Part shown: positions 1 to 64,000 of the stretch, one piece after another | How the letters are laid out: each line of letters opens with the position of its first letter | Position numbering within the stretch: the stretch's first letter is position 1 | Source of the DNA: Fimbriimonadaceae bacterium | Lineage (GTDB): Bacteria; Armatimonadota; Fimbriimonadia; Fimbriimonadales; Fimbriimonadaceae | NCBI GenBank assembly: GCA_019454105.1 | Contig: CP075364.1 | Coordinates: forward strand, 1-64,000 | Reading direction: 5' to 3' | DNA: 64,000 bases | Notes under the pieces: generated by a model | What the model saw: only the letters and a program-made list of their open reading frames with translations | What the model was told of the DNA's origin: nothing | Databases searched by the model: none | Made by a program: the position numbers and the translations under genes

Positions 1-1127
1 GTGTTCTTGCCGAACTTTTGGTTGACGAGGTCGAGCGAGGCGCTCAGCCGTTGGAATGGGGCGGTGTCCTCGAAGAGGCTCGGGGTGGTGTCGGCGGGCA
101 GGGCGAGGCCGCTGAAGACCACGCCGGTCTTGAGCGGGCCGTCAAAGTCGCGTCCAGCCCAAAGTGCGAGGATCCTCTCAGTGATGGTGACGGTGTCATT
201 GGTGGCCGGGAGGCGGCACTCGGCCGACCACGATCGGCGGCCACTCACGCTCACCGTCATGCGGGTGGCGACCACCCCGTTCTTGCGAAGACGGGCGGCC
301 GCTTTGTGGGCAAGTCGGAGGAGGATGTCGCGAGCCCCGTGGTCGGTGCGGAGGGACGGAGGGAGGACGTGGCTATGGCTGAGAGACTGGCCCTCGCGCG
401 CCTCGAAGGCGACGGGCTCTCCGCGCAAGAGGTCGAACCAGCGCTCGCCGACGATGCCGCCGAACGCGGCGCGGAGCTTCGACCGGCTGGCTGCGACCAG
501 GTCGTCGCTCGTAAAGATCCCGTTGGCGCGAAGCCGGGCTTCCATGCGCTTGTTAATGCCGGGGAACTCGGTCAGACGGAGGCCCATGAGGCGTTCGGGA
601 AGGTCGCGCGACTCGATGACGACGAGGCCGTCCGGCTTCTTCAGGTCAGTGGCGAGTTTGGCGAGGAAGCTGTTGGGAGCGACGCCGACGCTGCAGGTCA
701 TGGTCTCGGCGACCCGCTCGCGAATGGCCGCCTTCATGGCCCGGGCAATCTCCCGGGCCCGTTCGGGGCGGCGTTCGTCGCCGATGAGGCGGAAGCGCAT
801 CTCGTCGATGCTGCAGACCTTGTCGATGGGGAGGATCCCTTCGAGCACCTCCAGGATGCGGTGGTGGTAGTGGACGTAGAGCGGCGGGCGGGCGTGGACA
901 AGCTCGATCTCGGGGCAGAGCCGCTTGGCGTCGACGACTCGGGTGCCCGTCTTGACCCCAAAAGCCTTGGCCTCATAACTGGCGGCAATGACGAAGGTTG
1001 TGTCGGCCATCACCGGGACGACGGCGGTGGGCCGTCCGCGCAATTCGGACCGTTCGGCCTGTTCGACCGAGGCGAAGTAGGCGTTGAGGTCAAGGAAAAG
1101 CGACCCGAGGGGCGGCCCGTCGCGCAT
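1..1127 (-). CDS. dinB: Y-family DNA polymerase IV (DinB), 3' end cut by window edge
   Basis: Error-prone translesion DNA polymerase that copies past damaged template bases. Reading the minus strand from ATG at 1127 gives 375 codons open to the window edge. The N-terminal metal-binding motif reads LDLNAYFASVEQ (D-x-N as in UmuC, the first Asp kept), followed by SYEAKAFGV and the catalytic SIDEM motif near residue 100. A helix-hairpin-helix stretch (PGINKRMEARL) and the little-finger region follow, and the last visible residues (LDLVNQKFGK) match the usual C-terminal end, so only a few codons are missing. An inverted repeat and a TATAAT box lie at the start codon, suggesting damage-regulated expression. 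Divergent from atpD. Family assignment is strong; Pol IV versus another Y-family subclass is less certain. Confidence 0.9.
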   Translation of the reverse strand, partial: MRDGPPLGSLFLDLNAYFASVEQAERSELRGRPTAVVPVMADTTFVIAASYEAKAFGVKTGTRVVDAKRLCPEIELVHARPPLYVHYHHRILEVLEGILPIDKVCSIDEMRFRLIGDERRPERAREIARAMKAAIRERVAETMTCSVGVAPNSFLAKLATDLKKPDGLVVIESRDLPERLMGLRLTEFPGINKRMEARLRANGIFTSDDLVAASRSKLRAAFGGIVGERWFDLLRGEPVAFEAREGQSLSHSHVLPPSLRTDHGARDILLRLAHKAAARLRKNGVVATRMTVSVSGRRSWSAECRLPATNDTVTITERILALWAGRDFDGPLKTGVVFSGLALPADTTPSLFEDTAPFQRLSASLDLVNQKFGKN

Positions 1128-1147
1128 AGACGTTTGTCTAGATTATA
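1127..1147 (-). promoter_or_regulatory. dinB -10 box and operator-like inverted repeat
   Basis: A consensus TATAAT lies on the minus strand at 1147-1142. Between it and the ATG is a perfect inverted repeat TAGAC-N4-GTCTA at 1127-1140, which overlaps the predicted transcription start and the start codon. The position would let a repressor block transcription. LexA as the binder is inference from the gene it controls. No convincing -35 hexamer is seen. Confidence 0.45.
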
Positions 1148-1187
1148 CACCCAGGCTGGCGGGCCCGGACCGTGCTTGACCCGTCGG

Positions 1188-1225
1188 TATACTCTCAGTC
1201 GAATGTGGGGCCCCTCGAGGGCCCC
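1188..1225 (+). promoter_or_regulatory. atpD -10 box and leader hairpin
   Basis: TATACT at 1188-1193 is a good -10 hexamer. Transcription from about 1200 would give a leader of about 50 nt that contains a GC-rich hairpin (GGGGCCC at 1207-1213 pairing with GGGCCCC at 1219-1225, loop CTCGA). The TTGACC at 1176 is only 6 bases upstream of the -10, so it is not its -35. Confidence 0.35.
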
Positions 1226-1239
1226 TCTTACAGGATTAA

Positions 1240-2682
<1,443 letters not shown>

Positions 2683-2695
2683 CCACCTCCCTCCT

Positions 2696-2741
2696 CTGGC
2701 CCCCTCCTCCCCGCGAACTCCGTTCGCGGGGAGGGGGCCAG
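2696..2741 (+). terminator. Terminator of atpD
   Basis: A long GC-rich hairpin (CTGGCCCCCTC... pairing with ...GAGGGGGCCAG, short loop TCC region) begins 13 bases after the atpD stop and is followed by a modest T-containing tail (TCTATTTG). Confidence 0.8.
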
Positions 2742-2790
2742 TCTATTTGCCCTCCCAAACACAGCGGAAAAAAGCCGCCAGAATAGCCCC

Positions 2791-3465
2791 ATGACTGCTC
2801 TGCTCGCTCTTGCCCTGTTCGCCCAAGCCCAGGAGCCCAACCGACTTGCCGCCACCGAGAAGGAGGCAGGGTGGCGGCTTTTGTTCGACGGCACGCTTGG
2901 CCCGCTAACCCCTTGGCGGGCCTTCCGTGGCGCCGAAATGCCCCCAGGCTGGGCGGTCAAGGAGGGCGCCCTGGTGAGCGTCAAGCCCGCGACGGGCAAC
3001 GACATCGTCACCAAGCAGCAGTTCGAGTGGTTCGAGCTGATGCTGGAGTTCAAGATCGAGCCCGGCCAGAACAGCGGGATCATGTTTCACGTCACCGAAG
3101 ACGGTGAGGCGACCTGGCACAGCGGCCCGGAGATCCAGATCTATGACGCCAAGCCGCAACCCGGGGTCGAAACCACCGGTTATCTCTACCAACTTTACAA
3201 GCCTGATTTCGATGCTGCCAAGCCCGCCGGGGAGTGGCAACAGCTCCACATCCGGATCGCCCCGGACGTTTGCTGGACGAAGCTCAACGGCCGACGGCTT
3301 TATGAGTTCGTGCTGGACAGCGACGACTTCCGGGCCCGAGTGGCCAAAAGCAAGTTCGCCAAGTACTCCGGCTTCGGTGCCCATGGCCGTGGCCACCTCG
3401 CCATCCAAGGCGACCACGGCGTCGTCTGGTTCCGAAACATCAAGGTCCGTGACCTGAACGACTAG
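2791..3465 (+). CDS. Secreted DUF1080 (3-keto-disaccharide hydrolase-type) protein
   Basis: A 224-residue exported protein with a short signal peptide (cleavage near AQAQ, residue 15) followed by one DUF1080 domain. Supporting signatures are the opening GWRLLFDG, the central GQNSGIMFHV and GPEIQIYDA, and the closing VWFRNIKVRDL. DUF1080 folds as a concanavalin-like beta-sandwich and members act on glycosides, some as 3-keto-disaccharide hydrolases. It converges on, and overlaps by 4 bp, an oxidoreductase gene of a family that can make 3-keto sugars, so a shared sugar-degradation role is plausible but inferred. Confidence 0.88.
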   Translation: MTALLALALFAQAQEPNRLAATEKEAGWRLLFDGTLGPLTPWRAFRGAEMPPGWAVKEGALVSVKPATGNDIVTKQQFEWFELMLEFKIEPGQNSGIMFHVTEDGEATWHSGPEIQIYDAKPQPGVETTGYLYQLYKPDFDAAKPAGEWQQLHIRIAPDVCWTKLNGRRLYEFVLDSDDFRARVAKSKFAKYSGFGAHGRGHLAIQGDHGVVWFRNIKVRDLND

Positions 3466-4772
3466 AGTGACCAACCACGGCGCGGCTCCCGTCGGACCAA
3501 GAAGTCGAACTCGTCGGTGCCGCGCACCTTTTGGCGTCGGGCGTCCCACTCCAGCCGGGCTCCGTCCGCCCAAATGGCCAGGTTGCCCAGAAGCACTGTT
3601 ACGGTGAGCGGAGAAGCGTAGTCAGGGAAATTGGAAACCGCCTCGGGCCCCCCGCCGACAGCGCGGAAGAACTCGGCCATATGTCCGGGTGATTCCTCCA
3701 CGGCCACGTCCGGCATCGTTCCTCCGACCAGGTGATAAACGGCGTTGCCTTCGTCTGGGCAATAGACGGTGCCTTTCTCACAAACGACGATGCTTCCGTT
3801 GCCGCCGATCTCGTGCCCGGGAACCAGCCTCGCGTCCGGCAGTTGGCCTCCGTCGTACCAGAAGAGCTGGAAGGCGTCGCGCCCGCCCCGCTTGGAGAAC
3901 TCATAGGTCACCCGGGCCCAAGCCGGGAAGGAGTCGCGGTTGTGGCCGCTTGTGGTGGCCCTGACTGCGGCCGGGTCGCGCAGATCCAGGGCCATGTGCG
4001 GCATGTTGAAGATGTGACAACCCATGTCGCCGAGGCTGCCTGTGCCGAAGTCCCACCACCCGCGCCAAGAGAAGGGATGGTAGCCCTCGGCAAACGGCCG
4101 CAAGGGGGCAGGGCCGAGCCAGAGGTCGAAGTCGAGTTCCTTGGGGGCCCTGCCCGGGGCCGGGCGGTCGACGCCTTGCTTCCACCAGCCACCAGCCCGG
4201 TTGGTCCACAAGTGAACCTCGCGCACCTGTCCGAAGGCCCCGTCGCGGATCAGCTTGGCTACCTTGCGCATCGGGGTGCTGGCCGTGCTTTGGTTGCCCA
4301 TTTGGGTGGCTACTTTGTGCTTCTTGGCGAGGCGGCCGAGCTCGCGGGCCTCCCAGATGCTGTGGGTGAGCGGCTTCTCGCAATAGACGTGGATCCCCAT
4401 CTGGATCGCCATGGCCGAGGCCAAAAAATGGTGGTGGTCGGGTGTGCTGATCACTACCGCGTCCAAGGTCGGGCCGACCGCCTGGAGCATCTCGCGGTAG
4501 TCCTCAAAGGACGACGCGCTGGGGTGAGTCTCAAGCGCGCGGAGGCGCTGCTTGAAATCGACGTCGCACAGCGCGACGATTTGGCCGTGTTGGGCGGCTC
4601 CCTCCATGCCGCTCCAGCCCTTGCCACCGCTTCCGATGATGCCGACTCGGGGCGTGGTGCGGCGACGGCGTGGCTCCGACTGGCCAGAAGCGAGGCTGGG
4701 AAGGACACTGAGGCCCACGAGGGCGGCGGCGGTGCCCTTGAGGGCTTGTCGGCGGGAAATTCTTTCGGACAT
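3462..4772 (-). CDS. Tat-exported Gfo/Idh/MocA family NAD(P)-dependent oxidoreductase
   Basis: A 436-residue oxidoreductase of the Gfo/Idh/MocA family, typically acting on sugars or inositols with NAD(P). The N-terminus carries a twin-arginine signal (SRRQALKGTAAALVGLSVL), so the folded protein is probably exported with its cofactor. The Rossmann motif is VGIIGSGGKG and the conserved EKPLTHSIWEA contains the family EKP motif. The Tat form is typical of Planctomycetes, Verrucomicrobia and Armatimonadota. A TAGACT -10-like box and GGAG ribosome site precede the ATG. The neighbouring DUF1080 gene suggests a glycoside-oxidation pathway; the substrate cannot be read from sequence. Confidence 0.9.
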   Translation of the reverse strand: MSERISRRQALKGTAAALVGLSVLPSLASGQSEPRRRRTTPRVGIIGSGGKGWSGMEGAAQHGQIVALCDVDFKQRLRALETHPSASSFEDYREMLQAVGPTLDAVVISTPDHHHFLASAMAIQMGIHVYCEKPLTHSIWEARELGRLAKKHKVATQMGNQSTASTPMRKVAKLIRDGAFGQVREVHLWTNRAGGWWKQGVDRPAPGRAPKELDFDLWLGPAPLRPFAEGYHPFSWRGWWDFGTGSLGDMGCHIFNMPHMALDLRDPAAVRATTSGHNRDSFPAWARVTYEFSKRGGRDAFQLFWYDGGQLPDARLVPGHEIGGNGSIVVCEKGTVYCPDEGNAVYHLVGGTMPDVAVEESPGHMAEFFRAVGGGPEAVSNFPDYASPLTVTVLLGNLAIWADGARLEWDARRQKVRGTDEFDFLVRREPRRGWSL

Positions 4773-4805
4773 GGCAGGCTCCAGGGGCGGAGTCTAGCCC
4801 GAGAG

Positions 4806-4827
4806 GGCCCCGAGAATCACCGGGGCC
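4806..4827 (-). terminator. Hairpin after thioredoxin gene
   Basis: Perfect inverted repeat GGCCCCG-N8-CGGGGCC a few bases past the thioredoxin stop, in the 58-bp gap before the oxidoreductase start. It lacks a T tract, so terminator activity is tentative. Confidence 0.4.
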
Positions 4828-4830
4828 GGA

Positions 4831-5154
4831 TCAGAGATGGCGCTCGATGAGCGATTTGATTTGATCCTTGGGCCCGGCTCCGACCATCCGATCGACCTCC
4901 TGGCCGTTCTTGAAGACGATCAATGCTGGAATGCTCATGATCCCGAACTTCATGGCGAGCTCGCCCTCTTCGTCGACGTTCACCTTGAAGACCTTGGCCT
5001 TTCCGTCAAACTCGGCCGCGAGTTGCTCGACAGCCGGGGCGATCGCCACGCACGGGCCGCACCAGGTGGCCCAGAAATCGACCAGTACGGGGACGTCCGA
5101 CTGAAGGACCTCCTTCTCGAACTCGGCGGTTGACATCGCTAAATTGGCAGCCAT
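4831..5154 (-). CDS. trxA: Thioredoxin
   Basis: Small cytoplasmic thiol-disulfide reductase of 107 residues, the usual length. The active site FWATWCGPC places the redox cysteines at residues 32 and 35, and the cis-proline loop reads SIPALIVFKNG. There is no signal peptide. ATG at 5154 is chosen; a TTG three codons upstream and an ATG at 5136 (MSTAEF) are alternatives. A TATACC -10-like box lies about 45 bases upstream in the divergent gap shared with the Gly-rich protein gene. No thioredoxin reductase gene is nearby. Confidence 0.95.
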   Translation of the reverse strand: MAANLAMSTAEFEKEVLQSDVPVLVDFWATWCGPCVAIAPAVEQLAAEFDGKAKVFKVNVDEEGELAMKFGIMSIPALIVFKNGQEVDRMVGAGPKDQIKSLIERHL

Positions 5155-5290
5155 GTTTCTCAAAAGCCCGGGACACCCGGTTCCTGTTCCAGGTATACCA
5201 GAAGGCTAGGACGAAAAGGGCCGAGGCCGTAACACGTTCGGGACTCCCGACCGTCTATAAAAAGCGACAGCCCAAACCGAGACCAGGAAC

Positions 5291-6115
5291 ATGATGGCTT
5301 CAAAGAAGATCCTTGCCGCAATTGCCGCCACCTTGCTGGTGGGGGCCTCCATCGCACTCGTCGCGCAGGACCGGAGCACTCCCCAGGCCCGGCGAGGCAC
5401 GGCCGAGACCAGCCTCATCGGCATCAATCTTTTTGACACAGGGGCCAGGGTTATCGCTCGATTCGGCAACCCCGACGAGATTCAAGCCCTGACCATCGGC
5501 AACACCGGAATCGGCCCGGCAGGCGGCGGCGCAGGTGGCGGGAGTGGCCCAGGTGGCGCCGGCGCCAGGGGCGGTGGCGGTGGCGGTGGGGGCGGAGCCC
5601 GCACTCCCACGCTCGACGAAAGTTTCATGCCTGAACTGCCGCCGTCCATCATCGGCGACCCCTTCTCTGGCGGGGTCTCTAGGCAGAACGCCCCCGGTGG
5701 CCAAGACGGCGAGCTTCAACTCCGGGGCGGGAGCGGCGGCGGCGGCGGAGCCCCTGCATCCGCTGGCGGAGGCGCCGGTGGCACAGGCGAAGGCGGTCTC
5801 GTCACGTATACGCGATGGATCTACCGAAAAGGCTCCAGTCGCTATGCGTTCGTCCTTGACAAATTCAACCGTGTCGTCCAGATCGAAGCCGTCGGACTCA
5901 GCGACGGCCGGGTGAGGACGAAGCGGGGAGTGAGCTTTGGCTCGACCTTCGGCACGCTCATCAACCGCTATAACGCTCCCGACGGATACGAGATCAGCGG
6001 CACCAACATGGTCGTCCGGTATTTGACCCGGGACCGCGTCGCCTTCCGCATGCAAAAGGTCGACGCCAAGAAGCCGCACGTCGTCACCGGCATCGTCGTC
6101 GCCGCCGGTCGCTGA
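5291..6115 (+). CDS. Exported Gly-rich protein, function unknown
   Basis: A 274-residue protein with an N-terminal signal/anchor (residues 5-25, ending LVAQD). Two similar short segments, one at about residues 45-60 (DTGARVIARFGNPDEI) and one near the C-terminus (GSTFGTLINRYNAPDGYEI), recall the turn of SmpA/BamE-type domains. They are separated by about 100 residues of Gly/Ala-rich low complexity. That resemblance is weak and inferred. A TATAAA box at 5256-5261 and an AGGAAC ribosome site precede the start. dnaG begins three bases after its stop, so the two are very likely co-transcribed. Confidence 0.75.
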   Translation: MMASKKILAAIAATLLVGASIALVAQDRSTPQARRGTAETSLIGINLFDTGARVIARFGNPDEIQALTIGNTGIGPAGGGAGGGSGPGGAGARGGGGGGGGGARTPTLDESFMPELPPSIIGDPFSGGVSRQNAPGGQDGELQLRGGSGGGGGAPASAGGGAGGTGEGGLVTYTRWIYRKGSSRYAFVLDKFNRVVQIEAVGLSDGRVRTKRGVSFGSTFGTLINRYNAPDGYEISGTNMVVRYLTRDRVAFRMQKVDAKKPHVVTGIVVAAGR

Positions 6116-6118
6116 CCT

Positions 6119-7876
6119 GTGTCCGACGAGCGGGAACTGGTCCGCGCTCGGACGGATCTCGTCGCGCTCGTCCAGCGACGTGTGCCGCTGAAACGAGTGG
6201 GCAAGACGTGGAAGGGGCTCTGCCCCTTCCATGACGACAAGAATCCCTCCATGCAAGTCAGCCCGGAAATGGGCTGGTTCCACTGCTTCGCCTGTGGAGC
6301 TAAAGGGGACGTGTTCGACTGGGTCATGCGGACCGAGCACGTCGAGTTCCATGAGGCCCTTAAAATTCTTGCCGCCGAAGCCGGCGTCGAACTCGCGCGG
6401 CAGCGGGGCCCCAAAGGCCCTTCCGAAGCTTGGGAGGCGGCCATGTCAGCCGCCCTCGGGTTCTTTCGGCAAGAAGTCGCCCGGAGCCTTGAGGCGCGGG
6501 AGTACCTCGCCAGGCGTGGTATTGATGAAACGACCGCTGAACAGTGGGAACTGGGCTATGCCCCCGACGTGAACGGAGCCCTGGCCACCTATCTTCAGAA
6601 GCAGGGTTGCTCCCTGGTCGAGAGTGAGAAGCTCTTCTTGGTTCGGCGCGACCCGACCGGGGGCTACTACGACCAGTTCCGGGGGCGGCTGATCTTCCCG
6701 ATCCGCGACGAAAGAGGGAAGCTTGTGGCATTCGGAGGACGGCTCTTGGGCGACGGCCAGCCCAAGTACATCAATAGCTCGGACACGCCGCTCTACAGCA
6801 AGGGCAAAGTGCTCTATGGAATGCACAAGGCGAGAGGCGAGTTGGCCGGCGGCGCCGACGCGGTGCTTGTCGAAGGATATCTGGACGTCATCGCGTGTCA
6901 TCGCGCCGGGGTCACGACCGCCCTCGCAAGCCTCGGAACCGCCTTGGCCGAGGACCATGCCCGGCTCCTCAAGCGATGGTGCAAGCGCGTCGTCGTCCTC
7001 TATGACCAGGATCCGGCAGGCATCAAAGCGGCGGAAAGGGCCTGCGAAGTGATCGAAGGAGCCGGGTTGCTTGCCCGAGTCGCCGTCCTGCCGGGGGGCG
7101 ACGACCCAGATTCAGCCTTGACCAAGCACGGCCCGGCGGTCGTCAAGAGGGCGGTCGAGGAGGCGATGGGCTCGCTCGCTTTCCGGTTGCGGACTCTAGA
7201 GAGCAGACTCGGCTACGCCGAAGAGGAGTTCTGGCGCGAGGCGGCTGAGATCTTGGCCGGGGCCAAGGACCGCCTCGCCCTTGAGACCGAAGCCGACCGA
7301 CTCGTAGGCCGATATCCGTTCACGATCGACAGGGTCGCGGCTCGGGCCGCGATTCAAGGACTGGTCCGTGACGCCAAGAAGAAGGCGAAGCAGTCAAAGC
7401 AGGCGCCTATGGCCGCTACCATCGATGTCCAAAGGTTTTCTATTCCCGCCCAAGAGGCGGCCGTGGTCCGAGCGTTGATGGATCCAGAACTGGCCCGAGC
7501 GGCATGGGAAGCGTGCGGCGAGGCCGGATTGCTATCGTCGCCGACCGGCCGTGCTTTGGCCGAAGCCGTTCGAGCCGCGTTCCCCGAGGGCCCTCCGCCT
7601 CCTGGAAGGCTCGACTGGATCCCGGGCCTCCAAGACCCTTTGCGGTCCTTTCTCCTGGTCGGGCGGCGGACGGTCGACCTCGCTCCTTCGCGCGTCGCTT
7701 CGCCATTGGACCCCGAAGTCTTCCGGGACGCTCTCGCGTCGCTGAGAAAGCGGAGGGAAGAAGCTTCGAGGCGGGACTTGGCGAGGGCCGCCATCATCGA
7801 CGACTCTAAGCTCGCCGAACTTGCCGCCGATCTGAAGCGGCGCAAGGGCGAGACCGAGAGCGGCTTGACCTCGTAG
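6119..7876 (+). CDS. dnaG: DNA primase
   Basis: Synthesises RNA primers for replication forks together with DnaB helicase. 585 residues, normal for the family. The CHC2 zinc ribbon is visible as C35/H38 (LCPFHDDKNPS) and C56/C59 (WFHCFACGAKGD). The Toprim core has VLVEGYLDVIA with the conserved acidic residue and VVVLYDQDPAG. The N-terminal primase core motif KYINSSDTPLYSKG is intact. It starts with GTG three bases after the preceding gene, implying translational coupling. rpoD and rpsU, common neighbours elsewhere, are absent. Confidence 0.97.
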   Translation: MSDERELVRARTDLVALVQRRVPLKRVGKTWKGLCPFHDDKNPSMQVSPEMGWFHCFACGAKGDVFDWVMRTEHVEFHEALKILAAEAGVELARQRGPKGPSEAWEAAMSAALGFFRQEVARSLEAREYLARRGIDETTAEQWELGYAPDVNGALATYLQKQGCSLVESEKLFLVRRDPTGGYYDQFRGRLIFPIRDERGKLVAFGGRLLGDGQPKYINSSDTPLYSKGKVLYGMHKARGELAGGADAVLVEGYLDVIACHRAGVTTALASLGTALAEDHARLLKRWCKRVVVLYDQDPAGIKAAERACEVIEGAGLLARVAVLPGGDDPDSALTKHGPAVVKRAVEEAMGSLAFRLRTLESRLGYAEEEFWREAAEILAGAKDRLALETEADRLVGRYPFTIDRVAARAAIQGLVRDAKKKAKQSKQAPMAATIDVQRFSIPAQEAAVVRALMDPELARAAWEACGEAGLLSSPTGRALAEAVRAAFPEGPPPPGRLDWIPGLQDPLRSFLLVGRRTVDLAPSRVASPLDPEVFRDALASLRKRREEASRRDLARAAIIDDSKLAELAADLKRRKGETESGLTS

Positions 7877-7884
7877 TCCCTCCC

Positions 7885-8388
7885 ATGGTGCTGCCGACTT
7901 CCGAAGTTCAGCTTGACAACGGCGAGAACGTGCCGCTCCCTTCGCTATGGGCGGAACGGGCAGTCGCGCTGGTGTTCTTGCGCCACTTCGGGTGCGTCTT
8001 CTGCCGGCGATATGTGGCCCAGCTTCGCCCGTTGGCCGATGAGAACATCGTCTTCGTCGGCATGGCCGGAGTCGAGGAGACCGATCGGTTCCGGCGGCGC
8101 ATGCGGTCTCCCCATCGCTTTGTGTGCGACCCAGAGGCCAAGCTCTACGAGGCGTTCGGGCTCTGCCGCGGGAGTGTCGGCCAGATGTTGAACCTGAGGA
8201 CGCTGACCCAGGGAGCGGTCGCCACCCTCCAGGGCCATGGGTTCGCCCCTCCGACGAGCGACCCGTGGCGCATGCCCGGCGTTTTCGTCGTCGCGACTTC
8301 AGGAGAGATCGTTTGGAGCTATCGAAGCCGCGACGCTAGCGACAATCCGCCCGCTTCAAGCGTCCTGGCCGCCCTGAAGCAGGCCTGA
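7885..8388 (+). CDS. Peroxiredoxin-like AhpC/TSA family protein
   Basis: A 167-residue thioredoxin-fold protein of the AhpC-TSA_2 (PRXL2-like) group. Its redox motif is HFGCVFCRRY with cysteines at residues 37 and 40, a CxxC rather than the single peroxidatic Cys of classical peroxiredoxins. It lacks a signal peptide and is presumably cytosolic. It begins 8 bases after dnaG and may ride on that transcript. Its 3' end overlaps the convergent inositol monophosphatase gene by 33 bp. Peroxide reduction is possible, but the substrate is unknown. Confidence 0.82.
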   Translation: MVLPTSEVQLDNGENVPLPSLWAERAVALVFLRHFGCVFCRRYVAQLRPLADENIVFVGMAGVEETDRFRRRMRSPHRFVCDPEAKLYEAFGLCRGSVGQMLNLRTLTQGAVATLQGHGFAPPTSDPWRMPGVFVVATSGEIVWSYRSRDASDNPPASSVLAALKQA

Positions 8389-9117
8389 ACCGGGGGGAAG
8401 CACCGCGAACGGCGCACAGGAAACCGGACGGACCCACTCTGAATCGACGAACGGCCTGCCATCAGCATGCCGGACTTCGGCGCCCAACTCTCGCAGGACG
8501 ACCAGGCTACCGGCCGCGTCATAGAGCTTGCACTTGGTGGAGGTCATCGCCCGGAACTTGCCTGAGGCCACGTACATGGCCTCGGCCACAAAGGCCCCCA
8601 AGTGACGGGGCTTGCCGGGGAAGGAGGCAAAGGCACCAGGCTCGTCGTCGGCGTGGCCCACCAGCTCGTGGCGTAGGATCGGGCCGGACTGGATCGGTGG
8701 CAGGGCCCTGCCGTTCAAGGTCGCTCCCTCGCCCGAGGCAGCCGCGAACAACATGTCGAACTCCGGCATCGAGACCGCGCCCAGCCGGCAGGCCCCGTCG
8801 GAATAGAGCCCGACCGTGACGCCCCAGAGCGGGACACCGAACGAATAGTTGCTCGTCCCGTCGATCGGATCGATGAGCCAAAGGCCCTCCGGGCCAGGTT
8901 CGGCGAAGCCCTCCTCCTCGCCCCAGACCGCCGCACCCGGCAAAAGCCCTGGCAGTTTCTGGCGGAAGAAGCTCTCGACCTCGCGGTCGGCGGTGGTGAC
9001 GATCGAACCGTCGGCCTTCAGGTCGCTCTTCATCCGGGACTTGACCTCAAGGGCGATCCGGCCCGCTTGTCCGGTCAGCTCGACAAGGCCGTCGAGGAGC
9101 GAGACGAGGGAGGTCAT
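8356..9117 (-). CDS. Inositol monophosphatase family protein
   Basis: Mg-dependent phosphatase of the IMPase/CysQ/SuhB superfamily, 253 residues. Metal-binding signatures are GEEEG followed by the central LIDPIDGTSNYSFG (usual DPLDGTxN), and the C-terminal motif YDAAGSLVVLRELGAEV in which the terminal Asp precedes AAGS. Substrate could be inositol phosphate, PAP or histidinol phosphate; sequence alone does not settle it. A CATACT -10-like box ends 7 bases before the ATG. Confidence 0.92.
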   Translation of the reverse strand: MTSLVSLLDGLVELTGQAGRIALEVKSRMKSDLKADGSIVTTADREVESFFRQKLPGLLPGAAVWGEEEGFAEPGPEGLWLIDPIDGTSNYSFGVPLWGVTVGLYSDGACRLGAVSMPEFDMLFAAASGEGATLNGRALPPIQSGPILRHELVGHADDEPGAFASFPGKPRHLGAFVAEAMYVASGKFRAMTSTKCKLYDAAGSLVVLRELGAEVRHADGRPFVDSEWVRPVSCAPFAVLPPGSGLLQGGQDA

Positions 9118-9190
9118 GGCCCCCAGTATGGAACCCTCGCTTCAAGGGGGCCCGGTGGTCCCACGGGCAAGAATTCGGCTGTTATCGGGC

Positions 9191-9196
9191 TATAAT
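9191..9196 (+). promoter_or_regulatory. tRNA-Gly promoter -10 box
   Basis: A perfect TATAAT ends 11 bases before the first base of the tRNA, the usual spacing for a tRNA promoter. The expected -35 position (9168-9173, CAAGAA) is poor, consistent with the weak -35 elements seen elsewhere in the window. Confidence 0.6.
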
Positions 9197-9207
9197 AAAG
9201 AGGTCGA

Positions 9208-9282
9208 GCGGGATTAGCTCAGTGGTAGAGCGACTCGTTGCCAACGAGTAGGTCGTGGGTTCGAATCTCATATCCCGCTCCA
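9208..9282 (+). tRNA. tRNA-Gly (GCC)
   Basis: A complete cloverleaf: 7-bp acceptor stem GCGGGAT/ATCCCGC, D arm TAGCTCAGTGGTAGAG, anticodon stem CTCGT/ACGAG with loop TTGCCAA giving anticodon GCC, and T loop TTCGAAT. The discriminator is T and the 3' CCA is encoded in the genome. Confidence 0.97.
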
Positions 9283-9291
9283 ACCCCCCCT

Positions 9292-10158
9292 TCAACGCTC
9301 TTTCCCGTCTTCCCAGGCTTGGCGGTACTTCGTGTGCACATAGCGGGGGACGAGCAAGATGGAAGCGGCCGTCTCCGCCGGACGTTGCTCCTCGGTAAAG
9401 GCGATGCGGTACCCAGCGGCGCGGGCCGCTTCCGCGCACCGGTCGTCGAACTTGCCACGCGGATAGGCCAAGGCCCAGACCTCGACCCCGGTCTGCCTCT
9501 CAAGCTCGGATTTCGACTCCTCCATCTCGCGCCTCAGGGCCGCGTCGTCCAGCTTCGTGAGGTCTTCGGGATGCGACACGGTCTGACTCCCGAGGGTCAC
9601 AAGGCCTTCCTCCGCAAGCTCGCGGAGCTGGCTCCAATCCATCTTGGGCCGACCGACCGGGGAGCCGACATAGCCGGTGTGGACGAACATCGCGGCCGGG
9701 ATCCGGCGCTTTCGAAGGTAGGGCAAGGCCCGCTTGTAAAACCCGAGGTAGTTGTCGGCAAACGTGAGCACGACCGCGTTCTTGGGAAGCGCCTCCTGCC
9801 CGGTCAGCCCCTCTGCAAGCCGTTCGAGGGATATGAATTCGGCCCCTTGGGCGAGGAGCCACTCGATCTGCCCGCGGAACTCCTTTTCGGTCGCGTCGAA
9901 CCAGACGCTCTTGGAGTCTCGGCGTTCGATGATGTCGTGATAGGTGAGGACGGGCGTCCGGGTCAGCAGGTTTGGGCTGAGCTCCTGGACGGCGGGCCGT
10001 GTCAGGACGGGCGGCGGCGCGACCTGAACCTTGGCCGGTTCTGACCTTGGAGCGCACGCCGAGAGCGCGGCGAGCCACAGGCCAACCGTCCAAGTTGGAG
10101 CTCGCCGCGCGCTCCTTTGCCGCAGCTCGATCGGACCGTTGTGTTTCGAAATCGCCAT
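9292..10158 (-). CDS. NodB-fold polysaccharide deacetylase-like lipoprotein with altered active site
   Basis: A 288-residue protein with a hydrophobic leader ending in a lipobox (LSAC, Cys35), so it is probably membrane-anchored. The fold signatures of polysaccharide deacetylases are present: TYHDI near residue 73, the strand motif VVLTFADNY (residues 129-137) and LAYPRGKFDD. However, the canonical catalytic TFDD reads TFAD (Ala134 in place of the base Asp) and the metal motif H-S/T-x-x-x-H reads SQTVSHP (Gln192 in place of the first His, His196 kept). Family members act on peptidoglycan or exopolysaccharide; activity of this one is doubtful. Its stop lies 9 bases from the tRNA. Confidence 0.85.
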   Translation of the reverse strand: MAISKHNGPIELRQRSARRAPTWTVGLWLAALSACAPRSEPAKVQVAPPPVLTRPAVQELSPNLLTRTPVLTYHDIIERRDSKSVWFDATEKEFRGQIEWLLAQGAEFISLERLAEGLTGQEALPKNAVVLTFADNYLGFYKRALPYLRKRRIPAAMFVHTGYVGSPVGRPKMDWSQLRELAEEGLVTLGSQTVSHPEDLTKLDDAALRREMEESKSELERQTGVEVWALAYPRGKFDDRCAEAARAAGYRIAFTEEQRPAETAASILLVPRYVHTKYRQAWEDGKER

Positions 10159-10281
10159 CTCAATCGACTTGCCATAAGAAAGCGATGGAATAGTATGATC
10201 TAAATATGTCGGTCTCCCTGATCAGTGGTCTGGCGAGCATCGCCGACGGAGCGGGCGTTGATCGCTTGGCCGGGGTGCATC

Positions 10282-10539
10282 ATGGTCCGCCAAGCCGCCA
10301 ATCGGATCTGGTGGCTGGTGAGGCCGATGCGGCAGGGTAAGACTGTAGCAGAGGTGATCGAAACAATGTTGGAGGAGAATGATTATTTCAATCACCCCGT
10401 GTACCTCAACTACGAGCTCAACCTCGTCGACGAGCCAGAAGAGATTCTCCTACTTGGCGACCCGTATACTCGTATTAAGAACGTTTACACTGGTAACAAA
10501 TTTCAGAGCGCAAACTCATGGTACAGAAAACTAAACTAA
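10282..10539 (+). CDS. Small hypothetical protein or gene remnant
   Basis: An 85-codon reading frame with no family recognised. Its second half (EVIETMLEENDYFNHPVYL onward) looks protein-like with acidic and aromatic residues, but codon use is more A/T-rich than neighbours and the frame overlaps the start of the next gene by 22 bp. A second short frame (10206-10337) overlaps its beginning. It may be real, or the remains of a frameshifted gene. Confidence 0.3.
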   Translation: MVRQAANRIWWLVRPMRQGKTVAEVIETMLEENDYFNHPVYLNYELNLVDEPEEILLLGDPYTRIKNVYTGNKFQSANSWYRKLN

Positions 10540-11615
10540 CCGTCGTGCCTGCCCTGCTTTTCTTGGGGGCCCCTTCGTGGTGCCAAGAACTGGTGAGGAA
10601 CGAAGAGCAGGCCGCGGCAAGGGTGCAACGGTTCCTTGAAGAAGTCGGGATCGACGACCGGGTCGACCTATCGTCGGTCAGCAACAGAAAAGGGTCGCCA
10701 TGGGGTGTCGAAAATTACCGCGTCGAGACTGAAAACAAGAACTCTTTTACGGTCAATGCTGTTACTGGGGCTGTCACCGGAAGTCAACAATCTGCGGAGG
10801 AAACTCGTCGTAAGCGCAAGGACACCGATGTACGGCACTATCGGTCTGACGAAGAAGTCTGGGTGGCTGCCGAGCGCGTTCTCGAATTGGCGGGCCTCGG
10901 ATATCTCGGGCTAAAAAGAGAGGAGATGAAGTGGTACGAACGTCGTTCTGACGGCTTGATCGACAAATTCAACAAAGGCACACGAGTCGTCGCCAAGTTC
11001 GAGGCCCGGATCGAGCCCTACAAAGGCCCGGTGAACGACGGAAACGTCATGTTCGACACCGTCGACGGGTCTTTGCTCGCAGTTCGCGCCACGACGTTTT
11101 GGAAGTTCGACCCGCCCAAGAGAGTCATGCCCAAAGCGGAGGCCTTGGAGCTCTTGCGCGACCACTTCGCATTTATGAGGCAGTTCGCCGTCGAGCAGAA
11201 GATTCCTGGATATGCGAAGTACTACGCTTGGCCCGGGGACGAGGAGGCCGCCGGACACCTGTCGCTCGGCGTGACGAGAGGAGGCATGGAGACGGCCCGC
11301 TCGAACTACGGAGAGCAACTCGCCCAAAAGGGTCTGGCCCGGCTGAAATGGGTCTACGACACCAAGCACCTCGCCGTCTCGCTCGATGCGGAGACCGGGG
11401 AAGTCACCTTCGATTCGCCTAAGGCGACGGCCCCTCCCGATGACATCAAGACGGCGCAAACCAGCACGGCCAAGGCCGACCGGCGGGCCGGTGACCGAGC
11501 CGAGCCCGTCCGTCCCCCGGCGTCCGACAAGCTCCCTGTGCAAGCGGGCGGGCTCACCGCGCTCGCGGTTTTGGCGCTCGCCGGTGGCCTCGCCGTCCTC
11601 AAGAGACGACGGTAA
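10518..11615 (+). CDS. Exported protein with C-terminal membrane tail, PepSY/YcdB-like repeats
   Basis: A 365-residue protein with a signal peptide (about residues 1-22, SWCQE) and a tripartite C-terminus: a Pro/Lys stretch, a hydrophobic helix (about 345-361) and a final RRR. Three segments of the pattern D/A-TG-V (FTVNAVTGAVTG, FDTVDGSLLAV, VSLDAETGEVTF) resemble PepSY or YcdB repeats; this is inference. The C-terminal tail is like that of sorted surface proteins (PEP-CTERM or LPXTG style) but with no recognised motif. It probably faces the periplasm or cell surface. Convergent with the Ycf45-like gene, separated by 3 bp. Confidence 0.72.
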   Translation: MVQKTKLTVVPALLFLGAPSWCQELVRNEEQAAARVQRFLEEVGIDDRVDLSSVSNRKGSPWGVENYRVETENKNSFTVNAVTGAVTGSQQSAEETRRKRKDTDVRHYRSDEEVWVAAERVLELAGLGYLGLKREEMKWYERRSDGLIDKFNKGTRVVAKFEARIEPYKGPVNDGNVMFDTVDGSLLAVRATTFWKFDPPKRVMPKAEALELLRDHFAFMRQFAVEQKIPGYAKYYAWPGDEEAAGHLSLGVTRGGMETARSNYGEQLAQKGLARLKWVYDTKHLAVSLDAETGEVTFDSPKATAPPDDIKTAQTSTAKADRRAGDRAEPVRPPASDKLPVQAGGLTALAVLALAGGLAVLKRRR

Positions 11616-11618
11616 GGG

Positions 11619-13220
11619 TCAGGCCAGCCGCACCGGCAGAACCCGAAGCCGCCGCTCGGGGTCGTGGCCGACGCACTCGAAGGCGAGCTTCTTCGACTCC
11701 GCGACCTGGCCCTGGAGCTTCCGGATCCTGGCGTTCTGGGGGGCCAGTTCGACCGGCCGGCCCGTGTGGAGGACGGCCGCGACCGCGTCCTGCGCCTCCT
11801 TCATGGCCTCCGCCTCGCCGTCCGTCTCCCGCCCGGAGCCCCTCAGCACCTCGTCCAGGGCACCGGCGATCTGGCTGAAGGTGTTCGACCGGACGACCAC
11901 AGTCGGCACCGGCCTTTGGAGCTCCCGAAGTTTGGCCGGTTTCGCCTGGTGGGTCGAGCGGATGGCGATCACGGCGTCGGCGTGGCTGATGTCGTTGGTG
12001 ATCACCGCCGCCACCTTCTTCTCGCGAATGGCCCGCTCCAGCCGGGTGCGGGCGATGCCATAGGGGTAGATCCGGAGGGCCGACTTGCCCCGCTGACCGT
12101 TCGATCCCTCGACGGGGGCCGGGCGGGTCTTCTCGGGCCGGTCGGGAGCCGGCTCGGGACGGCGCGACGCCAAAGCGGGGAACCGCTCGTTGAACCCGGG
12201 CTCGGCGATCTCCTGGGTCTCTTCACGTTGGACGACCTCGACCTCGCCCGCGTCCGTCCGCACCCGTACCTCGGGCCGGGGCTGGATTCCCCTCAGCATG
12301 AGGTCGACCGTTTTCTGGACGTCGTGGTGGACGGCGAGCCGGTCATAGTCAATGAGCTCGATCACGACATGGAAAGTCGGCGGGGCCTTGCGCTCGAGCA
12401 CGGTCTTCTGGGTGCCGCGCCTGCGGGCCTCGTCGTCGCTCAGCGTAACGGCTTGGATCCCGCCGATCAGGTCGCAGAGGGCCGGGTTGAGCATGAGGTT
12501 CTCCAGCGTTTGGCCGTGGGCGGTGCCGATGAGTTGGACGCCTCGCTCGGCGATGGTGCGGGCGGCTTGGGCCTCAGGCTCGTTCCCAATCTCGTCGATG
12601 ACGATGACCTCGGGCATGTGGTTCTCGACCGCCTCGATCATGACCGCGTGCTGGAGGCCCGGGTTGCGCACCTGCATGCGGCGGGCGCTGCCCACGGCCG
12701 GGTGGGGCACGTCGCCGTCGCCGCCGATCTCGTTGCTGGTGTCAACGATGACGACCCGCCTTTCGACCTCGTCGGCCAGAACACGGGCCACTTCGCGGAG
12801 CTTGGTCGTCTTGCCGATTCCCGGGCGACCCAGGATCAGGATCGACTTGCCGCTCCGGACGATGTCGTCGATGATGTCGATGGTGCCTTCGAGGGCGCGA
12901 CCGACCCGGCAGGTGAGTCCGACCACCCGCCCTTGGCGGTTGCGGATCGCGCTGATGCGGTGGAGGGTGCGCTCGATACCGGCCCGGTTGTCCTCGCCGA
13001 ACTCGCCGATGGACTTGACCACATAGTCGAGGTCGTGCTCGCTCACGTTGATCTGGGGCCACCGCTCGAAGCCGTGGCGGTAGCGGGCTTCGGCCGGGCG
13101 GCCGTAGTCCAGAACCACCTCGACCAAGTCATTGAGGTTCGGGCTCGTGATCAGTTTTTCGCGGACGACAGGGGGAAGAACGTCAAGCAGCTGGGGCAGA
13201 CCGTCAGAGATCAACGACAT
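11619..13220 (-). CDS. Ycf45/SpoIIIAA-like AAA ATPase with C-terminal R3H-type domain
   Basis: A 533-residue protein. Residues 1-330 match the Ycf45/SpoIIIAA-type ATPase: VGRALEGTIDIIDDI before Walker A GRPGIGKTT (131-139), Walker B VIVIDEIGNE, and GTAHGQTLENLM. A charged, Pro-rich linker follows, then a conserved segment around NDISHADAVIAI, then a C-terminal R3H-like nucleic-acid-binding region in the last 42 residues. In related proteins the R3H core is R-x3-H; here it reads RKLQG, so the His seems lost. Role in cyanobacteria and plastids is unclear. GGAG lies 8 bases before ATG. Confidence 0.85.
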   Translation of the reverse strand: MSLISDGLPQLLDVLPPVVREKLITSPNLNDLVEVVLDYGRPAEARYRHGFERWPQINVSEHDLDYVVKSIGEFGEDNRAGIERTLHRISAIRNRQGRVVGLTCRVGRALEGTIDIIDDIVRSGKSILILGRPGIGKTTKLREVARVLADEVERRVVIVDTSNEIGGDGDVPHPAVGSARRMQVRNPGLQHAVMIEAVENHMPEVIVIDEIGNEPEAQAARTIAERGVQLIGTAHGQTLENLMLNPALCDLIGGIQAVTLSDDEARRRGTQKTVLERKAPPTFHVVIELIDYDRLAVHHDVQKTVDLMLRGIQPRPEVRVRTDAGEVEVVQREETQEIAEPGFNERFPALASRRPEPAPDRPEKTRPAPVEGSNGQRGKSALRIYPYGIARTRLERAIREKKVAAVITNDISHADAVIAIRSTHQAKPAKLRELQRPVPTVVVRSNTFSQIAGALDEVLRGSGRETDGEAEAMKEAQDAVAAVLHTGRPVELAPQNARIRKLQGQVAESKKLAFECVGHDPERRLRVLPVRLA

Positions 13221-13307
13221 GCGTGTTACTCCATTATTGACGGGCAGAACCAGGGCCCGGCACCGAGGCGCCTATGATTATTAAGCAAGATTAACAGGAC
13301 GTCGCCC

Positions 13308-13832
13308 TTAGTTCACCCGCCCGATCGGCAGTTGTCGACCTACGTGGCCCAGCACGGCGGCGGCGGCTTCGAACAGGTCGCTGAGCTTTCGGAACGTGAC
13401 CGCCTCCCGGTCGAAGGGGGAATAGTCGAACGTGCTGACAACGTGGTAGCTCTGGCGGCCCTGATCGGTGTAATCGCAAACGAGCTCGCGACCGTCGTCG
13501 AGGCGGAGTCTCCCGAGGTAGTCGGGATTGACCCCGGACCAGAAAAGGATGTAGTCGCCGATGTGCTTGTGCACCTCGCGCTCACGCTCAAAGGAACCGG
13601 CGTTGAGCAAGACGTCGCCCTCGGCGAGCATCTCATAGACCGATGTGACGGGCCGGCCCTCGGAGTCTCGAAGAGCGAACAGGCGCTCGGTCTTCGAGAA
13701 ATCGACGAGGAGTCCGGTCAGGTAAGCCTCGACGTCGTCAAGTCTTGGGTCGCGAAGCTCGTGCGCCATCGCGTCGTGGACGTACTCGTGAAAGAGCCGG
13801 TACAGAGTCGGTTCGTAGCCTTCGTGTCGCAT
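13308..13832 (-). CDS. Conserved hypothetical protein
   Basis: A 174-residue soluble protein with no signal peptide or membrane helix. The N-terminal half is helical and acidic (FHEYVHDAMAHELRDPRLDD, then VEAYLTGLLVDF); the second half contains GDYILFWSGVNPDYLGRLR and a repeated aromatic pattern. Coding is supported by strong G/C third positions and a good AGGAG ribosome site. No catalytic motif is recognised and the function is unknown. Confidence 0.75.
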   Translation of the reverse strand: MRHEGYEPTLYRLFHEYVHDAMAHELRDPRLDDVEAYLTGLLVDFSKTERLFALRDSEGRPVTSVYEMLAEGDVLLNAGSFEREREVHKHIGDYILFWSGVNPDYLGRLRLDDGRELVCDYTDQGRQSYHVVSTFDYSPFDREAVTFRKLSDLFEAAAAVLGHVGRQLPIGRVN

Positions 13833-13969
13833 AATGGGCTCTCCTGGACCTTCTGAGCGAATAGAGCGCCAGAAAGTTCCGTCCTTAGTAGGTAAGAGCG
13901 GGACTTGAGGCCGATCGTGCAGGTTCCAAGACGCTAATCAAGTAAGAACCCGAGCAATTTCAGGCAATC

Positions 13970-14806
13970 ATGCAGACCTCTCCCGACCCGTATCTTGACC
14001 AGGCCAAGCGCAACCGGTTCTACTGGATCTGGGGAGGGGCGCTCTTGCTGGTCGCCTTGTTGGTCGGCACCGTCGGCTCCCGTTTGCTTTTTAGCGGCCA
14101 ATCGGTAGGCGGGCCGGTCACCAAGGCTGGCCAAGAGACGGGCGGAGGCGTCACCGAAGCGAGGACGCCCCCGCCTGCTCCCGTGACCCGGGTCGAGGCC
14201 GAGCCCCAGTCGATGACGCCCAAGATGGCCAAGACGATGCCACAAGACGTGCTGGATTGGCTCAAGCACTTGGAGCGCACCGAGAAGAAGCGCCACGCTC
14301 TGGCCACCGAACAGATCTCGGCCCTCCTCGCCCAGATGGTCATGCTCAGCGGGATCGGCGCGACCGACGCCGTCGCCCAGAGCCTGTTGGACGATCCTGA
14401 GAAGGACTTTGAGAAGACCCCGGCCACAGAGATCCGGGACCAGACTCGTGGCCAAAAGAGGGAATGGAGGGACTTGATCGCCTTCTTCGACTCGGTGCCC
14501 CCTCCGACCGAGTGCGTCCCGATCCGGAACGCCTATGGGACCGCCCTTGGGGAAACGCAGTCGATGATTTTCGAGGTCTTGGACGCGATCGGAACCGCCG
14601 CCGAGGATCCGAAGCTCGCTGTCCAGAGCTTGATGAACCTGCGAGGGAAGAGCCACTCGCGGATCGACGTCTCGGCGCGGGAGACCGACGGTCTGGTTCA
14701 GGACATCTGCGACAAGTACGACACCCGGAAATGGTTCTCGATCGCCGGCGACGTGGGCGGCGGGATGGGCGGCGTGCTCGGTGGGCTCAGCGGGCTCGGC
14801 CGCTAG
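13970..14806 (+). CDS. Membrane-anchored protein of unknown function
   Basis: A 278-residue protein with a short cytoplasmic start, one transmembrane helix (about residues 15-38, WIWGGALLLVALLVGTVGS), a Gly/Pro-rich linker (40-85) and a mostly helical outer domain (PQDVLDWLKHLERTEKKR). The last 20 residues are Gly-rich (GGGMGGVLGGLSGLGR). It overlaps the convergent recN by 20 bp. No family recognised. Confidence 0.7.
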   Translation: MQTSPDPYLDQAKRNRFYWIWGGALLLVALLVGTVGSRLLFSGQSVGGPVTKAGQETGGGVTEARTPPPAPVTRVEAEPQSMTPKMAKTMPQDVLDWLKHLERTEKKRHALATEQISALLAQMVMLSGIGATDAVAQSLLDDPEKDFEKTPATEIRDQTRGQKREWRDLIAFFDSVPPPTECVPIRNAYGTALGETQSMIFEVLDAIGTAAEDPKLAVQSLMNLRGKSHSRIDVSARETDGLVQDICDKYDTRKWFSIAGDVGGGMGGVLGGLSGLGR

Positions 14807-16469
14807 GGCCCAGCGACAAGAGTTCCCGAGCGCTGGCCAGGGCCTGGTCTCCGATCTCGTCTCCGGCCAAGAGCCTGGCCACCTCTTGGGCCCTTTCCTC
14901 GCCGGCGACCTCGGTCACCTGAGTCAAGGCCCGCCCGTCCCGCTCGGCCTTCTCGATCCGATAGTGGAGGGTCGCCCGACCCGCGATTTGGGGCAGGTGG
15001 GTGATCACGAGGACTTGCCGCGATTCGCCGAGTTTGGCCATCTTTCGGGCCGTCATCGAGGCGGCCTGACCGCTGAGACCGGTGTCGACCTCGTCGAAGA
15101 CCAGAGTCGGGACACCGGCCCGCCCCGCCCCGGCGACCTTGACCGCAAGCATGACCCGGGAGATCTCGCCTCCGCTCGCCACCTTGCTCAGCGGGCGTGG
15201 CGGCTCGCCCGGGTTGGCCGAGAAGAGGAACGTGACCTGGTCGGCCCCGGACGGATCGATCGGCTTCGGCTCGAAGTTCACCTGGAACACGGCGTTCGGC
15301 ATCGCGAGCTCGCGGACTTCGGCCTCGACAATGCCGGCGAACTCGGCGGCCTTCGTCTGTCGCAGTTCTGTCAGCTTTTGGGCCGCAGCCAGAAGGCCAG
15401 CCTCCTCCTGGTCGAGTCTTTCTGACCAAGCGGCCGCGTCCGACTCAGAAGTGGTCAAGGTGTCCAACTCCGCTTGGGCCGCATGGAAGTGGGCGAGGAC
15501 CGCCGCCTCTCCCTCGCCATATTTGCGAAAGAGCTTGCGCAAGGCTTCGAGCCTCTCGGCGCACTGGTCGGCAGCCCCCGGATCCAGGTCGAGCGATTGG
15601 AAGTAGGTCCGGAGGCTGCGGACACCCTCTTCCAAGCTCACCACCGCTTCCCGCAGGGAGCCAGCGGCTGTTTGGAGCCCGGGATCGATCTGGGCCAGGG
15701 CCTCGATCTCCCTCAAGGCGACACCTGTCGCCTCGATGCTGGATCCTTCTTGATCGGCCAAAGACTCAAGGGCTCGCCCGACTCCGCTTGAGAGCCGCTC
15801 GGCGTGCTTCAGCCTCTCAAGAGTCGCGGCGAGTTCTGCCGCCTCTCCTTCGACCAGGGCCGCCTCGGCGATCTCCCCCACCTGGAACTTCAGCATGTCG
15901 AGGCGCTGCTCGCGTTCGCGCAAGGAGCGGACATACTCCGCGATCTTGCGCCGGAAGGTCTCGACCCGGCCGTGCCGCTCGGCTACTTCCGACAGTAGGG
16001 CGGAAGCAGGTTCTCCGATCCAAGCGTCGAGAAACCCGATCTGCCGTTCGTCGTGGAGCAAGGCTTGATGCTCGTGCTGGCCATGCAGGTCGACCAAGAG
16101 CGCACCGATCTCGCGAAGGAGTCCCACAGTCGCTGGCCTGCCGTTCAGCCGAACGATCGACCGTCCCTCAGCCGTGACTTCTCGCTGAATCGCGATCTGA
16201 CCGTCCTGGACTTCAAAGCCAAGCTCGATCGACCGTGTCAAGGCGGCCGGGTTGGCCGAAACGTCCACCAAGAGCGAGACGACGGCCCTGTCGGCCCCGG
16301 TCCGCACCTGGTCCGAGTCGGCCCGGCCCCCAATAGCCAGTTCCAGAGCGTCGATGAGCAACGATTTGCCCGCTCCCGTCTCCCCTGTGAACACGGTGAA
16401 ACCTGGCCCCAGATTGAGGGAGGCCCGCTCAATGATCGCCAGATTGTCGACTTCCAAGGCGAGGACCAT
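14787..16469 (-). CDS. recN: DNA repair protein RecN
   Basis: SMC-like ATPase that acts on double-strand breaks, 560 residues. Walker A is GETGAGKSLLIDAL near residue 35; the N-terminal box opens LEVDNLAIIERASL. The coiled-coil middle carries DLHGQHEHQALL, and the C-terminal head has the signature LSKVASGGEISRVMLA and Walker B PTLVFDEVDTGLSG. The ATG at 16469 is chosen because homologous sequence begins there, although the frame is open 38 codons further. A small inverted repeat GTCTT-N2-AAGAC lies 3 bases before the start (16472-16483) and might be an operator. Confidence 0.96.
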   Translation of the reverse strand: MVLALEVDNLAIIERASLNLGPGFTVFTGETGAGKSLLIDALELAIGGRADSDQVRTGADRAVVSLLVDVSANPAALTRSIELGFEVQDGQIAIQREVTAEGRSIVRLNGRPATVGLLREIGALLVDLHGQHEHQALLHDERQIGFLDAWIGEPASALLSEVAERHGRVETFRRKIAEYVRSLREREQRLDMLKFQVGEIAEAALVEGEAAELAATLERLKHAERLSSGVGRALESLADQEGSSIEATGVALREIEALAQIDPGLQTAAGSLREAVVSLEEGVRSLRTYFQSLDLDPGAADQCAERLEALRKLFRKYGEGEAAVLAHFHAAQAELDTLTTSESDAAAWSERLDQEEAGLLAAAQKLTELRQTKAAEFAGIVEAEVRELAMPNAVFQVNFEPKPIDPSGADQVTFLFSANPGEPPRPLSKVASGGEISRVMLAVKVAGAGRAGVPTLVFDEVDTGLSGQAASMTARKMAKLGESRQVLVITHLPQIAGRATLHYRIEKAERDGRALTQVTEVAGEERAQEVARLLAGDEIGDQALASARELLSLGPSGRAR

Positions 16470-16520
16470 GTGTCTTTCAAGACGGATTCTGGCCCCGCGA
16501 CGGATCCCCCGGTTGAGGAC

Positions 16521-16526
16521 TAAACT
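16521..16526 (+). promoter_or_regulatory. -10 box of CDF transporter gene, leaderless type
   Basis: TAAACT ends 8 bases before the GTG start at 16535. No Shine-Dalgarno sequence of useful spacing is seen, so a leaderless transcript is suggested. Confidence 0.35.
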
Positions 16527-16534
16527 GCCCCAAG

Positions 16535-17458
16535 GTGCCGACGGAGCGCGAGCGGCTGGAGCGACTGACGGAGCGGGCGGCAAGGATTTCCTTGTCGGCC
16601 ACAGTCCTGGTCGTGGCCGTGAAGCTCTTCGCTGCCGGGGTCAGTGGAAGCGTCAGCGTCCTTTCCGAGGCCCTCCAATCCCTCCTCGACGTTGCGATGA
16701 GTGCGGCGACCCTTTGGGCTGTGCGGGTCACAGCGGCGCCGCCGGACGAGGATCATCCCTATGGCCACGGAAAGGCCGAGATCCTTCTCTCGGCGTTCCA
16801 GATGGTGGTGGTCGTGTTCACAGCGGGGGTGATCGCCTGGCAAGCCGCGCTCCGGCTTAACGACCCAGTCAAGATCCAGGTGGACGCTGGCATCGCCGCC
16901 ATGGCTTTCGCTGTCGTCTCGAACCTGACGGTCATTGGATACCTCCGCAGGGTCGGCCGGGCCACGGGCTCTTACGCTCTCCAAGGCGAAGCGGAGCATC
17001 TACGGGGGGACACGCTCGCCTCGCTGGGCGTCCTCGTGGGCCTGCTGGCCGTCCATGTCACCGGATGGATGCAACTCGACCCCATCATTGCCTTGGTCTT
17101 CACGGCCCTAGGAGCCCTCTTCGCCATCCGGCAGCTGCGGCGACTGGTTCATCCTCTGATGGACGGATCTCTCCCGCCTGACGAGGTCGCGCTGATCAAG
17201 CGCACGCTGGAGACCCACGCCGAGTCGCGCGGGTACCACAACCTTCGAACCCGGCAGTCTGGGCGGCTCAGGGTCGTCAGCCTCCATGTGATGCTGGACG
17301 ACCACCTCACCTTTGTCCAAGCCCACGATCTAGCCGAGCAGATCGAATCGGAGCTCAGTTCAGTTCTCGACGGGGCCTTGGTGACCGTGCATTACGAGCC
17401 GTTCGAGGCCGAAATGGCTCACAGGGCTCGGGAACACTTGGATCCAGAACCGTCATAA
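16535..17458 (+). CDS. Cation diffusion facilitator (CDF) family metal transporter
   Basis: Inner-membrane proton-coupled exporter of divalent metals, 307 residues, with six predicted helices and a cytoplasmic C-terminal domain (about 205-295). The signature HPYGHGKAE is intact. Metal site A should be formed by D/H-x3-D in helix 2 and H-x3-D in helix 5; the latter is EHLRGD (H155, D159), but the former reads ALQSLLD with Gln48 at the first position and D52 kept. The altered residue may shift metal preference. Starts at GTG, divergent from recN and 7 bp upstream of pepF. Confidence 0.93.
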   Translation: MPTERERLERLTERAARISLSATVLVVAVKLFAAGVSGSVSVLSEALQSLLDVAMSAATLWAVRVTAAPPDEDHPYGHGKAEILLSAFQMVVVVFTAGVIAWQAALRLNDPVKIQVDAGIAAMAFAVVSNLTVIGYLRRVGRATGSYALQGEAEHLRGDTLASLGVLVGLLAVHVTGWMQLDPIIALVFTALGALFAIRQLRRLVHPLMDGSLPPDEVALIKRTLETHAESRGYHNLRTRQSGRLRVVSLHVMLDDHLTFVQAHDLAEQIESELSSVLDGALVTVHYEPFEAEMAHRAREHLDPEPS

Positions 17459-17465
17459 TCGGAAG

Positions 17466-19286
17466 ATGGCTACGGCGATGGCCTTTGCCGCCGACGGCGT
17501 TCGATGGGACCTGTCGGCTCTTTTTTCTGGATTGGAAGACCCCAAGATCCATGCGACTTGGTCTTCGTGCTTGGACCGCGCCGACAGGTTCGCCTCGACT
17601 TATCGAGGGCGGGTCGAGACGGCGGGCCTCTCGCCTGGCGACTTAGCGTCCGCCATTCGAGAGTTGGAGGAGATTGAGAACGAAGCGGTCAAACCTGTCC
17701 TTTACGCCAACCTTGTCTTTGCGGCAGACACGAGCAAGCCCGAGCACGGCGCGTTCCTTCAAGAGCAGACCGAAAGGTCGACCGAGCTGCGGGTCAAGAC
17801 CATGTTCTTCGCCCTCGAGCTCCAAGCCGCTCCTGAGGACTATGTCCGAAGCGCCTTGGCCGACCCGGCGATGGCCGACTATCGGCACTATGTCGGTGTT
17901 TTGCGGGCTTACAGCCCCCACCGCCTGAGCGAGACCGAGGAGGTGCTGTTGGAAGAGACCGCCAACACCGGGTGCCGGGCTTGGCAACGCTTACACGAGG
18001 AACTGACGGCCAACCAGGAGTACCGGTACACCAACCCTCACTCGGGCGAGACCAGCGTCTTGAGCCAGGAGGAGGTCCTCGACTTGCTCCACGACCCCGA
18101 TCGGGCCGTAAGGATCGCCGCCTGCGACTCGCTCTCGGCCGGGCTCAAGGAACTGAACCGACCACTTGTGTTTCTCTACAACACGCTATTGGCCGACAAG
18201 AAGCTGGAGGACCGGCTTCGCAGGTTCGAGCACCCGGAGACCTCGCGCCACATGGCCAACGAACTCGACAAAGAGACGGTGGACCTCGTCATGGATCTCT
18301 GCCGCGAGCGGGGCGACCTGGTCGAACGGTACTACAAGGTCAAACGGGAGATCCTGGGGCTCGAAGAACTGACCCACGCCGACCGCTATGCTCCCCTTCA
18401 AAACGCCAAACGCCAGGCGAGCTGGGACGAGGCCAAGCAGATCGTGCTCGACTCTTTTGGGTCGTTCTCGCCGGCCATGAAGGAGTCCGCCGCCACGTTC
18501 TTCGAGAAGAACTGGATCGACGCCGAGCCCAGGCCTGGCAAGAGCGGCGGCGCGTTCTGCAGTGGCAACACTCCCGACACCCACCCAGTCTTGCTTCAGA
18601 GCTACCAAGGCTCGATGTCCGATGTGATGACCCTGGCCCACGAGATGGGCCACGGGGTGCACGCCCACCTCTCGCGGCATCAAACGCTCTACAACCACGA
18701 CGGCACGCTCCCTTTAGCCGAACTGGCTTCGATCTTTGGCGAGATGATCACCTTTGAACGGCTCGTCAGCGACGCCGACGTGGGCGACCGGTTGGCCCTC
18801 TATGGCCAGAAAGTGGAAGGGATCTTCGCGAGCGTCCACCGCCAGGCGGCGATGTTCCGCTTTGAGCGCCGGTGCCATGAAAAGCGCCGAAGGGATGGAG
18901 AACTTTCGCCCTCCGACTTTGGCGACATCTGGCAAGAGGAGATCCAGTCGATGTTTGGCTCCAGCCTCAAGCTGGGCGACCAGCACCGGGATTGGTGGTC
19001 CTACGTCGGCCACTTCATCTTCGCCCCGTTTTATGTTTACGCCTATTCCTTCGGCGAGCTCCTGGCACTGTCGGTGTATCAGATGGCCAAGGCGGAGGGG
19101 CCGAGCTTTGCCGACAAGTACGTTGAAGTCCTCAGCTTAGGCGGCTCGAAGAACCCCCACGAGCTCATGGCGATCATTGGCGTCGATCTTCGCGACCGAT
19201 CCTTCTGGGAGCGCGGGTTCCAGGCGGTCGAAGGCCTGGTGAGCGAGTTTGAGAGGATCTGGGCGGAGTATAAAAAGGAGTCATGA
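17466..19286 (+). CDS. pepF: Oligoendopeptidase F (M3 zinc metallopeptidase)
   Basis: Cytoplasmic zinc peptidase that cleaves oligopeptides, 606 residues as expected. The zinc motif is LAHEMGHGVHAH with His392, Glu393 and His396, and the third ligand lies in ASIFGEMITFE. The N-terminal M3 helical region (YRGRVETAGLSPGDLASAI) is present, as is the C-terminal FAPFYVYAYSFGELLALS motif. It follows the CDF gene closely and overlaps the next gene by 4 bp (ATGA), so the three may form one transcription unit. Confidence 0.95.
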   Translation: MATAMAFAADGVRWDLSALFSGLEDPKIHATWSSCLDRADRFASTYRGRVETAGLSPGDLASAIRELEEIENEAVKPVLYANLVFAADTSKPEHGAFLQEQTERSTELRVKTMFFALELQAAPEDYVRSALADPAMADYRHYVGVLRAYSPHRLSETEEVLLEETANTGCRAWQRLHEELTANQEYRYTNPHSGETSVLSQEEVLDLLHDPDRAVRIAACDSLSAGLKELNRPLVFLYNTLLADKKLEDRLRRFEHPETSRHMANELDKETVDLVMDLCRERGDLVERYYKVKREILGLEELTHADRYAPLQNAKRQASWDEAKQIVLDSFGSFSPAMKESAATFFEKNWIDAEPRPGKSGGAFCSGNTPDTHPVLLQSYQGSMSDVMTLAHEMGHGVHAHLSRHQTLYNHDGTLPLAELASIFGEMITFERLVSDADVGDRLALYGQKVEGIFASVHRQAAMFRFERRCHEKRRRDGELSPSDFGDIWQEEIQSMFGSSLKLGDQHRDWWSYVGHFIFAPFYVYAYSFGELLALSVYQMAKAEGPSFADKYVEVLSLGGSKNPHELMAIIGVDLRDRSFWERGFQAVEGLVSEFERIWAEYKKES

Positions 19287-19768
19287 GCGACACTGCCACG
19301 AAGATCGACCCGTCCGCTTCCCTGATCGGCACCCTTTCATGGATGCGGGATCAGTACGTCAAAGACCTCTCCTTCTTGACCGACGAGCAGATCGCCATGG
19401 TCCCGATGGGGAAAGCCCGCACCGCGCTCGAGTTCACGTCCGAGGTCGGGGCCTTCAACAAAATGGCGGCCCAGGTCGTGCGTGGCGATCAGCCCGTGGT
19501 CCCATCTCCGGAGGAGCGGAAAGCGTTCTATCGTTCCATCGACACACGCGAGAAGGCGGTCGCTCTGGTCCAAGAGGGTACGGACGCCTTGATCGAGGCT
19601 CTCAAGGCGGCCGACGACGCCTCGCTCGTCCGACCGGTCACCGCCCCATGGGGAGAAGAGACGACCGCGTTCGAGCTGGCGAACATGGCCGCTGGCAACA
19701 TGATGTACCACGCGGGCCAGGTCAACTACATTCAGTCGCTCTTCGGCGACGCCGAACTCCACTGGTGA
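19283..19768 (+). CDS. DinB superfamily four-helix-bundle protein
   Basis: A 161-residue protein of the DinB/YfiT-like putative metalloenzyme superfamily (unrelated to DNA polymerase IV). The C-terminal helix motif MYHAGQVNYIQSLFGD is characteristic and supplies a metal-ligand His. The other expected His positions are not obvious, so metal binding is uncertain. Such proteins include thiol-dependent transferases. Translationally coupled to pepF by an ATGA overlap. Confidence 0.8.
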   Translation: MSDTATKIDPSASLIGTLSWMRDQYVKDLSFLTDEQIAMVPMGKARTALEFTSEVGAFNKMAAQVVRGDQPVVPSPEERKAFYRSIDTREKAVALVQEGTDALIEALKAADDASLVRPVTAPWGEETTAFELANMAAGNMMYHAGQVNYIQSLFGDAELHW

Positions 19769-19772
19769 GACT

Positions 19773-20561
19773 CTAGGGCGTCTCGGGAGGGAAGGTCGCC
19801 TCGATCTTTCCCTCCGGCCCGAAGGTACGGATCTGGCCGGATTTGCCCTTCTGCTCGATCACGGCTACCTCGAAGCCGTCGCCCTGTTGCACGACGATCC
19901 GCCCGACCCGGCCTTGGTCGCCCGTCGAAAGGAAGGCGCCGAGGCCGCCATTGGCGGTGTGGGCCGCGACTTGGGCCTGACCGACATTGTTGAGCCCGAG
20001 GCTCGTGAGCAGGCGGCCCTCGGGATGGAAGGTGCGCACCGTCCCGGCTCCGTTGACGAACCCGGCCGAGACGACTTGCTTGCCCCCTGGGCCAAACAGC
20101 TTGAGGTCTCCGGCGTTGCTTGAACTGCTCAGAGAGGCGGTCGGAAGCCCTTGCGGGTTGATGACGACCAGACCCTCTCCAGCAGAGAGGCTCATCGCCG
20201 GGCGACCATTGGGGGCCATGACTTCCAGGAGTTGGGCCGAGGCTTGGGCGAGCGCAGCTACCCTGGCCTGGAAGTTCGTCGCGGTGAAGGCTCGCGACTC
20301 GGCCCGGTCGAGTTGGGCCTCCGTCGCGCTGATCGAACCGAACCGGGCTCCCGAAGACGTCAGGTTGGTGACTTGGCCCGTGGCGGCCTGGAGCGTCCGG
20401 ACCGAGATCGAGTTGGCAACGATATCGGTGGGGTAAGGGCGGACCTCCTGAAACCCGGCCAGAACAACAACACCCAGCGCGGCCAGGCTCACGGCCAGAC
20501 CAGCGCGGTAGTGTCGGTTGGCCCTCTCAAGGGCTGCAAGTCGTGATTCGATGTCGCGCAT
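19773..20561 (-). CDS. Membrane-anchored coiled-coil protein with repeat-rich outer domain
   Basis: A 262-residue protein beginning at ATG 20561 (RDIESRLAALERANRHYR), chosen because upstream sequence overlaps the divergent hydrolase gene. A short coiled coil precedes one membrane helix (about 22-42) and an exported part. The outer part begins with a heptad-like region and ends with beta-repeat-like units (GPGGKQVVSAGF, HPEGRLLTSLGL, GPEGKIEATF), each about 25-30 residues. These resemble short tail-fibre or adhesin-type repeats; function unknown. Confidence 0.7.
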   Translation of the reverse strand: MRDIESRLAALERANRHYRAGLAVSLAALGVVVLAGFQEVRPYPTDIVANSISVRTLQAATGQVTNLTSSGARFGSISATEAQLDRAESRAFTATNFQARVAALAQASAQLLEVMAPNGRPAMSLSAGEGLVVINPQGLPTASLSSSSNAGDLKLFGPGGKQVVSAGFVNGAGTVRTFHPEGRLLTSLGLNNVGQAQVAAHTANGGLGAFLSTGDQGRVGRIVVQQGDGFEVAVIEQKGKSGQIRTFGPEGKIEATFPPETP

Positions 20562-20621
20562 GTCCGATAGGACGGTTAGAAGTGGGCCAAATTGCGTTTC
20601 TTTCGCCCCGGGCAACTCTGT

Positions 20622-20627
20622 TACAAT
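20622..20627 (+). promoter_or_regulatory. -10 box of alpha/beta hydrolase gene
   Basis: TACAAT ends 9 bases before the ATG at 20637; transcription would start at or just before the start codon. Confidence 0.35.
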
Positions 20628-20636
20628 TGGGATCCG

Positions 20637-21479
20637 ATGGGACTTGATCAATCTGGCACGGAATCGTCGTTTGAAGGGCTTGGCGGCCTCAAGATATTCA
20701 CGAGAATGTGGAAGCCCGATGGGCCCGCTCGGGCAGTCGTCGTCATCTCCCACGGCCTGAACTCGCACAGCGGGCAATACCTGTGGGCGGGATCGCAGTT
20801 CGCTTCGAACGGGTTTGCCACCTATGCGCTCGATCATCGGGGCCGCGGCCGGTCGGAAGGCGAGCGGTTCTTCATCCAGAACGTTTCGGAGTACGTGACC
20901 GACCTGGCAACTTTCATCGAGATTGCCAAATCGGAGAACCCTGGACTGCCGGTCTTTCTCCTCGGTCACAGCATGGGAGGCGTCGTTTCATGCGTCTACT
21001 GCCTCGAGCATCAGGATCGGATTCAGGGCCTGATCTGCGAATCATTTGCTTACAGAGTGCCGGCTCCGGACGCTGCTCTTGCGATGCTTAAGGGACTGAG
21101 CCATGTGGCGCCGCACGCACATGTTCTGTCGCTTGATATGAAGGACTTCACCCGAGATCCGGCGGCATTGGCCCTCCTCGAAGCCGACGAACTGACCCTT
21201 AAGGAGTCCCAACCTTCTTCGACCGTGGCTGCTTTGGTTCGAGCCGATGAAAGGCTTGGCAAGGAATTTGGCAACATCAACCTCCCCGTGTTCATCATTC
21301 ATGGGACAGCCGACAAGGCGACAAGACCCGAAGGCAGCCAAGAGTTCTACGACCGTGCCGGCTCTTCCGACAAGACCCTGAAGTTCTATGAGGGCCACTA
21401 CCACGATCTGTTGAACGACTTTGATAAAGACGTCGTCATGGCCGACATCGTCGACTGGATCAAGAAGCGCGTCGCGTAA
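20637..21479 (+). CDS. Alpha/beta hydrolase, monoacylglycerol lipase-like (serine aminopeptidase S33 fold)
   Basis: A 280-residue cytosolic hydrolase. The nucleophile elbow is LLGHSMGGVV, the oxyanion-hole region ISHGLNSHSGQY resembles bacterial monoglyceride lipases, and DHRGRGRSEGER is typical of the Hydrolase_4 family. The acid (IIHGTADKAT) and the catalytic His (YEGHYHDLLND) are in place. No signal peptide. ATG at 20637 is preferred over an upstream in-frame start because homology begins there and a TACAAT box sits just upstream. Lipid ester cleavage is likely; the substrate is unproven. Confidence 0.9.
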   Translation: MGLDQSGTESSFEGLGGLKIFTRMWKPDGPARAVVVISHGLNSHSGQYLWAGSQFASNGFATYALDHRGRGRSEGERFFIQNVSEYVTDLATFIEIAKSENPGLPVFLLGHSMGGVVSCVYCLEHQDRIQGLICESFAYRVPAPDAALAMLKGLSHVAPHAHVLSLDMKDFTRDPAALALLEADELTLKESQPSSTVAALVRADERLGKEFGNINLPVFIIHGTADKATRPEGSQEFYDRAGSSDKTLKFYEGHYHDLLNDFDKDVVMADIVDWIKKRVA

Positions 21480-21533
21480 GATCTGAGCAACCTCGCACGT
21501 GGTTCAAACAGGGGCCCGGTCACGTCTAGTGGA

Positions 21534-22673
21534 ATGGTGCGCTACGCGTCGTTCTTCACAGGGGCAGGGGGTCTGGACCTCGGTCTTGACCAGGCTGGAT
21601 GGGAATGCGTGTTCGCGAACGAGATGGACCCGCAGGCATGCGAGACACTTCGACTGAACGGGCGAGACGGAGTACTGCGGCGAGGCGACATTCGAGGGCT
21701 GGCCGTGGAGGAGATCCGTCGCGCGGCGGGCCCTGGGCCGCTGGCCGTGGTCGGCGGGCCGCCCTGCCAGGCGTTCTCGACCGCCGGTCGGAGGCTTGGG
21801 CTGAACGACGAGCGGGGCAACGTCTTTTTGAAGTTCCTGGATCTGGCGATTAGCTTGGATCCAGAACTGATCGTGATCGAGAACGTGCGTGGGCTTCTGT
21901 CGGCACCCCTGCGGCATCGGCCCCTTTCGCAGCGCGGTTCCGATTGGCCACCGCTCGCACCTGATGAGACCCGAGGTGGGGCCTTGCGGCACATTCTTGC
22001 AGTACTCGGGACAGCTGGGTTCGATGTGACGTTCGATCTCTATGACGCGGCGAACTTTGGGGTGCCTCAGCGGCGGGAGAGGATCGTGCTCTTTGCTTCC
22101 AGAGCCGGGAAGCCGCCGCGACTCGCACCCAGCCACGGCCCTGAGGGCTGGAGGACGTTCCGAGAGGCCGCATCTGGGTTGGCTGAATGTGACTATGTTC
22201 CCCTACGTCCCGCCCAATCCCGCTACCTTCCGTGGCTCGGCCCCGGTCAAAACTGGCGCGACCTCCCAAGACAGGTTCAACGTGAGGCGATGGGCAAGGC
22301 GTTCGAGTCAGGAGGCGGGAGGACCGGTTTCTATCGGCGGCTCGCTTGGGACGAGCCCGCGCCGACCTTGATGACCTCGCCGACGATGCCCGCGACCTTG
22401 CTCGCCCATCCAGAAGAGCTTCGACCACTCAGCGTTCAGGAGTACGCGAGGCTCCAAACGTTCCCCGACGGTTATCGGTTCGCTGGGAGGCTCCAGGAGC
22501 GCTACCGGCTCATCGGCAACGCAGTGCCGGTCGAGTTCGGCCGAGCGATCGCCGAGCAGATCGGCGGAGCATGTTCGAAGACCGGCGCGGCTTCCGTTCG
22601 TCCGAGTCGGTACCACAGCACCAGTGACTCGACCTGGCTCATGGGGTCGACCCCTGGCCTGGGACGAAGATAG
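21534..22673 (+). CDS. C5-cytosine DNA methyltransferase, apparently solitary
   Basis: Transfers methyl from S-adenosylmethionine to C5 of cytosine in a specific DNA site. Conserved motifs occur in order: I FFTGAGGLDLGLD, IV GGPPCQAFSTAG with catalytic Cys78, VI IVIENVRG, VIII PQRRERIVLFAS, a target-recognition region (about residues 200-300) and X LIGNAVPVEFGRAIA. 379 residues. No restriction endonuclease or Vsr nuclease gene is adjacent: upstream is a hydrolase, downstream is convergent lepA 3 bp away. So it is either an orphan epigenetic methylase or a remnant of a restriction system. The last 30 residues are low-complexity. Confidence 0.95.
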   Translation: MVRYASFFTGAGGLDLGLDQAGWECVFANEMDPQACETLRLNGRDGVLRRGDIRGLAVEEIRRAAGPGPLAVVGGPPCQAFSTAGRRLGLNDERGNVFLKFLDLAISLDPELIVIENVRGLLSAPLRHRPLSQRGSDWPPLAPDETRGGALRHILAVLGTAGFDVTFDLYDAANFGVPQRRERIVLFASRAGKPPRLAPSHGPEGWRTFREAASGLAECDYVPLRPAQSRYLPWLGPGQNWRDLPRQVQREAMGKAFESGGGRTGFYRRLAWDEPAPTLMTSPTMPATLLAHPEELRPLSVQEYARLQTFPDGYRFAGRLQERYRLIGNAVPVEFGRAIAEQIGGACSKTGAASVRPSRYHSTSDSTWLMGSTPGLGRR

Positions 22674-22675
22674 GG

Positions 22676-24472
22676 TCACTCCGCCACTTTCAGCACGCTC
22701 AAGAACGCCTCTTGCGGCACTTCGATCGAGCCGATGTTCTTCATCCGCTTCTTGCCCTCTTTCTGCTTCTCGAGCAGCTTCCGCTTCCGCGTCACGTCGC
22801 CGCCATAACACTTCGCGATCACGTTCTTGCGGAACGGCTTGATCGTGTCCGCGGCGATGATTTTCGAACCGACCGCCGCCTGGATCCGCACCTCGTACTG
22901 CTGTCGAGGCACAACTTTGCGCAACTGCTCCACGATCGCCCGGCCACGCGGATAAGAGAACTGGCGGTTCACGATGAACGACAGTGCGTCCACCGGGTCG
23001 CCGTTCAAGAGGATGTCGACCTTCACCAAGTCCGACGACTCGTACTCGGAGAGTTCGTAGTCGAACGACGCGTACCCCCGGGTCTGTGACTTCAGCTTGT
23101 CGAAGAAGTCGAGCAGGATCTCGGCCAAGGGGAGCGAATAGTAAAGGATGCATCGGTTATGGGTCGGATACTCCGTCCGCTTGTACGTTCCGCGCCGCTC
23201 TTGGCACAGCGTCATCACCGCCCCGACGTACTCGTTCGGCACCATGATCGTCGCGTCCACCATCGGCTCTTCGATCAACTTGGTCTTCGTCGTTTCCGGC
23301 ATTTCCGAAGGGTTTGTCACGTCCACCACTTCGCCGCTCGTCAAGGTCACGCGATAATCCACTGACGGCGCCGTCAAGATCAGGTCCAGCCCAAACTCCC
23401 GCTCTAGCCTCTCCCTCGCAATGTCCATGTGCAGCAGCCCCAAGAAACCGCACCGGAAACCGAACCCAAGCGCCGCCGACGACTCCGGCTCGAAAGAGAT
23501 CGAAGCGTCGTTCAATTGGAGCTTCTCGATCGCGTCGCGCAGGTCTTGGTAGCTGTCCTGGTCCGTCGGATAGAGCCCGCAGTAGACCATCGGCTTCGCC
23601 TTCCGATAGCCTGCCAGGGCTCCGGTCGCCGGCTCCTCCGCCCACGTCACCGTGTCCCCCACCGAGGCGTCCCCAATTGACTTGATCGCGGCGGTGATGA
23701 AACCGACCTCGCCCGCCCCAAGCACCTGGCCGCGCTCGAGAGAAGGTCTGAACACGCCGACCTCGTCGACCACGAAGACCTTGCCCGTCGACATCATCTT
23801 GATGCGGTCGCCAGGCTTGACCGAGCCGTCCACGACCCGCACATAGGCCACGGCACCTTGGTAGCTGTCGAAATGGGAGTCGAAAATCAGGGCCCGCAGG
23901 GGAGCCTTGGGGTCGCCCTGGGGGGGAGGCACCCGCTCCACAACCGCCTCCAAGATCTCTTCGATCCCCAGGCCGGTCTTGGCGCTCGCCGGGATCGCCT
24001 CGCTCGCGTCGATCACGAGGGCGTTCTCGATCTCCTCTTTGGCCATCCCAATGTCGGCGTGGGGCAGGTCGACCTTGTTGATCACGGGCACGATCTCAAG
24101 GTTCTGGTTCATCGCCATGCTCGCGTTGGCGATGGTCTGGGCCTCCACGCCCTGGGTGGCGTCGACCAGCAGAAGGGCCCCCTCGCAAGCGGCCAGAGCC
24201 CGACTGACCTCATAGGTGAAGTCGACGTGGCCCGGGGTGTCGATCAGGTTGAACTCGTACTCTTGGCCGTTTTTGGCCCGATAAGCCAGCCGCACGGCCG
24301 TCATCTTGATGGTGATGCCCCGTTCGCGCTCCAGGTCCATCGTGTCGAGCATCTGCTCTTGAGCCTCGCCACGCACTGCCCCGGTTTTCTCCAGGATGCG
24401 GTCGGCCAGGGTGCTCTTGCCATGGTCGATGTGCGCGATGATGCAGAAATTGCGGATGTGCGACTGGTCCAT
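22676..24472 (-). CDS. lepA: Elongation factor 4 (LepA) GTPase
   Basis: Ribosome-associated translational GTPase that assists translation and subunit biogenesis, 598 residues. The G domain has [16 protein letters not shown] (G1), [16 protein letters not shown] (G3) and NKVDLP (G4). The EF4-specific C-terminal domain is recognisable ([20 protein letters not shown]). Upstream of the ATG is a C-rich stretch with no Shine-Dalgarno sequence and a TACACT box about 25 bases away. Convergent with the methyltransferase. Confidence 0.98.
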
Positions 24473-24588
24473 GGCTGGGGGGTGGCTGGAAAATTGAGTG
24501 TACCGGCTTGGTCTACGTCATCTCGGGCTCGCCTCTCCCGGAAGTCCAGGCCTCTGCCTTCTCGCAAGGTGATCCAGGCGGTAGTCGT

Positions 24589-25119
24589 TCAGCCTGTTGG
24601 CTCCGGAGAGGATCCCGCTTGTTCGGCGGCCTCTTTCCGAATGCCTGGCCGGGCCAATCCCGCCTCAATGATCGACTCGGCTTGAGTGGTGAAAGGGCTG
24701 AGGGCCGGCTCGTACGGTGTCACGACCAGCTCCCACAGAATACTGTATGCGAACGCCCGGACGCCCGTGCTGTTCCAATCGACTCTTCGGCCGCACTTGG
24801 CAACGACTGGCTCAATGACTCTTGCCCGGTCGAGAGCAGGGTGAGTGATGACGGGCAACGGGTCAGGGTCGAGGTTCGACTCTCTTTGCTCGCTTTTGAA
24901 CCCATTCGAGGTTCGCTTAACGGGCGCTTTCCTGACACCGACAATCCGTGACCTGGTCGCTTCCGTGGCCTTTTCACGACCCTGCAAAGCCCCCGGAAAA
25001 CCCCCGCAAGGCCCCCGCAAACACCGTTTGCGGGGGCCTTGCGGGGGTCTCTCGGGGATTTCTCGGGGATGCCGGTATGGTGCTGGCCTGCTGACGACGA
25101 TGGCCCCATGTCCAGGCAT
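24589..25119 (-). CDS. Weakly supported hypothetical protein
   Basis: A minus-strand frame of 176 codons in the 670-bp gap between lepA and the HIT gene. The last about 85 codons have neighbour-like G/C third positions and helix-forming sequence (WELVVTPYEPALSPF, ESIIEAGLARPGIRKEAA), which suggests they once coded or still code. The first half runs through the hairpin at 25001-25047 and looks non-coding, so a shorter gene starting inside is possible. A plus-strand frame over 24508-24951 is less protein-like. No family recognised. Confidence 0.3.
   Translation of the reverse strand: MPGHGAIVVSRPAPYRHPREIPERPPQGPRKRCLRGPCGGFPGALQGREKATEATRSRIVGVRKAPVKRTSNGFKSEQRESNLDPDPLPVITHPALDRARVIEPVVAKCGRRVDWNSTGVRAFAYSILWELVVTPYEPALSPFTTQAESIIEAGLARPGIRKEAAEQAGSSPEPTG
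25001..25047. repeat. Perfect 22-bp inverted repeat (long hairpin), possible HIT-gene terminator
   Basis: Left arm 25001-25022 and right arm 25026-25047 are exact reverse complements with a 3-base loop (ACC). Each arm is built from CCCCCGCAAGG/CCCCCGCAAAC-type units. On the minus strand it is followed by GGTTTTCC-like sequence about 100 bases beyond the HIT stop, so it could terminate that gene, but it is far longer than other terminators here. G-runs continue rightwards to 25069. Confidence 0.8.
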
Positions 25120-25142
25120 GGGCCAGGTGTTCGGGCCCGGGC

Positions 25143-25637
25143 TCAGGTTCGATCGATGACGGCGTGGATCCGGTCGTAGGCGTCGCGCAGGTCTTGGGGG
25201 ATCACTCGGACGTCGCTGACCGTGGTCATGAAGTTCGTGTCCCCGCTCCAGCGCGGGACGACGTGCCAGTGGACGTGCTGGGGGATCCCCGCTCCGGCGG
25301 CCCGGCCCATGTTGACCCCGATGTTGAACCCGTCGGGCCGATAGACCTCCCGCAACCACCGGACCGACTGGGCCACCAGCTGGTTTACTTCGAGGTGCTC
25401 GTCGTCGCCCAGGTCCACGATGTCGGCCACCTCGCGGTAAGGCGCCACGAGAAGGTGGCCGCTGGTGTAGGGATAGGCGTTCATCAGCACGTACGCCTTC
25501 GTCCCTCGGTGCAGGATAAGGGCCTCCCTGTCGTCGCCCAGGTTCGGCAGGTCGACGAAGATGTTGCCGGTCAGGTTCTGGCTGTCCGCTTGCTGGACAT
25601 AGCCGAACCGCCACGGGGCCCAGAGCCTTTCGAGCAT
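25143..25637 (-). CDS. HIT family hydrolase/phosphorylase (Ap4A phosphorylase-like)
   Basis: A 164-residue nucleotide-binding protein with the histidine triad HVHWHVVPRW (His121, 123, 125) and the opening LWAPWRFGYV, both typical of the bacterial HIT group that includes Ap4A phosphorylases. Further support is SGHLLVAPYREV. Likely removes alarmone-like dinucleoside polyphosphates or nucleoside phosphoramidates; the exact substrate is unknown. Divergent from the HtrA-like protease; a TAGACT box ends 10 bases before its ATG. Confidence 0.92.
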   Translation of the reverse strand: MLERLWAPWRFGYVQQADSQNLTGNIFVDLPNLGDDREALILHRGTKAYVLMNAYPYTSGHLLVAPYREVADIVDLGDDEHLEVNQLVAQSVRWLREVYRPDGFNIGVNMGRAAGAGIPQHVHWHVVPRWSGDTNFMTTVSDVRVIPQDLRDAYDRIHAVIDRT

Positions 25638-25647
25638 CGTCCCGGCC

Positions 25648-25690
25648 AGTCTACCGACCAGGAACGGGTCAGCCCTTGATTTGGTATACC
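25648..25690. promoter_or_regulatory. Divergent HIT / HtrA promoter region
   Basis: Minus strand: TAGACT at 25653-25648, ending 10 bases before the HIT start. Plus strand: TATACC at 25685-25690 inside the palindrome GGTATACC, ending 11 bases before the protease ATG at 25702. Both transcripts would have very short leaders. Confidence 0.35.
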
Positions 25691-25701
25691 GGTATCAGGA
25701 T

Positions 25702-26871
25702 ATGCGCAAATCGACAGTGGCATGGCTCGCCCTTGGCGGATTCGTCGTCGTGTTCGGGGCGGTGCTGGCGGCCCTCCAATTGAACCGGGCCTTGGAGTCC
25801 CGCCCGGCCCCAGTGGCCGAACGGCCGAAGGACGGTTGGCTTGTCAACGCGAGCGCCGACCAGCTGGCCGCCGGCGACTTCCGGGCGGCGGCGAAGAGGG
25901 CGGTCGAAAGCGTGGTGAGCATCGACACCCAGGTGGAGGGGGAAAACTGGTTTGGAGAGCGGGTGGTCCAGTCCGCCGGACAAGGCTCCGGCGTGATCCT
26001 GTCGTCCACGGGCACGATCGTGACCAACAACCATGTGCTCCGGGCCCGGTCCTTCCGGGGAGAGCGGCTGGTCGACAAAGTGAACGTGACCTTCTATGAC
26101 GGCTCCACTTCACCGGCCAAGATCGTCGGCACCGACCCTCGCTCTGACCTGGCCGTGTTGAAGGTCGAGAAGACCAACCTCAAGCCGATCGTGGTCGGTG
26201 ACTCCGGGAAACTGGAGGTGGGCGAATGGGTCTTGGCCATCGGCAACCCGCTCGGCTATGAGAACACGCTGAGCGTGGGCGTGGTGAGCAACGTCGGCCG
26301 GCAGCTTCCTGGCGGCGGCAACTCGATCTTCATCGACGGGATCCAGACCGACGCCGCGATCAACATGGGCAACTCGGGAGGGGCCCTGACCAACGCTCGC
26401 GGCGAACTGGTCGGCATCAACACGGCCATTGCCAGCATCGGCGGCGGAAGCATCGGCATCGGCTTCGCCATTCCCGTCAACCGCATGCGCCAGGTGGTGG
26501 AGGACATCCTCAAGAACGGCTATGCGCGCTACGGTTCTCTCGGGGTGGAGATCCTGCGACGGCCGGGCGTGCTCTCGGTGCCGGACGCCCGGGAGGAACT
26601 ACGCCGTCGGACTGGGGCCAAGAGCGACCCGCCGGACAAAGGCGTCGTCGTCATGAACGTCTCTCAGGGTTCGGCCGCTTTCAAGGCCGGCATCCGGCCG
26701 TTGGACGTGATCATGGAGATGTCGAGCAAGTCCTTGACCGACATCGAGGACTTTTCCAAACAGATGTCGCCTCGCCGACCTGGGGACCGGGTGGAACTCA
26801 AGGTTTGGTCGGCGGGGACAGTCAAGTCCCTTTCAGTGGCATTGGACGAGGCCCCGCGCCAGGCCTCATGA
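25702..26871 (+). CDS. HtrA/DegP-like trypsin-fold serine protease with PDZ domain
   Basis: Envelope protease for quality control, 389 residues. An N-terminal membrane anchor (about 7-26) places the catalytic domain in the periplasm. The triad is complete: His111 in VTNNHVL, Asp149 in RSDLAVLKV and Ser225 in INMGNSGGAL. A single PDZ domain follows (about 275-380; GVVVMNVSQGSAAFKAGIRP). The architecture matches DegS or cyanobacterial HhoA more than two-PDZ DegP. ATG at 25702 is favoured; an upstream in-frame TTG lies inside the promoter. Confidence 0.94.
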   Translation: MRKSTVAWLALGGFVVVFGAVLAALQLNRALESRPAPVAERPKDGWLVNASADQLAAGDFRAAAKRAVESVVSIDTQVEGENWFGERVVQSAGQGSGVILSSTGTIVTNNHVLRARSFRGERLVDKVNVTFYDGSTSPAKIVGTDPRSDLAVLKVEKTNLKPIVVGDSGKLEVGEWVLAIGNPLGYENTLSVGVVSNVGRQLPGGGNSIFIDGIQTDAAINMGNSGGALTNARGELVGINTAIASIGGGSIGIGFAIPVNRMRQVVEDILKNGYARYGSLGVEILRRPGVLSVPDAREELRRRTGAKSDPPDKGVVVMNVSQGSAAFKAGIRPLDVIMEMSSKSLTDIEDFSKQMSPRRPGDRVELKVWSAGTVKSLSVALDEAPRQAS

Positions 26872-26936
26872 CCAGCGGTCGGGCCGATTGGCGCACGAAG
26901 TTGACGTCGAGACTAAGGTTTTGAGGCTGGCTCTCC

Positions 26937-26974
26937 GATAGGTTTACCAGGGTCGATTGCGACCGGAGCCTATC
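26937..26974 (+). promoter_or_regulatory. Structured leader before the pilus operon
   Basis: GATAGG (26937-26942) pairs with CCTATC (26969-26974) and encloses a second stem GGTCG-ATTG-CGACC (26951-26964). The likely ribosome site GGAG lies inside the outer loop just before the 3' arm, 4 bases upstream of the exeA-like ATG region. This could modulate translation of the first pilus-operon gene. Confidence 0.3.
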
Positions 26975-26978
26975 CGAC

Positions 26979-27794
26979 ATGTACGAGCAACACTGGGGAC
27001 TCAAAGAGCCGCCTTTCTCCTTGACGCCGGACCCGCGGTTTCTCTATCTGAGCCGGGCCCACGAGGACGCGCTGATGATGCTGCACTACGCCGTCACGCG
27101 CAACAAAGGCGCGGCGATGCTGGCGGGCGACATCGGGCTCGGCAAGACGACCATCAGCCGCAAGCTCCTGGAGACCCTTGATCCGGTTCAGTTCCGCGTC
27201 GTCCTGATCGTCAACCCGATCCTCACGCCCACCCAGGTGATCCAGGAGATCTTGGACCAGATGGGCGTGCCCACGAACTCGAAGAACCGGCAGGTCTTGG
27301 TCCAGAGGCTTCACCTCGCTCTGCTCGAGTACTACGACAAAGGCAAACGGTTGGTCGTGCTCATCGACGAGGCCCACCTCATCCGGTCGATGGCCACGTT
27401 CGAAGAGCTCCGGCTCCTGCTCAACTGCCAAATGAACGACCAGTTCCTGATGAGCCTGGTGTTCCTCGGCCAGTCCGAACTGCGTCCCAAGATCGCCAAG
27501 GTGCCCGCTCTGGAACAGCGCCTGGCTGTGCGCCACGTCCTGAAGCCCCTGGACGTGCACGACACGGGCGAGTTGATGCTTCACCGACTGCGAGTGGCTG
27601 GGTTCACCGGCGAGAAGAGCCCGTTCACTCCCGACGCTGTCCACAAGATCCACCAGATCTCGGGCGGTGTGCCGCGGGTGATCAGTCAACTTGCCGACAA
27701 CGCCCTCTTGATGGCCATGGCCCGCAAAGAGCAGATGGTCGACGCCTTCCTCATGCACGAAGTCGCCGAGGAGTACACAGGAGTCGCGGCATGA
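26979..27794 (+). CDS. ExeA/GspA-like AAA ATPase, first gene of pilus operon
   Basis: A 271-residue ATPase. It opens with the ExeA-family signature YEQHWGLKEPPFSLTPDPRF; Walker A is GDIGLGKTT (about residues 50-58) and Walker B RLVVLIDEAH (about 124-133); GGVPRVISQLADNALL is also typical. Classical ExeA has a membrane helix and a peptidoglycan-binding domain and inserts the secretin through the wall; this short version has neither, so it is cytoplasmic. Related short forms (TniB-like) act in DNA transposition, but the position ahead of pilM-pilQ favours a pilus role. Overlaps the next gene by 4 bp. Confidence 0.88.
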   Translation: MYEQHWGLKEPPFSLTPDPRFLYLSRAHEDALMMLHYAVTRNKGAAMLAGDIGLGKTTISRKLLETLDPVQFRVVLIVNPILTPTQVIQEILDQMGVPTNSKNRQVLVQRLHLALLEYYDKGKRLVVLIDEAHLIRSMATFEELRLLLNCQMNDQFLMSLVFLGQSELRPKIAKVPALEQRLAVRHVLKPLDVHDTGELMLHRLRVAGFTGEKSPFTPDAVHKIHQISGGVPRVISQLADNALLMAMARKEQMVDAFLMHEVAEEYTGVAA

Positions 27795-28246
27795 ACTTGG
27801 CCGACGCCATCCGCAAAGCCAGCACCGATGGCCCGGGCGCCACAGCGACCCAAGTCCCGGCCGCCTTTCAGCCTTCATCCGAAGGGGCGAGCCTCTCGGA
27901 CGTCGAGATGGCCGTAGCCCAGGCCATCGGATGCACCCAACCGCCCGAGCAGCCTCACCCTTCAGTTGTGGGAGGGAACGTCGTGCGGATCGAGCTCTTC
28001 TTGACGGCCGACCAAACGACGACCATGCTCCGCGCGATCATGAGCGGCCAACACAGTGTTTTGACGCTGAGCGAGGCCGCCCACTTCCTTCGGGTGCGCA
28101 GCCAGACGCTGTCGAAGATGGCCGAGGACGGCGAAGTCCCGGCCGCCCTGATCGATGGACGCTGGCGGTTCCTGAAGAACGACCTAGAAGAGTGGATCTC
28201 GACCTCCGTCGGGCACCACGAGGAAGACCGAACCGATGTCGCTTAA
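27791..28246 (+). CDS. Helix-turn-helix (excisionase/MerR-like) protein within pilus operon
   Basis: A 151-residue protein. The N-terminal about 95 residues are poorly conserved (NLADAIRKASTDGPGATAT) and may bind a partner. The C-terminal about 55 residues form an excisionase-type HTH domain (VLTLSEAAHFLRVRSQTLSK, then a wing ending in ALIDGRWRFLKNDLEEWI). It overlaps exeA by 4 bp and pilM by 11 bp, so it is tightly co-translated with pilus genes. A DNA-binding regulator or adaptor for ExeA-like ATPase is inferred. Confidence 0.8.
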   Translation: MNLADAIRKASTDGPGATATQVPAAFQPSSEGASLSDVEMAVAQAIGCTQPPEQPHPSVVGGNVVRIELFLTADQTTTMLRAIMSGQHSVLTLSEAAHFLRVRSQTLSKMAEDGEVPAALIDGRWRFLKNDLEEWISTSVGHHEEDRTDVA

Positions 28247-29324
28247 GCTGTTCCGAAACAAATCTTTCGTCGGCCTTGACCTTGGGGCCTCCACGATCAA
28301 AGCGGTCGAGATCGACCGCACCCAAGCCGGGTGGAAGGTGACCAAGGCCTGCAGCATGCCCACGCCGAAGGCCACGATCAAGGACGGTGTCGTCACCGAC
28401 CCGAACTCGATCGGTGACGCGATCCATCAGCTGCTCAAGGACAACCACATTGCCGCGACCAGCGCGGTGATCGGGGCGGCCGGGGCGTCGGTCGTCGTCC
28501 GGAGCGTTCGGATCCCCAAGATGCCGGAAGCCGTCCTCCGCAAGTCGATCAAGTTCGAAGCGGGCCGCTACGTGCCGTCGAGCATCGAGGACAGTTTCAT
28601 CGAGTTCGAGATCATGGGAGACGCGGAAGACGGTTCGATGGACGTTCTCGTCGTCGCCGCTCCCAAGGACATCGTCGAGAGCCGGGTGCGGGCCTGTGAG
28701 GCCGCTGGCCTGGACGTCGAGATCGTCGACGTCGAGGCTTTCGCCATGTACCGGTCGATCGTCGAAGCTGACCCGACCCACACGTTCAACGACGAGGTCA
28801 TTGCCTTGGTGGACGTGGGGGCGCACACGACGAACGTGAGCGTGGTGACCAAGGGCGTCTTTGCGATGACCAGGTCGATCCCGCAAGCGGGGGAAACCCT
28901 GACCGAGGCCTTGGCCAACTACTTCAAGCTCTCAGAGGAAGACGCTGAATCGGGGAAAGCCCAGTTGGACTTGCAGGTCTTGATCGGGGACGGAAAGCCG
29001 ATCGAGAACCCCCCATTGCGGGTTATCCAGCCCCATGTGGACGACTTGGTGCGAGAGATCCGGCGATCGCTCAACTACTTCCAATCCCAGCAGACCGAAG
29101 CTGGACAAAGCCAGACCGTCGACAAAGTCGTCCTCTCGGGCGGCGGAGCGGCTCTCAAGGGCCTTGCCGAGTACATGCACCACAAGTTGGGGATGGAGGT
29201 CGTGCGGCTGGGAGTCTTCGACAACCCACGTTTCGTGCACACGGGTCATGACGACCCATCGACAGGATTGGCCTTCGCGGTGGCTTCCGGGCTTGCGATG
29301 AGGCCGTACGCCAAAGCCGCTTAG
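28236..29324 (+). CDS. pilM: Type IV pilus inner-membrane platform protein PilM
   Basis: Actin-like cytoplasmic ATPase that binds the N-terminus of PilN and links the pilus motor to the alignment complex. 362 residues. The actin-fold phosphate loops are FVGLDLGASTIKAVEID near residue 10 and IALVDVGAHTTNVSVV near 187; the adenosine motif VVLSGGGAALKGLAEYM lies near 296. PilM paralog FtsA is excluded by operon context. Starts inside the HTH gene; PilN follows after 14 bp. Confidence 0.95.
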   Translation: MSLKLFRNKSFVGLDLGASTIKAVEIDRTQAGWKVTKACSMPTPKATIKDGVVTDPNSIGDAIHQLLKDNHIAATSAVIGAAGASVVVRSVRIPKMPEAVLRKSIKFEAGRYVPSSIEDSFIEFEIMGDAEDGSMDVLVVAAPKDIVESRVRACEAAGLDVEIVDVEAFAMYRSIVEADPTHTFNDEVIALVDVGAHTTNVSVVTKGVFAMTRSIPQAGETLTEALANYFKLSEEDAESGKAQLDLQVLIGDGKPIENPPLRVIQPHVDDLVREIRRSLNYFQSQQTEAGQSQTVDKVVLSGGGAALKGLAEYMHHKLGMEVVRLGVFDNPRFVHTGHDDPSTGLAFAVASGLAMRPYAKAA

Positions 29325-29338
29325 AGGATCTTCACCGA

Positions 29339-29932
29339 ATGCCCACCATCAACCTCATTCAAGAACAAAGGACGCTGATCCGCCAACGAGAAGGGCAAAT
29401 CAGGGCTCTCGCTCTGGTCACCGTCGGGCTCGGTGCCGTCGCATTCCTCGCGGCCGGCTACTTCATGTTCGAAGCAGCCCGGAACCAAGTCATGTACTTG
29501 GCCCTGGAAGACAAGAAGCGGGCCATGAAGCCGAAGCTCGAGCAGTTGGCAACCAACCAGCGTGAAGCGGGCTTGCTCAAGCCCCGCCTGACCACCCTCC
29601 AAGAGGCCGTGAAGACGACAGGGAAGTGGAGCAACGTGCTCAACCACCTGTCGGTGAACATGCCCTCGGGTGTCTGGTTGACCAATGTGCGCTGCTCCTC
29701 GGCGACATCGACGAAGCCGACGACGATCACGTTCATCGGACACGGCACGAACCTGGAACTGATCGGCGAGTTCATGGCCCGTCTCGGGCTTTGCACTGAC
29801 GTCAACCAGCCCGTGCTTCGGTTCACCCAAGAACGGATGGTGGGGCGCACCGCGCTCCTTGAGTTTGAGATCTCCGCAGAAATGAAAGGGGCGCCCGAAA
29901 AGAAGAAGGTCGCCGACAAGGAGAAAGCATGA
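29339..29932 (+). CDS. pilN: PilN-like type IV pilus assembly protein
   Basis: A 197-residue bitopic membrane protein. A short cytoplasmic start PTINLIQEQRTLIRQREGQ carries the INL motif that docks into PilM. One membrane helix (about 23-45), a coiled coil and a ferredoxin-like periplasmic domain with LSVNMPSGVWLTNVRCSS follow, as expected for PilN. Its stop overlaps the pilO start (ATGA). Confidence 0.9.
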   Translation: MPTINLIQEQRTLIRQREGQIRALALVTVGLGAVAFLAAGYFMFEAARNQVMYLALEDKKRAMKPKLEQLATNQREAGLLKPRLTTLQEAVKTTGKWSNVLNHLSVNMPSGVWLTNVRCSSATSTKPTTITFIGHGTNLELIGEFMARLGLCTDVNQPVLRFTQERMVGRTALLEFEISAEMKGAPEKKKVADKEKA

Positions 29933-30582
29933 AGAAGCTCCCTGACGTGAAGAGCGTCGCCCTCGTCGCCGCCGGCATCGTCCTCCTCGGGGGCGGGGCC
30001 ACCTATTGGGCGTACAACCTGAGCCAAGAGGCCAAGGCCCGGTTCGAGAAGCTCGACAACGAACTGCCCAAAGAGCAGGTCCTTCGGGAGATGCTCGCCA
30101 AGTCGCAGTACGAGGTCGACACGTTCCGGGAGCAGCTCCAACACCTTGAGGAAGGAGTTCCAACCTTGGCTTACATCCCGACTTTGCTCTCAGAGCTCGA
30201 GTCGCTCGGGAAGCAACACTCGATCATCGTGACCGGTGTCCGGCCCGTGGCCCAGAGCGCGGCCCAGCCCAAGCCCAACACGGACGACAAGAAGACGACC
30301 AAGAAGTCGAACGACTATAAGGAGATCGGCATCGAGTTCACCGGGCGCGGAACCTACGGCGATGTGATGAGCATGGTCGACTCGCTCAAAAAGTTCCCGA
30401 AGGTGATCGCTGTCCAGACGGTCGGCCTGATCCCAAAACGGGACCGGACCAAGACCGGGCAGCAACAGCCCGCGGTCGGGTCGCCCAATTTGGAGGCCTC
30501 GGTTCGGATCAAGGCGTTCGTGTTCCCTGACGAATCCGAGTCCCGCGACCGGGTTCAGACGACTGAGGAGGATGCCTCGTGA
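29929..30582 (+). CDS. pilO: PilO-like type IV pilus assembly protein
   Basis: A 217-residue bitopic protein that pairs with PilN in the alignment subcomplex. One membrane helix (about 9-26), a coiled coil (EAKARFEKLDNELPKEQVLR) and a periplasmic domain in which LLSELESLGKQHSIIVTGVR and EFTGRGTYGDVMSMVDSLKK are typical of PilO. A low-complexity Lys/Asp insert (about 115-135) splits the domain. Overlaps pilP by 4 bp. Confidence 0.9.
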   Translation: MKKLPDVKSVALVAAGIVLLGGGATYWAYNLSQEAKARFEKLDNELPKEQVLREMLAKSQYEVDTFREQLQHLEEGVPTLAYIPTLLSELESLGKQHSIIVTGVRPVAQSAAQPKPNTDDKKTTKKSNDYKEIGIEFTGRGTYGDVMSMVDSLKKFPKVIAVQTVGLIPKRDRTKTGQQQPAVGSPNLEASVRIKAFVFPDESESRDRVQTTEEDAS

Positions 30583-31241
30583 AGACTGACAACAAACGGA
30601 CGTTCGTGCTGATCGGCCTGGTAGCCGTGCTTTTCGCAGTCGGTGCCTTCCAAGTCATCGGTGGCATGGCGAAGCCTGTCGTCAAGGTGACTTCGAAACC
30701 GGCCAAGGACAAGCAGGACGAGGCCCAGAAGCCGAAACAAGAGCCGAACCCCCAAGAGCTCATGGCCCTGGCCCATCCGTCGCTGCCACCCCGGGATCCG
30801 TTCACGCCCCAGGTCGTCGAGCCCGATCCTGTCGCAAGCAACAGCAACGCGACCCCGACCTTGGGCACCCCGAACCCTCCTCAGGAGCAGGCTGCGCCGA
30901 GGCCGGTCCGGAGCAGCGACTTCCGACCAGGCCCGATGACGGGCTCAGTCCCTGTGGAGCCACTGCCCCTTGGCGCCGCCCCGACTTTGGGCGCGGCTCC
31001 CGGCCCCATCAATTTGAGCAAGGCGGCTCCGCTCCGCCAACCTGACGAATTTGGCTATTCGGTCAAAGGTGTGATCGTTGGCCAAAAGCCGCTCGCCGTC
31101 TTCGAAGACGCCCAGGGGAACCAACTCCTGGTGCCGCTCGGAGGCTCGGTCGGCAGCGACTCGAAGCTCCTTGGCATCGAGCGCGGCAAAGTGAAGATCC
31201 GACACCGAGGGAAGGACAAGACCCTGGCCCTTTCGGAGTGA
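30579..31241 (+). CDS. pilP: PilP-like pilus protein
   Basis: A 220-residue protein, GTG start. One N-terminal helix (about 9-28), a long Pro/Gln-rich unstructured linker (30-145) and a C-terminal HR-type beta domain (about 155-220: FGYSVKGVIVGQKPLAVFED, then KLLGIERGKVKIRHRG) of the kind PilP and GspC use to contact secretin. Typical PilP is a lipoprotein; here the anchor looks like a membrane helix with no lipobox Cys. Identity rests on order between pilO and pilQ plus the domain. Confidence 0.82.
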   Translation: MKTDNKRTFVLIGLVAVLFAVGAFQVIGGMAKPVVKVTSKPAKDKQDEAQKPKQEPNPQELMALAHPSLPPRDPFTPQVVEPDPVASNSNATPTLGTPNPPQEQAAPRPVRSSDFRPGPMTGSVPVEPLPLGAAPTLGAAPGPINLSKAAPLRQPDEFGYSVKGVIVGQKPLAVFEDAQGNQLLVPLGGSVGSDSKLLGIERGKVKIRHRGKDKTLALSE

Positions 31242-31245
31242 AACC

Positions 31246-34014
31246 ATGAAGAAGAGCAAGCTCGCGTTCAGCCTCTTGTCCCTCCTCGCCTCCAGCGCGT
31301 GGGGCCAAGGCCAGCTGACCGGCATTGAGACCACCCAGGTCGGTGACGGCCTGAAGATCGTCATCAAAGGCGAAGGCCTTCCCAAGCCCCGCGTCCAGCG
31401 GATCTTGAAGGACACTTCGTACATCCTGGAGTTCGACGCTGGACTCGGCACGAAAGGCGGGCGAAAGACCGTCGGCTTCGCGAGGGTGAAGTACGTCCAG
31501 TGGGGTTGGTACACCAACCGGCCCCAGCGAGTCAGGGTCCACGTCAAGACGACTCCTGCCGCCGAGCCGGTCCTGACTCAAGAGAACGGCCAGTACGTCA
31601 TCCGTATCGGAGTCCCTGCCGAAACCACGACAGGCCTCCTTGGGGCCGCTCCTAGCACGGAGCAGTCCGACAAGATCGAGATGCAGCGGGCGATCCAGCA
31701 ACTGGAATCGACCGGCCAGGTCACCAGCTTCCCAAGCGACCCGTTCGCCACGGCCCAGGCGACCCTTTTGACGGCCCAAGTTCCGACGCAGACCGCTCCG
31801 CCGGTCGAAAAGGCCATGAAGGCGCCGACCCGGGTCGAGGTTCCCTCGATCTTGGAGAGGCCTGCCCCCCGACTTCCGGTTACAGAGCCTATGCGGGCCA
31901 CGAACGCCAACTTCGACGGGCCGAAGGTTTCCTTGGACTTCGTCGGTACTGACGTCGTCCAGATCCTCAAGGCCCTGTCGATCCAGGCGGGCGTGAACAT
32001 CGTCGCCTCACCTGAAGTCAGCCCGTCTGACAAGCCGACGCGGCTGACGATCTCGTTGCACCATGTCACGCTTGAGGACGCGCTCACGTTCGTGACCACG
32101 ATGTCGGGCTTGCGCTACGCGCGGGTCGGCAACACCTTTGTCGTGACGCCAAGCGGCAACTTCTCGAACGCGATGCGCCAGATCATGGAGCGAGGCGCGG
32201 AGAACTATGAGACCCGAGTCATCAATCTGGTCAGCGGCGAGGCGGACCGGATCAAGGACGCCTCCCTCAAGGCGATGCCTCAGGACGGCCGAAATGGTTT
32301 CTACGACATCGTCGTCCCTGGAGCCACTGAACAACCGGACACCAAGACCCCGGCCGCTGCCCCAACGAACCAGGAACAGGGCCTCTGGGACCAGATCCAG
32401 GGCGCGACTGGCGCGGCCCGTCCGGCTCAGCCCCAAACGGCCCCGACCACGGGCGGTTCGGGCAAGAGAGCTTTCTATCTCTTGCTCGTCGGCGACAAAA
32501 GCCGGCTCGACGCGGTCGAGAACTATATCCGTGACTTGGATCAACGTATCGCCGCGACGTTCTCGCTTGATCGCGCCAAGTCGATGGGCACCGTCGTCGT
32601 CCCGATCCAAAGCGGCCAAACCGAGAGGATCAAGACGATGATCGACAAGCTGCTCGCCGACAACCCGCGGGCCGCCGACTTCTCGATCACCGAGACGTCG
32701 ATCAAGGAACTCGATCTCGGCGAGGTCTCGACGAAGATCCTGCTGATGATCGGCCCGGGTGAGGAACTCACGACGCTCGAGAAATTTGCGAAGGCGCTCG
32801 ACATGGAGCTTTGCCGCACCATCGGGCTGGACTATGCGGAGAGCCAAGAAGAGTTCGAGCGAGTCTATGAAGTCGTCGAGCTCACTCACCTCGAGCCTGT
32901 CGTCGCTGCCTTTGACCTCAAGGGCCGGTTCAAGGGTCTCTGGGTCACGGTCGTTCCCGACCCGGTCACGCCAGGCATCACTGGCGAGGACGAGGGCAAG
33001 AAGGAAGAAGCCCCGACCGATGCGGCCGACGGCAAGACCGGTGCCCCCAAGACTCAGCAGACCGAACTGAGAAGGGCCATTGGGCGCGAACCGATGCGCC
33101 TGATCCTTCGAGGCACACGATCGATGATCGAATCTGCCAAGCAGTATCTGACCAAGATCGACGTGGCTCCGCGGCAGATCGCCCTTGAGCTGCGCGTCAT
33201 GGAGCTGACCAAGGAAGAGGCCCTTCGGGTCGGTATCGACTGGAACCTCCTCATGGGCAGCCGTGGGCACCTCTTCCGGCTTAACCAGGGGCTGGGCGAC
33301 TCGAGCGCGACTTCGGGCACGGTTTCGGGCACTCGCGGTGGTGGCATCAAGATCGATCCGGTCACGGGCCAGAGGTTCGCGGAAACGGCGAGCTTCCTCG
33401 GGACGCTCGATGCGATCTCGAACAGCAGGAACCTGATCGCCAGGCCGAACGCTCTCGTCTCGGACGGGCGCATCACCGACCTCTTTGTCGGCGACACGAT
33501 CCGCTACATCAAGCAGATCCAGGCGACGCAGAACGGAACGACCGTCATCGTCGACGAGATCGAGGTCGGGTCGAAGTTCAGGATCAAAGCGAGGATCGGC
33601 GACCAAGGCAGCATCGCGCTGGACCTTGAGCAGACCTTCAGCGTCCTGAACGGATTCACGCCTGTCCCCGGCGGCGGTAGCCTGCCCCAGACCAGCGACC
33701 GGTCGAGCAAGATGTTCGTCAATATGCAGAGCGGTGAGACCATCGCCCTCGGCGGACTCATCCTTGACAACGACCGCAAGAGCGTCAGCGGGATCCCGAT
33801 CCTCAAAGACCTCCCGATCATTGGGAAGCTCTTCAGCCGCACCGACAATCGACGGGTCCGGACGGAGATCGTGTTCTTCTTGACGGCTCTGGAAGTGCAA
33901 CCGAGCAACCGGGAAAACGCGGCCTCGCCGCGCCGGAACGCGATCGCCGTTCCTGACCCGAGGATCCAGTACCAAAAGGACGGATCCCAAACCAAGCCCG
34001 AAGAAGAGAACTAA
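31246..34014 (+). CDS. pilQ: Type IV pilus secretin PilQ
   Basis: Outer-membrane ring through which the pilus passes, 922 residues. A signal peptide (cleavage near SAWGQG) is followed by an AMIN domain (about 23-110), a Pro-rich linker, a secretin-and-TonB N-terminal domain (about 225-305, NIVASPEVSPSDKPTRLTIS), several N1-type ring domains and the C-terminal secretin barrel (about 740-885) with SGETIALGGLILDN and GIPILKDLPIIGKLF. The length exceeds E. coli-type PilQ because of inserts (about 365-410, 580-605). Its presence shows an outer membrane. A terminator follows. Confidence 0.97.
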   Translation: MKKSKLAFSLLSLLASSAWGQGQLTGIETTQVGDGLKIVIKGEGLPKPRVQRILKDTSYILEFDAGLGTKGGRKTVGFARVKYVQWGWYTNRPQRVRVHVKTTPAAEPVLTQENGQYVIRIGVPAETTTGLLGAAPSTEQSDKIEMQRAIQQLESTGQVTSFPSDPFATAQATLLTAQVPTQTAPPVEKAMKAPTRVEVPSILERPAPRLPVTEPMRATNANFDGPKVSLDFVGTDVVQILKALSIQAGVNIVASPEVSPSDKPTRLTISLHHVTLEDALTFVTTMSGLRYARVGNTFVVTPSGNFSNAMRQIMERGAENYETRVINLVSGEADRIKDASLKAMPQDGRNGFYDIVVPGATEQPDTKTPAAAPTNQEQGLWDQIQGATGAARPAQPQTAPTTGGSGKRAFYLLLVGDKSRLDAVENYIRDLDQRIAATFSLDRAKSMGTVVVPIQSGQTERIKTMIDKLLADNPRAADFSITETSIKELDLGEVSTKILLMIGPGEELTTLEKFAKALDMELCRTIGLDYAESQEEFERVYEVVELTHLEPVVAAFDLKGRFKGLWVTVVPDPVTPGITGEDEGKKEEAPTDAADGKTGAPKTQQTELRRAIGREPMRLILRGTRSMIESAKQYLTKIDVAPRQIALELRVMELTKEEALRVGIDWNLLMGSRGHLFRLNQGLGDSSATSGTVSGTRGGGIKIDPVTGQRFAETASFLGTLDAISNSRNLIARPNALVSDGRITDLFVGDTIRYIKQIQATQNGTTVIVDEIEVGSKFRIKARIGDQGSIALDLEQTFSVLNGFTPVPGGGSLPQTSDRSSKMFVNMQSGETIALGGLILDNDRKSVSGIPILKDLPIIGKLFSRTDNRRVRTEIVFFLTALEVQPSNRENAASPRRNAIAVPDPRIQYQKDGSQTKPEEEN

Positions 34015-34033
34015 CCTCCCACAGGCTCGTAAC

Positions 34034-34069
34034 GGCGGCCCGGTCCCTCTACGCAGGGAACGGGCCGCC
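34034..34069 (+). terminator. Terminator of the pilus operon
   Basis: Hairpin GGCGGCCCG-x-TCCCT / AGGGA-x-CGGGCCGCC with a 6-base loop (CTACGC) and one mismatch, 20 bases after pilQ. The T tract is weak. Confidence 0.7.
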
Positions 34070-34112
34070 CACTTACCATCGTTAAGCGTTCTGTCACAAT
34101 TGGAACCAAACC

Positions 34113-34781
34113 ATGAAACTCATCAGTTACCTCGTGGCCGCCTTGTGCCTTGTTTGGGCGATCGGTTGCACGGGAGGCACGCAGGCTGAGTCGGAAGGAT
34201 CGGCCAAATCGGGCGAAGGGACGACTTCTGGGACCGACCTCGGAACGCCTCTTGTCAAGGATCCGACTCCGGAAGAACTGAACAAAGAACTTGAGGGGAA
34301 GAATCCCGTCGGGGGCCTGGGCGAAGGCGAGAAGGTCACTGACGTCCATCCGACAGGAGACGGACGCCTCATGCTCGCTGGCCTCAAGACCCAAGGGGCC
34401 AAGACGTTCTTGGAGCTCTTGGAGACGAGTGGCGTGGCCAAAGAGATCGCTTCTTCGCCTTCGCTGACGTTCCTCGTGCCTACCGAAGAGGCGTTCTCAA
34501 AAATGCCGTCTGCCGAGCTCAAGAAGCTCAAGTCGGACAAAGCAGCCTTGACCGACTTCCTGAAGAACCACATTCTCGCGGGCTACATGAGGTTGGCGGA
34601 CCTTGGTTCGACGACATCGGTCGCCACTTGGAACCAGAGGATCCATCCAATTCAAAGGTCCGGAGACAAAGTCATTCTCCACGGAGCCAACTTCCTCAAG
34701 AGCGAGGTGAAGGTGGGCGAGGGTCTGATGTACCAGATCGACCGGGTCCTACCGATGGGCGAAAAGATGAAGCCGGACTGA
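34113..34781 (+). CDS. Fasciclin-domain lipoprotein
   Basis: A 222-residue lipoprotein: signal peptide with lipobox AIGC (Cys19), a Ser/Gly-rich tether (20-90) and one fasciclin (FAS1) domain (about 90-218). FAS1 signatures are TFLELLETSGVAKEI, LTFLVPTEEAFSKMP and YQIDRVLPMGEKM. FAS1 proteins mediate adhesion in many bacteria. It follows the pilus operon but a terminator separates them, so it is probably independently expressed. Confidence 0.9.
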   Translation: MKLISYLVAALCLVWAIGCTGGTQAESEGSAKSGEGTTSGTDLGTPLVKDPTPEELNKELEGKNPVGGLGEGEKVTDVHPTGDGRLMLAGLKTQGAKTFLELLETSGVAKEIASSPSLTFLVPTEEAFSKMPSAELKKLKSDKAALTDFLKNHILAGYMRLADLGSTTSVATWNQRIHPIQRSGDKVILHGANFLKSEVKVGEGLMYQIDRVLPMGEKMKPD

Positions 34782-34804
34782 TGGGGTCGGGCCACGGGCC
34801 CCAT
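34781..34804. terminator. Bidirectional hairpin between fasciclin gene and glnA
   Basis: ATGGGG (34781-34786) pairs with CCCCAT (34799-34804), with additional GC pairing inside, in the 49-bp gap between two convergent genes. Could stop both transcripts; no T tract. Confidence 0.4.
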
Positions 34805-34830
34805 CGTCCGCAGCCCAACCTGCATCAAGG

Positions 34831-36270
34831 TCAGAACTTCGACCAAAGGTACTGGTTCGTCACCTCGTGGTGATAGAGGATCTCGCCTTCCTTGACTACC
34901 GAGCCCAGGGCCCTCGGGCAACGGTCGGCCGAAGCCAGCTTCCTCTCGACGAACTTGTCTTTCACGTCCTGGCCCAAGACCGAGGCCATGAAGTCGCTTG
35001 ACTTGAAGTGCCGCACCGCGTCATAGATGTTGTCCGGCAGGTAGCGGGTCCGCGTCTTGCGCTCCTCGCTTGAGATCTTTTCCGTCATCGGACCCTCCAG
35101 GCCTGTTTTGAGCAGGACAAGGAAGGCCAAGTAAGGACTCGCATCGGGCGCCACCGTGCGGACTTCGACCCGGGCCGACTGTTCGTTGCCGAGAGGGATC
35201 CGGACCATCGAAGTGCGGTCGACCGCCGATGACTTGATCTGGTTGGGGGCTTCGTAGGAAGGGTCCAGTCTCCGATAGGCGTTCACGCTGGGGTTGAGGA
35301 CGAGGCACATGTCGTTGGCGCTGTTCAAGAGCCTGTCGATGAACTCCCAACCCATCTTGGAGACCTTCTCTTCGCCCTTGGCATCGTAGAACAGGTTGGT
35401 GCCCTTCTGGCTGATGCTGATGTTGGTGTGCATCCCGCTTCCATTGATGCCGGAGATCGGCTTGGGAAGGAAGCTGGCCGTGCAGCCCATGTTCGCCGCG
35501 ACCTGGCGGGCGGTGAGCTTGTAGAGCTGAAGCTGGTCGGCGGCGAGCAGGGCTTCGGTATAGCTGTAGTTGAGCTCGAACTGGCTCGGGGCGACTTCGG
35601 GGTGGTCCTTCTCGTTCTCAAAGCCCAGGGCGCGCTGTACCTCGGCGAGCTGGTCGATGAAGAGCTTGAGGGGATCGTTCGGTAAAGAATGGAAGTATCC
35701 GCCGGAGTGGACCAGCTGGAACCCGTCTTGGGCCCGGAAGTTCTGCTCGGCGTTCTCGCTTTCGAAGAGGAAACCCTCGCACTCGACTGCGATGTTGGCG
35801 ACCTGGCCCTTCTTCCAGAGCTCGTCGCTGAAGTCCTTCAGTCGGCCGCGCATGTCGCTCGAGTAGCCGGAGCCGTCGCGGTCGCGGATGATGCCGAAGA
35901 CAATCACCTTGCCCGAGCCGAAGACGTCGCTTGGGAGCCACCGGATGCTCGGCCAATCGATCTCAAGCCTGAGATCGGACTCCATGACCTGGCTGAAGCC
36001 GCGAACGCTCGAGCCGTCGAAGGTTAGGTTGTCGTGGCTCCGGAGAAGGAACTTCTTGTCGTAGTCCAACATGTGGAACCGGCCCTCGATGTCGCTGAAG
36101 CAGACGGTCACCGCCTTCAACTCGCGGGTGTCGGCGAGGTACTTGAGGCACCTCTCTTTGATCTTCTCTGGATCGACGCGGTCGAGCTGATCCTTCTTGG
36201 CGGCGAGGTTCATCTCCTCGAGTTGGTCGTAGGGGATCTCGAGGAAGTGCCGGAGCGGCGACGTGGTCAT
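34831..36270 (-). CDS. glnA: Glutamine synthetase
   Basis: Makes glutamine from glutamate, ammonia and ATP in the cytoplasm; 479 residues. Signatures: beta-grasp DGSSVRGFSQVMESD, GSGMHTNISI near residue 280 (catalytic domain), KSSAVDRTSMVRIP and the C-terminal EVRTVAPDASPYLAFLV. The loop carrying the regulatory Tyr in adenylylated enzymes reads LPDNIYDAVRHF, so a Tyr is present at the right place, but adenylylation is not shown. A CATAAT box ends 8 bases before the ATG, suggesting leaderless expression. Confidence 0.95.
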   Translation of the reverse strand: MTTSPLRHFLEIPYDQLEEMNLAAKKDQLDRVDPEKIKERCLKYLADTRELKAVTVCFSDIEGRFHMLDYDKKFLLRSHDNLTFDGSSVRGFSQVMESDLRLEIDWPSIRWLPSDVFGSGKVIVFGIIRDRDGSGYSSDMRGRLKDFSDELWKKGQVANIAVECEGFLFESENAEQNFRAQDGFQLVHSGGYFHSLPNDPLKLFIDQLAEVQRALGFENEKDHPEVAPSQFELNYSYTEALLAADQLQLYKLTARQVAANMGCTASFLPKPISGINGSGMHTNISISQKGTNLFYDAKGEEKVSKMGWEFIDRLLNSANDMCLVLNPSVNAYRRLDPSYEAPNQIKSSAVDRTSMVRIPLGNEQSARVEVRTVAPDASPYLAFLVLLKTGLEGPMTEKISSEERKTRTRYLPDNIYDAVRHFKSSDFMASVLGQDVKDKFVERKLASADRCPRALGSVVKEGEILYHHEVTNQYLWSKF

Positions 36271-36278
36271 CGACCGCT

Positions 36279-36284
36279 ATTATG
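36279..36284 (-). promoter_or_regulatory. glnA -10 box, leaderless type
   Basis: CATAAT on the minus strand (36284-36279) ends 8 bases before the glnA ATG at 36270, so transcription is expected to begin at or next to the start codon. Confidence 0.35.
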
Positions 36285-36312
36285 CACTGGTTTCTATCAA
36301 TTTCTATAATCT

Positions 36313-36342
36313 GGAGCCTTAATCTCGCAAGATTAAGGCTCC
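36313..36342 (-). terminator. Terminator downstream of the 36372 gene
   Basis: Perfect 13-bp inverted repeat GGAGCCTTAATCT / AGATTAAGGCTCC with loop CGCA, 30 bases past the minus-strand stop at 36372 and upstream of glnA. Unusually rich in A/T for this genome. Confidence 0.7.
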
Positions 36343-36371
36343 AATAGCTTCCGGATAGGCTCGTAGGGCCG

Positions 36372-37367
36372 TCAGTGCCTTTTGCGGAGGCCGATGACGG
36401 TCGCGGCGGAGAGAAGAACGAGCCCAGTGGGGATCGCGATCCAGCCGGGTAGGCCGAGGGAGGCCAGCGGGCCGAGGCCGCGCATCGCCCGAAGCTCGTC
36501 GATCGTCGGCAACGTCCCGCTGAAGGCGTAGGTGACTCTCTCGTCCTCTCCAAGCCGGTAGTCGGTCATCGGAGTGCCAAGAGGCACGATCTCGCTCAAA
36601 GGCGGAAGCCCGTCTGAATTTGACTGGGCAAGGCTATGGGTCTCCGTCTTGAGCGTGGCGGGCCCGTAGTGCACGACCTCCAGGGTCTTGCCGTCCGCGC
36701 TCCTGGTGGCCCTGAAGATCACGTCAGAGGTGCGTCTGCGACTGAACCAGCGTTGCTCGACTTGCGCCAGGTCCGTCCGGCCCGGGTCGCGATAGGCGGC
36801 CAAGACCCGGGCTCCGAACTGTCCTTGGACGATCCCTTCGTAGGTCACCCAGGTCAGGCCGTCCCGGACTTCAGAGCCGATCTCCTTCACTCCTGGAATC
36901 ACCAGACCGGTGTGGAAGAGCGCCAGCCCGGGCATGGCTCCGGCGTTCCGCTTGTCACCGGGCTCGACGGAGGCCAGTCTGCCATCGCTCCTGAGGCTGA
37001 CCGTCACCTCTCCATCGAACCACTCTCTCCAAGAGAACGGCCCCGGATCGAGAGGTGAACTCGCTGCCATGGGAACCTCGGTGTAAGACCCGGTTTCAGT
37101 CCAGGCGAATCTGCCCGTGCCAGTGGCCGCAAGCCCGTCCATCCTCCTGACGATCTGGTCTCGGAAGCTATCCGAGTTGATCCGGATCTGTTCTTCTGTG
37201 ATACCTCCCCGGCGGAGTTCGGCCTTGAAAGCGGCGAGTTCTTTATCAATGTCCTTCGTCTCAGTGAAGACAGTCGTGACGGTCGTGTTGTAGTCGCGCC
37301 GTTCCGCCTGGACACCTTGGGCGGCCAGGCCCAAAAGGACGAGATGGATCAGGGGTCTCAGATGCAC
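36372..37367 (-). CDS. Exported protein with C-terminal membrane tail, function unknown
   Basis: A 331-residue protein. GTG at 37367 is chosen because a GGAGG ribosome site lies 6 bases upstream and a signal peptide follows (HLRPLIHLVLLGLAAQG). The exported part has a helical stretch (DIDKELAAFKAELRRGG) and beta-rich region; the C-terminus is a hydrophobic helix (GWIAIPTGLVLLSAATVIGL) ending RKRH. It overlaps the upstream Cys-rich protein gene by 10 bp, so the two are translated together. No family recognised. Confidence 0.72.
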   Translation of the reverse strand: MHLRPLIHLVLLGLAAQGVQAERRDYNTTVTTVFTETKDIDKELAAFKAELRRGGITEEQIRINSDSFRDQIVRRMDGLAATGTGRFAWTETGSYTEVPMAASSPLDPGPFSWREWFDGEVTVSLRSDGRLASVEPGDKRNAGAMPGLALFHTGLVIPGVKEIGSEVRDGLTWVTYEGIVQGQFGARVLAAYRDPGRTDLAQVEQRWFSRRRTSDVIFRATRSADGKTLEVVHYGPATLKTETHSLAQSNSDGLPPLSEIVPLGTPMTDYRLGEDERVTYAFSGTLPTIDELRAMRGLGPLASLGLPGWIAIPTGLVLLSAATVIGLRKRH

Positions 37368-37714
37368 ACCAATCCTCCGACCACGTAGGATTGTGGATCG
37401 CCGGCTGACTCTGGGGGGCATACACACACTTCGTTCCAACTGTCGTTGCACGGCAACTCCCAGCGTGTACCAGCAAGAATGCCGCTCACAAGGGAGCAAT
37501 TCGTGCCTGGCAACACGCAGTTGTAGTCATCCAGCTTATGCCTCGTACAAGTTGGCAGAGGTGACGGGCACTCAGGGTCCGCCGGGCAGTCCCGTCCAAC
37601 AAAGGACCAATGAGATTTCACACAACGATGGAACGGTTGGGCCATTGTGATGGCTGTCACGCTCACGATAGCCAAGGTGATGGGGACTGCAAAGGTCACA
37701 GTTGTAGCTTTCAT
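37358..37714 (-). CDS. Small secreted cysteine-rich protein
   Basis: A 118-residue protein with a signal peptide (KATTVTFAVPITLAIVSVTA) and ten cysteines in the remaining about 90 residues, including C-x-C near the end, which indicates a disulfide-stabilised extracellular fold. Codon use is less G/C-biased than the surroundings. Overlaps the next gene start by 10 bp. No family recognised; it could be an extracellular binding module or a toxin-like peptide. Confidence 0.65.
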   Translation of the reverse strand: MKATTVTFAVPITLAIVSVTAITMAQPFHRCVKSHWSFVGRDCPADPECPSPLPTCTRHKLDDYNCVLPGTNCSLVSGILAGTRWELPCNDSWNEVCVCPPESAGDPQSYVVGGLVCI

Positions 37715-37852
37715 AGGTCGATGATCCTCTTTATCGGCGATTCAAGTTTGTTGTCTTCCTCACCCGCGGGTTGGCCGGGCTTTGAGTTCGACTCTGGGGA
37801 GATTGAGAGATCCCAGTTCCTCGTTTAGAACATGAACCCTCAATATTAGGGT

Positions 37853-38116
37853 TTGAAGGGAAGACCGAGTGCGGCCTTGAAACCAGAGCTGGACTCTTTG
37901 CGTTCGATCGCCAACAGCCAAGCCGCGGCCGACGCCGTCCAATTCAATGGCCCGACATTGAAGCGGCTGAACGACGGTGGACCACAAGGGCTGTCCACAA
38001 CCGACGGACCTTTGGAGCGTCAGCGGTTCGAGAGTCAGATTCATGACCATGGCCTAGACCGTGGAGGTCTCCCCGACCCGTACGACGACCGGGTCTTCGT
38101 GGGTAGCCACGCTTGA
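37853..38116 (+). CDS. Possible small protein, TTG start
   Basis: An 87-codon frame with neighbour-like codon use (KPELDSLRSIANSQAAADAV onward) and no signal peptide. Part of it overlaps, on the other strand, a small membrane-protein frame, so at most one strand may be functional in 38041-38116. Function unknown; the sole support is composition. Confidence 0.3.
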   Translation: MKGRPSAALKPELDSLRSIANSQAAADAVQFNGPTLKRLNDGGPQGLSTTDGPLERQRFESQIHDHGLDRGGLPDPYDDRVFVGSHA

Positions 38117-38235
38117 ACGGGCCGCCTTGCGATCGCGACCGCTTGTGTGACGAGCAACACGGCCCCTGTGAGACCGAGGCACCCGGCGATGACGATACGG
38201 CTATTCTGGAACAGAGAGGTCTTCGAGCTCATCAT
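38041..38235 (-). CDS. Small membrane protein
   Basis: A 64-residue frame with a clear membrane helix (RIVIAGCLGLTGAVLLVTQA, residues 13-32) and a basic tail. Codon third positions are G/C-rich through residue 45. Too short for family recognition. The remaining sequence 37715-37852 shows no gene. Confidence 0.4.
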   Translation of the reverse strand: MMSSKTSLFQNSRIVIAGCLGLTGAVLLVTQAVAIARRPVQAWLPTKTRSSYGSGRPPRSRPWS

Positions 38236-38239
38236 CAGG

Positions 38240-38456
38240 CTCTGAGATGTGTTTCATTGTAGACAGTGACTCTGAGATCAACAAGACCCAAAAAAAAGCT
38301 AGTAATTATACGATATATCAAAGTACATAAAAATAGCCCATTAATATATCAATTTGGAATGGCTTTGCTGAATTCTCTGGGTTTGCCCATGAGAACAGCC
38401 AAAACAGCCCTTCATGGCTCGAATCATGCCAATGGGACCAGATACACTCATCTCAC
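38240..38456. other. AT-rich intergenic stretch
   Basis: About 215 bases without a gene; 38270-38360 is strikingly A/T-rich (AATTATACGATATATC, TTAATATATC) in an otherwise GC-rich window. It probably contains the promoter of the beta-helix gene and might be a foreign or regulatory segment. Confidence 0.5.
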
Positions 38457-40439
38457 ATGTTATTAAGTCTGTTGCTAGCACCATTGCTGGGTTACGCGCC
38501 TCAGTCAGGCTGGTTTCCTACCCAGCCGCCTCCGGTCGTCACCTCGGCGCGGTTCCTCCCTTGGTGCGAGGCCTATGTCCAAGCCTCGATCGACAGCGTG
38601 CCGCTCGAGCGGGCCCAGACTTACTACTTCAGCGACCAAGGGAACGACACGACCGGCAATGGCAGCTTGACGAACCCGTTCAAATCGATCGCGAAGGCGA
38701 ACCAGGTCATCACAGCTTCGGGCGGCAACGTCAGGATCAGGTTCGCGAAGGGCGGTGTCTGGCGCGGCGAGACGAACTTGGTCGTGACCAAGCCAGACGT
38801 CACCATTGACTCCTACCTGCCGTCCGACCGAGGGCCTTCGAGTCCCAAGCCCCTGTTCACCCGTTTTCAGATCGTTGAGGATTGGTCGGACTGGTCGTTC
38901 GTCGCTCCCGGGGTCTATGCGACTCAAGTCGAGCCTCCGGTCGCTTGGGTCAAGCTCCAAGGGGACAACGACAGCGTGTTCCACAAGATGTCGAACCTGG
39001 ACGACGTCAAGCTCTTTCCGGGTTCTTGGGTTCAGATCGGCAGCCAGTTGTACGTCCACAACCTCGGTTCGCAGACACTGACCACCGGGGCCCGCAGGAT
39101 CGAGTATGTCGTCAAGAACTCCTTTGACGGCATCAAGTGTCTTGACGTGGGGAACGTCCGTGTCCAAGGGATCCATGTCGAAGGTTACGGGGCCGGGGCC
39201 AAAGGGGACTACAGCTACAGCGGCTATGGGGTCGCGCTTGACCAGTCTGGCCCTCGCCGGGCCGTCGTCGTGGACTGCGAAACCTACTACAACGGGCGGC
39301 ACTCGATCACACGTACATCGTTGGTTCCGGGCGGATCACTCGTGGTCGTGAACTGCCGGGCAGGATGGCTTGTAAACGACGGAATCCAGGTGATCAGCTA
39401 CTCTGCGGGCGGGGCTCAGGAACTCGTCGCGGCCTATAACGAGTTCTTGGGGGGTGAACTGCCCCATGGGCCGAAGCCTTATCCGTATGCCGGGAGCGGC
39501 GAGGCGGTCTATGCCCACACCGAGGACGACGACACCACGAAGCACGCCTTCTTTTTGAGCTACAAGAACGAATATCGCAAGGGGCAGCACCAAAACGACT
39601 TGGTCGCTTGGGCCCCCAGCGCTCCCGGCTTCCAGAGGCTCGAGGACTGCCGGACGTTCGTGGTCGGTGAACGGTACGAGACCAGAAACCGGACGCCCTT
39701 GGACTCGACGAGCCCGTCATCGAACGGGGGTAACGGGGCGTCGTTCCGCCAATTGGGCGGGCCTAACACGATGTACGTCAATTGCACGGTGAACCCACGG
39801 GTGCTTTGGTCAGGCTCGGGCGACGGTTCGATTCTTCAACTGGCTCGAGGAACTTGGATCAACTCGACGGTCATCGCCGATTTTTCCGACTCTTTTCCGG
39901 ATCCTGAGAACTACGTCCGTGCCTTGGCGTCCACTGGGGACGATATGAGCCTCTACACCGCCTCCTTCTTGGGGTGCCGAATCACCTTTGTCGGCAACGG
40001 CTCTGGTCTTTATGGTTTCTCAGGGGCCATGCTCCATCCCTACGGTGCGAATCGGAACTCCTTGGCCGCCAAGTGGCAGGGCTTGATGAGGGGATCCATC
40101 GTCGAGTCACAGGGGATCGGGAGTGGGCAGTTCTTGGTCGGGTTCGGTAACGACGGCGCCAGCATGGCCTCCAACGCATACTACGGCGTTTCTGACGAGA
40201 CAGGGGCTTGGGGCACCGACTTGGACGCGGCCCGGATTTCTGGAACACACGCTCCAGGGCGACGCCCTATCGGCGACCCGGCGCGGGTCCAGGGGGGCAT
40301 TTGGCTGATGGGTCACCGGTTGGAATACGACGCCGAAGGGCGGGCCCGCGACGCGAACACGGCCGTCGGACCCCTGGAGTCCTTACGGCCGAGCCGGATG
40401 AGCCCGCTCAGCGGCACTGCCTCGATCGCGGGAAAATGA
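38457..40439 (+). CDS. Secreted right-handed parallel beta-helix protein
   Basis: A 660-residue exported protein. A short signal peptide (LLSLLLAPLLGYA) is followed by the entry motif YYFSDQGNDTTGNGSLTNPF (typical Asp-Gly-N-T-N-P start of parallel beta-helix or DUF1565-like domains), then repeated beta-helix strands (VRVQGIHVEGYG, AVVVDCETYYNGRHS, SLVVVNCRAGWLVNDGIQVI). Such folds occur in polysaccharide lyases and adhesins. No catalytic residues can be assigned. Preceded by the AT-rich stretch; faces the BNR-repeat gene. Confidence 0.82.
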   Translation: MLLSLLLAPLLGYAPQSGWFPTQPPPVVTSARFLPWCEAYVQASIDSVPLERAQTYYFSDQGNDTTGNGSLTNPFKSIAKANQVITASGGNVRIRFAKGGVWRGETNLVVTKPDVTIDSYLPSDRGPSSPKPLFTRFQIVEDWSDWSFVAPGVYATQVEPPVAWVKLQGDNDSVFHKMSNLDDVKLFPGSWVQIGSQLYVHNLGSQTLTTGARRIEYVVKNSFDGIKCLDVGNVRVQGIHVEGYGAGAKGDYSYSGYGVALDQSGPRRAVVVDCETYYNGRHSITRTSLVPGGSLVVVNCRAGWLVNDGIQVISYSAGGAQELVAAYNEFLGGELPHGPKPYPYAGSGEAVYAHTEDDDTTKHAFFLSYKNEYRKGQHQNDLVAWAPSAPGFQRLEDCRTFVVGERYETRNRTPLDSTSPSSNGGNGASFRQLGGPNTMYVNCTVNPRVLWSGSGDGSILQLARGTWINSTVIADFSDSFPDPENYVRALASTGDDMSLYTASFLGCRITFVGNGSGLYGFSGAMLHPYGANRNSLAAKWQGLMRGSIVESQGIGSGQFLVGFGNDGASMASNAYYGVSDETGAWGTDLDAARISGTHAPGRRPIGDPARVQGGIWLMGHRLEYDAEGRARDANTAVGPLESLRPSRMSPLSGTASIAGK

Positions 40440-40487
40440 CCGGCCAAATGGGCCGATCTCGAAGAAACCGGCTATACCGGACTCGGA

Positions 40488-42220
40488 TCAGGGCACGATC
40501 TGTAGGTTGACCAAATTGAACTGTGCTTGCCAACCGGGCTGAGTCACCGGGCCGATGGCCGAGTAGGCGAGCCGCGCCCGGACGGTGCCCGAGCCAGGCG
40601 TGATGTAGCTCGACGGGTTCGGCACAACGATGTCCGAGAGCGTCTCGGTCTGCGAGGCGTTTCGGGTGTCGATCAAGTCGTACTGCGACGTGTTGATATT
40701 AAACATTAAGAGCTGCTGCCGGATGCTCGGTGTGTTGACCCGGCCCCAGACGGTCACCCGGAGCTGGGAGGGATTTGTATTGACGACGCCTGCCGCCGTC
40801 ACGTCCAGCTGGATCGGGGCCTCTTGCTGGTTCAGGACCAGGCCGACTTGCCCGACGAGACTGTCGCTGTCGCGGAAGAAGAGCGACTCGAGCCCGCCCG
40901 AAGCCCGTGTGCCCCGGAAGAAGCTGAACGCGGTCGGGAGCACAGCTGTGTTCGACACGATGTTCGTGAAGCCGACGGACTTTCCAAGCTGAGTCGAGAG
41001 ATAGATCGGATAGACGACCTTGTCGGCTACGGCGATGCCGCTGTAGTCTCCCATGAACGCAGGGGCCGAGGGACGGCCGTCGTTTCGCGAGTTGAACGAG
41101 TTGGGCGTCAGCCGGAACCGCCTCCAAGTGGCTCCGTTGTTGTCGCTATAGGCGTAGTCTTGGTCCAGGAACCCGTCCGACCCGCCGTCGTTCTGCACGG
41201 TGTACTGGCTGTTGAAGCTCAGAAGATGGAGCCGTCCGTCCTGGGAGTACTCGATCCAAGGAAAGAACATATCGCCCAACTGGGTGAGATCTCGGAAGGG
41301 GAGACGGGTCGGGGTGGACCACGAGGTTCCCTGGTTGGTCGATCGGGTCATCCAAAGGTCAAGGTTCCGGTTGGAGCCGATCGTGTTCGTCGTGTCGCAG
41401 TAAACGATGGTGATCGAACCGTCGACCGGGTTGACGTCCATACCGTGGATCGGGGGGATCCGGTAGTCGCCAGGGACGCGACCGTTGTTAAACTCGGTGC
41501 CCCAGGTGTCGAGCCGGGTGGCCGCGCGCACCGCGGTGGAGAAGGTCTGGCCGCCGTCCAGGCTCCGGCGGAACATGACCCCGGTGCCAAAGTCCCAATA
41601 GGTGACATAGAGCTCGCCGTTTGGCCCGACACGCGGCAAGAATCCGATTCCGCTGCCTAAGCTGAGGGGAGTGGTCCAGGTTGTTCCGAGGTCGTCGGAC
41701 CGGATCACGCCCTCGTTGTAGGTGATGTATAGCCGGGTTGTGTTGGGCAAGCCAGGCCGAGGACCTGCCTCCATCCAGCACTTGTCGGCCCCGCTGTTCA
41801 CCCTGGCCATAACCGAGGGGGCAAAACTGTTTTGCCCTGGGTTCTTTCTGGCGACAAAGATGCCGCCACTCCCGCCGAACGCGATGGCCCCGACCCAGAG
41901 CGTGTTGGTACGACGGTCGTACGCGGTCATCGGGTCACCTTCGACGCTCGTTTGGTTCTGAGTCGGCGGTCTGACAATCAAGTGCGACCAAGTTTGTCCC
42001 CCGTCGCTGGAGACCGGGACGCCTGTCCTGATGAGCCCGCCGGAACGATAGTCATTGAACCCAGCGACGATCTCTCGCCCGTCGGCGCTGGCGGCACCGG
42101 TGGTCTCGTTGGCGGAGTTGCTGGCGTTGTCGACGGTAATGCGGACTTGGGTGCCGATGAACGGGTCTTGGGCCATCGCCGAGACCACCAAGCAGACGAA
42201 GGGAAGAAGGGCGAGCTTTC

Positions 42221-42224
<4 letters not shown>
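40488..42224 (-). CDS. Secreted BNR/Asp-box beta-propeller protein (sialidase-like)
   Basis: A 578-residue exported protein; signal peptide RKLALLPFVCLVVSAMAQ. At least five Asp boxes of the S-x-D-x-G-x-T-W type occur (SSDGGQTWSH, RSDDLGTTWTT, SLDGGQTFST, STNQGTSWST, SDNNGATWRR), showing a sialidase-type beta-propeller (residues about 30-430). The C-terminal about 100 residues form a beta-sandwich-like region. The sialidase catalytic Arg triad and Tyr/Glu pair cannot be assigned, so enzymatic activity is not claimed. Starts inside the TPR gene stop (ATGA). Confidence 0.85.
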
Positions 42225-45066
<2,842 letters not shown>

Positions 45067-45067
45067 G

Positions 45068-45976
45068 TTGAGGTTCACGGTGCCCGAAGGGTCGCCTCCC
45101 CTGGACCTCGGCCTTTGCCTGACATGTGGGCAGGTGTTCCGCTGGTGGCGAGATGGCGAGAGTTGGGCCGGGGTCGATGGAGACCGGTTCTATCGGGTGG
45201 CCCGCGACGGGACGGGCCTTCAAGTCCACGGCACGGGAACAGAGGACGAATTCAAGTCACTCTTTGGATTGGACGAGACGACTGCGCGATCAATCGAGCG
45301 GATCAGTCGCCTTGACGCGGCCATGGGAGAGCGCGTCGGCCGCCTCGCTGGCTTAAGGCTGATGAGGCCGGGCTGCCCAGTCGAGACCGCGTTCTGCTTT
45401 ATGACGACCTCGAACAACCATTTGGCCCGGATCCACCAGATGGTGAGAGTGTTGGCCTCCTATGGAGACAGGATCCCAGGTGCGCCGGTCGGAGCGAAGA
45501 GATTCCCGGCTCTGGAACGGATCGCCGCGCTGAGCGAGGAGGAACTCAGATCCAAAGGTTTCGGCTACCGCGCGAGGACCATCCCCCTGGCCGCAAGACG
45601 GATGATCGAGAGTGGGGGAAAGGAGTGGCTCGAGAGCCTGGCGAAGGCGCCTTATGAGGAAGCGAACCGAGAACTGACCGGGCTCCCCGGTGTCGGCAAC
45701 AAACTGGCCGACTGCATCGCCCTCTTTGCCCTGGGCCATGGAAGCGCCGTTCCCGTGGACACCCACGTCTGGCGGGCCATGACCCGGGACGTGTTCCCCG
45801 ATTGGCGCGGCAAGTCGCTTACGGATCAACGCTACCGGGCGATCGGAGACTTCCTCCGCGAAAGATTCGGGGAATTGGCGGGGATGGCACACCAATACAT
45901 CTTCGTGGAGACCATGCTCATGTCTCGGAGCCAGCGGATCCGGGAGCGGCGTCCCGAACCCGCTGAACCGCTTTAG
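45068..45976 (+). CDS. OGG1-family 8-oxoguanine DNA glycosylase/lyase
   Basis: Base-excision repair enzyme, 302 residues, TTG start immediately after ligA. The HhH-GPD motif LPGVGNKLADCIALFALG contains the catalytic Lys212, and the conserved Asp231 is in PVDTHVWRA. The N-terminal part (PLDLGLCLTCGQVFRW) matches the OGG1 N-domain rather than AlkA, where Lys is absent. Removes 8-oxoguanine and cleaves the strand. Coupling with ligA lets excision and sealing be made together. The 3' end overlaps ytxH by 4 bp. Confidence 0.9.
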   Translation: MRFTVPEGSPPLDLGLCLTCGQVFRWWRDGESWAGVDGDRFYRVARDGTGLQVHGTGTEDEFKSLFGLDETTARSIERISRLDAAMGERVGRLAGLRLMRPGCPVETAFCFMTTSNNHLARIHQMVRVLASYGDRIPGAPVGAKRFPALERIAALSEEELRSKGFGYRARTIPLAARRMIESGGKEWLESLAKAPYEEANRELTGLPGVGNKLADCIALFALGHGSAVPVDTHVWRAMTRDVFPDWRGKSLTDQRYRAIGDFLRERFGELAGMAHQYIFVETMLMSRSQRIRERRPEPAEPL

Positions 45977-46203
45977 GCGTGGATTTCTTCCGCGTCTTTG
46001 ACAGTCAGTCGCTTCGCCTTCTGTTCGGCGACCCACTCTTCGGTGCGGCCCTTCAATTCCTTGAGCCGACCACCGATCTCCTCACGGGTCTCGTTGCCCG
46101 CCTTCGGGGCGAAAAGGATCCCGGCGAGAGCACCGATCAGCGCGCCCAGGCCGAAGCCGGCCAGCAGGTAAACGAGGGAGTTCCTATCGTCGTTTTGATT
46201 CAT
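45973..46203 (-). CDS. YtxH-domain protein
   Basis: A 76-residue protein with one N-terminal membrane helix (LVYLLAGFGLGALIGALAG) and the YtxH continuation ILFAPKAGNETREEI, then a charged helix. YtxH proteins are small envelope or stress proteins of unclear function. It is the last gene of a minus-strand run and overlaps the upstream DUF948-like gene by 4 bp. Confidence 0.9.
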   Translation of the reverse strand: MNQNDDRNSLVYLLAGFGLGALIGALAGILFAPKAGNETREEIGGRLKELKGRTEEWVAEQKAKRLTVKDAEEIHA

Positions 46204-46562
46204 GTCGTTTCTTCCGGTCGTGGGGTCTGTGGCAGAGCCTTCCGACGGGGCCTACTGCCTAAGTATGCCCGAAAAAGTCGCGCTCCGATCATCGCGACCG
46301 TGGCGAGCGCTCCACGAGTACGAAAACGCTCGATGGAGTCGAACAGGTTCATGAACGGGTCCTCCGGCCTCTTGGCGAGAGCTCCCTTGACCTTGCTGAG
46401 GCTCTCTTCCTGCTTGGCCAATTCGACCTTCAAATCCAGGATCTGGCGGTCAAGTTGCTTGATCGCTTTCCGGAGGTCTTGCACGACCCGGGCCACGGAT
46501 ACGGCGACGAGCGCCAGCGCTGCCAGGAGGACGATGATCGTGACGAGAAGGAAAGTTTCCAA
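46200..46562 (-). CDS. DUF948 (YtxG)-like membrane protein
   Basis: A 120-residue protein with an N-terminal membrane helix (TFLLVTIIVLLAALALVAVS) and a following coiled coil (VQDLRKAIKQLDRQILDLKV), like YtxG/DUF948. TTG at 46562 is preferred; CTG at 46571, which overlaps the mnmA stop, is possible. Pairing of DUF948 and YtxH genes is known in Bacillus (ytxGH), which supports the call. Overlaps ytxH by 4 bp. Confidence 0.72.
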   Translation of the reverse strand: METFLLVTIIVLLAALALVAVSVARVVQDLRKAIKQLDRQILDLKVELAKQEESLSKVKGALAKRPEDPFMNLFDSIERFRTRGALATVAMIGARLFRAYLGSRPRRKALPQTPRPEETT

Positions 46563-46567
46563 TTTGC

Positions 46568-47638
46568 TCAGAGGATCGTGCCGCCCGCCACCACGGTCTG
46601 CCCTCGGTAGGCGACAGCGATCTGACCCGGCGTGACGGCGCGGACGGGCTCGTCGAACACGAGTCGAACCGTCGGCTCCGCCCACAGGGTCGCGGGCTTG
46701 GCCTCCATGTTATAGCGGATTTTGGCCTTGACGCGCACTGGAGCCGCCTCGGGCCCCATGGATCCCCAAGTCACGTCGCCGACTTCGACTTCCCGGCGCT
46801 CCAGGGCCTCGGCGGGCCCCACCCGCACCTGGCGACTCTCTGGATCGATCTGCGTGACGTACATCGGCGTCCCGGAGGCGAAGCCGAGGCCCCTTCGCTG
46901 ACCGATGGTGAAATCGGCGATCCCCCTGTGACGGGCGACTACCCGGCCCTCTGCGTCGACGACGTCCCCAGCCCCCAAGAGTTCGGGGCGTGCCTTGCGC
47001 AGAAACTCGCGGTAGCCGCCAGCGTCGCTGACAAAGCAGATCTCTTGGCTGTCTGGCTTGTCCGCGACGGGCAACCCCGCTTCGCGGGCCATTCTCCGCA
47101 CCTCGGCCTTGTTGCCGAGTTCCCCAAGTGGGAGCCAAATCCGCGAAAGCTGGTCTTGATTGGTGCCATAGAGTACATAGCTCTGGTCCTTGTGGCCGCC
47201 TCGCGACCGGAGCAGCACGTGGCGGCCGCCCCGCTTCCGGATTCTGGCGTAGTGGCCGGTCGCCAGTTTTTCGCACCCCAACTCGGCCGCCTTGTCGAGC
47301 AAGGCGCTGAACTTGACCTTCTTGTTGCAGGTGACGCACGGGTTGGGCGTCCGACCCCGGGAGTACTCCTCGATAAACTCGTCGATGACGGTCTCCCGAA
47401 AGGCGTCTTGGAAGTTGACCACGTAGTGGGGGATCCCGAGGATGCGGGCAACCCGGCGCGCGTCCTCCACGGCTCCCAGCGAGCAGCACCCAGCGTGCCG
47501 GGGGTCTCGCTGGCTCTCCTGCCAGATCTGCATCGTCACGCCGATGACGTCGTGCCCCCGGCGCTTGAGGAGGGCGGCGACGACGCTGCTGTCGACCCCT
47601 CCGGACATCGCGACACAGACCGGGATCCTGCGCTTCAG
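46568..47638 (-). CDS. mnmA: tRNA 2-thiouridylase MnmA, apparent CTG start
   Basis: Thiolates U34 of tRNAs for Glu, Gln and Lys using ATP and persulfide sulfur. The PP-loop VAMSGGVDSSVVAALL is at the start; TPNPCVTCNKKVKF holds the first catalytic Cys and DSQEICFVSD the second. Starting at ATG 47608 would remove the first strand of the PP-loop fold (RIPVCVAMSGG), so the start should lie upstream. The only plausible codon is CTG 47638, preceded by GGGGAGG at 5-base spacing, and no ATG, GTG or TTG occurs in that stretch. 356 residues. The stop of VKOR-DsbA ends 2 bases before. Confidence 0.93.
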   Translation of the reverse strand: MKRRIPVCVAMSGGVDSSVVAALLKRRGHDVIGVTMQIWQESQRDPRHAGCCSLGAVEDARRVARILGIPHYVVNFQDAFRETVIDEFIEEYSRGRTPNPCVTCNKKVKFSALLDKAAELGCEKLATGHYARIRKRGGRHVLLRSRGGHKDQSYVLYGTNQDQLSRIWLPLGELGNKAEVRRMAREAGLPVADKPDSQEICFVSDAGGYREFLRKARPELLGAGDVVDAEGRVVARHRGIADFTIGQRRGLGFASGTPMYVTQIDPESRQVRVGPAEALERREVEVGDVTWGSMGPEAAPVRVKAKIRYNMEAKPATLWAEPTVRLVFDEPVRAVTPGQIAVAYRGQTVVAGGTIL

Positions 47639-47639
47639 A

Positions 47640-48803
47640 TCAGCCTCCCCAGAGGCTCCGATAAGGCTCGGCCCGGATCACTTCGGTCACTCGGTTGGCG
47701 GACAGAGCCACTGGCGGCAGGCCCCGGGCGAAGACCACGAACGTGGGCGTGCCCAAGGCGTTGATCTGCATGGCCACATCCATATCGCTGACGACCTTCA
47801 GGGTCTGAGGCGAGTCGGGCTTCCAAGCGTCGCGCACTTCTTGGGCTGTGATCCCGTGCTCGGCTGCCAGCGCGAGGAGTCCCGACTCCGACTTGACTCG
47901 CTTTTCGTTCTCGGTGCTGAAGGCGGACTCCATGAACGCCCAGAACCGGCCCTTCTCGGCGGCCAGTTCGGAGATGACAGCCGCATGCATGCTCTTTTCG
48001 TGTCCGGTCAGTTTGACCAGCGGGACGTGCCGGAAGGCGAGCCGGATCTTGCCTTTGCCCTCTTGGAAGAGGCCCTTGAGTTTTGGCGCGGAACTGCGGC
48101 AGGCAGGGCAGTTCACGTCCGCGAACTCCACAATCGTGATCGGAGCGTCAGCTTCCCCCAGAGTCTTGGCCGCTTCAGGGATGATCTGCTCGGGCGTGAC
48201 TCCGCCGAGGTCGACCCGCATGGCCGCGTCGGCGATGGACTTTTCCATGGTGCCGACGTAGACGCCTAACGCCCCGAGGGCGAGCACGAGACCGCCGATC
48301 GCGAAGCCGTTGTCGGCCAGGGCGGGCTTGTAGTCGCTGGGGGCCGGGAAGCTGGCGAGCCAGCCGGTCGCGATCAGGCTGAGGGTCATCACGATGGCCG
48401 AGCCCATGCACCATGTGCACGTCTCGCGGATGACGGAGATTTGGGCGTGGACAAAGTAGAGGCTCGCCACGAAGCCGAAAAGCGTTCCCAGCAGACTGAT
48501 TTTGACCAGCCTCTCCCAGACGGAGGATCCCAAGAGCATTCTTGCGACGGCGAGACTGCCCAGCAGGAGGTACCCTCCCAGGCCGATGTACGCCACGGGG
48601 ACACCGAACCACTTGCCGATCTCGTGTTGGCTCACGGCGTCGCAACCGGCTCCTATGCCGCACGGAATGGACTTCGCGGCGGCTTGGCCATAGCTCAGGA
48701 CTCCGCTGACGAACACCCCGATCCAAGCAAGAAGGGCCGTGATCCGATTGGCAAGGACGGCCCGGTTGTCGATCCGGACCGCCGACATGGTGGCGACACT
48801 CAC
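47640..48803 (-). CDS. VKOR-DsbA fusion: vitamin K epoxide reductase-like protein with thioredoxin-fold oxidoreductase
   Basis: Single protein that makes disulfide bonds in exported proteins, passing electrons to quinone. Residues about 15-185 are the four-to-five-helix VKOR domain with loop cysteines C48/C54 (IPCGIGAGCDAV) and active CTWC (C129/C132). Residues about 200-385 are a DsbA-like thioredoxin fold with CPAC (C232/C235). 387 residues from GTG 48803; the alternative ATG 48788 is 5 codons further. TATAAT lies 6 bases before the GTG, suggesting leaderless expression. First gene of the mnmA run. Confidence 0.93.
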   Translation of the reverse strand: MSVATMSAVRIDNRAVLANRITALLAWIGVFVSGVLSYGQAAAKSIPCGIGAGCDAVSQHEIGKWFGVPVAYIGLGGYLLLGSLAVARMLLGSSVWERLVKISLLGTLFGFVASLYFVHAQISVIRETCTWCMGSAIVMTLSLIATGWLASFPAPSDYKPALADNGFAIGGLVLALGALGVYVGTMEKSIADAAMRVDLGGVTPEQIIPEAAKTLGEADAPITIVEFADVNCPACRSSAPKLKGLFQEGKGKIRLAFRHVPLVKLTGHEKSMHAAVISELAAEKGRFWAFMESAFSTENEKRVKSESGLLALAAEHGITAQEVRDAWKPDSPQTLKVVSDMDVAMQINALGTPTFVVFARGLPPVALSANRVTEVIRAEPYRSLWGG

Positions 48804-48809
48804 GTTGTG

Positions 48810-48815
48810 ATTATA
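48810..48815 (-). promoter_or_regulatory. VKOR-DsbA promoter -10 box, leaderless type
   Basis: A perfect TATAAT on the minus strand ends 6 bases before GTG 48803, so transcription should start on or next to the initiation codon. Confidence 0.5.
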
Positions 48816-48859
48816 CGGCGCGGGCTCCAGAAGAGTCCGCCGTCGGTGCGGAGCCCGAT

Positions 48860-49942
48860 CTACGTTTCCGGGGCCGGGACTGGTTCCATGGGCCGTAGGG
48901 TGATGATGGGGTTCGGAACGACGATCCCTTGCTCGCCTAAGGCCCGGTGCAGGGCCTTGACCATCTCCGACTTCGCACGATACTGGACGTCTGGAGACGG
49001 CACCGGGAGGAAGACTTTGACGCCGATGCTGCTGTCGCGAAAGCCTTGCCACCTGACGTACGGATCCCTCAAATCTGGCGAGTCGGTCAAGCCAGATTGG
49101 ACCTGCCTGGCGACTCCGAGACAGACAGCCTCCACCTTCTCGAGATCGGAGTCGTAGGCCACGCCAAAATCGACGTTCACCACAAACGGCAACGCTGGGT
49201 AGCTCAAGTTGATGATCTTCTCCTTGCCGATTTGCGAATTCGGGACCACAAGAAGCGAGTCGTCCCAGAGCTTGATCAGCGTCGTCCGCCATCCGATCCG
49301 CTGGACATAGCCTTCTTGATTGTCCCCAAGTCGGACCAGGTCTCCGACCCGGACGGACTCATCCATGGAGAACAAGATCCCGGAAAACACGTTGGAGAGG
49401 CTCTCTTGGAGGGCGAGGCCGACGATCAGGCCACCGACGGCGCCACCAGCCAGCAACGGGGTCGTGTCCATCCCCAGGATTCGCAGGGCAAAGAGGGCGG
49501 CAAAGACGCAGACCACCCCGATTGAGAGCTTTCGAAAGAGGTTCGACCGGTGGGCGGTGGTCGGATCGGAGGTCAAGTCCTTGGTCGGAGGGAAGACCGC
49601 CAGCACGAACCGCAGGGCCATGATCGCGACGAAGGCGAGCCATGCGAGGGCGAGAGTCTTGCTCAGCAGATCGGCGTACTTTGCGTTCTGCTGGAGATAG
49701 GTCAGTTCTTCCGCCGCCAGCCCGACCGACTTGAGGGCGAGTCCCCAGAACACGGCTCCGCCAACTGGACGCCGCAAGACTTCGGCCCAAGGTTGCCCCT
49801 TGACACCAGGACGGGTGAAGAGCCAGACCACGGCCCGCCAAAGCAGAAAGGCGACTGCCAGTCCAACAGCCAAGACGACCCCGCCCCTGGCCCATTCTTC
49901 CGCCTGCTCAGGCAGAAAGAACGCGAGTTTCGACAAATCCAT
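48860..49942 (-). CDS. MscS-family mechanosensitive ion channel
   Basis: Inner-membrane channel that opens under membrane tension to release osmolytes, 360 residues. About four predicted helices (15-35, 65-80, 95-115, 135-165) precede the pore-lining segment (LAGGAVGGLIVGLALQESLS) and the MscS beta domain (FSMDESVRVGDLVRLGDNQEG, YVQRIGWRTTLIKLWDDSLL, VVPNSQIGKEKIINLS). TACCCT ends 8 bases before ATG, leaderless-type. The C-terminal alpha-beta domain is complete. Confidence 0.93.
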   Translation of the reverse strand: MDLSKLAFFLPEQAEEWARGGVVLAVGLAVAFLLWRAVVWLFTRPGVKGQPWAEVLRRPVGGAVFWGLALKSVGLAAEELTYLQQNAKYADLLSKTLALAWLAFVAIMALRFVLAVFPPTKDLTSDPTTAHRSNLFRKLSIGVVCVFAALFALRILGMDTTPLLAGGAVGGLIVGLALQESLSNVFSGILFSMDESVRVGDLVRLGDNQEGYVQRIGWRTTLIKLWDDSLLVVPNSQIGKEKIINLSYPALPFVVNVDFGVAYDSDLEKVEAVCLGVARQVQSGLTDSPDLRDPYVRWQGFRDSSIGVKVFLPVPSPDVQYRAKSEMVKALHRALGEQGIVVPNPIITLRPMEPVPAPET

Positions 49943-49950
49943 GGATCATG

Positions 49951-49956
49951 AGGGTA
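49951..49956 (-). promoter_or_regulatory. -10 box of MscS gene, leaderless type
   Basis: TACCCT on the minus strand ends 8 bases before ATG 49942. Confidence 0.3.
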
Positions 49957-50020
49957 CCCAGGGCCCAGCGATGCGTCAGTCGTCTTGGCTCGCCGGGTCT
50001 TTACACGGGGCTCATCCATC

Positions 50021-50046
50021 AAAAGGCCCCGCTGGGGAGCGGGGCC
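50021..50046 (-). terminator. pnp terminator
   Basis: Hairpin GGCCCCGC / GCGGGGCC on the minus strand, 20 bases past the pnp stop and followed by TTTT, the clearest intrinsic terminator in the window. Confidence 0.85.
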
Positions 50047-50065
50047 TGTGCTTGATCCGCGTGGA

Positions 50066-52486
50066 TTAGCGGCGTGGCCGGAACCGGGGGTTGCCGTCCT
50101 CTCGCTTTCGATTCGGAAAAGCGTCGGGCACGTCCGGTACCTCGTCCTCGCGAGCTGGAGCCGGTGGGGCCGGTTCGGTCCGTTCGTCCCGGTCACGGAA
50201 GGATGCCGAAGGTCGGGATTCGTCAGCCTCGACGACCGCGCGGCTACCTCGGTCGTTTCGTCCGTAGCCTCCCCGGTCCCTGTCTCTGTCCCGTCCACCG
50301 CGCCCTCGGTCTCTGTCACGATCTCGGTCGCGGCCTCCGCCTCCCCCTCCGAAGTTCCCAGGTCTCTCCGGCGGGTTGGGGTCGTTGAGGAGGGCGTTGT
50401 CAGGGTTGAGGCCGAGGGCGGTCAAGTTGACGCGGCCCTGACTGTCGATCTCGATCACACGGACGTTGAGGACGTCGCCGACGCTGACCACATCGTCCGG
50501 CCTTCTGATCCGGGCCTTGGTGAGTTGGTCGGTGGGAACCATGCCGTCCTTGCCAGCCGGGAGCTCGACAAGCGCGCCCCGTCCAATGATCCTTGTCACG
50601 GTGCCGGCGAACTCCATGCCGACCTCCATCGAGAGCGTCGAGGCCTTGACCATCGAAATGGCGGTCTCGGCGGACGTCCCGTCGGTCGCGGCGACGAGGA
50701 CACGGCCGTCCTGTTGGACATCGATCTCGGCTCCGCTGACTTCGGTGATCTTTCGGATGTTGGCTCCGCCCGGGCCGATGAGGGCTCCGATCTTGGCGGG
50801 ATCGATTTGCACGACCGTGACTCGCGGGGCGTTGCGGCTGAGCTCTGGCCTCGGGGCTGGAAGCTCCTTCTCGATCACGTCGAGGATCTCCATGCGGGCG
50901 TCCTTGGCCTGCGCCAGAGCGTCGGCGAGCACCTTGTCGGGGATGCCGTCGAGCTTGGTGTCGAGTTGGAGGGCCGTGATGCCGTCTCGGGTTCCAGCGA
51001 CCTTGAAGTCCATGTCGCCGCTGAAGTCTTCGACACCCTGAATGTCGGTCAAGACCCTGAAGGTCTTACCGTCGCTCATCAGTCCCATGGCGATTCCCGC
51101 GACCGGGGCCTTGATGGGCACTCCCGCGTCCATGAGAGCCAGGGTCGTGCCGCAGACCGAGGCCATCGATGTCGAGCCGTTCGACTCCATCACGTCGCTG
51201 ACGACGTGAAGTGTATAAGGGAAGTCGGGGTCGTCGAGGGGCACCACTGGCCGGAGGGCGCGCTCGGCGAGGGCACCGTGGCCGACCTCGCGCCGACCGG
51301 CGCCGCGCAACATCCTGACTTCACCGACCGAATAGGGCGGGAAGTTGTAGAAGTGCATGAAGCGCTTGTCGGTCTCTTCCTCGTCGAGCGTGTCCATCAT
51401 TTGAGCGTCCTTAGGCATGCCCATGGTGAGCACGCTCATCACCTGAGTCTGGCCACGAGTAAAGAGGCCCGACCCATGGACCCTGGGCAGGATCCCAGCG
51501 ACAGCCTCAAGCGAACGAATGTCCGTAGGCCCGCGTCCGTCTGGCCGCTTGCCGTCCTCGATCACGGACTTGCGGAGAATGTCCTTGATCGCTTTGTCGA
51601 CCGCCATCGGGACGAGCTTGGCCGAATCGGGGTCCGCGGACTTCTCCTTGTACTTGGCGACGAGTTCTTTGGCGAGGTCGTCCATGGCCGACTCTCGCTT
51701 GGCTTTGTCAGGGTCGAAGATATTGGCCGCGATGAACTTGGCCTCCTTCTTCTTGATCTCCTCGGCCAGTTTGTCGTCGGCCTTGGCGATGATCGGCTCC
51801 CGTTTCGGCTTGCCGACTTTCTTGGCGAACTTTTCGAACTCGTTGCAGATCTGGACGATGGCCTTGTGGGCGACCTTGAGGGCTTCGACCATGAGCTCTT
51901 CGCTGACTTCGTTCGCTCCGGCCTCGACCATGCTGATCGCGCCCTTGTGGCCCGCGACGACGAGGTCGAGCGAACTGCCTTCAAGCTCCTTGAGGCTCGG
52001 GAAGAGGACGAACTTGCCGTCGATGTGACCGACCCGCACGCCCGCGATCGGGCCGTTGAATGGCACGTCGCTTATTGCGAGGGCGGCGCCGGCGGCGTTG
52101 ATGGCCAGGACGTCGGGCGGGCAGTTCTTATCGACGCTGAAGGCCATCGTGATGACCTGAACGTCGTTGCGCATGCCCTTTGGGAACAGGGGACGGATGG
52201 GCCGGTCGATCAAACGGCTGACCAGGATCGCCTTGTCGCTGGGCCTTCCGCCGCGCTTCATGAAGCCGCCCGGGATCTTGCCGATCGCGTATTTGCGCTC
52301 TTCGAAGTCGCAGACGAGGGGGAGGAAATCGATGCCTTCTCGGGCTTCTCGGCTCATGGTGGCCGTGCCGAGGATGACGGTGCTGTCCATGCCGAGGAGG
52401 ACTGCGCCTCCGGCTTGCCGCGCAATGCGGCCGGTCTCGATGCTGATGGTCTTGCCGCCAACCTCGAAGCTGTGAGTCTCTATCAT
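50066..52486 (-). CDS. pnp: Polyribonucleotide nucleotidyltransferase (PNPase)
   Basis: Phosphorolytic 3'-5' exoribonuclease of the RNA degradosome. 806 residues, about 100 more than usual. Two RNase PH-like domains are present (first: RIARQAGGAVLLGMDSTVIL; second: ARMEILDVIEKELP region), then KH (GPGGANIRKITEVSGAEIDV) and S1 (FAGTVTRIIGRGALVELPAG). The extra C-terminal tail is Arg/Asp/Gly-rich, built from RD and RG dipeptides, and probably binds RNA or proteins. Only weak ribosome-site sequence precedes ATG. Downstream of rpsO as in many bacteria. Confidence 0.97.
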   Translation of the reverse strand: MIETHSFEVGGKTISIETGRIARQAGGAVLLGMDSTVILGTATMSREAREGIDFLPLVCDFEERKYAIGKIPGGFMKRGGRPSDKAILVSRLIDRPIRPLFPKGMRNDVQVITMAFSVDKNCPPDVLAINAAGAALAISDVPFNGPIAGVRVGHIDGKFVLFPSLKELEGSSLDLVVAGHKGAISMVEAGANEVSEELMVEALKVAHKAIVQICNEFEKFAKKVGKPKREPIIAKADDKLAEEIKKKEAKFIAANIFDPDKAKRESAMDDLAKELVAKYKEKSADPDSAKLVPMAVDKAIKDILRKSVIEDGKRPDGRGPTDIRSLEAVAGILPRVHGSGLFTRGQTQVMSVLTMGMPKDAQMMDTLDEEETDKRFMHFYNFPPYSVGEVRMLRGAGRREVGHGALAERALRPVVPLDDPDFPYTLHVVSDVMESNGSTSMASVCGTTLALMDAGVPIKAPVAGIAMGLMSDGKTFRVLTDIQGVEDFSGDMDFKVAGTRDGITALQLDTKLDGIPDKVLADALAQAKDARMEILDVIEKELPAPRPELSRNAPRVTVVQIDPAKIGALIGPGGANIRKITEVSGAEIDVQQDGRVLVAATDGTSAETAISMVKASTLSMEVGMEFAGTVTRIIGRGALVELPAGKDGMVPTDQLTKARIRRPDDVVSVGDVLNVRVIEIDSQGRVNLTALGLNPDNALLNDPNPPERPGNFGGGGGGRDRDRDRDRGRGGRDRDRDRGGYGRNDRGSRAVVEADESRPSASFRDRDERTEPAPPAPAREDEVPDVPDAFPNRKREDGNPRFRPRR

Positions 52487-52761
52487 TTTTGTCTCGCGTG
52501 ACGAGCCTGGTTCACTGCATGACGGGGTCGGGTTGGGAAGGAGGTGTCGCCGGTTCTCGCGACCGTTGCACGGTCAAAAAGCCCTACTGCACGACGGCTC
52601 AAGTTCTCCACCCTTTGCTCGTCAACCCGTCACCAGGGGTCAAGCGAGTCCGAATGCCGCTCTGCGCAAACGCCCTTGGGCGGCTCCGGAGAACGGCACG
52701 CATCCAGGACTTGACCGTCCGTAACGATACCAGAGTGGGAGATGGGACCCAAGCGGCCCCT

Positions 52762-53043
52762 TTACTTCGGCTTGACTTCGCGGATACCGAGGCGCTGCAT
52801 CAATTCGCGGTACTTGACCACGTCGCGGTCGCGCATGTAGCCTTCGAGTCTGCGCCGCTTGCCGACCAGCTTCAAGAGACCTGCCCGCGAGTGAAAGTCC
52901 TTCTTATTGACCTTGAGGTGCTCAGTGATCTGAGCGATCCTCGCCTGCATGACGGCGATCTGAACTTCGGTGGACCCAGTGTCCCCGTCTTTCAGTCCGT
53001 AGGTCTTGATGACTTCTTGCTTCTTGGCCTTGTCCAGCGGCAT
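52762..53043 (-). CDS. rpsO: Ribosomal protein uS15
   Basis: Binds 16S rRNA in the platform of the 30S subunit. 93 residues instead of the usual 88-89, because of a few extra residues at the ends. Signatures: KKQEVIKTYGLKDGDTGSTE, HLKVNKKDFHSRAGLLKLVG and the RRRLEGYMRDRD core. The order rpsO then pnp is conserved across bacteria. The 275 bp between them contain no recognised gene and may hold a pnp promoter or an RNase III processing structure. Confidence 0.98.
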   Translation of the reverse strand: MPLDKAKKQEVIKTYGLKDGDTGSTEVQIAVMQARIAQITEHLKVNKKDFHSRAGLLKLVGKRRRLEGYMRDRDVVKYRELMQRLGIREVKPK

Positions 53044-53131
53044 AGGTCGGTCTCGTTCGCGCCGGAGTCTCCCGGGCGGCCCACAAATCTACCTCAATGG
53101 CCGAAAGGGCCCGCGGGCCTGCAGTCCTGGC

Positions 53132-53137
53132 TAAAAT
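53132..53137 (+). promoter_or_regulatory. gpsA -10 box, leaderless type
   Basis: TAAAAT ends 7 bases before ATG 53145, with no Shine-Dalgarno sequence between. Confidence 0.4.
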
Positions 53138-53144
53138 GCGGCCG

Positions 53145-54134
53145 ATGGACGTGACCGTGGTCGGAGCCGGGAGTTGGGGCACTGCCTTGGCTCTGGTCCT
53201 GGCTAGGAACGGCCACACAGTCCGGCTTGTGGGGAGGCAGTCAGAAGGATTCGAAAGTCTCCAGTCCCGCCGAGAGAACCTCAAGTACTTGCCCGGCTTC
53301 GTCCTTCCGCCCGAGACGCGCTTCGAAGACCTGGAGAAAGCCAAACCAGAGCCAGGTGTGGTGGTGGTCGCGGTCCCCTCGTCGGTGTTTCCTTCCGCCC
53401 TCGGGTTGTGCGAAGCAGCGCGGACGGTGGTGGTGGCCAGCAAAGGGTTGGCGAGCGCCGGCAACGGGCTCTTGGCCCAAGTCGTAGCTGACTCGGTGCC
53501 TAGCGCTTCGGTGGTCGTCCTCAGCGGACCAAACCTGGCCCACGAACTGGCGAAAGGGATTCCGACCTTGGCCGTCGTGGCGAGCGCAGACGAATCGGCG
53601 GCAGAAGAGGTCCGGGCCTGCCTCATGGGGCGCACCTTCCGCATTTACGTGAGCGACGACGTGGCCGGAGTCGAGCTCTCGGGGGCCCTCAAGAACGTCT
53701 ACGCGATCGCGGCCGGAGTCTCCGATGGGCTCGGGTTTGGCGACAACACCAAGGGAGCCCTCCTGGCCAGGGGCCTTTATGAGATGGCTCGGCTCGGAAT
53801 CGCCTTGGGGGCGCGGCTCGACACTTTTTTGGGCGTCGCCGGGGTCGGGGACCTCTTCGCCACCGCCAACAGTCGGCTGAGTCGGAACTATCGGGTCGGC
53901 CTCGGATTGGGCCAAGGAAGGAGCCTCGCCACGATCCTTGAGGAGATCGGCCAGGTCGCCGAAGGGGTCACGACGACAGACCTGGCCCTCGGTCTCGCTG
54001 CCCAACGGGGAATCGAGCTTCCCATCGCCACAGTGGTCCAAGGAGTCATGACTGAGCAGTTCGACGCCCGGACCGGCGTTTCGGCCTTGATGGAGCGGCT
54101 GCCGAAACGCGAGGGGATCTTCGTCGCGCCGTGA
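53145..54134 (+). CDS. gpsA: NAD(P)-dependent glycerol-3-phosphate dehydrogenase
   Basis: Makes sn-glycerol-3-phosphate from dihydroxyacetone phosphate for phospholipids. 329 residues. Rossmann motif VVGAGSWGTALALVLARNGH; VVLSGPNLAHELAKG and the catalytic Lys in LKNVYAIAAGVSDGLGFGDN follow. The ATG at 53145 starts the homologous region; the earlier in-frame ATG is unlikely. Its stop overlaps the next start (GTGA), so the glycosyltransferase is translationally coupled. Confidence 0.97.
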   Translation: MDVTVVGAGSWGTALALVLARNGHTVRLVGRQSEGFESLQSRRENLKYLPGFVLPPETRFEDLEKAKPEPGVVVVAVPSSVFPSALGLCEAARTVVVASKGLASAGNGLLAQVVADSVPSASVVVLSGPNLAHELAKGIPTLAVVASADESAAEEVRACLMGRTFRIYVSDDVAGVELSGALKNVYAIAAGVSDGLGFGDNTKGALLARGLYEMARLGIALGARLDTFLGVAGVGDLFATANSRLSRNYRVGLGLGQGRSLATILEEIGQVAEGVTTTDLALGLAAQRGIELPIATVVQGVMTEQFDARTGVSALMERLPKREGIFVAP

Positions 54135-55609
54135 CTCTGGCAGACCGCGCCCGGCCGTGGGCCCGCTGGCTCGTTCCCTTGGCTTGTGTCCTTCCTTACT
54201 TAGGGTTCTGGCTCTATGGGCTTTTCGATCTTGACGAGGGGTTTTATGCGGCCGTTGTCTCGGAAATGGGCCGTCGCGGTGAGTGGATCACCCCGTTCTA
54301 CAACGGCCAGCCTTGGTTCGAAAAGCCGATCCTCGCCTACTGGATCACGATCCCCTCGGTCTCGCTCTTCGGGGAAGGGGTCGGCCCCCGTCTGCCCGCG
54401 GTGTTGGCGACCCTCGCGACGACGTGGGTTCTCGCCAGATGGGTGAGACGCTGGTTCGGCGAAATCGAGTCGTGGCTCGTCGCCCTGGTCTATTCGGGGT
54501 GCCTTCTGGTCGCGGGAGTCGGGAGGATGATGATGACCGACCCGCCGCTCGTCCTGTTCCTCGTCCTTGCCCTGACCTGCTTTTTTGACTCTTGCGCGCG
54601 ACCAGAAGGACGCCCCAGCCTTCGACTCCTGGCGGCGCTCTTCGTCGGTGTGGGAGTGCTCGCCAAAGGGCCCGTCGCAGCGGTGCTCTTCCTCGGGATA
54701 TTGGCCGGATTCTCATGGGTGGCCCCCGGTTGGAGGCGAAGGATCTGGGCGGGCTCGGCGACGGGGGGCTGGGGCAGCGCCCTCTGGGGAAGCGGCGGAT
54801 GGCTCCTCGGGCTTACCGTCGCCTTGGCGACTCTGAGCCTCTGGTATGTCCCCTGCTACTTGGCGAACGGCCAGCAGTTCATCGACGAGTTCCTGATCAA
54901 GCAGAACATCGGTCGGTTCTCAGGAGGCGACCGAGCCCACGGCGTACCATGGTGGGCCCATCCTTTCTACTATCCCGCGATCCTGCTCGTGGCCCTGGCT
55001 CCCGGGTGGGCGGCTGGGCGTGGCCCGTTCAGGCTGCCGGAGGGGCCCGAAACTCGGGTCATGGCTTGGAAGTTCGCGCTGGTTTCGGCCTTGGTGCCGC
55101 TTCTCTTCTTCACGCTGAGCGGCACCAAGCTTCCGCACTACATCCTCCCGTCAGTGCCTGGTCTGGCGGTCGTCTTGGGAGTGGCCGCAGCACGCGACCA
55201 TTCGCGGTCTCTGTCCCGGCTTCGAGGACTAGCGGCCTGGTCGGTCGTGCTCCTGGCCCTGTTGCAGTCCGTTTTCACTTGGGACTGGCGCAATCGGATG
55301 GAAGAGGTCCAGACATTGGCCGTCCAGGCTCGCCAACGCCAGGAGCCCCTGGTCCTGTTTCGGATCGGCGGCGGGCGGCGGGAGCCTGGCATCGGACTAC
55401 GACTCCAGGACACGACACACCCGTCCGTGCTTTTCTACTATGGGCGCGACTTACTCATGACCGACGAAGTGGGAGACCTCCAGCGTCAAACGGGGCCGTT
55501 CCTTGTGTTGACCCGACAGGGGGCCGAAGGCGACCCTGATTTCCGAAAGCTTGGGAAGATCGAGCTCCTGGGTGGCGACAATTACCGACTCCTGCGGATC
55601 GAACCTTAG
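54131..55609 (+). CDS. GT39/ArnT-like membrane glycosyltransferase
   Basis: A 492-residue integral membrane enzyme that transfers sugars from polyprenyl-phosphate donors in the periplasm. The first periplasmic loop carries the catalytic acidic motif FDLDEGFYAAVVSEM and YNGQPWFEKPILAYW, typical of the ArnT/PMT (GT-C, family 39) group. About 11-12 membrane helices, then a small C-terminal periplasmic domain. GTG start. Coupled to gpsA. Substrate unknown, lipid A or protein modification possible. Confidence 0.88.
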   Translation: MTLADRARPWARWLVPLACVLPYLGFWLYGLFDLDEGFYAAVVSEMGRRGEWITPFYNGQPWFEKPILAYWITIPSVSLFGEGVGPRLPAVLATLATTWVLARWVRRWFGEIESWLVALVYSGCLLVAGVGRMMMTDPPLVLFLVLALTCFFDSCARPEGRPSLRLLAALFVGVGVLAKGPVAAVLFLGILAGFSWVAPGWRRRIWAGSATGGWGSALWGSGGWLLGLTVALATLSLWYVPCYLANGQQFIDEFLIKQNIGRFSGGDRAHGVPWWAHPFYYPAILLVALAPGWAAGRGPFRLPEGPETRVMAWKFALVSALVPLLFFTLSGTKLPHYILPSVPGLAVVLGVAAARDHSRSLSRLRGLAAWSVVLLALLQSVFTWDWRNRMEEVQTLAVQARQRQEPLVLFRIGGGRREPGIGLRLQDTTHPSVLFYYGRDLLMTDEVGDLQRQTGPFLVLTRQGAEGDPDFRKLGKIELLGGDNYRLLRIEP

Positions 55610-56223
55610 AGCGGGCGACGCGCGACGATGTGGAACACGTGCCAATGCTTGCTTTGACCGAGCGCGGTTTGGCCGTCGCGCTCGACTTCTTCCCAGTGCA
55701 GAATCTCTAGCCCATTGAACAAGGCATGGGCCTCCGAACTGGAGTGGAAACTCAGTTCAGGGCTGGCCCAGTCGTCGTTTGGCCCAAGCAACTGACCTCC
55801 GAAGACCGCCCCAGGCTCCAGGGCCCTGCGCAGCTTAGCCCAAACGCGATCGAATGCCCCTGGATGCGTGAAGAAGAGCGAGAAAACGCTGACCGCCAGT
55901 GTGCACGCAGGGAACTCGGCTTCCTCGAATGGCACGGTCGAAGTCGTCAGTCGTCCCGGTTCAACTCCATGCACCTTGACCCGCTCAACGAGACCGGCCA
56001 TGGCGACGGGGTCTGCGTCTTGGGCCCAGACGTCGAATCCTCTGTCCAGCAACCAGACCGTCGACTTGCCCCTCCCGCTCCCGACGTCAAGGGCAAGGCC
56101 CGGCGACGGCAAGTACGGCTCCAAGACGTCCAAGAAGGGGTTGTAGGGCCTCGGCTCGACGGCGTCGTGGAACTCCTTCCAGTATTCGGAGAAGGCGGGA
56201 TCGCCAGGACCGGGGCGGCTCAC
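55606..56223 (-). CDS. Class I SAM-dependent methyltransferase
   Basis: A 205-residue soluble enzyme. The SAM-binding motif I is LALDVGSGRGKSTVWLLD, with the acidic motif II VWAQDADPVAM and post-motif ACTLAVSVFSLFFTHP. Substrate unknown; it has no signal peptide. It follows comEA with an ATGA overlap, and overlaps the convergent GT39 gene by 4 bp. Confidence 0.85.
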   Translation of the reverse strand: MSRPGPGDPAFSEYWKEFHDAVEPRPYNPFLDVLEPYLPSPGLALDVGSGRGKSTVWLLDRGFDVWAQDADPVAMAGLVERVKVHGVEPGRLTTSTVPFEEAEFPACTLAVSVFSLFFTHPGAFDRVWAKLRRALEPGAVFGGQLLGPNDDWASPELSFHSSSEAHALFNGLEILHWEEVERDGQTALGQSKHWHVFHIVARRPL

Positions 56224-56639
56224 AGCTTGACAAAGGGCCTGATCTGGGCCAATGTCTTCGGGCCGATCCCTTTGACTTGCTCAAGTTCCTCGACGGATCG
56301 GAACCCTCCGACTTGGTTCCGATAGTCAATGATGCGGCGGGCGATGGCAGGGCCGACGCGCGGGAGCCTCTCGAGTTCGGATTGGCCTGCTTGGTTGATG
56401 GAAATCGAACCGTAGGCAGGGCGGCTCGAACCGGCGACAGGCCTCGGGGGTGACTGGCGAGGGGTTGGGCTTTCGACGTTCGCGAGGGAAGCTACCTGAG
56501 TCCTCGGCTTGCTTGGAGCCTCGAGATAGCCGCGTCCCGTCAACCCCAGGGCGCCTAGGGCCAACACGGCCACACCGCTCGCCGCCAACTTCTGCTTGAT
56601 GTCCCAGCCTGTCATCCCGCTGACCCTTTGACCCGTCAT
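56220..56639 (-). CDS. ComEA-like helix-hairpin-helix DNA-binding protein
   Basis: A 139-residue protein with an N-terminal membrane anchor (KLAASGVAVLALGALGL) and a periplasmic ComEA domain (about 80-139) of tandem HhH motifs: ISINQAGQSELERLPRVGPA and VKGIGPKTLAQIRPF. ComEA captures incoming DNA during transformation and, with the type IV pilus genes here, supports competence. ATG 56639 is chosen because GGAAG precedes it at 4 bases; ATG 56615 is an alternative. Confidence 0.88.
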   Translation of the reverse strand: MTGQRVSGMTGWDIKQKLAASGVAVLALGALGLTGRGYLEAPSKPRTQVASLANVESPTPRQSPPRPVAGSSRPAYGSISINQAGQSELERLPRVGPAIARRIIDYRNQVGGFRSVEELEQVKGIGPKTLAQIRPFVKL

Positions 56640-56692
56640 TGTGCTTCCGGCGATGTCAGAAAAACTACCAGAAGCTTGCTGACGGAACTGAC

Positions 56693-57610
56693 TCAAAACC
56701 AGTCGTCGTCCGCGAGCACGGCATGGCGCCAGCCTCGGACGCTGACGGTGCATTCAAGCCCCTTGAGGGCGTTCAAACAACGCTCCAAGACGAGGGCCCC
56801 GGCATGGATCGTTTGCTCCCGTCCCGGCTCGATCCCGACGATGGCGGCCCGGCCAGCATCGTCCATCTCGCACATCCAGGCGACCGCCTTGCTCACCTCC
56901 TCGTAGTCCAACACGGAACCATGCACCCTGTCAGGTTCCCATTGGACCGACTTGTCGCGGATCGAGACGAGGTTCGTGCCGGTCGCTCCCAAAGTCACAA
57001 CCCGGCCACAGGTTCCAGGCAGATTGACGAACCCAAGAGCGTCATCGATCTCGACGACGGCGCGAAGCTGCTCTGAAGCGGTAGGCGACTGCTTTTGGAA
57101 AGCGCCCTCTCTCAATCCCAAGGCTCCGATTGGGAAACTGCGATGAAACCGGACGTCCCAAGTTGCGTCCTGACGGTCGGCGGTGACAATCTCGGTGGAG
57201 TGCCCGCCAACATCGACGGTGCTGACCCGCTGGTCGCTCTGGAAAAGTGGGTCGTGGGCCACGGCTAAGAACCCATAGCGGGCTTCGTCCTCGCCTGAAA
57301 GGACCCGCACAGGGGTCCCTTGGCGAGCGGCGGCGTCGAGGAACTGGCTCGTGTTTGACGCGAGCCTGGCGGCCATCGTCGCGAGAGCGACGACCTGTTG
57401 GGCACCCTGCTCGTTGGCCAGGCTCCAAAGCTCGGCCATGGCGGACAACGTGGCCCCTTGGCCTTCTGGGCTGAGGAGCCCCGATGTCTTGGTGCCTTTA
57501 CCTAGCCCCGTGACGCGGGTCGCTTCGAACACGGTCCGCCAAGTTCCTTCAACGGACTCCGCAACGAGAAGCAGAACCGAATTTGACCCGACATCGATGA
57601 CAGCCCTCAC
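56693..57610 (-). CDS. Ppx/GppA-family phosphatase (exopolyphosphatase or pppGpp phosphatase)
   Basis: ASKHA-fold phosphatase, 305 residues, single-domain length. The phosphate motifs are VIDVGSNSVLLLVAES and VDVGGHSTEIVTADR. It may hydrolyse polyphosphate or pppGpp; the sequence does not separate the two. GTG 57610 is chosen because the phosphate-binding strand begins there. It is divergent from the FGGY kinase and shares a palindromic promoter; comEA starts 53 bp after its stop. Confidence 0.85.
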   Translation of the reverse strand: MRAVIDVGSNSVLLLVAESVEGTWRTVFEATRVTGLGKGTKTSGLLSPEGQGATLSAMAELWSLANEQGAQQVVALATMAARLASNTSQFLDAAARQGTPVRVLSGEDEARYGFLAVAHDPLFQSDQRVSTVDVGGHSTEIVTADRQDATWDVRFHRSFPIGALGLREGAFQKQSPTASEQLRAVVEIDDALGFVNLPGTCGRVVTLGATGTNLVSIRDKSVQWEPDRVHGSVLDYEEVSKAVAWMCEMDDAGRAAIVGIEPGREQTIHAGALVLERCLNALKGLECTVSVRGWRHAVLADDDWF

Positions 57611-57621
57611 GCCAGCGGGCG

Positions 57622-57631
57622 AGTGTACACT
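57622..57631. promoter_or_regulatory. Bidirectional promoter: palindromic double -10 box
   Basis: AGTGTACACT is a perfect 10-bp palindrome containing TACACT in both directions. Plus strand: TACACT (57626-57631) ends 7 bases before GTG 57639. Minus strand: TACACT (57627-57622) ends 11 bases before GTG 57610. Overlapping -10 boxes cannot be used at once, so the pair would compete. Confidence 0.45.
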
Positions 57632-57638
57632 TCTGGCC

Positions 57639-59033
57639 GTGCCCCAGTTCGCCGGCCTCGACATCGGCACCAGTTCGACCAAAGCGGTCCTGATCGACGA
57701 GGAAGGGAACGTTACTGCCCAGGCCCACCGCGCCTATGAGGCGCAGTCACCTCGACCGTTGTGGGTGGAACAAGATCCAGAGGTCTGGTGGGAGGCCGGC
57801 CAAGAATGTTTGAAAGAAATCGGCGGCGACCCGACCGCGATCGGCCTAACCGGCCAGATGCACGGTTCTGTGTTTCTGGACTCGCAGGATCAAGTCGTGC
57901 GGCCGGCTCTGCTCTGGTGCGACCAGCGGACAGCCGATGATCGGGACGCGCTGGTCGCCAGCGTAGGACGCGAGGTCATCCGGAGAACGACCGGCAACCC
58001 GATGCTCACTGGGTTTCAGGCGCCGAAGATCGCTTGGCTCCGGCGCGAGGAGCCAGAGGACTTTCGTCGCGTCCGATCCGTCCTCCTTCCAAAGGATTTT
58101 GTCCGTCTCCGGTTGACGGGCGACAAGGCCACCGACGTGTCCGACGCTTCCGGTGTGGGGCTCTTCGACATCACCGAACGGTCGTGGTCGATTTCGCTCA
58201 TGGAGGCCCTGGGATTTGACCCCGGTTGGTTTCCGGCCGTGTTCGAGTCGGATCAAGTTGTTGGGAGGACGTCTGACGGGTCGTTGGTCGTTGCCGGGGC
58301 CGGCGACCAGGCGGCATCGGCCGTCGGGACTGGGGCCGTGAGGCCAGGTGTCGTGAGCGTGGGCCTTGGGACGAGCGGCGTCGTCTTTGCAACGGTCGAC
58401 GGCGCCGACCTACCGGAGAACGAGACAGTCCATCTCTTTTGTCACGCCCAACGGGGATGGCACCGTATGGGAGTGGTGCTTTCTTTTGGCGGGGCGGTCT
58501 CCTGGGCGCACCGCACCTTCTTCCCTGGAACGAGCCTGGACGACATGGCAGCGATGGCGGCCTCGGCGCCAGCCGGTTGCGAGGGGTTGACGTTCGTTCC
58601 CCGTCTGGCGGGCGAAAGGTGCCCGGTGGACCGTCCGGACGATCGGGGCCGCCTTTTGGGACTGACGCTGCGGCACGGGCGCGAGCACTTGGCAAGGGCC
58701 GTTTTCGAGGGTGCGGCGTTCGCTTTGGCGTCGTCGTGGGCCGCCGTCCTCCAAGGGCTCCCCCGGCCCGTCGAGGTCCGGGTGACGGGCGGAGGCGCTT
58801 CGAGCCCGTTTTTGACTCAACTCATCGCCGACGTCTTGGAGAGCCCACTGCGCCTCTTGGAGTCGGACGAGGGCCCAGCGTTGGGAGCGGCGCTCTTGGC
58901 TGGGATTGGTGCGGGCCATTGGCGAGACACGGCCGAAGCGACGGCCTGCGTCCATGTGAAGCGGGCGATCGAGCCCTCGGGGCCATCCTATCGTGAGCCG
59001 GTGGAAAGATTCTTGAGTTGTTCGGACGGCTAA
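57639..59033 (+). CDS. FGGY-family carbohydrate kinase (xylulokinase-like)
   Basis: Phosphorylates a sugar, probably xylulose, with ATP. 464 residues. The N-terminal phosphate motif is GLDIGTSSTKAVLIDEEG; GLTGQMHGSVFLD and PALLWCDQRTADDRD are characteristic of xylulokinases. The C-terminal part contains RVTGGGASSPFLTQLIADVL. The xylulokinase catalytic Asp is likely that in LLWCDQRT. No xylose isomerase or transporter adjacent, so other pentuloses remain possible. GTG start with leaderless-type promoter. Confidence 0.9.
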   Translation: MPQFAGLDIGTSSTKAVLIDEEGNVTAQAHRAYEAQSPRPLWVEQDPEVWWEAGQECLKEIGGDPTAIGLTGQMHGSVFLDSQDQVVRPALLWCDQRTADDRDALVASVGREVIRRTTGNPMLTGFQAPKIAWLRREEPEDFRRVRSVLLPKDFVRLRLTGDKATDVSDASGVGLFDITERSWSISLMEALGFDPGWFPAVFESDQVVGRTSDGSLVVAGAGDQAASAVGTGAVRPGVVSVGLGTSGVVFATVDGADLPENETVHLFCHAQRGWHRMGVVLSFGGAVSWAHRTFFPGTSLDDMAAMAASAPAGCEGLTFVPRLAGERCPVDRPDDRGRLLGLTLRHGREHLARAVFEGAAFALASSWAAVLQGLPRPVEVRVTGGGASSPFLTQLIADVLESPLRLLESDEGPALGAALLAGIGAGHWRDTAEATACVHVKRAIEPSGPSYREPVERFLSCSDG

Positions 59034-59074
59034 AGGGCCGGAGCAACGATCCAGGTTGGGCCACAATACAGGGA

Positions 59075-59105
59075 CAGGAGCGGACAGCTTCGCTCCTGGT
59101 ACACT
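59075..59105 (+). promoter_or_regulatory. Hairpin and -10 box upstream of rpsA
   Basis: An 8-bp hairpin CAGGAGCG-N8-CGCTCCTG (59075-59098) may end the kinase transcript. Right after it, TACACT (59100-59105) is a plausible -10 box for rpsA, giving a leader of about 30 nt with CAAGG about 11 bases before ATG 59142. Confidence 0.4.
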
Positions 59106-59141
59106 CCACGGGCCAAAGAGCGCCCCAAGGATTTGACGAGC

Positions 59142-60707
59142 ATGACCGACGAATTGCAGACGACGACCCCGACTGTCGAGGAAGGGGCCGAGGCCGCCAG
59201 CCTTGACGCCAGCCCCGACACTGTTGCCGAGTCCGTCGCCGAGACCAGTGACCAACCGGCCGTTGAAACTCAGCCGGAGACCCAACCGGCCGCGATCGAG
59301 AGCCCAGTGACCGACCCACAGCCGGTCGAAGCTGAGCCGACGCCTGCCCCCGCCGACGCCTCGGAGCCAGAGGCTCCCGCGCCGCCTCAGGTCGAGGTGG
59401 TCTCCGACGCCGACCTCTTCGACGCGGCCATGGCCAGCATGAACTCTGAGGAAACGGGGCGCGAGACGTCGTCAGGGATCTCGAAAGGCGACAGGGTCGA
59501 GGCCAAGGTCATCCAGGTCGAAAAGGACCGCGTGTTCGTCGATCTCGGCACCAAGGCCGAGGGGGTCGTGCCGCTCAATGAACTCACCGACTTGAACGTC
59601 GACACCGCCGTTGGCGTCGTGAAGCCGGGCGACACGTTCGACGTCATCGTCCTCAAAGCGGGGAGCGCGGAAGGCGCCCCGATCGTCTCCAAGCGGAAGG
59701 CCGATTTCGACCAGACCTGGCAACGAGTGCTCGACGCGTTCGATGAAGGCAAAGTGTTCGAGGCGCAGGTGGTCGACCGGGTCAAGGGCGGTTTAGTCGT
59801 CGACATCGGCGTCCGAGGCTTCGTCCCAGCGACGCACGTCGGGAACGGCAAGCTCCGGAACCTAGAAAAGTTCGTCGGTCAGACTCTCGCCGTGAAGATC
59901 ATCGAGATCGAGCGGGAGCGCAAGAAGGTAGTGCTCAGCAACCGCTCTGCCGAGTCCGAGCGCAAAGAAGAGGTCAAGGCCGAGATCTTCGACAACGTGA
60001 AGCCAGGCGACGTGATGGAAGGCACGGTGCGAAGGCTCACCGACTACGGCGCCTTCGTCGACCTCGGCGGCATCGACGGGCTCCTCCACATCAGCGAGAT
60101 GAGCTGGTTCCGCATCGACCACCCCCGAGAAGTCATCAAGGAAGGCGACGATCTCAAGGTCATGGTGCTGCGGCTCGATTCCGCGTCCGGTCGCGTCAGC
60201 CTTGGGCTTCGGCAGGTTCTGCCCGACCCATGGAACTTGATCCGCGAGAACTACAAGCAGGGCGAGAAGATCAAGGTGAAGGTCAGTCGAATCGTCCAAA
60301 GCGGGGCGTTCGTCCGGTTGCCGGAAGGGGCGGAGGCGTTCCTTCCGCTCAGCGAGTGCTCGAACAAGCGGGTCAAGAAGCCGAACGAGGTTCTCACCGA
60401 AGGCGAAGAGATCGAACCGACGATCATCGACTTGCGCCCGGACGAGCGACGCATGGTCCTGAGCCTGCGGGACGGGGCGACCCCCGGCTCCGATTACAGC
60501 TATGGCGACCGTGGTCGCGGAAGGCCCGGAATGGGGCAGCGTGGCGTGCGGAGAGGGCCCCGGCAGGATCAAAGCACGGAAGCTCCTCAAGCGACCATGC
60601 GGACTCCGACGGGCGGCGCCACGATCGGCGAGCGGCTCGGCATGCTCAAGGGCATCCTGAAGTCCGACGGCCCGGAAGAGGCCTCCGAAGAGACGACCGA
60701 AAGCTGA
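59142..60707 (+). CDS. rpsA: 30S ribosomal protein bS1 with acidic N-terminal extension
   Basis: RNA-binding protein that brings mRNA to the 30S subunit. 521 residues. The first about 110 residues are Glu/Pro/Ala-rich and acidic, which is unusual. Four S1 OB repeats follow (SKGDRVEAKVIQVEKDRVFV; FEAQVVDRVKGGLVVDIGV; VMEGTVRRLTDYGAFVDLGG; IKVKVSRIVQSGAFVRL). The C-terminus is Gly/Arg-rich. E. coli S1 has six repeats; four is common outside Proteobacteria. ATG 59142 is favoured over TTG 59133. coaE follows after 20 bp. Confidence 0.94.
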   Translation: MTDELQTTTPTVEEGAEAASLDASPDTVAESVAETSDQPAVETQPETQPAAIESPVTDPQPVEAEPTPAPADASEPEAPAPPQVEVVSDADLFDAAMASMNSEETGRETSSGISKGDRVEAKVIQVEKDRVFVDLGTKAEGVVPLNELTDLNVDTAVGVVKPGDTFDVIVLKAGSAEGAPIVSKRKADFDQTWQRVLDAFDEGKVFEAQVVDRVKGGLVVDIGVRGFVPATHVGNGKLRNLEKFVGQTLAVKIIEIERERKKVVLSNRSAESERKEEVKAEIFDNVKPGDVMEGTVRRLTDYGAFVDLGGIDGLLHISEMSWFRIDHPREVIKEGDDLKVMVLRLDSASGRVSLGLRQVLPDPWNLIRENYKQGEKIKVKVSRIVQSGAFVRLPEGAEAFLPLSECSNKRVKKPNEVLTEGEEIEPTIIDLRPDERRMVLSLRDGATPGSDYSYGDRGRGRPGMGQRGVRRGPRQDQSTEAPQATMRTPTGGATIGERLGMLKGILKSDGPEEASEETTES

Positions 60708-60727
60708 CCGCACTAAGGACGACGATC

Positions 60728-61318
60728 ATGCCCGGGCCTATCGAACTTCGATCGGCCCGGGTTCGTCTTGCTGTGACCGGCGGGATCGCCGAGGGAAAGT
60801 CCACCGTTGTCGCAGAACTCGAACGCCTGGGGCTACGGGCCGTCTCGGCCGACACCGTCGCCAAAGAAGTGATGGAGGTTCCGGAGATCCTGGCCGAGGT
60901 CGCTCGGGCCAGCGGCCTTGCCACGCCCCTCGACCGGGAGGCCCTTCGGCTCAACCTGGCTTCTGACCCACGTTCGAGAAGGGCGGTCAACGCGATCGTT
61001 CATGGCGAGACGGCCCGAAGACTGCTCTCCGCCGACGCCGACGTGGCCGAAGTCCCACTCTTGATAGAAGCGTGCCTCCAGTGGGCGTTTCAGCGAGTCT
61101 GGGTCGTCACGTGTGGACCAGTCGAGCAGCGAAAGCGGATGGTCGCTCGGTGCGGAGACGAGGTGTTGGCCGACCGGTTAATCGCCACGCAGTTGCCCAC
61201 GACCACAAAACTGGCCTTTGCCGACGCAATTTTGCGAACTGATCGGGAGCCTTCCACCGTCTTTGAGGAAGTCAGGAGGACGGCCAAGGCCCATGGGCTG
61301 GTTCCAAGCCAACGCTAG
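60728..61318 (+). CDS. coaE: Dephospho-CoA kinase
   Basis: Last step of coenzyme A synthesis, phosphorylating dephospho-CoA. 196 residues. P-loop GGIAEGKSTVVAELE; LGLRAVSADTVAKEVM has the substrate-binding Asp; EVPLLIEACLQWAFQRVWVV is the characteristic lid/central motif. AAGGA lies 8 bases before ATG. Likely co-transcribed with rpsA. Confidence 0.95.
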   Translation: MPGPIELRSARVRLAVTGGIAEGKSTVVAELERLGLRAVSADTVAKEVMEVPEILAEVARASGLATPLDREALRLNLASDPRSRRAVNAIVHGETARRLLSADADVAEVPLLIEACLQWAFQRVWVVTCGPVEQRKRMVARCGDEVLADRLIATQLPTTTKLAFADAILRTDREPSTVFEEVRRTAKAHGLVPSQR

Positions 61319-61329
61319 GGGTCGGGTGC

Positions 61330-61335
61330 TATACT
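61330..61335 (+). promoter_or_regulatory. Extended -10 promoter for large exported protein
   Basis: TATACT preceded by TGC (extended -10 element) at 61328-61335. A second TANNNT (TAAGAT, 61395-61400) ends 8 bases before an in-frame GTG at 61409. Confidence 0.4.
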
Positions 61336-61501
61336 CCTGCGGCCTGATCGAATTGCCTGGCCCAGGGGCGTTGCACGCCGCCGGTCGTTCGGGCTAAGAT
61401 CACGGCTTGTGGGCCATTGGATGGCCCGCATGATGACCGTGCGTGGGATCGCGAGTATGGAAAAGCTTTGCCGACAAGATGGAACAGGCTCTAGCGCGCC
61501 A

Positions 61502-63385
61502 ATGAGAGGAGACGGGCTTCTGAGCCGGGTCTTGGATCGCTGGACCGCTCTTTTGGCCGTTTTCGCCCTGGCCCTCGTGGCCCCGACCGCCAGCGCGCAG
61601 CTCGAAGCCCTGCCTTCATGGGCTGTGGTCGAGTTCGCCGACAAGAGCCCGGACCAATCGCTCAGTGTCGGCAAGATGGCGACTCAGGCTGTCAGCGACG
61701 AACTGGCCCGCGGCGGCAAGGTCGAGGTGCTCCCGTCTGACCAGGTCGCTCGACAGGCCGCTGACTTAGGCTACCAGCCCCCGGTCACCAAGGCCGGAGA
61801 CCTCCAGAGGTTGGGTCAGGCGCTTCAGGCCCAGACGATGGTCTCTGGCGAGGTGGTCAACTGGCGGGTGGTGCCCAAGGACAACGGCCGCATGGCGCAA
61901 GTCCTGATGCGGGTCATCGTCTGGGACGCCGCCGCTGGCTTGGCCGTCAACGGAGCTGCCGTCGGCGCCGATTCCGATGTGGTCTCGGGCGACATCACGA
62001 ACGAGCAGCTTGTGCGGAACGCCTTGGCCCAAGGTGCCTTCGAAGCGATCCAGCAGATCAACACGCGGACTCTGGCCAGCGCCACCATCCTCAATACATT
62101 GAACAACCGCGCCCTCATCAACCGGGGCGCGCGGGCCGGTTTCACCAAGGACCAGAGGGTCATCGTCACTCGCGGCAAGTCTCAGGTCGCCGAGGGCGTC
62201 ATCCGCGAGGTCGATCCTGACTCTTCTTTCATCGAGACCACTCGGTCTTATCGCGGCATCCAGCCAGGCGACAAGGTTCGCGCCGTTTTTGACGTCCCGA
62301 CTCTCAAGGACAAGTGGAACCGGTCCGGCCAAGCCCAAGTGGTCAAACCAGCGAGCAAAGGCAGCAACGCCAGCGTGGTCTCCCTCGTGCTCGTCCTCCT
62401 GGTGCTCGGGTTCCTCCTGCTGGGGGGCCGGGGCAGCAACCAGAACGCGGTCGGCGGAGTGACCGCCGAGGCCATGATGCTCGCCAACGACGTGCCCGCC
62501 GTGAAGATCTCGTGGGTGCGCGACGCTTTCCAGCGAGGTACGAACTCAGGGCCGCTCTTCTTCCAAGTCTGGCGAGACGGCAACGGGGTTCCGGTCTCAG
62601 TGGTGCAAGCCAACCAGTCTTCGGCCACCCACGACCGCGATGGATCGTTCACCGGTGCGACTTGGTATGACTTCCAAGGAGTGATCGGCGGCGACACCTG
62701 CACGTACGACAGCCTCCCCGCCGTCACGAACGGGCCCCAGATCGCGATCCCGGGGACGCCGTACCGATACTCGGTCGAAGTGGTTTACCGCGTGAGCGAG
62801 CTGGATCTTCCCAACGCCGACACGGGCGGCACGACTGGAGGCACGACCGGAGGCACCACAGGCGGCACCACCGGTGGCACAGGCGGAACGACGGGCGGCA
62901 CGACTGGAGGCGACGGAGACGGGTTCTGCTACTTCGTGAGCTCTCGGGTCGCGGCTCGCGGGCAAGCGACCCCGCTGAACCGTCCGACTCTGCAAGACCC
63001 GGTCGACCGCCAGGTCATCACCCAGCCAGTGTCATTCTCGTTCCTTTCGGTCCGTGGCGCGGTACGAAGTATTCCGATCGAGTACATCGTCCAGTTCTCT
63101 GACCGGCGCGAGTTCCCGGCGGGTCGGACGTTCGCTTCGGAACCGTTCGTCGACTTCGAGCGGCAACAAGACCAGGTCGTCGCATCGCCGACCATCGACA
63201 CCTCGACCTTCTTCCCGACGGCTAGCGTCGTCTACTGGCGGGTCGGGGCGAGGAACCCGGACGACAATCCGGGCCCTGTGGCCGACAAGGCCGGTCTGCG
63301 GTACATCTTCAGCTCGACTCGGACCTTCTTGAGGTCGTCGGGCGGCGGAAGACCGACCGGCGGCGGCACGGCCACCAAGCGATAA
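61502..63385 (+). CDS. Large exported protein with CsgG/TolB-like, membrane and FnIII-like regions
   Basis: A 627-residue protein. Starting at ATG 61502 gives a normal signal peptide (RVLDRWTALLAVFALALVAP); GTG 61409 and ATG 61457 are alternatives. Residues about 35-150 look like a CsgG/TolB-type domain (LPSWAVVEFADKS, LQRLGQALQAQTMVSGE) and a FlgT-like beta region follows. A hydrophobic segment (SLVLVLLVLGFLLLGG, about 295-312) would anchor it in the membrane. Then an FnIII-like region, a Gly-Thr repeat linker (442-470) and a second FnIII-like region. Function unknown, probably an envelope scaffold. Confidence 0.72.
   Translation: MRGDGLLSRVLDRWTALLAVFALALVAPTASAQLEALPSWAVVEFADKSPDQSLSVGKMATQAVSDELARGGKVEVLPSDQVARQAADLGYQPPVTKAGDLQRLGQALQAQTMVSGEVVNWRVVPKDNGRMAQVLMRVIVWDAAAGLAVNGAAVGADSDVVSGDITNEQLVRNALAQGAFEAIQQINTRTLASATILNTLNNRALINRGARAGFTKDQRVIVTRGKSQVAEGVIREVDPDSSFIETTRSYRGIQPGDKVRAVFDVPTLKDKWNRSGQAQVVKPASKGSNASVVSLVLVLLVLGFLLLGGRGSNQNAVGGVTAEAMMLANDVPAVKISWVRDAFQRGTNSGPLFFQVWRDGNGVPVSVVQANQSSATHDRDGSFTGATWYDFQGVIGGDTCTYDSLPAVTNGPQIAIPGTPYRYSVEVVYRVSELDLPNADTGGTTGGTTGGTTGGTTGGTGGTTGGTTGGDGDGFCYFVSSRVAARGQATPLNRPTLQDPVDRQVITQPVSFSFLSVRGAVRSIPIEYIVQFSDRREFPAGRTFASEPFVDFERQQDQVVASPTIDTSTFFPTASVVYWRVGARNPDDNPGPVADKAGLRYIFSSTRTFLRSSGGGRPTGGGTATKR
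62825..62911 (+). repeat. Gly-Gly-Thr-Thr 12-bp tandem repeat
   Basis: Seven to eight copies of a 12-bp unit (GGNGGCACNACN) with one 9-bp copy, within the large exported protein. It encodes a flexible GGTT linker. Copy number is likely to vary between strains. Confidence 0.85.
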
Positions 63386-63403
63386 AACATGCCACTTCCC
63401 ATG

Positions 63404-63433
63404 CGGCCCCTTCGGAGCGAACCGAAGGGGCCG
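63404..63433 (+). terminator. Terminator of the large exported protein gene
   Basis: Perfect 12-bp hairpin CGGCCCCTTCGG / CCGAAGGGGCCG with 6-base loop (AGCGAA), 18 bases after the stop; no T tract. Confidence 0.65.
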
Positions 63434-63460
63434 TGTCTCCCGTCAAACAACAACAGCACC

Positions 63461-64000
63461 ATGGTTCGAACAGCACTTGTCGCGATTTCGGCGCTTGGCC
63501 CGGCCCTCACTTTGGCCCAGGCCGGGACGTTCGGTTGGTTCTATGAATGTATCGATCCAGCGAACGAACAGCCTTACTCTGACGACTTTGCCACCCAAGC
63601 GATCGGCAATCAGCTGATGGTCGCTCGCGACGGTCTGTCCGGCACGGTCACATACGGCGGCGAGAACGGCCCTTGTTACGCCCCCGAGGCCAGGACACTC
63701 GACGCTGTCGGCCGCATGGCTTTTTATGTCGGGAACACGGGGACGCTTCAGACCGACTTTGACAACGGCATGGCCCTGACCATGGGCGCCCCTCGCGACG
63801 CGGTGGGTGACTTCACTTACGGCAAAATCCTCAAGAACGGCAATCTCAACTCCAACTCGGTGCTTTATGGGTCTGGCGGACTTTCAGGGGCTTTTGTCGG
63901 CGCCTCGAACCGGTACATGGTGACGTTCTGGGGCGACAGCGACGTCTTCGTCGAACGCGAGATCAAGATCCTTGGGGACGCCGCCCGGATTCGGTGGCGG
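63461..64000 (+). CDS. Exported protein of unknown function, 3' end beyond window
   Basis: Open for 180 codons from ATG 63461 to the window edge. A signal peptide (VRTALVAISALGPALTLAQA) is followed by a beta-rich, Gly/Asn-rich domain (GTFGWFYECIDPANEQPYS; RYMVTFWGDSDVFVEREIKI). It recalls secreted adhesin-like or autotransporter-like domains but no family can be named. Separated by a terminator from the preceding gene. Confidence 0.65.
   Translation, partial: MVRTALVAISALGPALTLAQAGTFGWFYECIDPANEQPYSDDFATQAIGNQLMVARDGLSGTVTYGGENGPCYAPEARTLDAVGRMAFYVGNTGTLQTDFDNGMALTMGAPRDAVGDFTYGKILKNGNLNSNSVLYGSGGLSGAFVGASNRYMVTFWGDSDVFVEREIKILGDAARIRWR

Follow-up and report, generated by a model that had tools for sequence, protein, structure and literature searches.

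An ExeA-like ATPase and a tailed winged-helix protein head a pilMNOPQ operon in Fimbriimonadaceae: an accessory GspA/GspB-like module that may control its own promoter

The closest described systems combine an ExeA-like ATPase with a partner protein. GspA and GspB (ExeA and ExeB) are reported to function in secretin assembly, and the ATPase domain of ExeA is described as needed for the complex with ExeB (PMC4098917). In the MSHA pilus system, mshM is 43% identical to ExeA, while MshN is annotated as a TPR protein; both genes are reported to be dispensable for surface pili in V. cholerae (PMC4624765). The ATPase of the XrtA/PEP-CTERM system (TIGR03015) is found with a neighbouring tyrosine kinase. 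The TniB, MuB and TnsC ATPases of transposition and the winged helix-turn-helix (HTH) proteins of the BldC/Xis type are also comparable with the locus described here. The literature listings searched contained no paper on this operon or on the N-terminal tail discussed below.

The window, i.e. the whole stretch of DNA that was analysed (64,000 nt), belongs to a genome of one contig and 2,741,041 bases. A pilus operon headed by an ExeA-like ATPase gene and an HTH gene had been proposed in an earlier note made from the sequence alone, and it was confirmed by ORFs, Pfam, NCBIfam and the conserved gene order (Table 1). Position 26937, given there as the start, falls within the promoter region and not in a gene, the ATPase gene beginning downstream of it. 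The order pilMNOPQ, that of the type IV pilus alignment complex operon, is present. The pilM product matches PilM_2 with 202.5 bits and NCBIfam pilM with 220.7 (cut-off 133); PilN, PilO and Secretin score 25.2, 37.3 and 105.9 in Pfam, and the PilP-like product remains below the Pfam cut-off (T2SSC, 15.4 bits against 27). The overlaps of 4-11 bp claimed earlier hold for the ATPase/HTH (4 bp) and HTH/pilM (11 bp) junctions but not for all, since pilM and pilN are 14 bp apart. All matches of the genome to the secretion ATPase (PF00437) and PilC (PF00482) lie beyond positions 1-64000, as had been stated. A fasciclin-domain gene (34113-34781; 85.4 bits, Pfam) is located downstream of pilQ on the same strand.

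Table 1. Features of the operon and its surroundings (positions in the window)
Feature	Position	Strand	Basis or remark
HtrA-type protease gene	25681-26871		upstream of operon
FliA (sigma28)-like promoter TAAGGTT-N14-CCGATA	26914-26940	+	conserved ahead of the ATPase gene within the order
ExeA/GspA-like AAA+ ATPase	26979-27794	+	ORF of 271 aa; Pfam; Walker A (GDIGLGKTT) and Walker B (LIDEAH) intact
HTH partner protein	27791-28246	+	ORF of 151 aa; Pfam HTH_17
GspB-type N-terminal tail MNLADAIRKAST	27791-27826	+	codons 1-12 of the HTH gene
Winged HTH_17/BldC-like domain	28058-28201	+	codons 90-137; Pfam, AlphaFold, fold match
pilM (actin-like, PilM_2)	28236-29324	+	ORF, Pfam, NCBIfam
pilN	29339-29932	+	ORF, Pfam
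pilO	29929-30582	+	ORF, Pfam
pilP-like	30579-31241	+	position and HMM from related loci; Pfam below cut-off
pilQ-like secretin, 922 aa	31246-34014	+	ORF, Pfam, NCBIfam

Over its 271 residues the ATPase gave only ATPase-type families in Pfam (AAA_22, 79.4 bits; TniB, 25.4 bits against a cut-off of 22.4) and no peptidoglycan-binding domain; the earlier description of a TniB-like protein free of such a domain thus stands, the former as a family match. Alignment of the ATPases (A1) showed G50, G53, G55, K56, T57 and D130 to be invariant and E131 nearly so. With its ExeA-like AAA+ domain and both Walker motifs, the protein belongs to the broad GspA/ExeA type. It is not a strict GspA of the type II secretion system (T2SS), being without the membrane segment and the periplasmic peptidoglycan-binding region. 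The locus resembles GspA-GspB in this domain, in the partner gene directly downstream and in a tail matching in both directions of comparison, but the partner carries HTH_17 instead of a membrane segment with an HR/T2SSB domain, and the pair is located in a type IV pilus operon rather than with a T2SS. The best NCBIfam match was to the XrtA/PEP-CTERM ATPase (200.3 bits), though below the cut-off of 324.5, and neither exosortase nor polysaccharide genes were found in the operon by ORFs and Pfam. With MshM-MshN the locus shares an ExeA-like ATPase and a partner within a pilus operon; in the tree, however, MshM of Legionella sits far off on a long branch.

The quick tree (66 rows, some branches long) placed all HTH-paired ATPases, including that of the single paired genome outside the order, and two HTH-less ones on one side of a branch (98, starred). 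The mobile-element-like ATPases of the phylum's other classes formed a separate group (10 of 11 rows; 99, starred), as did the GspA-type ATPases (99, starred). From weak family matches such as TniB and from a fold like those of MuB and TnsC, a transposition ATPase could be considered, but the window ATPase stands apart from the mobile-element ATPases in the tree, and no transposase partner gene was found among the ORFs scanned around the operon. Those other classes (loci L148-L172, e.g. L168:3476-5942 and L154:5100-7989) often show, behind an ExeA/MuB-like ATPase of about 290 aa, a small tailed protein whose end is ribbon-helix-helix-like; some loci add a replication-O-like protein (L168: PF04492, 40.7 bits), which makes a mobile-element-like trio.

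Outside ExeA-like ATPases, 37-44% identical to that of the window, were taken from one scan as the best 80 of 545 loci; none is titled Armatimonadota and some are titled only 'bacterium'. Pil-type matches were found near 5 of these 80 (one PilM, two PilQ), so the pilus link is not general to ExeA-like ATPases. The nearest outside rows of the tree are L180 and L189/L190. In L180 (6001-8199, a Planctomycetota MAG) an HD-domain protein (PF13487, 75.5 bits) is encoded behind the ATPase, and in L189 (173-3692) CheA, the ATPase and a tailed CheW beginning MDIAEIRKKAKKKK form one gene run. The latter case is similar in having a cytoplasmic partner with such a start, and differs in its CheW output domain and chemotaxis context.

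The excisionase-type HTH noted earlier was borne out by HTH_17 (PF12728, 46.3 bits against a cut-off of 27, residues 90-137) and by the NCBIfam family 'excise' (TIGR01764, 31.1 against 28.8). The nearest solved folds are BldC-DNA (TMt 0.73-0.81), RacA-DNA (TMt 0.53-0.60) and Xis proteins. The E-values are weak (0.02 and above), which is to be expected of a domain of about 50 residues. Common to the relatives are residues 1-12 of the form MN[LF][AV]DAIRxA, followed by a linker that varies and is rich in P/A, then by a strand and helix (VVRLELFLSPEQ) and finally by the HTH. In the AlphaFold model of one relative, the winged HTH is confident (pLDDT 94-98), the linker disordered, and residues 3-15 form a helix with pLDDT of about 81 and then 70. 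The protein thus has a conserved N-terminal tail, a variable linker and a BldC/MerR-like winged HTH, an architecture new here. Unlike BldC/Xis proteins, it possesses the extra tail and linker, is acidic overall and has no integrase in its operon.

By family score, fold and residues the domain is of the DNA-binding type, and DNA binding is predicted. Conservation extends to the wing G[KR]WRF and to basic residues flanking it, as expected of a DNA binder. An HTH fold can also serve protein binding, as in RodZ, whose HTH binds the actin-like MreB, and the partner could act as an adaptor between the ATPase and PilM, or a different component of the pilus, without any DNA target. This would agree with the acidity of the proteins (mean net charge -6.6), with the near-neutral HTH core (mean -0.6) and its acid-rich recognition helix with few basic residues, and with pilM as the next gene, overlapping in most loci. 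The retained basic wing and the persistence of the pair away from pilM in two genomes speak against the adaptor, which is considered a tentative second choice.

A physical link between pilus and DNA had also been suggested, in which a MuB/TnsC/Orc-like ATPase and the HTH protein would assemble on DNA, either chromosomal or entering the cell, and serve in tethering, localisation or uptake. The ATPase fold does match Orc/Cdc6, MuB-DNA and TnsC (TMt 0.7 for MuB and TnsC), TniB scores over its cut-off, one of the HTH matches is DNA-bound RacA, a chromosome-anchoring protein, and ComEC is encoded in the genome. Such fold matches are, however, common to many AAA+ proteins and winged HTHs, the ATPase lies outside the mobile-element group by sequence and tree, no tie to DNA uptake genes was found, and the HTH core is slightly acidic on average, though BldC and RacA are among its nearest folds. 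The suggestion received no direct support and is regarded as unlikely.

To survey conservation of the exeA-HTH-pilM order, the HTH protein, the ATPase and PilM_2 served as queries against 291 genomes of the phylum and had matches (E <= 1e-3) in 143, 129 and 284 of them, respectively; many HTH matches outside the window's order reflect the common HTH domain only. Within the order (families f1-f5) the ATPase was present at 129 bits or more in 85 of 113 genomes and the pair in 82, as counted from the search tables. Three genomes possess the ATPase without the HTH gene (G123, G124 and G094), and a strong HTH gene without the ATPase was found in none of the genomes surveyed; G112 has a weak HTH match only (E 2.2e-4). 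A single genome outside the order (G058, family f15) contains both genes, with pilM about 1.25 kb away. By script, pilM stood directly behind the HTH gene (<=60 nt) in 78 of the 83 pair loci. The other five are L076, where pilM adjoins too and was missed owing to a limit in the start search, L063, where the contig ends at the pair, L108 and L109, where the pair is detached from pilM, and L111, the G058 locus. The ATPase and HTH genes overlap in 60 of the 83 loci (by 4 bp in 57), the HTH gene and pilM in 64 (by 11 bp in 56), and gene order and overlaps are kept across five families.

The order of genes is therefore conserved in most of the window's order but not outside it, nor in some genera within, where pil operons lack the two genes, the situation named earlier as the refuting case. 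All of pilM, N, O, P and Q are retained in pair-less loci L116-L120 and L122-L124; L121 shows a short PilQ stretch only before the contig end, and L115 is cut. One pair-less genome, G079, has 5.2 Mb in one contig. Since these relatives keep pilMNOPQ, the pair is accessory to the pilus operon, with which the dispensability of mshM and mshN reported for V. cholerae (PMC4624765) fits. The conserved order excludes chance neighbourhood of the pair and the pil genes. Hitch-hiking neighbours with no pilus role, such as remains of a mobile element, might be suspected from the excisionase and transposition families among the matches, HTH_17 and TniB-like domains being common on mobile elements; with order and overlaps kept across five families, a conserved tail and ATPases grouped together in the tree, this is very improbable.

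What ties the two proteins to each other is the N-terminal tail, which the earlier note did not mention. The sequence MNLADAIRKA, conserved at the start of the HTH protein, resembles the recurring start of outside partners, MSxILDALRKAExxR, as in GspB-like proteins downstream of ExeA-like ATPases in other phyla; in the window, too, a gene with a tail of the MSxILDALRKA type lies directly downstream of the ATPase. The motif was defined in this analysis, not by curators. A forward profile was built on 75 of the 83 HTH N-termini and applied to every start codon from -40 to +150 nt around the ATPase stop. For the 73 of 80 outside loci that could be scored, the median was -3.5, and the 1264 remaining stops in these loci gave -18.0 (AUC 0.94; p 5e-37, the p-values of the tail tests being overstated because related sequences are non-independent). 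Scores of at least -6 were obtained at 52 of 73 ATPase stops and 54 of 1264 others, a conservative comparison, as some of the highest null scores come from these very partner genes, approached via another stop. The reverse profile, from 60 of the 73 outside partners (start MS, -20 to +60 nt from the stop, residues 1-2 unscored), gave the HTH gene a median of 1.8 against -16.9 (53 loci, 878 other stops; AUC 0.974) and ranked it best of its locus in 46 of 53. The forward, position-based test replaced two variants relying on gene callers: a first, crude one that recovered the ATPase in 66 of 80 loci, and a second with 42 same-strand +1 genes, an AUC of 0.82 and the +1 gene best in 17 of 80, weaker because wrong-frame ORFs displaced real genes.

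Given two directions and several phyla, a shared tail motif is hard to deny on the sequences compared. Similar starts occur in the Legionella mshN-like partner (MSLLNEMLKDLNENKS) and in a kinase neighbouring an XrtA-type ATPase (MSRIEEALARAAREREA). The tail is absent from GspB of E. coli K-12 (MFEFYIAAREQKETG) and from a Sphingomonas XrtA-type kinase, and in the phylum's other classes the ATPase is mostly followed by proteins with other tails. In E. coli K-12 (L139:1509-3399) GspA starts close to Walker A and GspB is tail-less, as if both halves of a contact had been lost together. The motif links the HTH protein with its ATPase and not with the pilus itself, and by it the protein may dock on the ATPase domain. 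AlphaFold modelling of a read-through ATPase-HTH fusion (4 fused rows) gave the tail a pLDDT of 52-70, lower than in the HTH protein alone (81, 70), and so no sign of docking. Among 97 conserved ATPase columns, 6 were changed in two or three of the three HTH-less ATPases, too few to name a docking site; alignment A2 was discarded, as MAFFT had placed HTH-only rows on the ATPase.

Since GspA and GspB are reported to act in secretin assembly (PMC4098917), the ATPase could aid insertion or assembly of PilQ with the HTH protein as a merely structural partner, and the ExeA-like ATPase, the GspB-type tail and pilQ at the end of the operon agree with this. To reach the periplasm, however, the partner would need a membrane segment. 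This was found in 62 of 66 GspB-type outside partners and, by the same measure, in 0 of 83 HTH proteins (hydropathy maximum 1.42, none >=1.6). Pfam also gave no match to the periplasmic HR domain of GspB (PF16537) in the HTH protein; of two outside partners scanned, L191 was over the cut-off of this family and L220 below. Further, the peptidoglycan-binding domain is missing from the ATPase (Pfam), pilQ is retained in pair-less relatives, and loss of mshM or mshN in V. cholerae is reported to leave MshA pili at wild-type level (PMC4624765). A role in secretin assembly is thus rather improbable. That the pair is a GspA/GspB-like ATPase-partner module with the HTH as an exchanged output domain is well supported.

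A candidate target of a DNA-binding output is offered by the region before the operon. The relatives show T[AG]AGGTT-N~14-CCGA[TC]A about 40 nt before the ATPase start. The FliA consensus is given as TAAAGTTT-n11-GCCGATAA (PMC2859248), which this shared element resembles, with inexact spacing; two flagellin upstream regions had no clear match. The pattern TRAGGTTN{12,15}CCGAYA has a single exact match in the 2.74 Mb genome, as does the reversed-pattern control. The genome encodes a FliA/WhiG-type sigma factor (239.7 bits, cut-off 189.6) and four flagellin-type genes; a regulon shared by flagellum and pilus would be unusual. A rule-based search recognised a -10/-35 pair in 56 of the 66 upstream regions not belonging to family f3, and in 35 of these 56 promoters AACCT (at most one mismatch) precedes AGGTT by 13+-1 nt (500 shuffles: mean 2.5, maximum 8), forming an inverted repeat around the -35 element. 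The upstream half-site of the window itself is poor (AAGTT, two mismatches), and f3 has another layout with AAAACCT nearer the -10. Three loci with the ATPase only (L112-L114), too few to carry weight, keep a CCGAT-type -10 with the AACCT half not seen, and the promoter element is absent at the detached pairs L108 and L109. A leader hairpin before the ribosome-binding site was dropped (-7.53 against -6.3 in shuffles, p 2e-4), because a control window was likewise more stable (-9.25 against -7.75, p 0.002).

With this promoter and repeat, the autoregulation suggested in the earlier note is compatible, whose interpretation as a whole is partly supported. Within the pilus operon the two genes would be a single accessory module with coupled translation, the ATPase being probably a cytoplasmic protein of ExeA/GspA type and the HTH protein its dedicated partner. 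The partner would dock on the ATPase domain by its tail, while the flexible linker and the BldC/MerR-like winged HTH would replace the membrane segment and secretin-binding periplasmic domain of GspB. At the FliA-like promoter of its own operon the HTH may bind DNA. Depending on the state of nucleotide or assembly, the ATPase, acting together with the pilus alignment complex, would hold or release it, and pilMNOPQ expression would thereby track pilus assembly. Binding of this promoter with such gating and feedback is given a probability of roughly 0.4. Autoregulation from the FliA-like promoter and inverted repeat under ATPase control is the most likely reading, with moderate support. It agrees with the pair and pilM conserved with overlaps, the tail match, the BldC-DNA-like fold, the basic wing, the promoter repeat and the sigma factor gene. 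The fusion model, the near-neutral HTH core, the poor half-site of the window, L108 and L109, the f3 layout and the tail-less E. coli GspB and Sphingomonas kinase count against it. Autoregulation through the repeat is possible and the best guess, followed by the protein adaptor; the physical link to DNA is a further possibility.

A more general proposal, and a doubtful one, is that ExeA-family ATPases share one docking code, in which an N-terminal tail plugs in any output domain, and that in this order the pilus machine signals its state straight to DNA, through the operon's FliA-like promoter or a physical link to the chromosome. If so, a secretin scaffold, a TPR protein, a tyrosine kinase, CheW and an HTH would all be outputs pluggable by the tail. 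The tail itself offers a rule by which partners of ExeA-like ATPases can be found from sequence in different phyla. It also provides a docking peptide that can be tested for GspA-GspB, where the contact has so far been narrowed down no further than the ATPase domain in the work cited (PMC4098917). For the organism, the locus points to a regulator or adaptor built into the pilus operon of a little-studied group.
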